Shown here in pieces: positions 1 to 46,628 of a stretch of DNA of 46,628 bases. The stretch is from assembly GCF_009602465.1 (NCBI RefSeq), contig NZ_WBKP01000028.1:1-46628 (forward strand), written 5' to 3'. Positions within the stretch are counted from its first letter, which is position 1. Each line of letters begins with the position of its first letter. The DNA is from Cumulibacter manganitolerans (GTDB taxonomy: Bacteria; Actinomycetota; Actinomycetes; Mycobacteriales; Antricoccaceae). A program made the position numbers and the translations under genes. The notes under the pieces were generated by a model. The model worked only from the letters and a program-made list of their open reading frames with translations, was not told the DNA's origin and ran no database searches.

Positions 1-60
1 ATCACCCACGCCCGCCGCCACCACCCGGCCAGCCCGGCCACACCGACAGGCCAGCCGCCC

Positions 61-104
61 CTCGTGAAACATCGAGGCTAGGCGAAGCGACGTCGAGACG
101 CCCG
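61..104. repeat. Interspersed repeat, partial copy
   Basis: This stretch ends in the half-site GACGTCGAGACG and includes the segment taggcgaagc that also occurs at 850-880. It is a partial copy of the family seen complete at 824-883, 24494-24800 and 31731-32248. It lies directly beyond the stop codon of the metallophosphoesterase. The rest of bases 1-60 shows no feature I can support. Confidence 0.6.
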
Positions 105-108
105 CAGC

Positions 109-639
109 TCAGGGTGTGCGGTCCACGGTCACGAGCCGTACGCCGTCCAAGCGGCCGTCTCGGACCTCGGCGGTCATCATCGTGCAGCTCGGTTGCCGCC
201 GTCGGTCGGTCGGCGATCCGGGGTTGAGCAGTCGCAGACCGGGGTTCGCGGTGTCCTCGCCGGCGACGCTGTCCCACGGGATGTGGCTGTGCCCGAAGAC
301 GAGGGCGTGCGCGTCAGGGAACATCGCCGCCATCCGCTTCTCCCGGCCGCCGGCCGCACCCGTCTCATGAGTGAGCGCGATCCGGACGCCGTCGATCTCG
401 ACCACCGTCGTCTCGGGCAGTCGGCGCCGCAGCTCGTCGTCGTTGTTGCCCCAGACGCCAATTAGCCGCCGGGCCCGCGCCTGCATCTCGTCGAGCAGCT
501 CGGCAACCTGCCAGTCCCCCGCATGCAGGACGACGTCCGCCTGCTCGACGGCGCGCCACACCTGCGCCGGGAGGGCGCGAGCGCGACGCGGGACATGGGT
601 GTCCGCGATGAGCAGCAGTCGAACCGGCGAGGACGGCAT
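109..639 (-). CDS. YfcE/MJ0936-type metallophosphoesterase
   Basis: A 176-residue calcineurin-like phosphoesterase, probably a cytosolic phosphodiesterase whose substrate cannot be read from sequence. The metal-binding motifs occur in order: IADTH near the N-terminus, HAGDW, GNNDDE, LTHE and FGHSHIPW. The compact length fits the YfcE/MJ0936 family rather than the larger exported enzymes. The frame stays open upstream to 777, but those codons read through three units of the 23-24 bp minisatellite, so I start at the ATG at 637-639, just ahead of the first beta strand. The gene is monocistronic as far as the window shows. Confidence 0.85.
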   Translation of the reverse strand: MPSSPVRLLLIADTHVPRRARALPAQVWRAVEQADVVLHAGDWQVAELLDEMQARARRLIGVWGNNDDELRRRLPETTVVEIDGVRIALTHETGAAGGREKRMAAMFPDAHALVFGHSHIPWDSVAGEDTANPGLRLLNPGSPTDRRRQPSCTMMTAEVRDGRLDGVRLVTVDRTP

Positions 640-681
640 GCTCACCAACGTAACCGCACCCGCCCGAGAGATACCGAGCAC

Positions 682-845
682 ATCCCACGGTCGACGTCCA
701 CTCCGTCCACTGGTCGAGGTCGACTTCATCCCACGGTCACCGTCGACGTTCATCCCATGGTCGACGTCCGCTTTCATCCCACGGTCGACGTCGACTTTGT
801 CCCATGGTCATCGTCGACTTCCTCCGATGGTCGTCGAGCGAGCGG
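682..845. repeat. Minisatellite, about seven 23-24 bp units
   Basis: Units begin at about 682, 705, 728, 752, 776, 799 and 822, with an approximate consensus atcccaYGGTCgaCGTCgac. The last unit runs into a copy of the interspersed repeat, and the unit core (CCATGGTCGACGTC-like) resembles that family, so the minisatellite may be an expansion of part of it. It lies upstream of the metallophosphoesterase. The gap 640-937 holds only this array and the following repeat. Confidence 0.75.
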
Positions 846-883
846 AGCCGATAGGCGAAGCGACGTCGAGACGCCGGAAGCCG
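824..883. repeat. Interspersed repeat, complete copy
   Basis: Contains GGTCGTCGAGCGAGC, a short middle, then GACGTCGAGACGCCGG. The two ends (CGTCGAGC... and ...GTCGAGACG) are partly complementary when inverted, so a stem-loop is possible. The reverse complement matches the copies at 24.5 kb and the tandem array at 31.7 kb. It lies just beyond the stop codon of the small membrane protein, a position that would suit a terminator or REP-like element. Confidence 0.65.
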
Positions 884-937
884 CCGATGTTCCCCTTCAG
901 GAACGAACCCGCGCGCTGACGAGGAGCGCGGCCACGC

Positions 938-1258
938 TCAGTGCCGGTGCCGGCGGTGCGCGCTGTAAAGGAAGAAGCCGCCGAGCAGCAGGACCTCGAC
1001 GCCCGCCAGCGCGACTATCGCGCCCGGTGAGCCGATCTGGGCCTGCTGCCGCGCGCCACTCGGCGAGTTCGAGCTACTGGCCTCCGCCTGATCAGAACGG
1101 TCGGTGACAACGGCCGCCGAGGTGCCCGTCGTGCGCCCGTCCGCGGCCGAGGCCGGCCCCGCCAGCACGGTGAGCACGAGCATGACGATGATGCCCGCCA
1201 GCGCCAGGTAGCCCCCGCGACCTGCGCGCCCAGCTTTCCCCAAAGCAAGATGCAACAT
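938..1258 (-). CDS. Small secreted, membrane-anchored protein
   Basis: A 106-residue protein of unknown function. The N-terminal third is a basic stretch followed by a hydrophobic run ending LAGPASAADG, which looks like a cleavable signal peptide. A Ser/Thr/Gln-rich middle follows. Near the C-terminus a second hydrophobic segment (about residues 76-98) is followed by a basic SAHRRHRH tail, consistent with a single-pass anchor. There is no LPxTG motif. The start at 1258 is supported by a GGGGGA stretch seven bases upstream; longer versions of the frame lack signal-peptide character. Confidence 0.6.
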   Translation of the reverse strand: MLHLALGKAGRAGRGGYLALAGIIVMLVLTVLAGPASAADGRTTGTSAAVVTDRSDQAEASSSNSPSGARQQAQIGSPGAIVALAGVEVLLLGGFFLYSAHRRHRH

Positions 1259-1441
1259 ATGAAGTTCCCCCGTATCGCCTTCCCCAAGGCTTGAACCGAC
1301 CATACCTGGTCGGCCGACCGAATCAACGACCGACACGCAAATCGGTGCCCGTGTTGCAAATGAGTTGCGCACGATGAGTGTGGCTGCGCGGGGCTGAGCG
1401 GCGGACGACGGCATCGCCAGCTCGCCACTACAGTCGCGGGC

Positions 1442-1681
1442 GTGAAGCTGCCGAGGAAGACGATCGCCGCCGTGGCGCTGCTGATCGGGGGTTGGGCCGT
1501 CGCGGTCGTCCCGCTGTTCGTCCACCCGGCGCAGCACCGACCGGCGCACGCCGACGCGATCGTCGTCCTCGCGGGGTGCCGCCGGCGAGCGCTATCCCGT
1601 CGGGCGGCTGCTCTACTCGTCAGGCGTAGCCGCGGTGCTGACCCAATACGCCACACGAAACCGTCTCATCCCGACCAGGTA
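1442..1681 (+). pseudogene. DUF218 (YdcF/ElyC-like) remnant, frameshifted
   Basis: The frame opens with a signal-anchor-like segment (KLPRKTIAAVALLIGGWAVAV) and reads HADAIVVLAG, the usual start of a DUF218 domain. At about 1573-1576 it leaves frame. One base further on, the sequence continues as GERYPVGRLLYSSGVAAVLTQ, which is the expected DUF218 continuation, before a stop at 1679-1681. A lost GG pair or one inserted base in the G run would explain this. DUF218 proteins are usually well over 150 residues, so the 3' part is also missing. The polysaccharide locus begins about 100 bases later, suggesting the gene was cut when the locus was acquired or rearranged. Confidence 0.65.
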
Positions 1682-1736
1682 GAAACACCGAACGACGTGT
1701 TTGGACATCCTTGGGCGGTTTATTAGCGAGTGATTC

Positions 1737-1757
1737 GGAGGCGCTGCTGCGGCCTCC
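1737..1757. terminator. Short GC hairpin before the polysaccharide locus
   Basis: GGAGGC at 1737-1742 pairs with GCCTCC at 1752-1757 across a nine-base loop. No T-tract follows. It lies between the DUF218 remnant and the acyltransferase, so it could end transcription from the left or act in the leader of the next gene. The evidence is only the pairing. Confidence 0.3.
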
Positions 1758-1785
1758 GGAGAAGTGCGCCGTATGCTCCTGAATC

Positions 1786-3828
1786 ATGCGCGCGCTGAAG
1801 GACCCCACACTGGAGTCAGCCGACGCTATGGCCCGGAACGAACGTCGCCTCGACATCCAAGCACTGCGCGGCATTGCGGTCTTGATGGTGGTCGCCTACC
1901 ACGCTGGACTGCCCGTGCCTGGCGGCTTTCTCGGCGTTGATGTCTTCTTCGTCATCTCCGGTTTCGTCATCATGACCGGTCTGCTCCGTCAGCTCGATCG
2001 AAAGTCGACGTTCTCTCTGTCCGTGTTTCTCGGACGCCGGGCGCGACGTCTGCTGCCGGCGCTCGCATTGCTGTTGACCACCGTGTGCCTGGCGAGCATC
2101 CTGCTGCAGTCGCCTCTCGGGCCTCAACAGTCAACGACGCGGATGGCTTTGCACGCGACCTTCTGGATTGCGAACGTGGAGGCGTATCGACTCCCGACCG
2201 GCTACTTCGACCCGACCGTGGGTACCTATCCCCTGATACACACATGGTCCCTGTCAGTTGAGGAGCAGTTCTACCTGGTCTTTCCGGTGCTCGTGCTAGT
2301 CGCCTGGAAGGTGCGCACTTCGGTCAGAACGGTGCAGATCGTGCTAGGCATTGGAACGCTCCTCAGCTTTGCGCTCGCGCAGCTGATGGTCACCGGCGTA
2401 GTGAGCGGCGGGCTGTCGGCACCTGGACGGCTGGCTTTCTACGCATCACCGACGCGTGCGTGGGAGTTCGGTGTCGGGGCGCTCCTCGCGACCGCCTGCC
2501 GGCCGGGAATGTCCACGGCACTCCGTCATGCCGCAACTCGCCGCACTGCTGCAGTGGGGGGCGTGGTCGCCGTCCTGGTCTCCGCTTTCGCGCTGACGGA
2601 AGCTACGCCGCATCCCGGTGCCGCAACGTTGCTCCCGGTTGTCGGCACTGCGGTCGCCATCTGGGCAGGGAGTGTAGGACCTGCGTGGCCGCCGTTTCGC
2701 CAACTGGTTTGGGTCGGCGACCTTTCTTATAGCTGGTATCTCTGGCACTGGCCGTTCATAAGCTTCACGGCCGTTCTACTGCCGCCCTCCGTCGTGAACG
2801 CGACGGTGGCCGCCGGTGCATCGCTAATTCCAGCGTGGTTGTCATACAAGCATGTCGAGGCTCAGTATCGAACCGGTGGATCGCATGGGTCTCTCCGACC
2901 GACGATCATCGCGTCTACCGCCATCTCGATGAGCACCGCGGCTGCAATTCTGCTTACCTTTGGCGCAGGAAACCACTGGTGGTCACCGACGGTCGAGAAG
3001 ATGTTGGCGCAAACCACGCCATTGCCGATCTCTTACGCTGCTGGCTGTCATGAAGGCGCCGCACCGTCGACGGTCGTCGGCACCGCCTGTGAGTGGAACG
3101 CCACCGGGACCGGCGGCGCGGTATACCTGGTAGGCGACTCAAACGCGGCCATGTACTCGGATGGGCTGGTAAAGGCGGCCGAACGAACCGGCGAGCAGCT
3201 GTTGGTCACCACTCGCAGCAGTTGCCCTCTGGTCGAGGCAACCGTGATTGCTCCGCGATTCGACAGCACAGCCTGTTCTCATTACGTCGAGCGGACACTG
3301 AGCGACCTAGAGCATGCGGCGCCCGCGACCGTCATCACCGCGGCCGCCGGCAACCAAATAGACGATCCCGCCATTGCTCTAGCCGGCCCCGATGGCAAGC
3401 TCACCTACAACACGCGCTTAAAAGCAAGTATCTGGGCGGACGGGTTCAAGGCCGCGATCGCGCGCCTCAAGGCAGCAGGACATCGGGTGATCGTGATGCA
3501 GGTGATCCCGCACTTCCTTCTCGGTGCCCATGATTACTGGCGTCCGGACAACTGCCCCACCATCAGCACACTGCTCGGCCCGAGTTGGTGCGCTCCGGCG
3601 GCCAGCCGCGCGACGATGGACGCTGCCCAGCACTCCGTACTCGCGGCCATCCGAGGCGCCAGTTCGTCCACTGGTGTGGAACTGGTCGACCTGCGTGATC
3701 GGCTCTGTCCGTCAGGTCAGTGCAGCGCCTTTCAGTCGGGTGAATGGGTATATCGGGATGGTCGTCATATCTCGCCGTTCGCCAGCGTCGAGTTGGCACC
3801 GTTTTTGAGGCAGATGCTTGCGGCCTGA
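1786..3828 (+). CDS. OafA/YrhL-type acyltransferase with C-terminal SGNH domain
   Basis: A 680-residue integral membrane acyltransferase expected to O-acetylate a surface polysaccharide. Residues about 20-370 form the acyltransferase-3 domain: DIQALRGIAVLMVVAYHAG holds the conserved R and H, and about ten hydrophobic segments follow. Residues about 440-680 are an extracytoplasmic SGNH-like domain with VGDSN (nucleophile Ser) and DGRHIS (Asp/His). This two-domain layout is common in polysaccharide modification. The start could instead be the ATG at 1828, immediately before the conserved region; neither has a strong ribosome site. As first gene of the rightward block, it probably decorates the polymer made by the locus. 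Confidence 0.85.
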   Translation: MRALKDPTLESADAMARNERRLDIQALRGIAVLMVVAYHAGLPVPGGFLGVDVFFVISGFVIMTGLLRQLDRKSTFSLSVFLGRRARRLLPALALLLTTVCLASILLQSPLGPQQSTTRMALHATFWIANVEAYRLPTGYFDPTVGTYPLIHTWSLSVEEQFYLVFPVLVLVAWKVRTSVRTVQIVLGIGTLLSFALAQLMVTGVVSGGLSAPGRLAFYASPTRAWEFGVGALLATACRPGMSTALRHAATRRTAAVGGVVAVLVSAFALTEATPHPGAATLLPVVGTAVAIWAGSVGPAWPPFRQLVWVGDLSYSWYLWHWPFISFTAVLLPPSVVNATVAAGASLIPAWLSYKHVEAQYRTGGSHGSLRPTIIASTAISMSTAAAILLTFGAGNHWWSPTVEKMLAQTTPLPISYAAGCHEGAAPSTVVGTACEWNATGTGGAVYLVGDSNAAMYSDGLVKAAERTGEQLLVTTRSSCPLVEATVIAPRFDSTACSHYVERTLSDLEHAAPATVITAAAGNQIDDPAIALAGPDGKLTYNTRLKASIWADGFKAAIARLKAAGHRVIVMQVIPHFLLGAHDYWRPDNCPTISTLLGPSWCAPAASRATMDAAQHSVLAAIRGASSSTGVELVDLRDRLCPSGQCSAFQSGEWVYRDGRHISPFASVELAPFLRQMLAA

Positions 3829-3940
3829 ACTGCTGCGGAGTTGCTCCTGACGGACGGGGGCCGCGGGACGTCTGTAACAATCTGTTCCGATCGGCTTCTC
3901 AACCCTGAGGTGTCGACGAGCATGTTGGAGGGGTTGCAGA

Positions 3941-4537
3941 TTGTCTGTCCGCATCGTCGACAGCGCCGAAGTCCACGAGAGTGCCACCATCGGAGAGGGT
4001 TCCACGATCTGGCATCTGGCACAGATTCGGGAAGATGCTCGGGTGGGGCGCAATTGCATCGTCGGCCGGGGCGCCTACATCGGCAGCGGCGTGACGCTCG
4101 GCGACAACTGCAAGGTCCAAAATTACGCCTTGCTCTATGAACCGGCGACCCTTGAGGATGGCGTGTTCATCGGCCCCGCCGTCGTTCTCACGAACGACAC
4201 CTATCCGCGGGCCGTCAACCCCGACGGCTCCATCAAATCGGCATCCGACTGGGATGCTACGGGCGTCCACATCGCAACCGGTGCATCGATCGGGGCGCGC
4301 GCGGTCTGCGTTGCGCCCGTAACGATCGGCGCCTGGGCCCTCGTGGCTGCAGGGTCCGTGGTCACAAAGGACGTCCCCGACCATGCGCTCATCGTCGGTG
4401 TGCCGGCACGACGGGTGGGCTGGGTTGGTAGGACAGGTCACCGACTGCGGGAAGAGTCGCCTGGCCGTTTCGCGTGTCCCGACACGGGCACACGCTACAT
4501 CGAGACAGACGGCGTGCTGGCTGTAGAGGGAAGCTGA
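3941..4537 (+). CDS. UDP-2-acetamido-3-amino-glucuronate N-acetyltransferase (WbpD/WlbB-like)
   Basis: A 198-residue left-handed beta-helix acyltransferase with hexapeptide repeats from about residue 10 to 140. The IWHLAQIRE start, QNYALLYEPATLEDGVFIGP middle and a C-terminal tail reading VGVPARRVGWVGRTG then FACPDTGTRYIE match the WbpD/WlbB type, which acetylates the 3-amino group of UDP-GlcNAc3NA in the UDP-ManNAc3NAcA pathway. The start codon is TTG at 3941, fixed by GGAGGGG about seven bases upstream. It is six bases ahead of the epimerase gene and begins a tight five-gene run whose products cover the remaining steps. Confidence 0.85.
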   Translation: MSVRIVDSAEVHESATIGEGSTIWHLAQIREDARVGRNCIVGRGAYIGSGVTLGDNCKVQNYALLYEPATLEDGVFIGPAVVLTNDTYPRAVNPDGSIKSASDWDATGVHIATGASIGARAVCVAPVTIGAWALVAAGSVVTKDVPDHALIVGVPARRVGWVGRTGHRLREESPGRFACPDTGTRYIETDGVLAVEGS

Positions 4538-4543
4538 GCGCGA

Positions 4544-5611
4544 ATGAAACTAATGAGTGTCGTTGGCGCGCGGCCGCAGTTCGTCAAGCTTGCTCCAATC
4601 GCTCACGCGGCGGCCGCAGCCGGAGTTGAACACTTCGTCGTGCATACCGGCCAGCACTACGACGAGCGCATGTCGGAATCCTTCTTTGATGAGCTTCAAA
4701 TTCCGACCCCAGACATCAACCTGGGCGTCGGTTCCGCTTCTCACGCCGCTCAAACGGGGCGAATGCTCGCCGACTTGGAACCGGTCATGCAGGACGTTCG
4801 ACCGGACTGGGTACTCGCGTACGGCGACACCAACTCCACGCTTGCCACCGCTGTCTGTGCGGTCAAGATTCACATTCCGCTGGCTCATTTGGAGGCCGGG
4901 CTCAGGTCATTCAACCGCGGCATGCCGGAAGAGCACAACCGCGTGCTCACCGACCACAGTGCGGATCTGTGCCTTGCGCCCACTTGGAACGCGATGGGCC
5001 ACCTGCGCGATGAAGGTCTCGCGGCCCGCAGTGTTCTCGTGGGAGATGTCATGACGGACGTCCTCCTCGCGACCGCCGAGTCGCTCCGCGACTCGCCTTC
5101 AGGATCCCCGATCCCGCCGACCGGCGACTACATCATTGCCACGATCCATCGCCCAGCCAACACGGATGATCCAATGCGGCTGCGTGCAATTGTTGAAGCC
5201 TTAGCCGCATCCCCGGTGCGCGTCTATCTAGCTGCCCATCCCCGACTGGTGGCGAAGTCCGCCCACCATCGCATTGAGCTGGCCGTCGGCGCGATTACCA
5301 CGGTTCCACCGCTCAGCTACCGCCAGCTCGTTCAAGCAGTGACTGCCGCGCGTCATGTGGTCACCGACTCGGGCGGCCTCCAGAAGGAGGCATTCTTGTT
5401 GGGTGTGCCCACCACCACCGTGCGCCCTGAGACCGAGTGGGTCGAGACGCTCGAGCACTCGTGGAACGAGCTGGTGAATGACCCGAGCCGTCTCCTTGCC
5501 AGCGTAGAGCGCCCACGCCCAACGGCTGCCCGCGGAAAGCCTTACGGTGAGGGGCACGCTGCCGCAATGGTGATCGAGACCCTCATCCAAGCGTTCAGGA
5601 GCAAGCTATGA
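4544..5611 (+). CDS. UDP-GlcNAc3NAcA 2-epimerase (WbpI-like)
   Basis: A 355-residue non-hydrolysing UDP-N-acetylglucosamine 2-epimerase family member. Family motifs are GARPQFVK, HTGQHYD, LEAGLRSFNRGMPEEHNR and the UDP-binding DSGGLQKEAFLLGVP. The immediate neighbours are the other four steps of UDP-ManNAc3NAcA synthesis, so I assign the WbpI/WlbD reaction (C2 epimerisation of UDP-diacetamido-glucuronic acid) rather than WecB. The alternative, UDP-ManNAc formation, cannot be excluded from sequence alone. It overlaps the aminotransferase gene by four bases (ATGA). Confidence 0.85.
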   Translation: MKLMSVVGARPQFVKLAPIAHAAAAAGVEHFVVHTGQHYDERMSESFFDELQIPTPDINLGVGSASHAAQTGRMLADLEPVMQDVRPDWVLAYGDTNSTLATAVCAVKIHIPLAHLEAGLRSFNRGMPEEHNRVLTDHSADLCLAPTWNAMGHLRDEGLAARSVLVGDVMTDVLLATAESLRDSPSGSPIPPTGDYIIATIHRPANTDDPMRLRAIVEALAASPVRVYLAAHPRLVAKSAHHRIELAVGAITTVPPLSYRQLVQAVTAARHVVTDSGGLQKEAFLLGVPTTTVRPETEWVETLEHSWNELVNDPSRLLASVERPRPTAARGKPYGEGHAAAMVIETLIQAFRSKL

Positions 5612-6696
5612 ATGACTTCATTCCGCCCGCCAAGCCGATCATCGGGGACGAGGAGCGCGAAGCGGTGGACCGCGTTATGCGTAGCGGCATGATCGCCCAG
5701 GGACCTGAAGTTGCTGCGTTCGAGCAGGAGTTCGCCGCACACTTCGGGCTCGACCGTGCGTGTGTCGCCGTCAACTCGGGCACGTCGGGCCTACATCTGG
5801 GCCTACTCTCCTCCGGTGTGCACGCCGGTGACGAAGTGATCGTCCCGTCCTTCACATTCGCAGCGACCGCGAACTCGGTTGCCCTCACGGGCGCGACGCC
5901 CGTGTTCGCAGACATCGATCCAGCCACGTTCTGCCTTGATCCATCGAGCGTCGAGGCGTCGATCACCGACCGTACCGTGGCCATCATGCCGGTCCACCTC
6001 TATGGACACCCCGCCGACATGGCTGCCTTGAAGGCGATCGCCGACAGGCACGGACTTCGCGTGTTCGAAGACGCCGCCCAGGCCCACGGAGCATCGCTCA
6101 ACGGCACACCGGTGGGCGCCTTCGGCGACTTCGCGATGTTCTCGCTTTATCCCACGAAGAACATGACCTCGGGCGAGGGCGGCATGGTGTCGGTCGCCAA
6201 CCCACGGATAGAGCGCAACCTTCGTCTGTACCGCAACCAGGGCATGGAGCGCCAATACGAGAACGAGGTCGTCGGATTCAATAACCGAATGACCGATATC
6301 CATGCTGCGATCGGCCGCGTGCAGCTGAAGAAGGTGAACGCCTGGACGGCCACGCGACAATCGAACGCCTCCTTCCTCAGTGCGAATCTCGAAGGCGTCG
6401 AGGCACCGCGCGTCGCCGACGGTGCCGTGCATGTCTTTCACCAGTACACCGTGCGTATCCCCGAGGGCCGTGATCAGATCGCCGCCGCTCTGAAGTCCGA
6501 GTACAACATCGGTTCAGGCATGTTCTACCCAGTTCCCAACCACCGACTCGCTCCATTCCAAGTCGATGTCGACCTCCCGCAAACCGACGCTGCCGCCCGC
6601 GAGTGCCTCTCACTCCCGGTGCATCCCTCGGTCGATCAGGCCGGACTCGAGCGAATTGTCCGTGCTGTCAATACTCTCGCCAAGGCGGGCGCATGA
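5608..6696 (+). CDS. DegT/DnrJ/EryC1 sugar aminotransferase (WbpE/WlbC-like)
   Basis: A 362-residue PLP enzyme expected to transaminate UDP-3-keto-GlcNAcA to the 3-amino sugar. The N-terminus PPAKPIIGDEEREAV, the substrate loop NSGTSGLHLGL, EDAAQAHGA, and the PLP-lysine region SLYPTKNMTSGEGG are all present, and the length is normal for the family. It overlaps its upstream and downstream neighbours (ATGA at 5608, and its TGA lies inside the ATGATG of the next gene), so the three are surely co-translated. The specific substrate comes from context. Confidence 0.88.
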   Translation: MNDFIPPAKPIIGDEEREAVDRVMRSGMIAQGPEVAAFEQEFAAHFGLDRACVAVNSGTSGLHLGLLSSGVHAGDEVIVPSFTFAATANSVALTGATPVFADIDPATFCLDPSSVEASITDRTVAIMPVHLYGHPADMAALKAIADRHGLRVFEDAAQAHGASLNGTPVGAFGDFAMFSLYPTKNMTSGEGGMVSVANPRIERNLRLYRNQGMERQYENEVVGFNNRMTDIHAAIGRVQLKKVNAWTATRQSNASFLSANLEGVEAPRVADGAVHVFHQYTVRIPEGRDQIAAALKSEYNIGSGMFYPVPNHRLAPFQVDVDLPQTDAAARECLSLPVHPSVDQAGLERIVRAVNTLAKAGA

Positions 6697-7694
6697 TGTC
6701 GGACTTACGCGTTGGTCTGGTCGGTATTGGCATGATGGGCCGCCACCACGCTCGTGTGCTCCGCTCGATCGAGGGGCTTGAGTTGATCGCGGTCGCGGAT
6801 CCCGCGGGCGACAAGCACGGGATGGCTGGCCAAGCAGAGGTCGTCGCCACGGTCGCCGAGATGGTCTCCATCGGGATCGACATGGCGGTCGTGGCGACGC
6901 CCACGATGTACCACCTTGAGGCCGGACTGGAATTGGCCTCCGCCAATGTGCACACCATGATCGAGAAGCCCTTGGCCACCAATGCGGCCGAGAGCAAACA
7001 ATTGGTCGACGCTTTCGAAGATGCCGGACTAGTCAACGCGGTCGGCCACATCGAGAGGTGCAATCCGGCCCTCGTAGCATTACGCGCACGGTTAGATGAG
7101 GGCGAGCTTGGAGATATCTACCAGGTGGCAACTCGTCGCCAGGGCCCTTTCCCCAATCGCATCGCCGACGTCGGTGTCGTGAAGGATCTCGCCACACACG
7201 ACATCGATCTCACCGCATGGGTGCTGCAGGACGATTACAAGTCAGTGTCTGCCCATACCGCTCACAAGAGCGGCCGCCCGCACGAAGACCTTATCTCCGT
7301 GACCGCAAGAACGCTGAATGGCACCGTTGTGAGCCATCTCGTCAACTGGCTCTCGCCGCTTAAGGAGCGACTTACGGTGGTTACCGGTGAGAAGGGCACC
7401 TTCATCGCCGATACGCTTAACGCAGATCTGACCTTTCACGAGAACGGACTCGTAGCGACCGAATGGGACCGCATCGCGTCCTTCCGCGGCGTGACCGAGG
7501 GCAACAGCACCCGCTTCGCCATTCCGAAACCTGAACCACTGAAGGTGCAGCATGAGGCCTTCCGTGACGCCGTCCGTGGCACGCGCCAGGACATCGTTAC
7601 CATGCGACAAGGCATGCGCACGGTGCTGGTCGCTGACGCCTGCATTGAGTCCGCTCGCGAAGAGCGCACCGTCGTTATCGATCAGGAGCTCTAA
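6693..7694 (+). CDS. Gfo/Idh/MocA oxidoreductase (WbpB/WlbA-like)
   Basis: A 333-residue NAD-dependent oxidoreductase. It opens with LRVGLVGIGMMGRHHARVL (GxGxxG nucleotide site) and carries the EKP motif (MIEKPLATNA) and GHIERCNPAL of the family. In the WbpA-B-E-D-I route this enzyme oxidises C3 of UDP-GlcNAcA ahead of transamination. The frame is open upstream into the aminotransferase gene; I start at ATG 6693 (a second ATG follows at 6696), overlapping the previous stop and matching the Rossmann start. A four-base gap separates it from the dehydrogenase. Confidence 0.87.
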   Translation: MMSDLRVGLVGIGMMGRHHARVLRSIEGLELIAVADPAGDKHGMAGQAEVVATVAEMVSIGIDMAVVATPTMYHLEAGLELASANVHTMIEKPLATNAAESKQLVDAFEDAGLVNAVGHIERCNPALVALRARLDEGELGDIYQVATRRQGPFPNRIADVGVVKDLATHDIDLTAWVLQDDYKSVSAHTAHKSGRPHEDLISVTARTLNGTVVSHLVNWLSPLKERLTVVTGEKGTFIADTLNADLTFHENGLVATEWDRIASFRGVTEGNSTRFAIPKPEPLKVQHEAFRDAVRGTRQDIVTMRQGMRTVLVADACIESAREERTVVIDQEL

Positions 7695-7698
7695 CCGT

Positions 7699-9003
7699 AT
7701 GAAGATCGCTGTCATCGGCATGGGCAAGATCGGTCTCCCACTCGCTGCCCAGTTCGCCGGGAAGGGCCATGAGGTCGTCGGAGTCGACGTAAACTCCGAC
7801 ACGGTGGCGACCATCAACGCCGGGCACGAGCCGTTCCCCGGGGAAGCTCACCTCGCTGAGCATGTCGCTCGCCTCGTGCCGTCAAAACGTCTCCGTGCCA
7901 CGACTGAGTATGCGGACGCGGTTCCTCACGCCGACGCGATCGTCGTCGTAGTTCCACTGTTCGTCGACAACGACGGCAACCCCGACTTCGGCTGGATGGA
8001 CTCCGCCACCCGGGACCTAGCGGCGAACCTGACCCCCGGGACGCTCGTCAGCTACGAGACCACTCTCCCCGTAGGTACCACGCGCACGCGATGGAAGCCA
8101 ATGATTGAAGAGATTAGCGGGCTGACGGAAGGTGCGGACTTTCACCTAGTCTTCTCTCCTGAGCGGGTTCTCACAGGACGGGTCTTCGAGGATCTTCGGA
8201 AGTACCCGAAGCTCATCGGCGGCTTGTCGTCGATCGGCGCAGCGAAGGCCCGGGCGTTCTACGAAGCCGTTCTCGACTTTGATGAGCGGCCAGACCTGGT
8301 GCGAGGGAACGGCGTGTGGGACCTCGGGAGCGCCGAAGCCTCAGAGATGGCCAAGCTGGCAGAGACAACCTACCGAGACGTCAACATTGGTCTTGCGAAT
8401 CAGTTCGCGAAGTTCGCAGAGACTGCCGGGATAGACGTCTACCAGGTGATTGAGGCGTCCAACAGCCAGCCCTACAGCCACATCCACCGTCCCGGAATCG
8501 CCGTCGGCGGCCACTGCATCCCGGTGTACCCGCGCCTCTACCTCTCGAATGACCCACACGCCACGGTCGTCGAGACAGCGCGCGAGGAGAATGCGAACAT
8601 GCCGTCCCATGCTGTTACCCGACTGGCTGAGACCTTCGGGTCGCTCGCTGGCGCACGAGTCGCCGTGCTGGGAGCCGCGTACCGCGGAGGTGTCAAGGAA
8701 ACCGCATTCTCCGGAGTCTTCGAAACGGTGCGCTCGCTACAGCAGGCCGGCGCCCACGTGGCAGTCCAGGACCCCCTGTATGACGACGAAGAGCTAGAGG
8801 CGCTCGGTTTCCGACCCTTTCATCTCGGCGACGAAGCAGACGCCGCCGTTATTCAAACCGACCACCGGGAATATCAGGGTCTCTCACCAGACGACCTTCC
8901 AGGCGCATCAGTGGTGCTCGATGGCCGAAATGTCCTGCGTGATGGCCAGTTGGGTGACGTGACCGTCGTCGTAATCGGCAGACCGACCGTCGCTGCGCGA
9001 TAA
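7699..9003 (+). CDS. UDP-N-acetylglucosamine 6-dehydrogenase (WbpA-like)
   Basis: A 434-residue UDP-glucose/GDP-mannose dehydrogenase family protein. It has the N-terminal Rossmann motif IGMGKIGLP, a central helical domain with EASEMAKLAETTYRDVNI, the catalytic cysteine in GGHCIPVYP, and a C-terminal UDP-binding domain with LGAAYRGGVKETAFS. Context points to oxidation of UDP-GlcNAc to UDP-GlcNAcA, the first step of the WbpA-B-E-D-I route; UDP-ManNAc dehydrogenase is the main alternative. The ATG at 7699 is the natural family start. Its TAA overlaps the next ATG (TAATG at 9001). Confidence 0.87.
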   Translation: MKIAVIGMGKIGLPLAAQFAGKGHEVVGVDVNSDTVATINAGHEPFPGEAHLAEHVARLVPSKRLRATTEYADAVPHADAIVVVVPLFVDNDGNPDFGWMDSATRDLAANLTPGTLVSYETTLPVGTTRTRWKPMIEEISGLTEGADFHLVFSPERVLTGRVFEDLRKYPKLIGGLSSIGAAKARAFYEAVLDFDERPDLVRGNGVWDLGSAEASEMAKLAETTYRDVNIGLANQFAKFAETAGIDVYQVIEASNSQPYSHIHRPGIAVGGHCIPVYPRLYLSNDPHATVVETAREENANMPSHAVTRLAETFGSLAGARVAVLGAAYRGGVKETAFSGVFETVRSLQQAGAHVAVQDPLYDDEELEALGFRPFHLGDEADAAVIQTDHREYQGLSPDDLPGASVVLDGRNVLRDGQLGDVTVVVIGRPTVAAR

Positions 9004-10292
9004 TGCTACGCAGGCTGCTGGCCGGCTCCAGAGCGCGTCGCGGCTTCTTGGCATTGCTCCTGGGAACTGGATTCGGCAATGCACTCACGCTGATCCTGTC
9101 CCCGGTCATAACCCGGCTCTTCGACCCTTCGAGTTTCGGGTCCTTCACTGTCCTCGCAGCCATCGCAATGGTGCTGGCGCCATTGATGTCGTTACGCCTT
9201 GAACTGGCGGTCCCACTACCGGAACGTGAGGCGTCGAGTTACGCGATCGTGCATGCGGGCATCGTCATATCGATGGTGCTCGGTAGCGCGCTCTCCGTCG
9301 TGTTCTACCTAGTAGGGCCCACGATCGGCGAGGCACTCAATCAGCGTGTCGTCGGCACATGGCTTTGGGTCACACCTGTCATGGCATCCGCAATGGCGTG
9401 CTTCTCCGTGCTCAATGCGCTGGCCATCCGCGGGGGTCGATTCACCGCGATCGCCCGGCGCAACGTAGTCATGACCTGCACGACCTTGGGCTTGCAAATC
9501 GTGGCCGGAATTCTGGGTTACGGCGTCTGGGGTCTGGTCGTAGGCTTTGCACTGGGACAGGTAGTCGGTGCATTCAGCTTGTTTCTGGGGGCGGGACTCG
9601 GTGGAGCCGATGCCGCGGCAGGTCGGCAGTTCCGGCTCGTCCGGGAGACATTGCGGCGTTACCGTCACGTGCCAGCCCTTCTTGCGGTGGCCGGGACGAT
9701 CAGCATCTTGGGTCTTCAGGCTCCCGTACTCATCATCGCGCACTACTTCAGCAGCGAAGTGGTGGGCTGGTTCGGTCTCACTCAGCGCGTGCTCGCCGCA
9801 CCCGTCACGTTGATCGGCCTCTCGGTGGCACAGGTCTATCTGAGCGAGGTCGCGCGAACTAGACGCGAGGTCAGCGGTCGAGAGCGCCATTACTTTTGGA
9901 AGGCGTCCAAGGCTCTCTTCGCCGTGGGAACCGTATTCGCGCTAATCCTGTTGGCCTTCGGTCCCCTCGCGTTCGGGTCAATCTTCGGCGAACAGTGGCG
10001 GACAAGCGGACTGTTCGCCCAGGCGCTGGCGATAGCACTAGCCGCACAGTTGATCGCCTCGCCGCTCTCACAAACCCTGATCGTCTTCGAGCGCAATAGG
10101 CTGCAGCTCGCTTGGGACACAGGCAGACTGCTCGCCGTCGGAGGCACGGTCATCGCTACAGGAGAGGCCGGGGGGTCTGCCACCGCTGTCGTCTGGGCAC
10201 TGTGCCTTGCGCTCACAACGATGTATGCCCTGTCCTGGGATCTCAGCCGCCGAACCTTGCGAGCCGAACACCGCCACCACGACCGCCAATAG
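9003..10292 (+). CDS. Oligosaccharide flippase (Wzx-like)
   Basis: A 429-residue polytopic membrane protein of the MATE/polysaccharide-exporter fold. It opens with a short basic segment and then FLALLLGTGFGNALTLILSPVITRLFDPSSFG, the typical first helix pair of flippases, and has about twelve hydrophobic segments. It would move the lipid-linked repeat unit to the outer face of the membrane. It is translationally coupled to the dehydrogenase and followed 27 bases later by the polymerase candidate, so the pair forms the Wzx/Wzy core. Confidence 0.85.
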   Translation: MLRRLLAGSRARRGFLALLLGTGFGNALTLILSPVITRLFDPSSFGSFTVLAAIAMVLAPLMSLRLELAVPLPEREASSYAIVHAGIVISMVLGSALSVVFYLVGPTIGEALNQRVVGTWLWVTPVMASAMACFSVLNALAIRGGRFTAIARRNVVMTCTTLGLQIVAGILGYGVWGLVVGFALGQVVGAFSLFLGAGLGGADAAAGRQFRLVRETLRRYRHVPALLAVAGTISILGLQAPVLIIAHYFSSEVVGWFGLTQRVLAAPVTLIGLSVAQVYLSEVARTRREVSGRERHYFWKASKALFAVGTVFALILLAFGPLAFGSIFGEQWRTSGLFAQALAIALAAQLIASPLSQTLIVFERNRLQLAWDTGRLLAVGGTVIATGEAGGSATAVVWALCLALTTMYALSWDLSRRTLRAEHRHHDRQ

Positions 10293-10319
10293 GAACGTGC
10301 CGAGAGACTCGCGGTCGGC

Positions 10320-11777
10320 ATGAGCCTTCGGAGGAGAGCCGCTACATATGCTGGACCCGCTCCCGCGGCGGCGTGGACATTCGAGCCTCGCAACCGCGCC
10401 GCCGAGGACTACGTGGACCCCCACGCGTACACTCCAGAAGTGCTATTGCGCTTCCCAGTGATCGTCGCCTACATCCTCCTGTTGCAGCATGCCTACACAA
10501 CTTTCACGGCACCCACCTTCGGGTACCTAGGCTTCCTCGCGAGGGATGGAGCGGATTTAGACTACCTGGCTTATGTCGCAACCATCGCCGGAGTCGTAAC
10601 GCTCTCGCTCGCGCTTCCTCGAAGGGTGACGAGACCTAGCGACTTTGTCCTTTGGTGTGTCTACGTGCTCGCCGTCGTCCCTACCGTTACGGCTGCGCAT
10701 TATGCCGAAATAGTTACCCCCGCGAAAGCTGTAGCGCTGTCGGTTGCGGTGTGCGCCTGCTTCTTCTTAGCGATCTCGGCGACTCGAAACGGTCCCCGGT
10801 TCACCCTGCGCATTAAAACCGTCCCTCCCGCAGTTGCTTGGGGGCTGATCGTCGGGTTCAGCGCCACGACCTACATTTATCTCGCCGTGACGACTGGGCT
10901 GGAAATTCGCCTGGTGGGGCTGACGGACGTAAGAGACATTCGCTTCGGGTATCGAGATCTAGTTGCTTCCGCCGGAGCTATCGGATACTTGTTGACTCTG
11001 CAATCATACGTAATTAACCCACTACTTATGGCCCGGGGGATCTTCAGAAGGAATTTGGGACTGTTCACAGCGGGCCTTTTAGGGCAGGTACTGCTGTATT
11101 CCACCGCCGGTCAAAAGATGTCTATATTGTCACCTTTGGCAGTCCTAGCAATCGCGGCCGCGTACCGTCACCGACGGCGGATCGCCGGCTCGACGATCCT
11201 GTACGGCATTACCGGCGTCACAGTTGCGACGATCGTGTTAGACCAAATCCGTAACAGCGGGGACCTTACCGTCATCTTTGTGCAGCGATTGCTACTCATT
11301 CCAGGCGCACTGGTGTCAGCGTATTTCGCCATCTTCGACGGGGAGCCGAAGGCACACTTCGCCTTCACAGCACTAATAGGCGCTTTCACCGACAGCCCCT
11401 ATGATCGGACACCAGCCTTCTACGTTGGCGATGTATTCAACGGAAATCCAGATGTTTCCGCGAACGCGAACTTCTTCGCCGATGGTTTCGCCAATGCAGG
11501 GTATGCCGGAATGGTGGTCGAAACTCTAGTATTCGTCTTGATTCTCTGGCTCTTAGACGCAAGCCTTCGTCATCTTCCGATGCCGATCGCGTGCAGCATG
11601 TTGGCTCTACCTACACTCTCGCTGTGCAATGTCAGCGCTTTTACTGCGATCCTCTCTCAGGGCATGGCTCTGGTTATGGTTCTCGGTATCATTCTACCGA
11701 GGACTGGCTGGACTTCCTCGCCGAAGGCACCGCGGTCGCTTGGACGAAATGTCTCCAGCCATCACCGGCGCGCGTGA
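10320..11777 (+). CDS. Wzy-like polysaccharide polymerase (membrane protein)
   Basis: A 485-residue protein with about eleven to twelve hydrophobic segments and a large loop before the C-terminal helices (about residues 355-400, with FTDSPYDRTPAFYVGD and NANFFADGFANAGYAG). The loop resembles the periplasmic loop of Wzy O-antigen polymerases, and the FADGFANAG segment recalls O-antigen polymerase-like proteins. Sequence conservation in this class is poor, so the call rests on topology and on the neighbouring flippase. The start at 10320 lacks a clear ribosome site. The coding sequence is visibly more AT-rich than the housekeeping genes on the right, as often seen for wzy. Confidence 0.7.
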   Translation: MSLRRRAATYAGPAPAAAWTFEPRNRAAEDYVDPHAYTPEVLLRFPVIVAYILLLQHAYTTFTAPTFGYLGFLARDGADLDYLAYVATIAGVVTLSLALPRRVTRPSDFVLWCVYVLAVVPTVTAAHYAEIVTPAKAVALSVAVCACFFLAISATRNGPRFTLRIKTVPPAVAWGLIVGFSATTYIYLAVTTGLEIRLVGLTDVRDIRFGYRDLVASAGAIGYLLTLQSYVINPLLMARGIFRRNLGLFTAGLLGQVLLYSTAGQKMSILSPLAVLAIAAAYRHRRRIAGSTILYGITGVTVATIVLDQIRNSGDLTVIFVQRLLLIPGALVSAYFAIFDGEPKAHFAFTALIGAFTDSPYDRTPAFYVGDVFNGNPDVSANANFFADGFANAGYAGMVVETLVFVLILWLLDASLRHLPMPIACSMLALPTLSLCNVSAFTAILSQGMALVMVLGIILPRTGWTSSPKAPRSLGRNVSSHHRRA

Positions 11778-11868
11778 GACCGAAGCGGTCGAGAAGCGAA
11801 CTGATCGAGAGCCGACGGCCAGATCGGCCGACTTGATGGCACGTGCCCCTTGCTCCGACACACCAATT

Positions 11869-13068
11869 CTAGTGACCCCGATTTTCACGCGTCTCGCTCA
11901 TGGCCGCTATAAGGCGTTCTGCTTCCGTATCCCACGTGTATCGCGAGAAATAGGCGCTTCTAGCTCTGACGCCCATGGTGCGCACCACATCCAGGTGATC
12001 TTGGCACCACCGAATTGCGGTCGCTATCGCCTGAGATGACTCGAAATCCAATGCCACACCGATACCCTCGGAGTCCAGAATTTTGACAATTTCCGGCGAG
12101 TACGATGGCGCAAGAGTAGCCAGTCCGGCGGCCATGTACTCAAACAGACGATTCGGCAGGCTTTCGTAGCCCAAATCGCGCTGGTAGGAAATAAGTCCCA
12201 CATCAAACTGTGCGAGGAGATTCCCCATCGCCTCATGCGGTATACCTGGAATGATCTTGAGTGTGCCCGGCGGCAGATCCGCGGCGCTTGCCGCCACTCG
12301 TTCTTTGATCGACTCCGGAGTGGATGCTACCTCGAGCATTAGCACTTCGGTATTGTGCTGATACTCGGTCGGTAGCGATATGAGAGCGTCGATTACTTGA
12401 AGGGTACCGTTACCCGATGACGCCTTGCCATGAATGATTTTAAGCTTGCCGCCGTCGCCGCCGTCGACGCCGTCGCGATGCAACGGTTGCTCCGTACCGA
12501 ACCACGGAGGGGCGAGATTTCGAACGATCACGGCGTTGGGCTGGGCTGCGCAGTACTGTGCGATAACCGGTTCACTTACCCCTATGACTAGATCTACCGT
12601 GGCGCATGTCCTAGCGATGCGTTTCCGCAGGAATTCACGCACCGCGCTCGGGGGCGTACCAGGGTACCACCGGTTCAAAAGTGTCCCATGATAACTCTCG
12701 TGCACGTCGAACAAAGTCCGGCCGCCGCGTCCCTTAGCCAGTTTCGGTAGCCTTGCGGCGACGTCGGGGTCAGGCGTGTACCACCAATCGACCGAACCAA
12801 CCAGCCGAGCCGCCCGTACTGCCCGAGATGCACCTTTGAGGCGGTCCATCTTGCTTCTACCCGTCGGAAAAAGACGATAAGTCATGTCTTGGCTTTTCGC
12901 CTCCGGGCCCGACGATCCGGCGAGGTCGGGACCGACCCACGTGACCCTGTAACCAGCTTGCATGAACGCGGAAGCTACTCGGCTCGCCACACGAACGTCA
13001 TCCCAAGGATGCGCTGAAGTCACGATGCAAACGTGCCCGGGCGATTGGTTTCGCTGAACTGACGCCAT
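11869..13068 (-). CDS. GT4-type glycosyltransferase
   Basis: A 399-residue GT-B glycosyltransferase. The N-terminal domain starts HVCIVTSAHPWDDVRVASRVA, and the C-terminal donor domain holds PNRLFEYMAAGLATLAP...EIVKIL, the acidic E...E pattern of GT4 retaining enzymes. It is the last gene of the ten-gene leftward operon, 11 bases beyond the acyltransferase, and converges on the polymerase gene. The start at 13068 has AAGGA seven bases upstream. Its sugar and acceptor are unknown; with only two glycosyltransferases in the locus, it probably adds the second or third residue of the repeat. Confidence 0.8.
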   Translation of the reverse strand: MASVQRNQSPGHVCIVTSAHPWDDVRVASRVASAFMQAGYRVTWVGPDLAGSSGPEAKSQDMTYRLFPTGRSKMDRLKGASRAVRAARLVGSVDWWYTPDPDVAARLPKLAKGRGGRTLFDVHESYHGTLLNRWYPGTPPSAVREFLRKRIARTCATVDLVIGVSEPVIAQYCAAQPNAVIVRNLAPPWFGTEQPLHRDGVDGGDGGKLKIIHGKASSGNGTLQVIDALISLPTEYQHNTEVLMLEVASTPESIKERVAASAADLPPGTLKIIPGIPHEAMGNLLAQFDVGLISYQRDLGYESLPNRLFEYMAAGLATLAPSYSPEIVKILDSEGIGVALDFESSQAIATAIRWCQDHLDVVRTMGVRARSAYFSRYTWDTEAERLIAAMSETRENRGH

Positions 13069-13079
13069 AGCTATTTCCT

Positions 13080-13658
13080 TCAGTCGCCGACGGTGTCGTG
13101 GACACCGGTGAGATGAACGCCTAACGGCGGCGCGAACGACGGTTCGACGAGCGCGCTACGGAGCATCTCGTCATGCCTGGCGACCTGTGCGGGATCGGCG
13201 AACCGCCAGGCGACGTGGCGCGCCGGGATGCCCGCAACGATCTCGTAGGGTTGCACATCCTTGGTTACGACTGAGTTCGCCGCGACGATGGCGCCCCGGC
13301 CGATCCGTACACCGCGTCGCACGATCGCTCGATAACCGACCCATACGTCGTCCTCTATGAACGTCCGTTGTTGTTTCGGTCTTCCCGCGAACTGGATCGG
13401 TACACCGACAATGTCGAAGTTGTGATCGTCACCGACGATGGCGACGTGTGACGCCAGCATGACGTACCGCCCCAGTTCGACGCCGGGATCAATCTGCGAA
13501 CCGGGCCCCACGAACCCGAACTCCCCAATCGTCACGTCCCGCGCGACACGGGTACTGCGGTGAACGTACGTGGTCGAGTCGACGTAGCGCAGACGCTTTC
13601 CCAACCGATGGATCCGGTTGCGGATCCTTCTGAGTCGCAGGCGAAGTTCGCGTTTCAT
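13080..13658 (-). CDS. Hexapeptide-repeat acyltransferase (WbbJ/CatB-like)
   Basis: A 192-residue left-handed beta-helix acyltransferase. Repeats such as VTIGEFGFVGPGSQIDPG and VRIGRGAIVAANSVVTKDV, and the closing IVAGIPARHVAWRF, place it with xenobiotic/sugar acetyltransferases that use acetyl-CoA. It lacks the N-terminal Rossmann-like domain of PglD. It overlaps the 2-epimerase gene by four bases. It may O-acetylate the repeat unit or N-acetylate a UDP-4-amino sugar made by the aminotransferase upstream in the operon; sequence does not decide between these. Confidence 0.75.
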   Translation of the reverse strand: MKRELRLRLRRIRNRIHRLGKRLRYVDSTTYVHRSTRVARDVTIGEFGFVGPGSQIDPGVELGRYVMLASHVAIVGDDHNFDIVGVPIQFAGRPKQQRTFIEDDVWVGYRAIVRRGVRIGRGAIVAANSVVTKDVQPYEIVAGIPARHVAWRFADPAQVARHDEMLRSALVEPSFAPPLGVHLTGVHDTVGD

Positions 13659-14785
13659 CGGCTCCCCTTCCTTATGCCGGCCCAGTGGTGGTGACGGCCA
13701 GCAGTCGAAACGATGAAGCGCACCACCCGGTTGCTCGTGTCGCCGATCTCGTACCCAAGGGGATGTGAGCTTTCAATGGGCCCGTCGGCGACCGCTATGC
13801 CCACCGCGCGCACTACGTCTTCCACGTCCAGTCCCGTCATGATGATCGAGCCGCTATCCAGGGCTTCGGGACGCTCAATTGAGTCCCGCAGGGTGACCGC
13901 CGGGAAGCCCAGGATCGAAGACTCCTCGGAGATAGTGCCCGAGTCTGAAAGAACGCAACCAGCTGCTAGCTGGAGCTTGTTGTAGTCGTGGAAACCAAAG
14001 GGCTCCATGAAATCTATGCCTGCCAGATCGAGGCCGGTATTCAAAGCTTGGAGTCGCTTCTGAGTGCGCGGATGCGTGGAGACGATGATGCGCCTGCCGA
14101 ACCTGTCCCTCACCGCAACGAGGCATGTCAGCAACTGGGCCAGGCGCTCAGGCAGATCGACGTTCTCCTCCCGATGAGCGCTGACGAGGAAGTATTCCCC
14201 GGGGACTAGGCCCAGCCGGGCCACGGCATCAGAGGCCTCGATCTGTTCACGGAACGCCTCCAGCACCTCCCGCATTGGGGAGCCGGTAACTACGACCCGC
14301 CGGGGGTGCAGGCCCTCCGCCAACAGGTTACGCCGCGCATGCTCGGTATAGGCCAGGTTGAAGTCGGCGACATGGTCGACGAGGCGACGGTTCGTCTCCT
14401 CCGGCACGTTCTCATCGAAACACCGGTTACCGGCCTCCATGTGATAAGTCGGAACGCCCATACGCTTCGCCATGACCGTGGCGATGCACGAATTGGTGTC
14501 ACCAAGCACCAGCATGGCGTCCGGACCCTCCTCGAGCAGCACCCTCTCGATTCCGGTCATAACACCGCCGAGAACTGTTCCGAGACTGGACGTATCGACC
14601 TGCAGGTAGTGGTCGGGAGCGCGCAATGCGAGGTCGTCGAAGAAGACCTGGTTGAGCGAGTAGTCGTAGTTTTGACCGGTGTGCACCAGGACGTGTTCAA
14701 TGCCTTCCGTGTCATCGAGCCGCTTGATCACACGGGCCAGCCGGATGATTTCCGGACGGGTACCGACAACAGTCATAACCTTCAT
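13655..14785 (-). CDS. UDP-sugar 2-epimerase for UDP-L-FucNAc (CapG/WbjD)
   Basis: A 376-residue member of the non-hydrolysing 2-epimerase family. Motifs are VGTRPEIIR, HTGQNYDYSLNQVFFDDL, EAGNRCFDENVPEETNR and SDSGTISEESSILGFP; the N-Y-D/NQVFFDDL and EAGNRCF variants are typical of the CapG/WbjD/FnlC branch and differ from the WbpI-like epimerase at 4544. It lies directly after the CapF gene with a four-base overlap, the usual capF-capG order. The reaction is conversion of UDP-2-acetamido-2,6-dideoxy-L-talose to UDP-N-acetyl-L-fucosamine. Confidence 0.88.
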   Translation of the reverse strand: MKVMTVVGTRPEIIRLARVIKRLDDTEGIEHVLVHTGQNYDYSLNQVFFDDLALRAPDHYLQVDTSSLGTVLGGVMTGIERVLLEEGPDAMLVLGDTNSCIATVMAKRMGVPTYHMEAGNRCFDENVPEETNRRLVDHVADFNLAYTEHARRNLLAEGLHPRRVVVTGSPMREVLEAFREQIEASDAVARLGLVPGEYFLVSAHREENVDLPERLAQLLTCLVAVRDRFGRRIIVSTHPRTQKRLQALNTGLDLAGIDFMEPFGFHDYNKLQLAAGCVLSDSGTISEESSILGFPAVTLRDSIERPEALDSGSIIMTGLDVEDVVRAVGIAVADGPIESSHPLGYEIGDTSNRVVRFIVSTAGRHHHWAGIRKGSR

Positions 14786-15909
14786 GCCGTTGTCTCCTGA
14801 TGAACCGTCGCGGGGTACTGATCTGGGCTGGTCACGTCTAGCAATTTGTCGGCCCAGAACATGGTGACCAGTTCACTGTCACCGACGTTGCGAATGTTAT
14901 GCACCCAGAGCGTAGGCATGTCCACGAACGAAGGCTGGTCTCCGCTCAGACGGAACCTCACGACTTCGTCGTGAAACAGACGCCGAAGCTCAATTTCGGC
15001 TTCTCCCCTAACGACGAAGAAGCGCTCGACCTTATGCAGATGGTAGTGCTCGCCACGCTTCTCGCCGGGCAGCGTAGTGGACATGAACGCCATGCCGGTG
15101 CCGCCGTGTACACGAACCGTCTCGAATAGGCGACCGCGGTTGTCGCTGTGCACCGACGGCGATATCGGCCACATAGTCGGGAAGGCTGCCGCCCTGTATG
15201 TGTTGAAAAGGTTACGGCGCATCGCGGTGGAGATGTCTGGCACCTCGCCTCGTTGGGCATATAGCTCGTGGAACTCCTCGAAGCACGTGAGTACCTCACC
15301 GATACCGATCGAGTCGGCCTCGACCACCTGGCGCCCGTCGAATCCAAGCGCGCCGATCAACGCCCGAGCCGCATCCTGGGCATGCAACAGCCGGATCTTT
15401 CTGTCATTGGTGACTGTTGGGGTACGACCCGATATGACATCGTCCGCGAAAGTAGCCACGAAGGAGTTGTACGCCGGCCGTCCGTGTTCCCCGAAGAGGT
15501 TCGGAAGGAGCAAGTCCGCGAAACGACCCCCTGCTGCGCGGACGACCTCGCCGAGGATCTCGCCGGCCCGCGCTTTACCGCGTCCGTACGGATTGTCCAC
15601 CTCCGCTTGGACCGAGTTGGCGTACACCACGTCCACCGGCTGACCTATTGCGTTCAAAGCCTGCGCCAGGGCACCTGCGATCGCGATATTGCCTTGCTCC
15701 ACCTCCTTGACTGTCGCGGCGCGGTTGACCCCCGCGATATGAAGGACGGCGTCTACTCCCTCCAGCGCCGAGGCAAGGCGTGCTGGGTCGGCAAATGCCT
15801 CACGACCCAACCGCACCGGCTGCATGTCGTGAAGCGCGCGTAATCGGCACGCGGTATGCCATCCGAGGAATCCGAAGCCGCCGGTGACCGCGACTCTCCG
15901 CTTACTCAT
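14782..15909 (-). CDS. CapF/WbjC-type bifunctional reductase with cupin domain
   Basis: A 375-residue fusion. Residues 1-240 are a short-chain dehydrogenase domain (VTGGFGFLGWHT; YANSVQAEVDNPYGRGK with the active-site Tyr/Lys) and residues about 255-370 are a metal-binding cupin (GEKRGEHYHLHKVERFFVVRG). This architecture is diagnostic of CapF/WbjC/FnlB, which acts after CapE in UDP-L-FucNAc synthesis. I start at ATG 15909, where GAGG lies six bases upstream, rather than six codons earlier. The gene overlaps the GNAT gene by eight bases. Confidence 0.9.
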   Translation of the reverse strand: MSKRRVAVTGGFGFLGWHTACRLRALHDMQPVRLGREAFADPARLASALEGVDAVLHIAGVNRAATVKEVEQGNIAIAGALAQALNAIGQPVDVVYANSVQAEVDNPYGRGKARAGEILGEVVRAAGGRFADLLLPNLFGEHGRPAYNSFVATFADDVISGRTPTVTNDRKIRLLHAQDAARALIGALGFDGRQVVEADSIGIGEVLTCFEEFHELYAQRGEVPDISTAMRRNLFNTYRAAAFPTMWPISPSVHSDNRGRLFETVRVHGGTGMAFMSTTLPGEKRGEHYHLHKVERFFVVRGEAEIELRRLFHDEVVRFRLSGDQPSFVDMPTLWVHNIRNVGDSELVTMFWADKLLDVTSPDQYPATVHQETTA

Positions 15910-16522
15910 GGTGATCCTCACGCGCAAGAAGGACGTAGCAATTCATTCGCCGTCCCTCGGTTGTGTCGTACTCCCCTGCTAGCTTCCAGCCGCTACGAAG
16001 GTAGAAAGCGTTCGCGCTGTCGTTGTCGACGTGATCTGTCACAAGGTAGGCACCCATCTCACAACTGCGCACGATCGCCTCGAACCGGGTGATGAGCTCG
16101 GTTCCTGTACCTCGCGACTGTGCTCTCGGATCGACGCATATCGAGCTGAGCAAGGCCCCGCCCACATCGAGCGGAACCTGCCCTCGGTATACCAGTCCCC
16201 TCACGAGTCGTGGAAGTCTACTTGGCCGCCGGAGTACCGCCAACGCGGTGGCGGCTGCGAACCCCACGAACCGTCGTTTCAGCAACCGCGAGAAGAATCC
16301 CCGTGGCTCCAGGGTTCCTACGACGACGCCTGTGACATCCCCGCCAGCTGTTTCCGCGACCACGGTGACAGCATCAGGGTCGTCGAGGAAACCGCGGTAG
16401 AACTCGCGCAGGAAGCGTGGTCCGAGCTGGCTGAGGAAGAAGTCGGGGAAGGCCTGTAGGTGCAGCTCCGCGCAACGCTTTACGTCCTCAGATTGGAGTG
16501 GGCGAAAAGCAAGATCAGTCAC
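15902..16522 (-). CDS. GNAT-family N-acetyltransferase
   Basis: A 206-residue GNAT protein. It begins TDLAFRPLQSEDVKRCAELH and has the acetyl-CoA pyrophosphate-binding pattern DPRAQSRGTGTELI and a late NAFYLRSGWKL motif. The start is GTG at 16522, with GGAGG about five bases upstream and eight bases of overlap with the glycosyltransferase gene; a longer upstream reading only repeats that neighbour in another frame. In this operon it may N-acetylate a UDP-amino sugar (PseH and WecD are GNAT precedents), supplying the acetyl group after the DegT aminotransferase. Confidence 0.8.
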   Translation of the reverse strand: MTDLAFRPLQSEDVKRCAELHLQAFPDFFLSQLGPRFLREFYRGFLDDPDAVTVVAETAGGDVTGVVVGTLEPRGFFSRLLKRRFVGFAAATALAVLRRPSRLPRLVRGLVYRGQVPLDVGGALLSSICVDPRAQSRGTGTELITRFEAIVRSCEMGAYLVTDHVDNDSANAFYLRSGWKLAGEYDTTEGRRMNCYVLLAREDHHE

Positions 16523-17750
16523 TCGTCCTCCGATTGGCGGCCGCGGTAAGGAGCGTCTCGATACGCTCAATACCTTGGTTGTAGCTGAATTCGGCGTCAT
16601 ATAGCAGTCGCGCCTGCGTGCTTCGCTCCGCGAGCGCCCCACGGCCGTTCGCGGCAATCTCGCGGAGGTGCTTCTCTAGTCCAACGTCGTCGCCCGGAGC
16701 GACAACCCATCCGCCGCCGCGCCTAACGACGTCCGCAACGTCCCCCACCAGTGCCCCAATAATCGGACGCCCCGTTGCGAGCACTGCCTGAACTTTGCTT
16801 GGCATGGTGACGCGCGCGAGCGGGTGGTCGTTCAGCCCGACGTAGTGCACGTCGGCATCGGCGTTCAGCGCGCGCATGTCTTCGGCGTCTAGGCGGCCCA
16901 GAAAATGGACGTTCGTCGCGCCGGCCCGTTCGGCCCGCTCACGCAGCTGTGACTCGTGCGTGCCAGAACCTGCGATCAGAAATGTCACGTCGACATCGGT
17001 GATGCGAGGAGCCGCCGTGATGAGGGTGTCTAGATCCTGCGCTCCACCAAGCGTGCCTGCGTAGACAATCGCCAGAGTGTTATCCCGCAGATCCCAACGC
17101 CGTTCTTTAGGTGGCTCGAGTGGGACGTGTACCGACTCGTCGGCCCACATCGGCGCATACGCGAGCTTCGCGCGATTGACTCCCCGCGATTCGAGCAAGT
17201 CACCGACGCCCGGTGAGATGTAGGCAACCACATCCGCGGCATCATAGATACGGCTGCACCACGACCCCAATACTCGCCCGATCGGCTTGCCTAGTCGACC
17301 GCCGAGGCCGCTGGCAGTAACGGTGTCCGGCCAGAGGTCGAGTGCGTGCACGACGACGGGAATCCGGCGGTGCCGCTGAAGACGGAACATCGGCAGGCTG
17401 ACGGTCACCGGCGAGTAGTTCACCCATAACACGTCGACGTCTTCAAGAACATCCAGGCCCGAGGCGACGGCAGAGGCGGCAAAACTGGCGTAATTGGCAA
17501 TGCGTCTCAAAGCAGAAGCATCGTGACTTGGATAAAGTGCGACGCGACGCACGTGGATGGCGTCTGATATCTCATCCAGGCGCCGACGCTGCTTGTATCC
17601 CCGCGCGATCCGGCCGTGCGGGTAGTTGGGAAAGCCGGTGAGTACGCGTACGTCGTGGCCGCGCGCAGCCAGGCCCTCCGCGAGACCGGTCGGCAGGGCG
17701 GCCGGACCGGACTCAGGAGCGTACCACTGAGTGAGGAGGCCGATCTTCAT
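16515..17750 (-). CDS. GT4 glycosyltransferase, WbuB/WcaI-like
   Basis: A 411-residue GT-B enzyme. The opening MKIGLLTQWYAPESGPAA, the FPNYPHGRI and YKQRR segments, and the donor domain (IVYAGTLGGAQDLDTLI, then MPSKVQAVLATGRPIIGA) resemble the WbuB/WcaI group. WbuB homologues transfer L-FucNAc in several O-antigen loci and commonly sit next to the capE-F-G (fnlABC) genes, as here, so L-FucNAc transfer is a reasonable inference. The start at 17750 has AAGGA upstream; an upstream extension of 20 codons looks non-coding. Confidence 0.83.
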   Translation of the reverse strand: MKIGLLTQWYAPESGPAALPTGLAEGLAARGHDVRVLTGFPNYPHGRIARGYKQRRRLDEISDAIHVRRVALYPSHDASALRRIANYASFAASAVASGLDVLEDVDVLWVNYSPVTVSLPMFRLQRHRRIPVVVHALDLWPDTVTASGLGGRLGKPIGRVLGSWCSRIYDAADVVAYISPGVGDLLESRGVNRAKLAYAPMWADESVHVPLEPPKERRWDLRDNTLAIVYAGTLGGAQDLDTLITAAPRITDVDVTFLIAGSGTHESQLRERAERAGATNVHFLGRLDAEDMRALNADADVHYVGLNDHPLARVTMPSKVQAVLATGRPIIGALVGDVADVVRRGGGWVVAPGDDVGLEKHLREIAANGRGALAERSTQARLLYDAEFSYNQGIERIETLLTAAANRRTSD

Positions 17751-17806
17751 CCACAATCCTTCACGAAAGGTCGACCGCAGGCATGCTTTCCAGTTCGCAC
17801 CGAACC

Positions 17807-18397
17807 TCAACCACCCAGCGTTCGCCGGACGGTTTCAGCAAGTACCTTAAGGTCACCGATAGTCGACCGCTTCTGCACATACTGCCGGTACAGGGCAACC
17901 TTTTCGGGCAGAATTCGCTCTATGTAGAAGCGTTCTGGATCTTCCTGGGTCGCCAGAATCTCGGCCTCGCGGCGGAACGCAACGGACGCCGGGTCGGTAA
18001 TGCCCGGCCGAACGGACAGAATCACTTCGCGATCCTCGGGCGGCCAATGTGCGACGTACTTCGCGACCTCTGGACGCGGGCCTACTAGGCTCATCTCGCC
18101 CCGAAGGACGTTGACCAACTGAGGCAGTTCGTCAAGTTTCGTCGAGCGGATCAGTCGGCCAACGCGCGTGATCCTCGAGTCCCGTGCGGATGTCACTTCA
18201 GGACCGTTCGTGTCCACACGCATGGATCGAAACTTGAGGATTTGAAAGGTCTTGCCATTCTTGCCCACTCGAAGCTGCCGGAACAGCGCTCCACCTGGCG
18301 ATTCGAGTTGAACCGCCACGGCGACAGCTGCCAGCAGCGGGCTCAATACGACCAGTGCGCCGGCCGCAACGATGACGTCGACTACTCGCTTGGACAT
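17807..18397 (-). CDS. Phosphoglycosyl transferase (PglC-like bacterial sugar transferase)
   Basis: A 196-residue monotopic phosphoglycosyl transferase, the small PglC-type form without the extra helices of WbaP. It has the N-terminal re-entrant hydrophobic segment (VDVIVAAGALVVLSPLLAAVAV), then GKTFQILKFRSMR, and the catalytic Asp-Glu in STKLDELPQLVNVLRGEMSLVGPRPE. It would start repeat-unit assembly by moving a sugar-1-phosphate to undecaprenyl phosphate. It is the only initiating transferase in the locus. It overlaps the aminotransferase gene by 16 bases; that neighbour and the PglF-like dehydratase suggest a bacillosamine-type first sugar. Confidence 0.9.
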   Translation of the reverse strand: MSKRVVDVIVAAGALVVLSPLLAAVAVAVQLESPGGALFRQLRVGKNGKTFQILKFRSMRVDTNGPEVTSARDSRITRVGRLIRSTKLDELPQLVNVLRGEMSLVGPRPEVAKYVAHWPPEDREVILSVRPGITDPASVAFRREAEILATQEDPERFYIERILPEKVALYRQYVQKRSTIGDLKVLAETVRRTLGG

Positions 18398-19542
18398 AGC
18401 CCACCGTGCACCTCTTGAACCGCCTGAATAACACGCTCGACTTGCCCGTCGGTCATTGCCGAAAAGATAGGCAGACTCACCACTCTTCCGAACTCGCGCG
18501 ACGCCACCAGAAAGTCGTCGGGTGTATATCCGCCTCTCTCCCGCCAGTACGGCTGTAGGTGTAGCGGGATGAAGTGAACGCTCGTGCCGACGCCTCGCGC
18601 GGAAAGACCACTGATGAAACAGTCACGAGTTGCCTCGTCCGCACACCTCACGACGTATAGGTGCCAGGCGTGCTTGCCGTCGGCTTGCTCAGTCGGAAGT
18701 TCTAGGCCTAGCCCCGTGAATGCCTCCGTGTACCGGGCACTGATCGACTCACGCCTCAAACGCATCGATTCCGCTCGGCGCAGCTGCACAAGGCCCATTG
18801 CCGAGGCCGGATCGGTCAAATTGTATTTGTAGCCCGGCGCCACTACCTCGTAGCGCCAGGGTGAGCCCGTGGAGCGGTAACGGTCGAAGGCATCACGACT
18901 AATGCCGTGGAGGCGCATAGTCCGCGCACGCCGAGCGACTTCGGGCCTGCGGGTCACCAGCATCCCGCCCTCACCGGTCGTCATGGTCTTCGTCGCGTAA
19001 AAACTGAAGACCGTTGCGGCCGAGTCCCCGCCGCCGACTCGATCCGTCGCCGATGATGCAGGGAATGCGTGGGCCGCATCCTCGACGACCTCCAACCCAT
19101 TAGTGGCGGCGAAGTCTGCCAGCTTGCGATAATCGACCGGCCGACCAGCGAAATGCACCGGCATGATCGCCTTAGTCCGATCGCTGACACGCTGCGCCGC
19201 CTGGTCGAGATCGACGTTGAGTGATTCGTGTTCTACGTCGATGAGCACCGGTTCAGCGCCCAGATATCGAACCACTTCCGCCGTCGCCGTGAAGGTCCAC
19301 GTCGGCACGAGTACCTCGTCACCAGGTCCGACACCGATCGCTTCGAGCGCAAGATGCAGGCCCGCAGTGGCCGAACTGACAGCGACCGCTTCAAGTCCAT
19401 TGCCCAGAGCCTCGGCGAACTTCTCCTCGAATTGTCGTGTCAGCGGACCGGTACTGACCCACCCGGATCGAATGGCGTTCGTCACCGCTTCGATCTCCGC
19501 GTCACCTACGTCCGGCAACGCGAAAGGAAGTGGTTGTTCCAT
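18382..19542 (-). CDS. DegT/DnrJ/EryC1 UDP-4-keto-sugar aminotransferase
   Basis: A 386-residue PLP aminotransferase. It has SSATAGLHLALEA, the PTWTFTATAEVVRYLGAEP segment, VVEDAAHAFPA, and the PLP-lysine motif SFYATKTMTTGEGG, closer to the PglE/ArnB/PseC group than the WbpE-like enzyme at 5608 appears to be. The likely role is amination of a UDP-4-keto-6-deoxy-sugar produced by the dehydratase two genes upstream. Its ATG overlaps the TGA of the CapE gene by one base. A PseC-type (C4 of L-altro sugar) role is possible because an inverting dehydratase is also encoded. Confidence 0.85.
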   Translation of the reverse strand: MEQPLPFALPDVGDAEIEAVTNAIRSGWVSTGPLTRQFEEKFAEALGNGLEAVAVSSATAGLHLALEAIGVGPGDEVLVPTWTFTATAEVVRYLGAEPVLIDVEHESLNVDLDQAAQRVSDRTKAIMPVHFAGRPVDYRKLADFAATNGLEVVEDAAHAFPASSATDRVGGGDSAATVFSFYATKTMTTGEGGMLVTRRPEVARRARTMRLHGISRDAFDRYRSTGSPWRYEVVAPGYKYNLTDPASAMGLVQLRRAESMRLRRESISARYTEAFTGLGLELPTEQADGKHAWHLYVVRCADEATRDCFISGLSARGVGTSVHFIPLHLQPYWRERGGYTPDDFLVASREFGRVVSLPIFSAMTDGQVERVIQAVQEVHGGLCPSE

Positions 19543-20573
19543 CAGGCGCCCCGTCCGATTAAGCGCTGAAACGCGGGCAAACTGGTCAGAAGCGTCTTCA
19601 CGCCCTCTACGTCGAGCCTCGTGGTGTTATGCGAGTGGTAGTCCTCAACGTGGCTTGTCACGAGCTCACCCTCGTTGTAGAACTGTGCGTAATTCAGATC
19701 GCGAGCATCGAGCGGGACGCGATAGAAGTTCCCTTGGTCGTCAGCTCTCACGAGTTCCTCCCTTGTCGCGAGCGTCTCGTACAGCTTCTCGCCGTGGCGT
19801 GTACCGATCACACGCAGCCGAGGTTCCACGCCCATCAGCTCAGAAACGGCGATCGCTAGATCTTGTACGGTGCTAGCGGGAGCCTTTCGCACGAAAAGGT
19901 CGCCCGGCGAAGCGTTAACGAACGCGTGCTCCACTAGATGCACCGCCTCGTCGAGCGACATCAGGAAGCGGGTCATACCGGGATCTGTGATCGTGAGGGG
20001 CTGCCCTTGTCGGACCTGTTCGACGAATAACGGAATTACCGACCCACGCGACGCCATGACGTTGCCATACCGCACTGTCGACACAATCGTGTTGGAGTTT
20101 GGATTGTTGCGCGCGAATGCTTGCGCTGTCTTTTCCATCATTGCCTTGGACATGCCCATGGCGTTGATCGGATAGACTGCCTTATCGGTCCCGAGACACA
20201 CCACAGCCTTGACGCCGTTTGTGTGCGCGGCCTCAATAACGTTTGCGCTGCCGATTACGTTAGTCCGGACGGCCTCCATGGGAAAGAATTCACAGCTTGG
20301 AACCTGCTTGAGCGCCGCAGCGTGAAAAACGAGGTCGGCGTCCACGAAGGCACGATTGACGCTCTCCTGGTCTCGTACGTCCCCGATATAGAACCGAACC
20401 CTTTCGCTGGCCAGACTCGATCGCATCTCGTGCTGCTTTAATTCGTCGCGGCTGAATACCCGGATCTCCGTGTCTGGACTGCTACGGAGAATCCGCCTGA
20501 CCACCGTGGAACCGAACGACCCTGTCCCTCCCGTGACCACGATGACGTTGGCGTTCTCCAAACCATTGGACAC
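19542..20573 (-). CDS. CapE/WbjB UDP-GlcNAc 4,6-dehydratase (5-inverting)
   Basis: A 343-residue SDR protein. It starts with VIVVTGGTGSFG and carries RDELKQHEMR, YIGDVRD, HAAALKQVPSCEFFPMEAVRTN, the STD-to-GTDKAVYPINAMG stretch with the active-site region, VRYGNVMASRGSVIPLF and VIGTRHGEKLYE, which closely follow CapE/FnlA/WbjB. It makes the 4-keto L-arabino intermediate of UDP-L-FucNAc synthesis. The start codon is GTG, with GGAG eight bases upstream. It is separated from its CapF/CapG partners by four genes within the same operon, an unusual order. Confidence 0.9.
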   Translation of the reverse strand: MSNGLENANVIVVTGGTGSFGSTVVRRILRSSPDTEIRVFSRDELKQHEMRSSLASERVRFYIGDVRDQESVNRAFVDADLVFHAAALKQVPSCEFFPMEAVRTNVIGSANVIEAAHTNGVKAVVCLGTDKAVYPINAMGMSKAMMEKTAQAFARNNPNSNTIVSTVRYGNVMASRGSVIPLFVEQVRQGQPLTITDPGMTRFLMSLDEAVHLVEHAFVNASPGDLFVRKAPASTVQDLAIAVSELMGVEPRLRVIGTRHGEKLYETLATREELVRADDQGNFYRVPLDARDLNYAQFYNEGELVTSHVEDYHSHNTTRLDVEGVKTLLTSLPAFQRLIGRGA

Positions 20574-20656
20574 TTCGTCTGCTCCGTCTTATTACGGCCG
20601 GCCGATCGCGCCGACGATGACTCGAATCTTGCTTCGCGGTGTCTGCGGAAGGTGGA

Positions 20657-22501
20657 CTAGGCCTTCGCTGGGGAAACGTCCTGTGCCTGGTCGTTGAGAC
20701 TCATCGACGCGCACACGTCGCGGAGCATCCCTCGCGCGTCCGCGGACGACCGTGCGGCAATCCACTCCGCGATCTTGGGGTTCACTGGCGGGACGTCGAC
20801 GTGCGAGATAAGGGGATGCTTGTCGCGACGCTCGGCCTCCTCGCTCGCGACCAGATCCTCGTGCATCTTTTCGCCGGGGCGCAGACCCGTGTACGTTATC
20901 TGGATCGACTTGCCCGATTGCGCGATAAGCTGCCTGGCGACGTAGTCGATCTTGATCGGTTCTCCCATGTCGAGGACCAACGCTTCGGCGTCCGCACCCA
21001 CCGCCGCCGCTTGGATGACCAACTGCACCGCCTCGGGAATCGTCATGAAGTACCGGGTGATATTCGGGTGCGTGACGGTGACCGGACCGCCCGTGGCGAT
21101 TTGTCGTGCGAACGACTCCAGTACCGACCCGCGGCTGCCAAGCACGTTGCCGAAGCGCACGCTTAGATAAGTTCCGGAGGTGCGGCCGGCGATGTACGAG
21201 GTGAGTCCCTCTGCAACGCGCTTCGTGTAGCCGAGGACGCTTTCGGGATCAGCAGCCTTATCCGTAGAAATGTTAACGAACTTGCTGACACCTTGCCGCT
21301 CCGCGGCAAGCAGGACATTCAAAGTACCGAGCACATTGGTCTTGATGCCCTCGACCGGGTACTGCTCGAGCATTGGCAGATGCTTGAGGGCCGCCGCGTG
21401 GAAGACAACTTCCGGTTTCCGGGTAGCGAAGATCGCGTTGAGCGCCTCCGAGTCGCGGATGTCGCACAGGAGCATGTCGTCGGTGTCCAGAAGCCCGTGA
21501 CCGTAGATGCTCAGCTGAACCGCATGCAGCGCCGACTCATCACGATCGAGCATGTAGAGCCGCTCCGGGCTGAACTTGCTGATCTGCCGGCAGAGCTCCG
21601 ACCCAATCGAGCCACCCGCGCCGGTAACTAGTACTCGCTTGCCAGTTAGGTAATCGGCGATGGAACCGAGGTCGGTCTCGATCTGCTTACGGCCGAGAAT
21701 GTCGCTGAGATCGATATCGCGCAGATCGCGGATCCCGGCCCGCCCGTGGAACAGCTCAGTGACCGACGGCAGTACCTTGACGTCGAGGCCCACGGGGTGG
21801 GCGATGGCGGAGATGCGCTGGAACAGCTCGCGTCCGGCCGATGGGATGGCCACGACGACCGAGTCGGCGTCGTACGTCTCCGCCACGGCGACGAGGTCGT
21901 CAATTCTTCCGCGTACCGGGACTCCGCCAATCTTCAAGTGGCGCTTAGCGCGATCGTCGTCGACCATCGCGACCGGCAGCCACGGGCTGGTCCGGGTCCC
22001 CAGCATCGACCCGATCACCTGGCGACCAGCATCACCGGCTCCTACGACGACGACCCGATGGTCCCGATCGGCGGCTGCACGGCGATCCTCGGTCGTCACC
22101 AGGCTGCGGAACGCCGCACGACCCAGCAGCATGAACAGCAGCGCCACGAAGGCAGCGATCAGCGGCACTGTTCTTGGGACAACCTGGAAAAAAAGATTCA
22201 GGATGGATACGGTCGCGCCGGCGGTGAGCGCCACAATCCCGAGCAAGATCGTTTCATCAACCGTGGCGACCTTCGCACGGCCCTGATGAACCCGCGTTAT
22301 CCGGCCCAGCGCGAGGAATACTACGATAAGCGTGGCAGCGAGAAGGACCACGCCGTCCCAGGACACGGCTTGAGGATCGAACTCTAATCGCCCAACGGCA
22401 GCGATGGCGGAGGCGACGCACCACAACACGACGTCGAAGAGAACGAGCGTAATCATCCGATGGCTACGTAGAAGCGAGCTCACGGGTGCTGCTGACCGCA
22501 C
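20657..22501 (-). CDS. Membrane-bound nucleotide-sugar 4,6-dehydratase (PglF/WbpM/CapD type)
   Basis: A 614-residue protein. The N-terminus has four hydrophobic segments (residues about 15-120), followed by a CoA-binding-like Rossmann region (VVVVGAGDAGRQVI, about 150-260). A C-terminal SDR dehydratase domain (about 285-570) carries LVTGAGGSIGSELCRQI, HAAALKHLPMLEQYPVEG, NISTDKAADPESVLGYTKR and TGLRPGEKMHEDL. The family converts UDP-GlcNAc to UDP-4-keto-6-deoxy-GlcNAc. The start is GTG at 22501 behind a GGGAGGGGG stretch. It is the first gene of the leftward operon and supplies the intermediate for the aminotransferase at 18382. Confidence 0.9.
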   Translation of the reverse strand: MRSAAPVSSLLRSHRMITLVLFDVVLWCVASAIAAVGRLEFDPQAVSWDGVVLLAATLIVVFLALGRITRVHQGRAKVATVDETILLGIVALTAGATVSILNLFFQVVPRTVPLIAAFVALLFMLLGRAAFRSLVTTEDRRAAADRDHRVVVVGAGDAGRQVIGSMLGTRTSPWLPVAMVDDDRAKRHLKIGGVPVRGRIDDLVAVAETYDADSVVVAIPSAGRELFQRISAIAHPVGLDVKVLPSVTELFHGRAGIRDLRDIDLSDILGRKQIETDLGSIADYLTGKRVLVTGAGGSIGSELCRQISKFSPERLYMLDRDESALHAVQLSIYGHGLLDTDDMLLCDIRDSEALNAIFATRKPEVVFHAAALKHLPMLEQYPVEGIKTNVLGTLNVLLAAERQGVSKFVNISTDKAADPESVLGYTKRVAEGLTSYIAGRTSGTYLSVRFGNVLGSRGSVLESFARQIATGGPVTVTHPNITRYFMTIPEAVQLVIQAAAVGADAEALVLDMGEPIKIDYVARQLIAQSGKSIQITYTGLRPGEKMHEDLVASEEAERRDKHPLISHVDVPPVNPKIAEWIAARSSADARGMLRDVCASMSLNDQAQDVSPAKA

Positions 22502-22687
22502 ACAACCGTCCCCCTCCCGGTGCTTGCGCTATTTCACAAACACACCAGACGTTACAGAAGACGAACGGATCGGACCATCCTATGGCCGATGTTTGAACGC
22601 GGAACTACGTCACAATTTGGTTGATCACCACGTGTCGCGTTAGGCAGCCTGACCTGGAATACTGCCTGAAGACCAGGAGCCGTTAAC
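22502..22687. promoter_or_regulatory. Divergent promoter region of the two polysaccharide operons
   Basis: This 186-base space separates the leftward ten-gene operon from the rightward BY-kinase gene and is clearly more AT-rich than its surroundings. It must hold promoters for both directions. A weak rightward pair could be TTGGTT and TAGGCA with 18 bases between, with the palindrome CACGTG inside the spacer. I see no convincing -10 box, so only the location is well supported. Confidence 0.5.
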
Positions 22688-24493
22688 GTGGATGCGACGT
22701 GGTGGCCGGTGAGTGAAGAAGGCGGTTCTGTGGAACTTCGCGATTACCTGCGGATCATCCGACAGCAGTGGCTGCTGATCGCGTCGTGCGTGTTAGTCGC
22801 GATCGCCGCTGCTTCTGTCTTCACGCTCCGCGCTACCCCGCAGTACCAGTCAACCGCCGCGCTATTCATCTCGACACCGCAGAGCGATGGGTCCGCGGCA
22901 TACCAGGGCAGCCTGTTCTCGCAACAGCGCGTCGCCTCCTATGCCGACCTGATCAAGGGCAAGCAGATCGCGCAGCGCGTCGTCGACAAACTCGGCTTAG
23001 ATGAGTCCGCGGGAGCACTCGCCAGCAGAGTCAGCGCGAGCGTCGTCAAGGACACGGTCATTCTGAATGTCACGGTTCAGGATTCCCAACCGCAACGGGC
23101 GCAGAAACTTGCCGAGGCAATCGCCCAGGAGTTCACCGTCTTCGTCAGCGAGCTCGAGACGACCCCTGGTTCCGAGAATGCGCCGATCAAGGCGACAATC
23201 GTCGATCCGGCGACGGTCCCGGTGTCTGCCGTCAGTCCTCGACCGCTGAGCAGTCTGGCCCTCGCGATCGGTCTAGGGCTCATCGTCGGCGTTGGTCTTG
23301 CGGTGCTGCGCGAGATGCTGGACAACACGGTCAAGAACACCGACACGTTGCGCGAGGTCTCGGGCGCGGCGAACCTCGGCAGCATCTTCTACGACGGGAA
23401 GGCCGCCGCGCGGCCGCTGGTCACCCAGCTCGACTCGCACGCGCCGCGCGCCGAGGCGTTCCGCGTGCTGCGCACCAACCTGCAGTTCATCGACGTCGAC
23501 AGCGACAGCAAGGTCTTCATCATGACGTCGCCGTTGCCTGGCGACGGCAAGTCGACCACGGCCGTGAACCTGGCGATCACCCTCGCCCAGGCCGGCCAGC
23601 GCACTCTGCTCATCGAGGGCGACTTGCGTCGCCCGAAGACCTCGGAGTACCTCGGTCTGGAGAGCAAGGTCGGCCTGACCACCGTGCTCATCGGAAAGAT
23701 CGACCTGGACGACGTCATCCAGCCGTGGGGGGACGACGGTCTGCACGTGATCTCCTCCGGTGCGATTCCGCCGAACCCGGCCGAGCTCCTGCAGTCGCGA
23801 CAGATGGAGACCGTCCTCGACCGGCTGCGCCGCCACTACGACGTCATCCTCATCGATGCTCCCCCGCTGCTGCCGGTGGCGGACGCCGCCGTCCTCGCCC
23901 GGCAGGCCGACGGCGCGATCCTCGTCGTCCGGCACGGCAAGACCACCAAGGACCAGGTGGTCGCCGCGGCCGACCGGCTGCACTCGGTCGACGCGGAGCT
24001 GCTCGGCACGGTCTTCAACCGCACGCCGAGCAAGGGCAACACCGGCTACGGGTACGGCTACGGCTACGGCTATGCGCCGTCGGACGACGCCGACATCCTC
24101 GCGGACGCATCGTTCACGCGCTCGAAGCGTCGCGCCGCACCCGCCGACAGCGGTCAGCTTCCGGCGGCCAAGCCGGCACCGGAAATGGTGGCTCCCGCCC
24201 ACGACGCGGTCGTCGGCGACCACCACATCCCGTCACGGTCCGAGCTGGGCCTCGACGGCGATGCGGCGCCGTCCGCGCCGCGCGCCCCGCGCCGGACCGG
24301 ACAGTTCGAGCAGGTGCCGACCCATCTGCAGGAGTCGCGTGACCGCACGCGCCGTCCGCAGCCGCCTACCGAAGCGGCGTCCAACGCGCCGGCGGGTCCG
24401 GTCGATCGTGACCTGCAGGCGGCCGGCCCCCGCGGCGCGCGCACCGGACGCCGCTCGGTCGGCGACTTCCTCTCGCAGGATCCGGGCGAGTAG
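22688..24493 (+). CDS. Wzz/BY-kinase fusion (polysaccharide co-polymerase and tyrosine autokinase)
   Basis: A 601-residue protein controlling polymer length and export at the membrane. Residues about 15-210 are the Wzz domain between two membrane segments (QQWLLIASCVLVAIAAASVF and LALAIGLGLIVGVGLAVL). Residues about 250-450 are the kinase: Walker A PLPGDGKSTT, Walker A' LLIEGDLRRP, Walker B VILIDAPPLLPVAD. A YGYGYGYGY cluster near residue 455 is the likely autophosphorylation site, followed by a long Pro/Ala/Arg-rich tail of about 135 residues. GTG 22688 has AGGAG upstream; GTG 22730, giving a start at VELRDYLR, is equally plausible. Confidence 0.9.
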   Translation: MDATWWPVSEEGGSVELRDYLRIIRQQWLLIASCVLVAIAAASVFTLRATPQYQSTAALFISTPQSDGSAAYQGSLFSQQRVASYADLIKGKQIAQRVVDKLGLDESAGALASRVSASVVKDTVILNVTVQDSQPQRAQKLAEAIAQEFTVFVSELETTPGSENAPIKATIVDPATVPVSAVSPRPLSSLALAIGLGLIVGVGLAVLREMLDNTVKNTDTLREVSGAANLGSIFYDGKAAARPLVTQLDSHAPRAEAFRVLRTNLQFIDVDSDSKVFIMTSPLPGDGKSTTAVNLAITLAQAGQRTLLIEGDLRRPKTSEYLGLESKVGLTTVLIGKIDLDDVIQPWGDDGLHVISSGAIPPNPAELLQSRQMETVLDRLRRHYDVILIDAPPLLPVADAAVLARQADGAILVVRHGKTTKDQVVAAADRLHSVDAELLGTVFNRTPSKGNTGYGYGYGYGYAPSDDADILADASFTRSKRRAAPADSGQLPAAKPAPEMVAPAHDAVVGDHHIPSRSELGLDGDAAPSAPRAPRRTGQFEQVPTHLQESRDRTRRPQPPTEAASNAPAGPVDRDLQAAGPRGARTGRRSVGDFLSQDPGE

Positions 24494-24864
24494 TTCCGCT
24501 CCCGCCGGGGACATTTCCTGCTCCCGGCGTCTCGACGTCGCCTCCGCCTAGCGGCTCCGGCTCGCTCGACGACCAATGGGGTGGCTCGGTCGGCGACCAT
24601 TGAGTGGCGCCGCCGGTGGTTACACGGTCGTCGAGCGAGCGAGGAACGAGCGACGTCGAGACGACGTGAGTCCAGAGGATTCCGCTCCCGCCGGGGACAT
24701 TTCCGGCTCCCGGCGTCTCGACGTCGCCTCCGCCTAGCGGCTCCGGCTCGCTCGACGACCAATGGGGTGGCTCGGTCGGCGCCCATTGAGCGGCGCGGCC
24801 GGCAACCGTGGGGTGGCTCGACGACCACTGGGGTGACTCGCCGGGCGCCGGTGACCGTGGGCCG
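24494..24864. repeat. Repeat cluster: 117 bp direct repeat plus inverted copies
   Basis: Copies at 24494-24610 and 24680-24796 differ at three positions by my count and contain GTCTCGACGTCG...GGCTCGCTCGACGACC. Between them, 24630-24664 carries the same core in inverse orientation (CGTCGAGCGAGC...GACGTCGAGACG). A further partial copy with CTCGACGACCACTGG lies at 24812-24840. The cluster fills the space between the convergent BY-kinase and phosphatase genes, and no gene is supported here. Confidence 0.85.
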
Positions 24865-25485
24865 TCAGGGGTGGGTGCAGGTGGCGAGGGCTACGGCGAT
24901 CTGTCGGACGCAGGCGTGGATCTCGCCCATCGCCCGGTCGTGCTGAGCCGTGGTCCCGCCGTACGGGTCGGCGACATCGAGGTCGGTGAGCCTCCGGCCG
25001 CCGCGGTGCCGGTAGGCGCTGGCGACCAGATCGGTCGCCGACAGCTGACCTTGCGCATCCACGGCGTCCGCCGTGCCGGGCAACGAGGCCAGATGGGCGA
25101 ACTCCTTCATCGTGAAGGTGCGACGCAGCGCCCGCGGATAGGTCTCGACGACCTCGCTCCGGTGCTCCCGCGTCGCGGTCAGGATCAGCGATGCCGAGTC
25201 GACGATCTGCTGGGTCAGCGGACGCGACTTGAACCCCCGCGCCGTGCCGCCCCGACGCTCCAGCGCCTCGGCCGCTGCGGGGTCCATCGGCTGCGCAATC
25301 CAACCGCGGACGCCGGCCGAGGAGATCTTCAGGTACAGATCCTCCGACAGATCACGCCTCGACAGCTCGAGGGCGAGCAGCCGCTCCGCACCCGGCGAAC
25401 GACAGATGTTCGCCGTACACACCATCAGGATCTGGAAGGGGTCGTCCCCGCTTTGGATCGGCTCGACGACCGGTCCTAGCTCCAC
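24865..25485 (-). CDS. Low-molecular-weight protein tyrosine phosphatase
   Basis: A 206-residue protein with the LMW-PTP active-site loop as VCTANICRSPGAERLL (Cys, Arg and Ser of CX5RS present; the usual Gly after CT is Ala) and the late DPYG general-acid motif. It would dephosphorylate tyrosine residues, and the adjacent BY-kinase tail is the obvious candidate target, as in Wzb/Wzc pairs. The start is uncertain: GTG 25485 overlaps the preceding gene by ten bases and leaves about 20 residues ahead of the family start, while ATG 25425 would begin MVCTANIC and look slightly short. Confidence 0.82.
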   Translation of the reverse strand: MELGPVVEPIQSGDDPFQILMVCTANICRSPGAERLLALELSRRDLSEDLYLKISSAGVRGWIAQPMDPAAAEALERRGGTARGFKSRPLTQQIVDSASLILTATREHRSEVVETYPRALRRTFTMKEFAHLASLPGTADAVDAQGQLSATDLVASAYRHRGGRRLTDLDVADPYGGTTAQHDRAMGEIHACVRQIAVALATCTHP

Positions 25486-26381
25486 GTAGCGCCGCCGTCG
25501 CTGCTCATGTGCGCCTTCCCGTCGACCGTGGCGAACACTCGCTGCCCGATCGCATCGAGGGCCTGCGGCTGGCTGCCCTGGATGCATCCGACCGGTGTCC
25601 AGGTGGCGCCCCCGTCGTTCGTACGCCGCACCTCGGCCGGGCACTGCTGCCCCACGGCCAGCGCATAGCCGTTCGACTGGTCCAGGAACGACACGCTCAC
25701 CACGCCGGACGGAGCGCCGGCCTGCTGCCACTGCGCCCCGCCGTTGGACGACGACCGCACGCTGCCGTCGCTGCACGCCACGAACGCGGACTGCTTGCTG
25801 ACCACCGACAACGCGACGGGCGTGCAGCCGACGTCGCCGGCGTTCCCGCCGGGGGCGACCAGGCCCTTGCCGCCGGGCTTGAGGTACCAACTGCCGTCGG
25901 CCGGACCCTTCGACCAGGTCTTTCCGCCGTCGACCGACTGGTACAGCGAGACCGCGCAGCTCTCATCGGCGCCGACGTACTGCAGGTTGGCCTGCGACTT
26001 CGCGATCACCCGGAGCACCTCGCGGGCGCCGTCACCGACCTGGTTGAACGACTTGCCGCTGTCGGTCGACAGCTCGATCTTCGCCTCGTTGCCACCCTGG
26101 CAGGCGCCGGCGGTCGCGCGGAGCACGGTCCCGTCGGAAGCCATCGACAGCAACGCGCTCGCGGGAGCCTGCTGACCGGGCGCCGAACTGCCGGCGGCGC
26201 TGCTGGAGCTGCCGGCCGAGCGGCTCGCACTGCCCGAGGTCGCCGGGCTCGAGGTCGCCTGCGTGGTCGGATCGGCTGCGCCGGCCGCCGGGGCGCTGGT
26301 GTGCCGGAACGCGAGATAGACCAGGACGAGGTCGACCACCGCGAATGCGGCAAGCGCGATCGGCGCCCAGTTCTTCTTCAT
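25476..26381 (-). CDS. Membrane-anchored Asp-box (BNR/YCF48-like) beta-propeller protein
   Basis: A 301-residue protein of unknown function. A single N-terminal hydrophobic segment (residues about 6-25) is followed by a low-complexity Ser/Ala/Thr/Gly stretch to about residue 75. A propeller-like domain then carries at least five Asp-box motifs of the S-x-D-x-G-x-T-W type, such as SVDGGKTWS, SSNGGAQWQ, TNDGGATWT and the C-terminal SSDGGATWS. It is probably anchored outside the membrane. Its stop overlaps the phosphatase start, so the two are likely co-translated. YCF48 proteins are assembly factors in phototrophs, but nothing here supports that role. Confidence 0.75.
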   Translation of the reverse strand: MKKNWAPIALAAFAVVDLVLVYLAFRHTSAPAAGAADPTTQATSSPATSGSASRSAGSSSSAAGSSAPGQQAPASALLSMASDGTVLRATAGACQGGNEAKIELSTDSGKSFNQVGDGAREVLRVIAKSQANLQYVGADESCAVSLYQSVDGGKTWSKGPADGSWYLKPGGKGLVAPGGNAGDVGCTPVALSVVSKQSAFVACSDGSVRSSSNGGAQWQQAGAPSGVVSVSFLDQSNGYALAVGQQCPAEVRRTNDGGATWTPVGCIQGSQPQALDAIGQRVFATVDGKAHMSSDGGATWS

Positions 26382-26435
26382 GACGTCGCCCCGGTCTGAT
26401 CTGGTGTGACAGGAAGTATCTCTTGGGACAATACC

Positions 26436-26482
26436 GGTCGGGCTGCGCGGAGGATCACCGCAACAACGCAGGTCGGGCTGCG
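26436..26482. repeat. Direct repeat in the divergent region before the LCP gene
   Basis: GGTCGGGCTGCG occurs at 26436-26447 and again at 26471-26482, 35 bases apart. The repeats lie between the divergent propeller gene (starts 26381) and the LCP gene (starts 26576), where promoters are expected. They could be paired regulator sites; the evidence is only the exact 12-base match and location. Confidence 0.4.
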
Positions 26483-26575
26483 ATTCTTCTTACGACATCC
26501 CATAGCCACAGGTCGCGGCCCTTAGAGTTGATTGTCGAGCACCGCCGTACGCCCCGAGCCGAGGAGCAGCCACGC

Positions 26576-27679
26576 ATGGCCAAGCATCACGACGATGACG
26601 AGGACGCCCTGCGTCTGGAGGACCTCGCCGGTGACGACTCGGACTCGTACCGCGCGGACTCCGCGCCGGCCGGCCGGCGCAAGAACTTCTTCGGCCGCCA
26701 CAAGGTGCTCACCGCGTTCCTCGTGCTGCTCGGACTGCTCGTCGGCAGCGTCGTCGGATTCGCGGTCTACCTCAACTCCAAGCTGTCGGACGTCGACACC
26801 TACGTGAGCAAGATCGACGAGAAGGACCGCGTCCCGAAGGTCGACGTCCCCGCCGGACAGAAGGCGCCGATCAACATCCTGCTGCTCGGCGCCGACAAGG
26901 CGAGCGGCAAGTCGATCGCCGAGCTGATCGCCGCCGGCAAATGGGCGCCGGGATCGATGCGCTCGGACACCATGATGCTCGTGCACATCCCGGCCGACCG
27001 ATCCCGCGTCTACCTGATGTCGTTCCCCCGTGACTCGTGGGTCAACATCCCCGGCCGCCAGGGCAAGGACAAGATCAACGCCGCCTTCTCGTACGGCGGA
27101 CCGGACCTCGCGTTGAAGACGATCGAGCAGTACTCCCAGGTGCACATCGACCACGTGATGATGATCGACTGGAACGGGTTCAAGGACCTCACCGACGCCC
27201 TCGGTGGCGTGACGATCAACGAGCCAGGCGTCGGCACCCACAAGATGAACGGCGAGCAGGCCCTGGCCTACGTGCGCACCCGCTACACGCTCCCCAACGG
27301 CGACTTCGACCGCGTGAAGCGGCAGCAGAACTTCCTGCGCGCGATCATGGCGCAGACGGTCGACAGCATCTCCGTCACCGACCCGTTGATGCTCTCCGGC
27401 GTACTCGGCGCCGTCGCCAACAACACCACGGTGGACGCCGACTTCACGCCGTCCGTCATGCGCGATCTGGCGTGGGAGATGCGCGGTATCAAGACGCAGA
27501 ACGTCTCCTTCTTCACCGTGCCGACCAAAGGCACTGGCATGGAAGGGGCGGCGTCCGTGGTGTACCTCGACGACGCCCGCTGCAAGGAGCTGTTCACCGC
27601 GGTCAACAACGGCCTCCTGCCGCAGTACATGAACAGCCACAAGGTCGACTCGCTCCCCGACCCCAGCAACGTCAACTAG
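26576..27679 (+). CDS. LytR-CpsA-Psr (LCP) family glycopolymer transferase
   Basis: A 367-residue type II membrane protein. An acidic/basic cytoplasmic segment of about 40 residues precedes one membrane helix (VLTAFLVLLGLLVGSVVGFAVYL). The LCP domain follows: INILLLGADK, RSDTMMLVHI, SFPRDSWVNIPG, KINAAFSYGG, ALGGVTIN and ALAYVRTRY...FDRVKRQQ, which include the conserved Asp and Arg residues. LCP enzymes move undecaprenyl-linked polymers to peptidoglycan or arabinogalactan, so this may attach the locus product to the wall. The start at 26576 has GAGGAG upstream. Confidence 0.9.
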   Translation: MAKHHDDDEDALRLEDLAGDDSDSYRADSAPAGRRKNFFGRHKVLTAFLVLLGLLVGSVVGFAVYLNSKLSDVDTYVSKIDEKDRVPKVDVPAGQKAPINILLLGADKASGKSIAELIAAGKWAPGSMRSDTMMLVHIPADRSRVYLMSFPRDSWVNIPGRQGKDKINAAFSYGGPDLALKTIEQYSQVHIDHVMMIDWNGFKDLTDALGGVTINEPGVGTHKMNGEQALAYVRTRYTLPNGDFDRVKRQQNFLRAIMAQTVDSISVTDPLMLSGVLGAVANNTTVDADFTPSVMRDLAWEMRGIKTQNVSFFTVPTKGTGMEGAASVVYLDDARCKELFTAVNNGLLPQYMNSHKVDSLPDPSNVN

Positions 27680-28126
27680 CGCGCCTCGCTTCATCCGAAC
27701 CACCACCTGCCGGCACCCCGCCCACCGGCGGTGTGCGGCCGGCTTCGCGGTGGGCGGCCGGCTGCGCGGGCGGCCGGCTGCGGGGCGGCCGGCTGCGGGG
27801 CGCTGGGCGTTGGCAGGCTGCTCGCCATACCGCGCTCCCGCCGTGCCGGCGGCTCGGCGGTTGGCGCTCCTCGTACCCGCGCTCTCGCGGTGGCTTCGAC
27901 CCCGCTGACGCTGGTCGCGGTGGCTTCTGCCCCGCTCTCGCGCCGATAGCGGGGTGCCACCCACCGCATCGATGGGGAGTCGGGCACCTTGACACGTGAA
28001 GCCGGCCCCTCGAGACACGTCGTCCCCCTGCGGGTTTATGCATCCCCGCCTGGCCAGCCCGGGCGCGAGTGGCGACGTCGGTCATCTCTCTCCGTAAATT
28101 TTTCGCCGATCCTCTTGCGCATTTAT
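27680..28126. other. Gene-free spacer with GC-rich short repeats
   Basis: No gene is supported here. GCGGCCGGCT occurs four times at about 27735, 27754, 27770 and 27785, and a looser GCGGTGGCTTC repeat lies at 27887-27930. Near 28090 the sequence turns AT-rich, marking the promoter of the DUF222 gene. The long open frames on the minus strand across this spacer run through the repeats and lack family motifs. Confidence 0.6.
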
Positions 28127-28142
28127 TCGAACGTATGTACGA
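28127..28142. promoter_or_regulatory. LexA (SOS) box upstream of the DUF222-HNH gene
   Basis: TCGAACGTATGTACGA matches the actinobacterial LexA consensus TCGAAC(N4)GTTCGA at 11 of 12 defined positions. It lies 33 bases ahead of the DUF222-HNH start codon in an AT-rich patch. 13E12-type DUF222 genes in mycobacteria are established LexA targets, so SOS control of this gene is likely. Confidence 0.75.
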
Positions 28143-28175
28143 TTAATTCAACGCTTCGAGGGAAGGGGGTTCGCC

Positions 28176-30272
28176 ATGGACGAGCTGTCCGGCTGGGCCG
28201 ACCCCGTCGCGTACCTCACGCGCACCACTTCCTCGAACAGCGAGGCCCCCGGGGCGAGTGACAGTCGATCTGGGGCAGCCGGCGATTCGGTCGGCCAGAG
28301 CGGGCGCTCGGCCGGTGCGGGCGACGCCGGACGGACGCCTGTATCCAGCGGGGACGGCGGGTGGGCGCCGGCGTGGGGCACGGACTTCGAGTCGTCGCCG
28401 GGCGCTGTCGAGCTCGATGCGGAGATCGCCGAGCTGCTCGGGCGGCTCCGCTCGGGCCTGGACGGACTGTTGGCCATCGGCGACCGCGGCGACTTGATGG
28501 CGCTGGGGCCGCGCCGGCTGATTGGGGTGATCCAGGGGTTCGAGGCGCACCGCAACGCTCTGGCCGCGGTGGACGCGCTGCTGGTCGAGGCCGCCGGCGA
28601 GGAGCGGCTCGCCGCGCACCTGACGGCGCCGACCCTGCCGTCGGCATTGTCGCGGTTGGTGAAGATCTCCCCCGCCGCCGCAGCCGCGCGGGTTCGCCAG
28701 GCGGAGCAGATCCTGCCGCAGCATGCCTACAGCGCCGGGACGCTCGAATGCGAGCGTCCCGCGCTGCGCGACGCCGTCCGCGCCGGTGTCCTCAGCTGTG
28801 ATCAGCACGCGGTGATCAGCAGCGCGCTGCGAAAGCTCGCCACCAACCCCGAGGTCCAGGCCGAGCAGCTCGAGCAGGCGGAGAACACCCTGGTCGAGTT
28901 CGCGGCCTCGCTCACCCCGGATGAGCTGAAGCAGGCCGCGCGGGTGATCGACGACTGCCTGCTTCCCGACGGGACACTGCCGAGCGAAGAGCTCACCCGC
29001 GCACGGCGTGGGCTGCACCTCGGACCGGCTCGCCGCGACGGCACCCACCACCTCACCGGCAGCCTGACCCCGGAGCTGCACGCGAAGCTCTCGGCGATCC
29101 TGTCCCCGCTCGCGGCTCCGAAGCCCTCGAACGAGCACGGCGCGGACCGGCGCAGCGCCGACCAGCGCCAGCACGACGCGCTCGAGGAGATCGCCGACCG
29201 AATGCTCGACAGCGACGCGCTCCCGCGCACCGGCGGGGCGAAGACGACCATCCACGTCACCATCTCCCTCGAGCAGCTTCGCCGCCGCCTGGCGGAGATG
29301 CGTCGCCGCGATGCGGCGCTCGGTGGCTACCGGGGCAGCGCCGACCCCGCCGCCTCCGGCCACCGATGCGGGTGGCTCGCCGACACTCCGACCGGCGCGG
29401 GTCTCGACGGCGCGCTGAGCCCTAACGGGGCTCGCCACGACAATGCCGAGCCGGCCGGAACAGAGCCGAATGGTTCGGGACGGCGAGGGGCCGGGCCGGA
29501 CGGCGCTGAGCCGTGGACGCCCGGTGGGTGGAACGGCGGGCGGTTCAACCTCAGCACGTTCCAGGAGCGCGCCGCGGCGACCACGACGTTCGGCACGCAG
29601 CTGTCGGCCAGCGAGCTGCTGCGCCTGGCCGAGCAGGCCGAGATCATCCCGACCTTCGTCAACGATGCAGGCGGCGTCCTGGCGTATGGACGGGCGCGGC
29701 GCTTCGCCTCACCCAGCCAGGTCAAGGCCCTGGTCGGGCGCGACAAGGGTTGCTCCTTCCCCGCCTGCACCGCGCCACCGGAGTGGTGCGACAGCCACCA
29801 CATCATCGAATGGTGGCGCGGCGGACGCACGGACATCGACAACCTGACCTTGTTGTGCGGCTACCACCATCGGGAGTTCCTGCAGCGTGGCTGGAGCGTG
29901 CGCATGCACGACGGCATCCCCCTGTGGATACCGCCGCCGTGGATCGATGCCGATCGCAAGCCGCAGGTCAACACGCGCATCGCGGGACTCCAGCCGCATC
30001 TCGACCTGTCCCTGTTCCAGCTCGGGGAGCAGCCGGAGCCCGGCAGGCCGACGCCAGACAGCGGAAGTCCGCCCGGACATCTCGACCTCTCGCGGACCGA
30101 CCGGATCGATGATCTCGACCCGCTCGACGACCTCATCGACCTACTCGAGCACCACGTCACCGCCGAGCAGCGCGACGCCTTCCATCGCGACCTGGCCGAC
30201 CTGCTCACCCACTACGGCAGCCAGTGCCCGCTGGAGCAGGCCGTCGACGTCGGCCCTCGAGCGATGGCCTGA
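28176..30272 (+). CDS. DUF222/HNH endonuclease-domain protein (13E12 type)
   Basis: A 698-residue protein. The DUF222 region spans about residues 60-380 (helical, with LMALGPRRLIGVIQGFEAHRN and LTGSLTPELHAKLSAIL). A Gly/Ala/Pro-rich linker follows, then an HNH domain at about 525-575 with CDSHHIIEWWRGG, the Asn of DIDNLTLLCGYHH, and the cysteines of CSFPACTAPP. Such genes are abundant in Actinomycetota, often as mobile-looking paralogues; the function is unknown, though DNA cleavage or repair is suggested by HNH and SOS control. Start ATG 28176 has GGAAGGGGG upstream. It is isolated from neighbours and preceded by a LexA box. Confidence 0.88.
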   Translation: MDELSGWADPVAYLTRTTSSNSEAPGASDSRSGAAGDSVGQSGRSAGAGDAGRTPVSSGDGGWAPAWGTDFESSPGAVELDAEIAELLGRLRSGLDGLLAIGDRGDLMALGPRRLIGVIQGFEAHRNALAAVDALLVEAAGEERLAAHLTAPTLPSALSRLVKISPAAAAARVRQAEQILPQHAYSAGTLECERPALRDAVRAGVLSCDQHAVISSALRKLATNPEVQAEQLEQAENTLVEFAASLTPDELKQAARVIDDCLLPDGTLPSEELTRARRGLHLGPARRDGTHHLTGSLTPELHAKLSAILSPLAAPKPSNEHGADRRSADQRQHDALEEIADRMLDSDALPRTGGAKTTIHVTISLEQLRRRLAEMRRRDAALGGYRGSADPAASGHRCGWLADTPTGAGLDGALSPNGARHDNAEPAGTEPNGSGRRGAGPDGAEPWTPGGWNGGRFNLSTFQERAAATTTFGTQLSASELLRLAEQAEIIPTFVNDAGGVLAYGRARRFASPSQVKALVGRDKGCSFPACTAPPEWCDSHHIIEWWRGGRTDIDNLTLLCGYHHREFLQRGWSVRMHDGIPLWIPPPWIDADRKPQVNTRIAGLQPHLDLSLFQLGEQPEPGRPTPDSGSPPGHLDLSRTDRIDDLDPLDDLIDLLEHHVTAEQRDAFHRDLADLLTHYGSQCPLEQAVDVGPRAMA

Positions 30273-30362
30273 CCTGGTAATTCGCGGCGGCGAGCAGTGA
30301 TCTGGGTCGCCACGCACTCGACTTGACCGAAGATTCATCGCCCGGTTCGTAGGGTGAATCTC

Positions 30363-31718
30363 ATGCCCCTTGACGTCTCTGCGCATCGCACCGGTCTGCG
30401 GCGGGGAGCACAGGTCGTCACGGCGATCGCGGCGCTTCTGCTGTGTGCGGCCGTCGCCCCGGCGTACGCCGCCCCCGCGGCCTCGACGTCCAGCACGCCG
30501 TCGAGCACCCCAGCGGGCGCAGGCGGCCAGGCGGCCTCAGCCGCCCCGACGTCGACCATCGACCCGGCCGCCCCGACGCCCACCACTCCTCCCGCCGGTG
30601 GACCGGCCCAGGGGTTCGGTCCCGGAGGCATCACCATCGGCGGGCCGCAGCTCGACACCCGCGGGCGGGTGACCTACGACGGCGCACCGGAGCTGCCGGC
30701 CGACCTCAACGTGCACGGCCTGGTTGTCGCCGACCTCGGGTCGGGGCAGATCCTCGCCGCGCAGGACCCGCACGGCAAGTACTACCCCGCCAGCACGCTG
30801 AAGACGCTGACCTTCGTGTCGCTGTATCACCAGCTGGACCCCAACCAGGTGCTCACCGCGACCCGCGAGGACGCGACCGTGGAGGGCAGCCGGGTCGGCA
30901 TCGTCGAGAACGGCAAGTACACCGTCGCGCAGCTGTGGACCGCGCTGATCCTGCAATCCGGCAACGACGCGGCCCAGATGCTCACCGAGGCCGCGGGCGG
31001 CAAGGAGACCGCGCTCAAGCTGATGAACGCCAAGGCGAAGGAGCTGCAGGCGTACGACACCCTCGCGGGCAGCACCTCGGGCCTCGACGTCGCCGGCCAG
31101 AGCTCCTCGCCGTACGACCTCTGCCTGTTCATGCGGCAGATCGTCGAGGACTCCTCGCTGCGCGCCATCGCGGGCCAGCTGCTCGGGCAGCTCCCGGCAC
31201 AGCCGCCGCAGTACCCGCAGCCGCTGAGCTTCGGCACCCAGAACCAGCTCATGCACAGCTACCCCGGCACGATCGCGGGCAAGACCGGGTTCACCGACGC
31301 CGCCCGTCATACCTTCGTGGCCGCCGCCGAGCGCAATGGCCGCACGCTGGTGGTCAGCCTGATGGACGCCGAGAACAAGCCCGTACCGAACTGGAAGCAG
31401 GCCATGTCACTGCTCGACTGGGGGTTCGCCTCACCGGTCGATGCGCACGGAGCCGGCAAGCTCGTCACGCCCGACGAGGTGTCCGAGATACCGCCGGCCA
31501 GCAGCAGCGCCGCCCAGGCGGCGGCGTCCGGCTCGGGTGTCGCCGCCGACACTGCCGTGTCACAGCAGGCGTCGGCCGATCTCGGCAAGCGCGGACGGTC
31601 GCTCACCACCTGGCCGCTGTGGCCCATCCTCGGCGTCCTGCTTGCCGTGGCGCTCTGGATCGCGGCCCCGCGCCGCAGCAAGGTCGCGCGCGACACCCGC
31701 CCGAAGCACCGCCCGTAG
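30363..31718 (+). CDS. D-alanyl-D-alanine carboxypeptidase (peptidase S11, DacB-like)
   Basis: A 451-residue exported class C penicillin-binding protein that trims peptidoglycan pentapeptides. A signal peptide ends near AYAAPAA, followed by a Ser/Thr/Pro/Gly linker to about residue 90. The catalytic domain holds SxxK in PASTLKTL, the SGN motif in LQSGNDAAQ, and KTG in IAGKTGFT. A C-terminal transmembrane helix (LWPILGVLLAVALWIAAP) with a basic tail anchors it. I use ATG 30363, with AGGG upstream; GTG 30354 in frame is the alternative. It is followed by the tandem array, not by another gene of the same operon. Confidence 0.9.
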   Translation: MPLDVSAHRTGLRRGAQVVTAIAALLLCAAVAPAYAAPAASTSSTPSSTPAGAGGQAASAAPTSTIDPAAPTPTTPPAGGPAQGFGPGGITIGGPQLDTRGRVTYDGAPELPADLNVHGLVVADLGSGQILAAQDPHGKYYPASTLKTLTFVSLYHQLDPNQVLTATREDATVEGSRVGIVENGKYTVAQLWTALILQSGNDAAQMLTEAAGGKETALKLMNAKAKELQAYDTLAGSTSGLDVAGQSSSPYDLCLFMRQIVEDSSLRAIAGQLLGQLPAQPPQYPQPLSFGTQNQLMHSYPGTIAGKTGFTDAARHTFVAAAERNGRTLVVSLMDAENKPVPNWKQAMSLLDWGFASPVDAHGAGKLVTPDEVSEIPPASSSAAQAAASGSGVAADTAVSQQASADLGKRGRSLTTWPLWPILGVLLAVALWIAAPRRSKVARDTRPKHRP

Positions 31719-31730
31719 CAGGGGCACGGG

Positions 31731-32248
31731 CGGCTCCCGGCGTCTCGACGTCGGTCGCTGGCGCTCCCTCGCTCGACGACCAGCGGAAGGGCCTCCCTTA
31801 CTCGACGACCAGCGGAAGGGGGCCCTCGCGGGGCGGCTCCCGGCGTCTCGACGTCGGTCGCTGGCGCTCCCTCGCTCGACGACCAGCGGAAGGGCCTCCC
31901 TTACTCGACGACCAGCGGAAGGGGGCCCTCGCGGGGCGGCTCCCGGCGTCTCGACGTCGGTCGCTGGCGCTCCCTCGCTCGACGACCAGCGGAAGGGCCT
32001 CCCTTACTCGACGACCAGCGGAAGGGGGCCCTCGCGGGGCGGCTCCCGGCGTCTCGACGTCGGTCGCTGGCGCTCCCTCGCTCGACGACCAGCGGAAAGG
32101 CGCTGCCTCGCTCGACGACCAGCGGAAGGGGGCCCTCGCGGGGCGGCTCCCGGCGTCTCGACGTCGGTCGCTGGCGCTCCCTCGCTCGACGACCAGCGGA
32201 GGGGCCTCCCTCGCTCGACCAGCGGAGGGGGCCCTCGCGGGGCGGCTC
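31731..32248. repeat. Tandem array, five units of about 103 bp
   Basis: Units start at 31731, 31834, 31937, 32040 and 32144, each opening CGGCTCCCGGCGTCTCGACG. The first three look identical by eye, the fourth has a changed middle and is 104 bp, and the fifth is shortened and diverged. Every unit holds two CTCGACGACCAGCGGA-like motifs, the core of the interspersed repeat. The array fills the space between the carboxypeptidase and trpS. Because 103 is not a multiple of three, reading frames rotate between units and the array is not coding. Confidence 0.92.
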
Positions 32249-32315
32249 GCGTCGTCATGGGAGGGCGCGTGGGATGATGGACGACGCACTTTGCGTCACG
32301 TCTGAAAGGTCCCCC

Positions 32316-33332
32316 GTGAGCTCCTCGCAGCGCGTCTTCTCCGGCATCCAGCCGACCGCCGATTCGTTCCATCTCGGCAACTACTTCGGCGCGCTGAAGC
32401 ACTGGCGGACCATGCAGGACGCCGGCAGCGACTGCGTCTACTCGGTCGTCGACCTGCACGCGATCACCATCGAGTCGCAGCAGGATCCCGCGCAGCTGCA
32501 CCGCCGGACGCTGGTCAGCTACGCGCAGCTGTTGTCGATGGGCATCGACCCGCAGAAATCGGTGCTGTTCGTGCAGTCCCACGTGCCCGAGCACGCCCAG
32601 CTGGCCTGGGTCCTGCAGTGCATCACCGGTTTCGGCGAGGCCGGCCGGATGACCCAGTTCAAGGACAAGTCCGGCAAGGAGGGCAACGACCACACCTCCG
32701 TCGGCCTGTTCACCTACCCGATGCTGATGGCCGCCGACATACTGCTGTACCGCACCGACGGCGTCCCGGTCGGCGAGGACCAGCGCCAGCATCTGGAGCT
32801 CTCGCGCAACCTCGCGCAGCGGTTCAACTCGCGGTTCGGCGAGACGTTCACGGTGCCCGAGCCGATCATCCAAAAGGCCACCGCGAAGTTCGTGGACCTG
32901 CAGAATCCGACCGGCAAGATGAGCAAGTCCGCCGGTACGGGCGGCGGCATGATCAACGTCCTCGACGACCCGAAGCAGATCACCAAGCGCATCAAGTCGG
33001 CGGTCACCGACAACGAGGGCGTGGTCCGGTTCGACCGCGAGACCCAGCCGGGCGTCGCCAACCTGCTGTCGATCCTCGGCGCCGCAACGGATCGGGATCC
33101 CGAGAGCCTGGTGGCCGACTACGAAGGCAAGGGCTACGGCGCGCTCAAGACGGACGTCGCCGATGCGGTCGTCGCGGAGTTCACGCCGATCGCGGAGCGC
33201 ACCCGCGAGCTGCTCGAGGACCCCGCCCAGCTGATCCGCACGATGGCCGACGGCGCCCACCGCGCCCGCGCGCTCGCCGAGCCGGTCCTCAAGGACGCGT
33301 ACGAAGCAGTCGGATTCGTCGGGATCGCATAA
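32316..33332 (+). CDS. Tryptophanyl-tRNA synthetase
   Basis: A 338-residue class I aminoacyl-tRNA synthetase that charges tRNA-Trp. It begins [26 protein letters not shown], where HLGN is the HIGH-type signature, and carries GKMSKSAG as the KMSKS loop near residue 200, with the normal bacterial length. GTG 32316 with AAAGG seven bases upstream fits the family start better than the ATG codons 40 bases earlier, which abut the repeat array. It is followed two bases later by the 2H phosphoesterase gene. Confidence 0.95.
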
Positions 33333-33334
33333 CG

Positions 33335-33877
33335 ATGGGCGGCAGCGAGGTCACCGTCGGGCTCTCGATCCCGATGCCTGCGCCGTACGACGCGGTGCTG
33401 CAGGAGTGGCGCCGGCGAAGCGGCGACCCGATGGCCGAGCTGGTGATGCCGCACGTGACGCTGGTCCCGCCGACACCGGTCGCCGAGGAGGCGCTGGACC
33501 GGGTGCTGTCGACGCTCCGTGAGCGGTGCACCGGGTTGACGTCGTTTCCCCTGCGGCTGCGGGGAACCGGCACCTTCAGGCCGATCTCGGACGTCGTGTT
33601 CGTCGCGGTCGCCGACGGCATCTCGCACTGCGAGGTGCTCGCCGAGCGCCTGCGCACCGACGAGCTGCGGCCCCAGCTCGAGTACCCCTATCACCCGCAC
33701 GTCACCGTCGCGCAGAACGTGCCCACCGAGGCGCTGGATGCGGTGTTCGACGGCCTGGAGGACTTCCGGGCCGACATCGTCGTCGACGAGGTGTGGGCGC
33801 ATCGCCAGAACGACGACGGCTCGTGGACGCCGCTCACCTCTTTCGCCCTGGCAGAAGGAAACCAGGAGCAGACCTGA
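33335..33877 (+). CDS. 2H phosphoesterase / 2'-5' RNA ligase-like protein
   Basis: A 180-residue protein with the two HxT motifs of the 2H superfamily, PHVTLVPP near residue 35 and HPHVTVAQN near residue 120. Family members act on 2',3'-cyclic or 2'-5' phosphodiester bonds in RNA or nucleotides; the substrate here is unknown. It begins two bases after trpS and its TGA overlaps the ATG of the next gene by one base, so trpS, this gene and yihY form an operon. Confidence 0.85.
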   Translation: MGGSEVTVGLSIPMPAPYDAVLQEWRRRSGDPMAELVMPHVTLVPPTPVAEEALDRVLSTLRERCTGLTSFPLRLRGTGTFRPISDVVFVAVADGISHCEVLAERLRTDELRPQLEYPYHPHVTVAQNVPTEALDAVFDGLEDFRADIVVDEVWAHRQNDDGSWTPLTSFALAEGNQEQT

Positions 33878-34881
33878 TGTCGGACCGGGTGCCGCTCCGC
33901 CAGCTCGCGAGGCAGGTCGACGACCTGCAGAGCGTGCGGGAGGAGCCGGCGCCCGATCCGGAGGCGGGCCGCGTCGTACGCCGCTTCCGCGCCATGCGGG
34001 CGAAGTGGGAGTGGTTCGACCATGCGGTGATCGCCCTCCTGCGCTACGACCGGCGCAACGGTGACACCTACGCGGCCGGGCTGACGTTCCAGACCTTCAC
34101 CGCCATCGTCCCGCTGCTGATGCTCGCCGCCGCCGGATTCGGGCTGGTGCTGCGACGCGAGATCACGTGGGCCCGCGACCTGTTCGAGAAGGTGGCCGAG
34201 CAGATTCCAGGCGGCGGCGGTGAAGTGCTGATCCGGGCGCTGCGCGCGGTGCAGACCCTGGCGGGCACGATCGGCGTCCTGTCGCTGCTTCTCGTGCTGT
34301 GGCTGGGAACCAGCTGGATCGGGAACATGCGCGTGGCGATCCAGCGCATGTGGGGCCACATCCCCGGGGGCGTGAGCTGGCTGAAGGAGAAGGGCGTCGA
34401 CCTCGTCGTGCTGATCGGCCTGGGCCTCGCCGCACTCGTCTCGCTCGGGCTGAGCACCTCGGCCGGTGACATCACCGGGCACATCGTGTCCGCGCTGGGG
34501 CTCGACCACATCCCCGGAGCGGGCGTCTTCCTGAAGATCGTCGCGGTCGGGGCCGCGCTGCTCGCCGACATCGCGATCCTGCAGTACATGATGGTCACCC
34601 TCGCCCGGCAGCGGGTCTCCCGCCGCCCGGTGCTGCGCGGCGCGGTGCTCGGCGCCGTCGGCTTCGAGATCCTCAAGCTGCTCGGCACCGTGTTCATCGG
34701 ACGGCTGATCTCGACCAGCCCCGCCGCCGGCGTGTTCGGCGCGATCGTCGTGCTGCTCGTCTGGCTCAACCTGATCTGCCGATGGCTCCTCATCGTGGTG
34801 TGCTGGACGGCGACGAGCCGCCCCGTCCTGGACGCCCAGCTGACCGCGTTCCGCCGCGAAAGTCCAGGTCAGCCGACCTAG
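33877..34881 (+). CDS. YihY/BrkB family membrane protein
   Basis: A 334-residue protein with six hydrophobic segments beginning near residue 65. The family signature region GDTYAAGLTFQTFTAIVPLLMLAAAGFGL is clear, as is the later VFGAIVVLLVWLNLICRWLLIV. Function is not settled (the old 'ribonuclease BN' name is wrong; transporter roles have been proposed). A YihY gene next to trpS is a common actinobacterial arrangement. Confidence 0.9.
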   Translation: MSDRVPLRQLARQVDDLQSVREEPAPDPEAGRVVRRFRAMRAKWEWFDHAVIALLRYDRRNGDTYAAGLTFQTFTAIVPLLMLAAAGFGLVLRREITWARDLFEKVAEQIPGGGGEVLIRALRAVQTLAGTIGVLSLLLVLWLGTSWIGNMRVAIQRMWGHIPGGVSWLKEKGVDLVVLIGLGLAALVSLGLSTSAGDITGHIVSALGLDHIPGAGVFLKIVAVGAALLADIAILQYMMVTLARQRVSRRPVLRGAVLGAVGFEILKLLGTVFIGRLISTSPAAGVFGAIVVLLVWLNLICRWLLIVVCWTATSRPVLDAQLTAFRRESPGQPT

Positions 34882-35142
34882 ATCCCGACCCGCCCCGCAC
34901 TGGACAGAAGCTCTTCTTGGGTGTCTACTGACCGTAATCAAGCACAGCCCATTCACAGACAAGGAGGCCCACCCGGCCTTCCTCATCCCCTCGGCGGAGT
35001 CTCCGTGGCCCTGCTCATGACCGGTGCGGCGGCGGCAGTCGTAGGACGGCGTCGTCGGACCCGAGGGGTCGCGCGCCGGGCCCTGTCCAGCACGTGGCTG
35101 GGCAGGGCGTCCGGTGCGGGATCGAGCCGGCGAACGCGCGGA
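34882..35142. other. Gene-free spacer between convergent genes
   Basis: No gene is supported. AGGAGGCC at 34962-34969 can pair with GGCCTTCCT at 34975-34983 with one bulge, a small GC hairpin that could terminate transcription in both directions. A short AGAAG/CTTCT pairing lies at 34907-34918. Confidence 0.4.
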
Positions 35143-36189
35143 TCAGGCCAGCGTCTCCCGCAGCAGCGCATCGACGTCCGCGAACACCCCGGTGGGCGCG
35201 ATCGCACGGCCGGCGACGGCGTCCACCATCGCGGCCAGCCCGGGCAGCGGCTCGCCGGCGCGTGCACCGTCGGCGTCCTGCAGCGGATTGCGCCGGCCGG
35301 GCCACGAGGCGGTGAGCTGCGACCACGTCCTGGCCCACGCGGCCGCGAGCTCCTTCGCCGTCGGTACGCCGAACCCGTGCCCGACCGGAGCGGCGTGCCG
35401 CAGCGCCACGAGCGGCAACTCGACGAACTGGCCCGCGATCACCAGCCGGTCGGCGAGCGCCTCCTTGTCGCCGGGGAGGTCGCGCCACACGGCGCACTTG
35501 CGCTCGCACGCCCGCAGCGGCCTCGGACGGCCGGCCTCCAGCAGGCCGCACGTCGACAGCGCCGCCGACACCCGGGAGTGGTCGCGTTCGAGGTACTCGC
35601 GCCAGATGCGCCCATGGTCCTCACGCGACCACTCCTTCGACGGGCGACCGACGCGCACCGCCTCGCGCAGCGAGCCGCGCAGGGTTGGCGAGTGCGCGCA
35701 CTCGCGGCCGCGGGGCTCGTCGCGGTCGATCCCCCACAGGCTGCCGGGCCGGGTCACCAGCTCGACCAGCCGCGGCGGATCCCCGGCATGGCCCAGATGC
35801 GGCTCCCACGCGAGCAACGGAAGATACTCGCTCATGATGTGGCAGACGAGCAGCACGCCGGCGAGGTCGCCCTGCCGGTGGCGGACCGCGATCACCTCCT
35901 GCAGGATCGCGAACGTCGGCGCGAGGGAGCCGAGCGCGCCCCGGTCCTTCGCCGCCGGGTCCTGCGGCACGTTGGCCGCCCGGGCGATCTCCCGCAGCCG
36001 GGCCGGCACGTGGGGGAAGTCGGTCCAGTCCTCGGCATCGAGCGCGAGGATCGACAGCGCGTAGTCGCACAGCGTCTGCGCGGTACGGCGCCGTGCCGGC
36101 TCGAGGTCGAGGACCGGCAGGATAGCCCGCAGTCCTCGGTAGCTTGGCGCCGACAGCAGCGCGTCGACGAATCCGCCCGCGCTCGTCAC
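35143..36189 (-). CDS. Unrecognised 348-residue protein
   Basis: I do not recognise this family. The product looks soluble and mostly helical, with no signal peptide or membrane segment. Notable parts are DYALSILALDAEDW, an Ile/Val-rich stretch AILQEVIAVRHRQGDLAGVLLVCHI, and a Cys cluster in the last third (STCGLLEAG...LRACERKCAVW) that could bind metal. GTG 36189 is preceded by AGGG and lies eight bases after the aminotransferase stop; the longer open frame upstream is antisense noise across that gene. It is likely co-transcribed with the CNNM and aminotransferase genes. Confidence 0.65.
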   Translation of the reverse strand: MTSAGGFVDALLSAPSYRGLRAILPVLDLEPARRRTAQTLCDYALSILALDAEDWTDFPHVPARLREIARAANVPQDPAAKDRGALGSLAPTFAILQEVIAVRHRQGDLAGVLLVCHIMSEYLPLLAWEPHLGHAGDPPRLVELVTRPGSLWGIDRDEPRGRECAHSPTLRGSLREAVRVGRPSKEWSREDHGRIWREYLERDHSRVSAALSTCGLLEAGRPRPLRACERKCAVWRDLPGDKEALADRLVIAGQFVELPLVALRHAAPVGHGFGVPTAKELAAAWARTWSQLTASWPGRRNPLQDADGARAGEPLPGLAAMVDAVAGRAIAPTGVFADVDALLRETLA

Positions 36190-36197
36190 CGTGGCCC

Positions 36198-37235
36198 TCA
36201 GCAGCCCAGGGCGGACAGCATCGCGTCGTTCTCGGCGGGCGTCCCGATCGTGATGCGGATGCCGTCGCCGGTGAACGGGCGGCCCATGATCCCGTTGTCC
36301 ATCAGGCGTTGCGCGATCTCGTCGGTCTTCTCGCGGGCGCTGATCCACACGAAGTTGGCGTGGCTGTCGGGCACCGGATAGCCGCCGGCGCGCAGCCGCT
36401 CGGTGACCCGGGCACGCTCGGCGACCGCCTCGTCGACCCGCTGCTGAAGCTCGTCGACCGCGCGCAACGACGCCACCGCGGCGATCTGGGCGATGGTGGA
36501 GACGGCGAACGGCATCATCGTCTTGCGCACCACCGCCGCGATCGCGGGATCGTCGGAGATCAGGTAGCCGACCCGCAGGCCGGCCAGTCCGTACGCCTTG
36601 GAGAAGGTGCGCAGCACACAGACGTTGTCGCGGCCGCGCATGACCTCCAGGCCGTCGGGGACGTCGGGATCGGTGATGTACTCGCCGTACGCCTCGTCGA
36701 GCACGACGAGCACCCCGTCGGGCACGGCGTCCAGGAACCGGACGAGCTCGGCCCGGCGTACCGCCGTGCCGGTCGGGTTGTTCGGGTTGCAGACGATCAC
36801 GACGCGGGTCTTGTCGGTGATCTGCGCGAGCATCGCGTCGAGGTCGTGGGTCTCGTCGCGCAGCGGCACCATCGCCAGGTGCGCGCCCACGACCTCCGCC
36901 ACGAGCGGGTACGCCTCGAACGAACGCCATCCGACGACGACCTCGTCGTCGGGCGTGCAGTAGGCCTGCATGATCTGCTCGAGCACGGTGACCGAGCCGC
37001 AGCCGAACGCGACCTGCTCGGGCCGGACGCCGTACTTCTCACACAGGGCGGCGGTGAGCTCGGTCATCCCGTTGTCCGGATACCGGTTGATGACGGCGGC
37101 GGCCTCGGCGATCGCCTCGACGACCGAGGGAAGCGGCGGATGCGGGTTCTCGTTGGAGGCCAGCTTGATGGGCGCGCTCGCACCCGGCTTGTACGCCGTC
37201 AGGTCGACGATCGACCGGCGGGCACGCGTCGTCAT
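36198..37235 (-). CDS. Histidinol-phosphate / aromatic aminotransferase (HisC/Pat)
   Basis: A 345-residue class I/II PLP aminotransferase. It shows KLASNENPHPPLPSV, CNPNNPTGTAV, VLDEAYGEY, and the PLP-lysine motif TFSKAYGLAGLRVGY, which are typical of HisC and the actinobacterial aromatic aminotransferase Pat. No other his genes are nearby, which favours Pat, but sequence alone does not separate them. It overlaps the CNNM gene by four bases. Confidence 0.87.
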   Translation of the reverse strand: MTTRARRSIVDLTAYKPGASAPIKLASNENPHPPLPSVVEAIAEAAAVINRYPDNGMTELTAALCEKYGVRPEQVAFGCGSVTVLEQIMQAYCTPDDEVVVGWRSFEAYPLVAEVVGAHLAMVPLRDETHDLDAMLAQITDKTRVVIVCNPNNPTGTAVRRAELVRFLDAVPDGVLVVLDEAYGEYITDPDVPDGLEVMRGRDNVCVLRTFSKAYGLAGLRVGYLISDDPAIAAVVRKTMMPFAVSTIAQIAAVASLRAVDELQQRVDEAVAERARVTERLRAGGYPVPDSHANFVWISAREKTDEIAQRLMDNGIMGRPFTGDGIRITIGTPAENDAMLSALGC

Positions 37236-38575
37236 GAATGGGCTCCTTGCTCGTCGACGGCGTCCTCGTCGTTGTCGGGGTCCGCCTTGGTCACCGCGGT
37301 CACGTGCAGCCGGGCGACCCGGCGTCCGTCGAGCTCGGCGACGGTGAGCACGCCGGTGTGGCGCGCGGTCTCGAACTCGACCTTATCGCCCAGCTCGGGG
37401 ACCCGGCCCAGCCGCGACATCACGTAGCCGCCGACCGACTCGTACGGCCCCTCGGGCAGCTCGACGCCGGTCAGGTCGGCGAGCTCCCACAGGTTGGTGC
37501 CGCCCTCGATCGAGAAGTCGCCGCTGGCCAGCCGCGACGCGGTCGAGGTCTCCTCCGCGTCGTACTCGTCGCGGATGTCGCCGATGATCTCCTCGATGAG
37601 GTCCTCGAGCGTCACGATGCCGTCGGTGCCGCCGTACTCGTCGACCACGATCGCCAGATGGTGGCCGCCGCGGCGCATCTGCGACAGCGACTCGAGCACC
37701 TTCTTCGAGCCCGGCAGGTAGAGCACCTCCCGCGCGACGTCGCGCACCGTCTGCGCCCGGTCCGTGGGATCGGCGAGCATCAGGTCGCGGATGTGCACGA
37801 AGCCGATGATGTCGTCCTGGCCGCCGTCCCCCATCACGGGGTAGCGCGAGTGCGGCGAGTCCCGCGCGTCGCGCACCGCCTTGCTGACGGTCAGGCCGCC
37901 GTCCAGGAACGCCGTCTGCCCGCGCGGCAGCATGATCTCGCGGATGTCGCGCTCACCGGCGTCCAGCACCTCGCCGATCAGCTGGCGCTCGTCGCGGGTG
38001 AGCGACTCGCTGGTGGCCACGATGCCGCGCAGCTCGTCGCCGGTCATCTCCTCCTTCGCGGCGTTCGGGTCTCCGCCGAGCAGCCGCACGACGAGGTCGG
38101 TCGACTTGCCCAGCAGCCAGATCACCGGCCGGAAGATCCGCGCCATCCGGTCGAGGGTCGGCGCGAGGGCCATCGCGATGCCCTCGGTGCGCTGCAGCGC
38201 CAGCCGCTTCGGGGTCAGCTCGCCGATGACCAGCGAGACGTAGGCGACCGCGAGAGTGACCGTCAGCAGCGCCACGATGCTCGCGACGCCCTCCGACAGC
38301 CCCCAGCCGGTGAGCACGGGGATGAGGTACTGCCCGAGGCGCTCGGCGCCGAGCGCCGCGGACAGGAAGCCGAGGACGGTGACGCCGACCTGCACCACGG
38401 CCAGGAACCGGTTGGGGTCTTCCAGCAGCCGCTTGAGCTTCCTGCCGCGCTTGCCGCCGGAGTCGGCCAGGCGCTGGACCTGGCTGTCGCGCAAGGAGAC
38501 CAGTGCGATCTCGGCTGCGACGAAGACGGCGGCGACGAGGGTGATCCCGAGGACGATCAGGATGTCGACGAGCAC
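37232..38575 (-). CDS. CNNM/CorC (HlyC-CorC) family protein with CBS domains
   Basis: A 447-residue membrane protein. Residues about 1-190 are the DUF21/CNNM domain with three to four helices ([25 protein letters not shown]). Residues about 210-330 are a CBS pair, including RYPVMGDGG and [24 protein letters not shown]. Residues about 350-430 are the CorC/HlyC domain. The family is tied to Mg2+ or Co2+ transport. The start is GTG. It is the first gene of a three-gene leftward operon. Confidence 0.9.
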
Positions 38576-38675
38576 TAAAGGCCTTTCTGTGACGTGCTGC
38601 CCAGGCTACCGGAGCATCACCGGGGCGGCCCGGTCGTACGACGAGCCTCACCCTCGCCGCGGGGCCCCGGGCACG

Positions 38676-38738
38676 GCGAAGGGGACGCCGCCGCCCGGCC
38701 ACCTGTTGACGGTGGCTGAGCGTCGGCGTCCCCTTCGC
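38676..38738. terminator. Long GC hairpin downstream of citrate synthase
   Basis: A perfect 15-base inverted repeat pairs 38676-38690 with 38724-38738 (GCGAAGGGGACGCCG and its complement). Inside its 33-base loop a second stem, GCCACC with GGTGGC around TGTTGAC, can form. It lies 36 bases beyond the citrate synthase stop and upstream of the CNNM gene. No T-tract is seen, which is common for actinobacterial terminators. Confidence 0.75.
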
Positions 38739-38773
38739 GGACGTCCTGACGAGGGCTCGACGAGCCCGCGGCG

Positions 38774-40048
<1,275 letters not shown>

Positions 40049-40354
40049 GAATTCACCAATCTAAGAGACGTACTCCGATCGCAACGCCTGCGCGACGGTG
40101 GCCGACGCAGACATCCACCATCAATCTATTCCCGCGCGCGTAGGCGCCCCGGGGCGCCCCCCAAGAATCAGGCCGTCTCGCATGGTGGGACGACTCCGCC
40201 TCGCCCTGGCGAAGCCATATCCCCCGGCCACCACCCCTTGCGCGACGCAGCGGCGCTCGCGCGGCGTCGCTGTGCGGTGCGGCTTCCTTGGCGAAGGCAC
40301 CGGCCTCCGCGACGCAGCGGCGCTCGCGCGGCGTCGCTGTGCCAGACTCGCGCC
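40049..40354. repeat. Divergent spacer with a repeated 35 bp palindromic element
   Basis: The same 35 bases occur at 40241-40275 and 40308-40342. Each copy is itself an inverted repeat (GCGACGC...GCGTCGC around a GC-rich loop), so two adjacent stem-loops can form. They sit directly upstream of the alpha/beta hydrolase start at 40355. The left part, 40049-40240, should hold the citrate synthase promoter; I see no other feature in it. Confidence 0.7.
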
Positions 40355-41164
40355 ATGAATACTTCTCAGGTTTCCGGGGGCGACGGCTGCGCGATCAACG
40401 TGGTCGCCGCAGGCCCCGAAGATGGCCCGCTCGTCGTCGGCATCCACGGCATCGGGCAGTCCCTGCTCGCCTACCAGCCGCTGCTGGACGTCGCCGACGA
40501 GCGCGGCTGGCGCGTCGTCGCGTTCGACCTGCGCGGGCACGGCGACTCCGACAAGCCGCACGACGCGTACGGCGACTCGCAACTGTGGGCCGACGACGTC
40601 AAGGCCGTCCTCGAGTGGGCCGACGCGTCGGCGGACAACCGCGCGACCGTCCTCGCCTGGTCGTACGGCGGCGCGGTGATCACCGACTACCTCGGCGCGT
40701 ACGGCGACGAGCTCGTGAGGGCGATCGTCACCCTGGGCGCCACCGACAAGCTGGGCGGCCCGGTATCGGCGTTCGTGACGCCGCAGTTCGGGAAGCTCGG
40801 CAAGGCGATCATGACCGACGACACCGGCGCGGTGGCCGACGAGCTGCTGACGATGTGCGCCGCCAAGCCGCTGGATCCGGCGTACCGCAAGGCGCTGCTC
40901 GAGGGCGCGATGAAGTGCCCCGCGTACGTGCGCAACGGCATGTTCCGCCGGACCCTGGACAACGACGAGGCCCTGGCGTCGTACGGCGGCGTCGTCCTCG
41001 CGACGCACGGCGACCAGGACCAGATGTTCTTTCCGGACCTCGGCAAGCACCTCGCGGAGGTCGCCAAGAACGGCCGGTTCAAGGGCTACGCGGGCTGTGG
41101 CCACATGCCGCTGTGGGACGTCACGGACGAGTTCCTCGAGGACGTCGCCTCCGTCGTCGACTAG
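40355..41164 (+). CDS. Alpha/beta hydrolase
   Basis: A 269-residue alpha/beta-fold hydrolase. It has the oxyanion HGIG region, AFDLRGHGDSDKP, the nucleophile elbow as AWSYGG (Ala instead of the first Gly), a late GDQD acid, and the catalytic His in GCGHMPLWD. No lid-domain or signal peptide clue narrows the substrate; esterase or lactonase-type activity is possible. The start at 40355 abuts the palindromic repeats and has no clear ribosome site, so leaderless translation is possible. Confidence 0.82.
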   Translation: MNTSQVSGGDGCAINVVAAGPEDGPLVVGIHGIGQSLLAYQPLLDVADERGWRVVAFDLRGHGDSDKPHDAYGDSQLWADDVKAVLEWADASADNRATVLAWSYGGAVITDYLGAYGDELVRAIVTLGATDKLGGPVSAFVTPQFGKLGKAIMTDDTGAVADELLTMCAAKPLDPAYRKALLEGAMKCPAYVRNGMFRRTLDNDEALASYGGVVLATHGDQDQMFFPDLGKHLAEVAKNGRFKGYAGCGHMPLWDVTDEFLEDVASVVD

Positions 41165-41240
41165 CCGCCCGCGCCGCGGACGCCGGCCCGGAAGCGGTTC
41201 CCGGCGTCGGCGCCGCGGACGTCGTCCGGAAAAGAACGTC

Positions 41241-41283
41241 CAGGAGGGCCACTGTCCACCCCGGGTGGACAGTGGCCCTCCTG
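41241..41283. terminator. 43-base near-perfect palindrome
   Basis: Two 21-base arms (41241-41261 and 41263-41283) are perfectly complementary around a single central base. It follows the alpha/beta hydrolase by about 75 bases and would form an exceptionally stable hairpin. No T-tract follows. A terminator is the simplest reading, but a protein-binding palindrome or a REP-like element is possible. Nothing else is supported between 41165 and 41430. Confidence 0.75.
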
Positions 41284-41430
41284 CGTGATCATCTCCGGAG
41301 AGCCGGGCGAGGAACCGCCGACCGGCGCGGCGCCCTGAGGCTCGAATGCCCCGGTCACGGCCTCGTAGGCCGGCCTCACGGCCCTGTGGAACCGGGCGCC
41401 GGGAGCGGTCCTGCGAGGCACAATGGGCGC

Positions 41431-42714
41431 GTGCGGTTTCAGAGCGCGGAATGGATCGCGACGGCCCGCCTGGTACGCCGGACCGGGTTCGGCGCGGGTG
41501 GCTCGGCCGTCGACGCCGCGGTGGCCGAGGGCGCCGAGGCGTACCTCGCCCGGGTTCTCGCGATGGACCCCGCCGCGGACGCCGGCAGCAAGGCGACGCC
41601 GATGCCGAAGGCCGGCACCGGGCCCGGCTCCACCCCGGAGCAGCGCGCCGCCGAGACCCGAACGATGAGCCGGTGGTGGCTGCGCCGGATGGCGGCGGCC
41701 ACCACTCCGCTCGCCGAGCGGCTCACGATGGTCTGGCACAACCACTTCGCGACCTCGCTGCGCGGGGTGGTCTATCCGGGCCTGATGCTCCGGCAGAACG
41801 AGTCGCTGCGCAGCCTCGGCCGCGGCGACTTCCGCAACCTCGCCCTCGCGATGCTGACCGACGGCGCGATGCTGCGGTGGCTCAACGGCGTCCAGAGCAC
41901 CGCCAAGGCGCCCAACGAGAACCTCTCCCGGGAGTTCATGGAGCTGTTCTCGCTCGGCCACGACGGCGGGTACACCGAGCAGGACGTCAAGGAGGGCGCC
42001 CGCGCCCTCACCGGCTGGCGGGTGCGCGACGACGGCTCGACGTACGTCGAGCCGAAGGCCCGGGACACCACCACCAAGACCGTGCTGGGCGTGACCGGCA
42101 ACCTCGACGCCGCCGGGTTCTGTGACGCAGTGCTCGCGCAGCCCGCGGTCGGCAGGTTCCTGGCGCGGCGGATGTGGACGCAGCTCGCGGCGAGCACCCC
42201 GCCCAGCGAGGCCGCGGTCGGCCGGATCTCCGCGGCGTACGGCCCGCAGCGGAACCTGCACGCGCTGTTCGCCGCGCTGCTCGCCGACCCCGATGTGGCG
42301 GCGGCGTCCGGGGCGCTCATCTGCGGTCCCGTCGAATGGCTGGTCGGCGTGCTGCGGGCGCTGAAGGTCCCGACCGCCGACGACAAGCTGTGCGATGCCT
42401 ACCTGTCCTACCTGCGGGTGCTCGGCCAGCTGCCGTTCGACCCGCCCAGCGTCGGCGGCTGGCCGACCGGCGTGGCATGGCTGTCGACCGCCGCGACCGA
42501 GCAGCGCATCAAGGCCGCGCAGCTGATGGCCTCCCACGGCGACCTCTCGACGGTCACGGCGGCGTCCGGCAAGGACCGGGTGGCTGCGGCCTGCTACCTG
42601 CTGGGCATCGGCGAGCTCAGCGACCGCACGTACGACGCGGTTTCCCCGCTGACGGCACAGCCGGCCCAGCTGGTGACCGCCCTCGCCTGCAGCTCCGAGA
42701 ACCTGGTGATCTGA
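41431..42714 (+). CDS. DUF1800 family protein
   Basis: A 427-residue protein of the DUF1800 family. Signature parts are RTGFGAGG near the start, MVWHNHFATSLRG, the ENLSREFMELFSLG block, YTEQDVKEGARALTGWR and FDPPSVGGWPTGVAWL. Function is unknown; these genes usually pair with DUF1501 genes. GTG 41431 is the natural family start (VRFQSAEWIATARLVRR), though its ribosome site is weak. The stop overlaps the next ATG (TGATG). Confidence 0.9.
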   Translation: MRFQSAEWIATARLVRRTGFGAGGSAVDAAVAEGAEAYLARVLAMDPAADAGSKATPMPKAGTGPGSTPEQRAAETRTMSRWWLRRMAAATTPLAERLTMVWHNHFATSLRGVVYPGLMLRQNESLRSLGRGDFRNLALAMLTDGAMLRWLNGVQSTAKAPNENLSREFMELFSLGHDGGYTEQDVKEGARALTGWRVRDDGSTYVEPKARDTTTKTVLGVTGNLDAAGFCDAVLAQPAVGRFLARRMWTQLAASTPPSEAAVGRISAAYGPQRNLHALFAALLADPDVAAASGALICGPVEWLVGVLRALKVPTADDKLCDAYLSYLRVLGQLPFDPPSVGGWPTGVAWLSTAATEQRIKAAQLMASHGDLSTVTAASGKDRVAAACYLLGIGELSDRTYDAVSPLTAQPAQLVTALACSSENLVI

Positions 42715-43967
42715 TGGACGCCTTGACCCGTCGCAAGTTCTTGAAGGCCTCCGCCCTCGTCGGCGGCGCGGCGGCGCTGGCCGGAGCGACCGCGCTGACC
42801 CTCGACGACCTGCTCTCCGAGGCGGCGCGGCGGCCGCTGGTCCACGACGCCCGCATCCTCGTCGTCATCACGCTGTACGGCGGCAACGACGGGCTGAACA
42901 TGCTGGTGCCATACGCCGACGACGCGTACTACGCGCGGCGTCCGGAGCTCGCCTACGACCCGGCGTCCGTGCTGCCGCTCGACGCCGAGCTCGGCCTGAA
43001 CCCGGCGATGACCGGCCTGCGCGACCTCTGGGGAACCGGCGCGCTGGCGATCGTCCGGGGCGTGGGCTACCCGAAGCCCGATCGCAGCCACTTCCGTTCG
43101 ATGGACATCTGGCAGACCGCTCACCCGGAGGCGCCGGTCCCCACCGGTTGGATCGGCCGGTGGCTCGACCAGACCGGTGACGATCCCCTGCGCGCGGTCA
43201 ACATCGGGGCCGTCCTCCCGCCGCTGATGCTCGGCGCGAAGACCAACGGCGCCGCGCTGACGCCCACCCGGCCCACGGTCTTCACCCCGGCGCTCAACGA
43301 CGCGATCGGCAGGCTGGCGAAGCCCGCGGCGTCCGACACCAGCGCGCAGCGGGCCGTCGCCGGGGTGTACGCCGACACGATCAAGACGGAGCTCGCGCTG
43401 GGACCGATCCAGCGGGCGTACGCCGACGACCGCGCGCAGGAGAACGCCTCGTCCGGCACGGCCGGCGGATCGGCCGGGGGCCAGAGCGAGCTCGCCGTGC
43501 AGCTCGGGCTGATCGCCGCCTGCATCAAGGCCGCGGTGCCGACGCAGGTATACGCCGCGAGCCTCGGAGGCTTCGACACGCACGCCGACGAGAAGGGCAC
43601 GCAGCAGAAGCTGATGGGCGCGCTCGACGGGGCGGTGTCCGGATTCCTGCACGAGCTGGCCGGCCACCCGCGGGGCGCGAGGACCACCGTGCTGGTGTAC
43701 TCCGAGTTCGGGCGACGAGTCGCCGCGAACGCCTCCCAGGGCACCGACCACGGAACCGCCGGGCCGGTGCTGGTGGCCGGCCCGCTGGTGGACGGCGGCC
43801 GGTTCTTCGGGGACTCGCCCAGCCTCACCGACCTGGACGCCGGCGACCTCAAGGTCACGACCGACTTCCGCGACGTCTACGGCGGCCTGCTGGCCGACGT
43901 CCTGGAGCACGATCCGGCCGACGTCCTGGGCCCCGGCCGAACCCCGCTGAAGCTGCTTCGCCGCTGA
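42714..43967 (+). CDS. DUF1501 family protein, Tat-exported
   Basis: A 417-residue protein beginning MDALTRRKFLKASALVGGAA, a clear twin-arginine signal (RRKFLK) followed by a hydrophobic stretch. The DUF1501 domain follows with LVVITLYGGNDGLNMLVPY, SHFRSMDIWQTA, SLGGFDTHADEKGTQ and VLVYSEFGRRVAANASQGTDHGT, which recall the alkaline phosphatase/sulfatase fold. It is translationally coupled to the DUF1800 gene. Substrate and role are unknown; the Tat signal implies folding, perhaps with a cofactor, before export. Confidence 0.9.
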   Translation: MDALTRRKFLKASALVGGAAALAGATALTLDDLLSEAARRPLVHDARILVVITLYGGNDGLNMLVPYADDAYYARRPELAYDPASVLPLDAELGLNPAMTGLRDLWGTGALAIVRGVGYPKPDRSHFRSMDIWQTAHPEAPVPTGWIGRWLDQTGDDPLRAVNIGAVLPPLMLGAKTNGAALTPTRPTVFTPALNDAIGRLAKPAASDTSAQRAVAGVYADTIKTELALGPIQRAYADDRAQENASSGTAGGSAGGQSELAVQLGLIAACIKAAVPTQVYAASLGGFDTHADEKGTQQKLMGALDGAVSGFLHELAGHPRGARTTVLVYSEFGRRVAANASQGTDHGTAGPVLVAGPLVDGGRFFGDSPSLTDLDAGDLKVTTDFRDVYGGLLADVLEHDPADVLGPGRTPLKLLRR

Positions 43968-44074
43968 CCTCCAGCCCGCCAGCGGCGTCCTCCGGAAGCC
44001 CGGCGTCCCGGCGTCCCCTGCGAGCCGGCGGCCCCGGCGTCCACGGCGTCCACGGCGCCCACGGCGAGGTTCTT

Positions 44075-44146
44075 CGGAAAACGTCGCGCCGGGGCGTCAC
44101 TGATCGCCCGGAGTGGAAAGCAGCCCGGAAACGCGACGGTTTCCGG
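44075..44146. terminator. Structured region between convergent genes
   Basis: CCGGAAAC at 44125-44132 pairs perfectly with GTTTCCGG at 44139-44146 across six bases. A larger alternative pairs 44075-44088 with 44132-44145 with one mismatch. It lies between the convergent DUF1501 and acyl-CoA ligase genes, suiting a bidirectional terminator. Upstream, 44036-44067 carries a short nine-base tandem (CCACGGCGT-like). Confidence 0.6.
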
Positions 44147-44216
44147 AGGTGCCGGGCGGCGCGGACTCGTCCGCCGGCCGGAGGTCGTCGCCGGCCGGAG
44201 GTCGCCGGGCGGCGCG

Positions 44217-45701
44217 CTAGAGCCGGGCGGCGCGCAGCGCGCTGCGGCGGGACTTTCCCGCCTCGTCCCGCAGCGGTTCGTCGCTGATCTCGATCGTGCG
44301 CGGCCGCTTGTGCGGGGACAGCTGCTCGGCGAGGTGCCGGTGGATGTCGTCGATGTCCGCGTCGGCCGGGGCGTGCACGATCGCGTGGACCCGGTTGCCG
44401 TACTCCTCGTCGGGCAGGCCGATGACGGCGGACGACGACACGCTCGGGTGCTTCTCGAGCGCCGCCTCGATCTCCGCCGGGAAGACGTTGACGCCGCCGA
44501 CCAGGATCATGTCGGTCTTGCGGTCGTGCAGGTACAGGTACCCCTCGTCGTCGAACTGGCCGATGTCGCCGAGCGACTCCCACTGGACCCCGTCGCCGCG
44601 GTCGAGCCGCTTGGGCTCGGCCCCGACGTACCGGTAGGTCTCCGGGCGGTCCTCGGGACGGCGCATCCAGAGCTCACCCGGGGTGCCGGCCGACACGGGG
44701 TTGTGGTCGTCGTCCAGCGCGATCATCTCGCCGACGACGACCTGCCCGACCGAGCCGCGATGCGTCAGCCAGTCGACGCCGTTGATCACGGTGACCGCCT
44801 GAGCCTCGGTCCCGGCGTACAGCTCCCAGATCGGCTCGGCGCCGAACCATTCGATCCAGCGTTCCTTCAGCCACGCGGGGCAGGGCGCGCCCATGTGCCA
44901 CACGGTGCTGACCGACGAGTGGTCGTAGCGCGCCTTGACATCGTCGGGCAGGTTCCACATGCGGTGCATCATGATCGGGACGACGTACAGCAGGTTGCAG
45001 CGGTACTTCTCGATGTTGGCGAGCACCTGCTCGGCGTCGAAGCGGTCCATGAGCACGACGTGCCCGCCGGCGCCGATCGTCATGAACATGACCGAGTGCG
45101 GGGCGTTGTGGTGCATCGGTGCGGACACCAGGGCCACCGTGTCGCCGGTGGTGCGCCACATGTCCATCGTGGCCTGGTCGATCGCCGCCGGACCGCCCGC
45201 GAGGATGATCTTCGGAAGGCCCGTCGAGCCGCCGGAGGTGGGCGCCTTCAGCGACGGCGACAGGACGTACGGGAGGTCTGCGTCGTACGCCGCACCCTCG
45301 GCCGCGAGCTGCGCGACGGTCGCCATCTCGACACCGAAGCGCTCCGCGAGGGCCTCGTCACCGATCACGATCGACGGGCGGCCGATGTCGAGGATGGCCT
45401 GGAACTCCGGCACCGCCAGCTTCTGGGACAGCGGCTGGGGCGTGGCTCCGATGCGCCACGCCGCCATGTCCGCGACGACGAAGTCGATGCTGTTCCACAG
45501 CGCGACCGTGACCAGATCACCCTGCTTGGCGCCGCGGGCCACCATTCCCTTCGCGACGACCTCGGCGCGGTCCACCAGCTCGCGCCAGGTCAGCGACTCG
45601 CCGGTCGCCGCATCGGTCACCGCGGGATGGTCGGGCCGCTCCTCGGCGTAGCGGGCGAACGCGTGGACGAGCCACTCCGGCTCGGCGGCAGTCTCGGTCA
45701 T
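44217..45701 (-). CDS. Acyl-CoA synthetase / AMP-dependent ligase (ANL family)
   Basis: A 494-residue adenylate-forming ligase. Motifs are TSGGSTGLPKIIL (phosphate loop), YAGTEAQAVTVI, and the hinge region DRKTDMILVGGVNVFPAEIE, with the C-terminal catalytic Lys in DEAGKSRRSAL. It activates a carboxylic acid to an acyl-CoA; fatty, bile or aromatic acid substrates cannot be told apart by reading. I start at ATG 45701 (MTETAAEPEWL); the longer frame to 45803 reads through the promoter region. It is likely controlled through the inverted repeat 24 bases upstream. Confidence 0.88.
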   Translation of the reverse strand: MTETAAEPEWLVHAFARYAEERPDHPAVTDAATGESLTWRELVDRAEVVAKGMVARGAKQGDLVTVALWNSIDFVVADMAAWRIGATPQPLSQKLAVPEFQAILDIGRPSIVIGDEALAERFGVEMATVAQLAAEGAAYDADLPYVLSPSLKAPTSGGSTGLPKIILAGGPAAIDQATMDMWRTTGDTVALVSAPMHHNAPHSVMFMTIGAGGHVVLMDRFDAEQVLANIEKYRCNLLYVVPIMMHRMWNLPDDVKARYDHSSVSTVWHMGAPCPAWLKERWIEWFGAEPIWELYAGTEAQAVTVINGVDWLTHRGSVGQVVVGEMIALDDDHNPVSAGTPGELWMRRPEDRPETYRYVGAEPKRLDRGDGVQWESLGDIGQFDDEGYLYLHDRKTDMILVGGVNVFPAEIEAALEKHPSVSSSAVIGLPDEEYGNRVHAIVHAPADADIDDIHRHLAEQLSPHKRPRTIEISDEPLRDEAGKSRRSALRAARL

Positions 45702-45724
45702 GGCTAAGTTTCTAGCACCCGCGA

Positions 45725-45743
45725 TCGTTAGCGAATCTAACGA
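45725..45743. promoter_or_regulatory. Perfect inverted repeat, likely operator of the acyl-CoA ligase
   Basis: TCGTTAG at 45725-45731 and CTAACGA at 45737-45743 are perfect complements around five bases. The site lies 23 bases ahead of the ligase start codon, a usual place for a TetR- or MarR-type operator. No regulator gene is in the window, so the binding protein is unknown. Confidence 0.6.
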
Positions 45744-45922
45744 CCCCGCGTCCACGGGATATTGGGCAGCCGACCAGGTCGTCAGGGACGCTACACAGCC
45801 CACACGTGACGCTTCTCACTTTCGCCGCCGCTATCGCAAACCGGCCCCCAGGATGTAAGCGCCGTGTAAGGCGACTGCGTCTTATACGGGTGCCCCCCGT
45901 TTCAAACCCCCGAGGACCGCCA

Positions 45923-46628
45923 TGTCCCCCATCACCGCGCGGTTTCGCCGCGCCATCACGTTCGCCGCAGCCGCGGTTCTAGCCACCCTCTTCGTGAGCG
46001 TCGCGGCGCACGCCGAGTCGACGCCCTCCACGTCGCAGACAGCCGCGACGACCGCCACCGGCAACAACCCCGAGGGCTACCTCGGTGCGTGGAGCGCCGG
46101 CGACGGCATCATCTACTTCACCGGCTACGCCTTCGACCGCGACGACTTCTCCAAGAAGGTGACCACCTTCTACACCCTCGACGGCAAGGTCGTCGCCTAC
46201 CAGATCGCCCAGCTGCGCAGCCCGGAGCTCGACCCGTACGGCCTGCCCTACAGCGGCGTCTTCGGCGGCGTCCAGGCGCCCTCCGCGGGGCGCCACGAGC
46301 TGTGCATGTTCGGCAACAACATCGGCGCCGGACAGAGCGGCATCATCGCCTGCGTGTACGTCGGCGTCGAGGCCAAGAACCCGCGCGGAGACATCGTCGT
46401 CGAGGCAAAGAACAACCAGATCGTCGTCAACGGCTGGCTGATCGACGACTCGGACCTCTCGAAGTCCCTCGGCTACTGGGTCTTCGACAACGGACAGCCG
46501 ATCTCCTACAACATCACCAACGCGCCGAGCCCCTACCTCTACCCCTACGGCGTCGGCGGCAACCACGCCTTCGGCTTCAGCTACACCCCGGCGACGTCCG
46601 GCAAGCACGACATCTGCGTCCTCGGCCA
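45923..46628 (+). CDS. Secreted two-repeat protein, 3' end outside window
   Basis: An open frame of at least 235 residues running off the window end. It has a signal peptide (basic RFRRA, then a hydrophobic run ending VSVAAHAES) and a Thr/Ser/Ala linker to about residue 50. Two related beta-rich units of about 85-90 residues follow, roughly 52-135 and 146-235. They share an aromatic Gly-Y/W-x-x-D core and similar ends, RHELCMFG and KHDICVLG, so each unit has a cysteine near its end. GAGGA lies five bases before ATG 45923. I do not recognise the domain; a surface or matrix protein is likely. Confidence 0.75.

Follow-up and report, generated by a model that had tools for sequence, protein, structure and literature searches.

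A dispersed gene-end repeat family in Cumulibacter manganitolerans and its arrangement beside DUF222-HNH genes

MITEs and ERIC-like elements are about 120 bp in length, with long terminal inverted repeats, no gene inside and a larger element that has the same ends. Among the REP-type repeats, the REPINs of Pseudomonas are REP doublets proposed to be the moving unit mobilized by a RAYT; tandem clusters that include flanking sequence, and clusters located beside the transposase gene, are described for them (PMC3116915). CGTC-tagged REPs, reported from Proteobacteria, Chlorobi, Bacteroidetes, Spirochaetes, and Thermotogae, consist of stem-loop units, are described as apparently having no dedicated transposase, and form heterodimers in some families (PMC3733652). 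Actinomycete genomes are tabulated in the description of a survey tool for REPs (PMC12306157).

A different kind of repeated sequence is formed by the REP13E12/DUF222-HNH genes of Mycobacterium tuberculosis, which are present in multiple copies (PMC13061034, PMC10589994, PMC4181829). HNH genes of the 13E12 family are named among the LexA targets of this species (PMC4181829), and five putative HNH endonucleases are listed in its RecA-dependent response (PMC8151990). A 2026 preprint ranks the REP13E12 loci with those most often converted in M. tuberculosis and says of these regions that they have no defined biological function (PMC13061034). The repeat family analyzed here resembles the first group in its layout and is found, in two genomes, beside genes of the second.

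The repeat unit, its copies and its paired form

The window is a stretch of 46,628 nucleotides, contig C28 of the C. manganitolerans genome (G000), a 3.9-Mb draft in 136 contigs. In a preliminary description, a repeat was noted at 24.5 kb and linked to copies at 61, 824, and 31731, and all four are present in the sequence. The copies in the window are as follows.

88-99, minus strand: head fragment, with the head exact and the second half degenerate
681-833: 23-bp tandem repeats that adjoin the unit at 829 and resemble iterated tail sequence
829-872, minus strand: single whole unit, with its tail at 829
24494-24616, plus strand: first direct copy, 123 nt, containing the unit 24529-24574
24626-24662, minus strand: inverted unit with the short middle CTCGTTCCTCG, between the two direct copies
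24680-24802, plus strand: second direct copy, 123 nt, 97% identity to the first, containing the unit 24715-24760
24811-24849, plus strand: degenerate tail-like copy (82%)
31728-32256, plus strand: tandem array with a period of 103 bp and 5.2 copies, with units at 31742-31781, 31845-31884, 31948-31987, 32051-32090, and 32155-32194

The first direct copy begins immediately 3' of the stop codon of a polysaccharide tyrosine-kinase gene (end 24493), and its unit consists of the head GTCTCGACGTCG, a middle, and the tail GCTCGCTCGACGACC. The layout of two direct copies around an inverted one was described correctly, and the length given for them, 117 bp, was close to the actual 123 nt. The inverted unit and the unit at 24715-24760 stand head to head with a gap of 52 nt. 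As for the relatives, that at 824 proved to be a whole unit on the minus strand and that at 31731 the 103-bp array, which has a D-Ala-D-Ala carboxypeptidase-like gene on one side and trpS on the other; at 61, the exact head was recovered and the remainder is degenerate, so that only a fragment is present there. Allowing two mismatches, the 12-mer head is found 35 times in the window (10 of them exact), compared with 18.1 (standard deviation, 4.4) in shuffled sequences, and the 15-mer tail word is found 15 times where 1.1 are expected. An Rfam search of the window gave no match. Between approximately 1786 and 20573, few genes were returned by the codon-usage caller (trained also on other stretches) despite long open frames, and this part of the window is possibly acquired DNA.

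To determine copy number, the exact 12-mer head was counted across the genome. G000 contains 195 occurrences, split 102 to 93 between the two strands, compared with a single occurrence of the same word reversed; the further copies on which the preliminary reading depended thus exist. The analyzed set of 45 stretches plus the window (447,690 bases) covers 152 of the 195 exact heads, with 43 lying outside it. Within this set, 160 units with a head (at most two mismatches) and a tail were identified, together with nine exact heads that have no tail, some of which resemble chance matches in coding sequence. The order of a unit is an inner flank (often TGTCGGCT.GCGGC), the head, a middle of variable length, and the tail CTCGCTCGACGACC, which is usually followed by GT and often trailed by shorter iterations of the tail sequence. 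GT directly follows the tail in at least 130 of the 160 units, extended to GTGG in 57 and to GTAG in 4; GTAG precedes the head in none of the 160. The middles are the most varied part, with 39 distinct forms in 139 perfect units, the commonest being CTCGTTCCTCGC (n = 33), GGCTCGTTCCTCGCCC (n = 13), and CCTCCGCTGGCGCTCCGGC (n = 11).

Where neighboring units lie less than 300 nt apart, 42 of 101 pairs are head to head. For the 39 head-to-head pairs with a gap below 60 nt, the gap is 28 nt in 23 and 29 nt in 4. An alignment was made of 22 of the 37 distinct pairs, those with spacers of 28 to 29 nt and with three near-duplicates excluded. Base pairing between the arms extends over 34 positions, of which 17 are outer and 17 inner, the paired element occurs in both orientations, and the middles of the two arms differ in every row, one usually being long and the other short. 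The commonest complex unit therefore comprises two ends placed head to head approximately 28 nt apart and, because its arms carry different middles, its two ends can be told apart. At L083:3426-3554, directly upstream of gyrA, two units stand head to head with a wider gap of 48 nt; another gene ends 48 nt before this pair.

The suggestion that the halves are partly self-complementary proved weak. Five single units fold no better than shuffled sequences (z from -0.68 to 0.55), whereas the one head-to-head pair tested folds at a z of -6.5, indicating that the structured unit is the pair, as in a REPIN or small MITE. The middles had been expected to form hairpins, and this was not found: 27 of the 30 commonest of the 39 distinct middles fail to beat 95% of shuffles. 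Covariation analysis of the 22 aligned pairs gave no support for a conserved fold (-0.59 kcal/mol); in the consensus fold, three base pairs at the edge of the middles have changes on both sides, which were not taken as support because the same element is read there in both orientations.

Position relative to genes was examined using a simple codon-usage caller, whose gene starts are approximate and which misses genes of atypical composition (for example, much of 1.8 to 20.6 kb of the window). With this caller, the 58 repeat clusters fall in 30 convergent, 20 tandem, and 4 divergent spacers, with another 4 at contig ends, compared with 21 convergent, 107 tandem, and 59 divergent repeat-free spacers in the same stretches. 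Convergent spacers are enriched for clusters relative to the rest (Fisher p = 7e-11). Only 8 of the 58 clusters overlap a called gene, the others being in spacers or at contig ends, and some stand upstream of genes, gyrA and thrS among them. The copies are thus mostly intergenic and at gene ends, and not scattered at random inside coding sequences. Together, these data support a repeat that is dispersed, located at gene ends, probably non-autonomous, and also amplified in tandem, in line with the earlier proposal of a non-autonomous element that grows locally into arrays.

Versions in related genomes and the search for a mobilizer

Five genomes of the family were compared, G000 and the relatives G001 to G004, the last of which belongs to another genus. 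The exact head word is found 195 times in G000, 23 in G003, 15 in G001, 12 in G004, and 7 in G002. About half of the 23 words in G003 are units and the remainder look coding; this genome has its own version, GTCTCGGCGTCG, in 54 copies (control, 0), and two detectors put its units at 58 to 70 in total, mostly in same-strand tandem arrays (33 of 37 neighbor pairs). The version of G004 reads TCTCGACAACC...CTCGACCACC, with similar middles. G001 and G002 are practically without the repeat, with 2 and 1 matches, respectively, in 60 kb each. Close pairs are rare in the relatives (head to head at less than 70 nt, three in the G004 stretches and one in G003), and of G000, G003, and G004, the 28-nt pair is prominent in G000 only.

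The spacer between the G003 orthologs of the genes at 24.5 kb contains two tandem units of the G003 version with another middle. The place is thus conserved at least once while the sequence is specific to the genome, which fits either homogenization within genomes or repeated colonization of good sites. Another G003 array lies between two genes whose G000 counterparts overlap (TGATG); judged by eye, the repeating unit of this array appears to include the ends of both neighboring genes; for this reason, tandem growth would be a second, local process, such as slippage or unequal repair. When three sites were aligned with the relatives, divergence was too large for clean junctions, and neither a target-site duplication nor a clean empty site was resolved. 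In a further comparison with G001 to G004 (for G002 and G004, part of the segment), the trpS segment of G000 (approximately 32267 to 34841) is inverted relative to its neighbors. One breakpoint coincides with the 103-bp array; an inversion mediated by the repeat was not adopted, as the second breakpoint region (34881 to 35143) contains no repeat.

A looser repeat pattern was applied to 61 genomes of the order. Its count is furthest above that of the reversed control in G000 (292 versus 15) and G004 (200 versus 10); in G003, whose own version the pattern partly misses, it is 41 versus 11. Counts above the control were also obtained for G028 (105 versus 12), G015 (81 versus 16), G012 (73 versus 12), and G017 (68 versus 11), and an excess is seen in G052 and others, from other families of the order. 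The excess in those families may reflect coding bias or other repeat families, and confinement of the repeat class to this family is thus not claimed. A broad actinobacterial version, GTTTCGA...CTCAACCACC and similar forms, written as one regular expression, had no match in 87 loci (80 trpS and 7 others; 865,680 bases), and no match to the repeat was found in the phage, plasmid, and viral collections. Among the matches listed from the open-license literature, there was no actinobacterial REP family of this sequence and no report of repeats flanking DUF222 genes.

A RAYT-type transposase elsewhere in the genome had been suggested as a check. PF01797, the Y1 transposase family that includes the RAYTs, is absent from G000 and from all four relatives, three of these five genomes being in 1 to 20 contigs; across the order, 6 of the 61 genomes gave a match, as did 5 of 14 controls. 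The statement that no transposase accompanies the repeat is accordingly upheld for PF01797, the one family searched genome-wide. The description of the repeat as REP-like fits its copy number, place, and paired layout and does not fit the palindrome of the single unit, the GTAG tag (after the tail in 4 of the 160 units), or the RAYT. As these three were looked for and not found, the family was not filed under REP/RAYT, and it is not a classical system of that kind. A longer carrier element was also sought by self-comparison; duplicated DUF222 genes emerged, and no classical insertion sequence was present in the stretches compared.

Repeats beside DUF222-HNH genes

The link to DUF222 was first seen in a comparison of stretches, where two near-copies of a DUF222 gene have the repeat at an equal upstream distance; three more stretches share another DUF222 gene start with the repeat. 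DUF222 genes are present in 49 of the 61 genomes of the order, and all five genomes of the family have matches, 11 to 30 each. The 70 genes examined include 10 of the 24 matches in G001, and some matches represent a further fragment of a gene already matched; the upstream count omits two G000 genes preceded by less than 300 nt of sequence. One DUF222 gene lies in the window; as it has no repeat, the link is not visible from the window alone.

28176-30272, plus strand: DUF222-HNH gene, with PF02720 and PF01844 above cut-off and no adjacent repeat

Using one caller for all genes and counting those with upstream sequence, a repeat was found within 500 nt upstream of 15 of 21 DUF222 genes in G004 (one of the 21, L331, being a miscalled opposite-strand frame) versus 8 of 113 other genes (Fisher p = 7e-10) and of 5 of 8 in G000 versus 25 of 345 (Fisher p = 1.5e-4), where the control rate is raised by stretches chosen for holding the repeat; both p values are too small, since near-copies of DUF222 genes are not independent. 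With the same caller and limit, the head points toward the gene in 20 of 20 cases at DUF222 genes and in 18 of 33 at other genes. At a narrower limit of 320 nt, the G004 counts are 9 of 21 DUF222 genes and 7 of 141 others. Counted from the open frame, an upstream repeat is present at 18 of 23 DUF222 genes in G004 and 5 of 8 in G000, and the nearest unit faces head-inward in all 23, three of these units falling within the open frame, ahead of the probable start. Downstream repeats occur at 4 of 22 genes in G004 and 1 of 8 in G000, mirrored, with the head toward the gene in all five. At most linked genes, just one side has a repeat. In the two repeat-richest genomes, DUF222 genes sit beside, or in a few cases between, ends oriented as they are in the pairs.

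By the open-frame count, no upstream repeat is present at any DUF222 gene of G001 (0 of 10), G002 (0 of 12), or G003 (0 of 15), so that the link does not hold wherever the repeat occurs, G003 having 58 to 70 units. A loose detector, which also makes false matches inside genes, marked 15 of 23 genes upstream and 5 downstream in G004, 5 of 10 upstream in G000, and 1 of 15 in G003, the last at a distance of 489 nt and in the opposite orientation. A strict detector specific to each version marked 13 of 23 in G004 and 5 in G000. Across a tree of the 70 DUF222 proteins, the repeat label (21 rows from the loose and strict counts, with the three genes added by the open-frame count left out) needs 10 changes, compared with 18.3 when shuffled, and well-supported branches force 9. 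The link therefore does not go back to one inherited copy, several subfamilies having gained or retained it. A single repeat match, located inside the open frame, was obtained for 57 DUF222 genes from seven genomes that do not belong to the family, and the loose pattern is raised also in genomes that have no DUF222 match, such as G015 and G017. The enrichment of repeats at DUF222 genes and their fixed orientation in G000 and G004 are new here.

Of the 25 G000 genes preceded by a repeat, 22 were compared with Pfam, and DUF222 was the only family to recur; the other genes include gyrA, thrS, ferritin, and transporters. HNH is above the Pfam cut-off in two scanned G000 DUF222 proteins, L082 and that of the window, and the linked G000 proteins often have no recognizable HNH domain (L067, 19.8 bits against a cut-off of 21.4; L079, none). 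L093 returned no Pfam family in hmmscan, though the genome search put its DUF222 over the cut-off, and the gene on C11, one of the five linked in G000, is below the DUF222 cut-off (22.2 versus 24.4). An SOS-like box (TCGAAC-N4-GTTCGA, at most one mismatch) is near the start of 23 of 68 DUF222 genes, for some of which a longer stretch was searched, and of none of the 310 other genes taken from G000. The window gene has such a box upstream, at approximately 28127. These boxes agree with the reports of 13E12-family LexA targets and RecA-dependent HNH genes in M. tuberculosis.

Several G000 contigs (C3, C4, C7, C11, C25, C47, C66, and C91) have an end within or close to DUF222 genes or repeats, some of which have the CCCCAGGGG middle. 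The draft probably breaks at the multi-copy DUF222 gene, so that more genes may be linked than were counted. By eye, many of the DUF222 genes L093, L319, and L371 to L399 share TGTCGGTG upstream, shortly before a TAG-containing element near the start, and further upstream have sequences like TTGTCCACA, which recall DnaA boxes.

Origin of the repeat and comparison with known systems

Taken alone, the statement that this is a dispersed REPIN- or MITE-like family operating without a RAYT is very probable. We extend it tentatively to a non-autonomous, two-ended family that is moved and homogenized by DUF222-HNH. In this proposal, the approximately 200 short repeats would have spread as a two-ended inverted-repeat element, movement and homogenization would proceed by cutting and repair and not through a RAYT, and the cutting enzyme would be the DUF222-HNH ('13E12') nuclease. 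Copying of this type would explain both the spread and the genome-specific versions. An arrangement of end, gene, and end with heads inward is that of the pair with a gene in place of the spacer; the pair may therefore be a deleted form of an [end]-DUF222-[end] element, or the gene may have inserted between the arms of a pair. The wider idea that these are genome parasites lacking a Y1 transposase, in which an SOS-type HNH nuclease family (DUF222/13E12) and terminal repeats would make up a new actinobacterial repeat-nuclease system acting by homing-like gene conversion, is unlikely.

The main competitor, which we consider somewhat unlikely, is that the elements are orphans whose transposase was lost, was left unassembled, or went unrecognized, the link to DUF222 reflecting shared mobile or permissive surroundings. 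Dispersal is explicable without a partner, CGTC-class REPs are themselves described as apparently having no dedicated transposase (PMC3733652), and G003 has repeats but no linked DUF222 genes. A draft in 136 contigs could also hide a gene, and the transposase search was genome-wide for PF01797 only; that family is nevertheless missing from five of five genomes, including the three in few contigs. Orientation also speaks against orphan elements: at DUF222 genes, in several subfamilies, the head faces the gene in 20 of 20 cases, compared with 18 of 33 elsewhere, a constancy that common surroundings would not impose. A different relationship between the same two partners, in which DUF222-HNH genes would land on or home to the repeat, inserting between the arms of a pair and moving on to other pairs without spreading the repeat, is improbable. 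The arms flank the gene as expected after insertion into the spacer of a pair, HNH genes are established as homing genes, and the REP13E12 loci of M. tuberculosis point the same way; however, a downstream arm is present at only five of the genes examined, and many DUF222 genes are away from repeats, including all 37 in G001 to G003.

Selection by the host was also weighed: the repeats could be useful gene-end elements, such as two-way terminators or 3' stabilizers of mRNA, homogenized by gene conversion. The preference for convergent spacers, the strong hairpin of the tested pair, and the occupation of the same spacer in G003 by the version of that genome are all in keeping with such a role, yet insertion tolerance would produce the same positions. 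G001 and G002 manage practically without repeats, many clusters are single units (which fold no better than shuffles) or same-strand arrays, and some are upstream of genes such as gyrA and thrS, making a host function decidedly improbable. Local tandem repetition by slippage in GC-rich spacers, with no mobility, is very improbable indeed: arrays are frequent, and one G003 array unit appears to include sequence of both neighboring genes, but one consensus at many unrelated sites cannot arise locally, and the genome-wide count contradicts it.

REP-type repeats with no known mobilizer are an open question, and DUF222-HNH genes are multi-copy in many actinobacteria, including M. tuberculosis, with their function unsettled. 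A fixed layout of repeat and DUF222 gene would tie these two unknowns together and make both testable. Should the DUF222 link fail, a well-counted actinobacterial repeat family with genome-specific versions remains.

Compared with REPINs as described for Pseudomonas, the family shares short units that lie outside genes in many copies, doublets whose inverted arms fold into a single hairpin, clusters in tandem that take in their flanks, and a tie to one kind of gene. It differs from them in that the single unit is no significant palindrome, a RAYT was not found, the candidate partner is DUF222-HNH, and the middles of the two arms consistently differ. With the CGTC-tagged REPs, as these are characterized in their published description, it has in common small repeats, no apparent dedicated transposase and, for some of their families, heterodimers; theirs are stem-loop units in other phyla. 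In contrast to MITEs and ERIC-like elements, the pairs yielded neither a DDE transposase that could be the donor nor a resolved target-site duplication; like them, they measure about 120 bp, have long terminal inverted repeats with no gene between, and may have a larger element with the same ends, the putative one being the DUF222 arrangement, which is mostly one-sided. In the passages on REP13E12 of M. tuberculosis, the repeated sequence is the gene region itself, with no short intergenic repeat family described beside it; what the two have in common is the same Pfam family in multiple copies.
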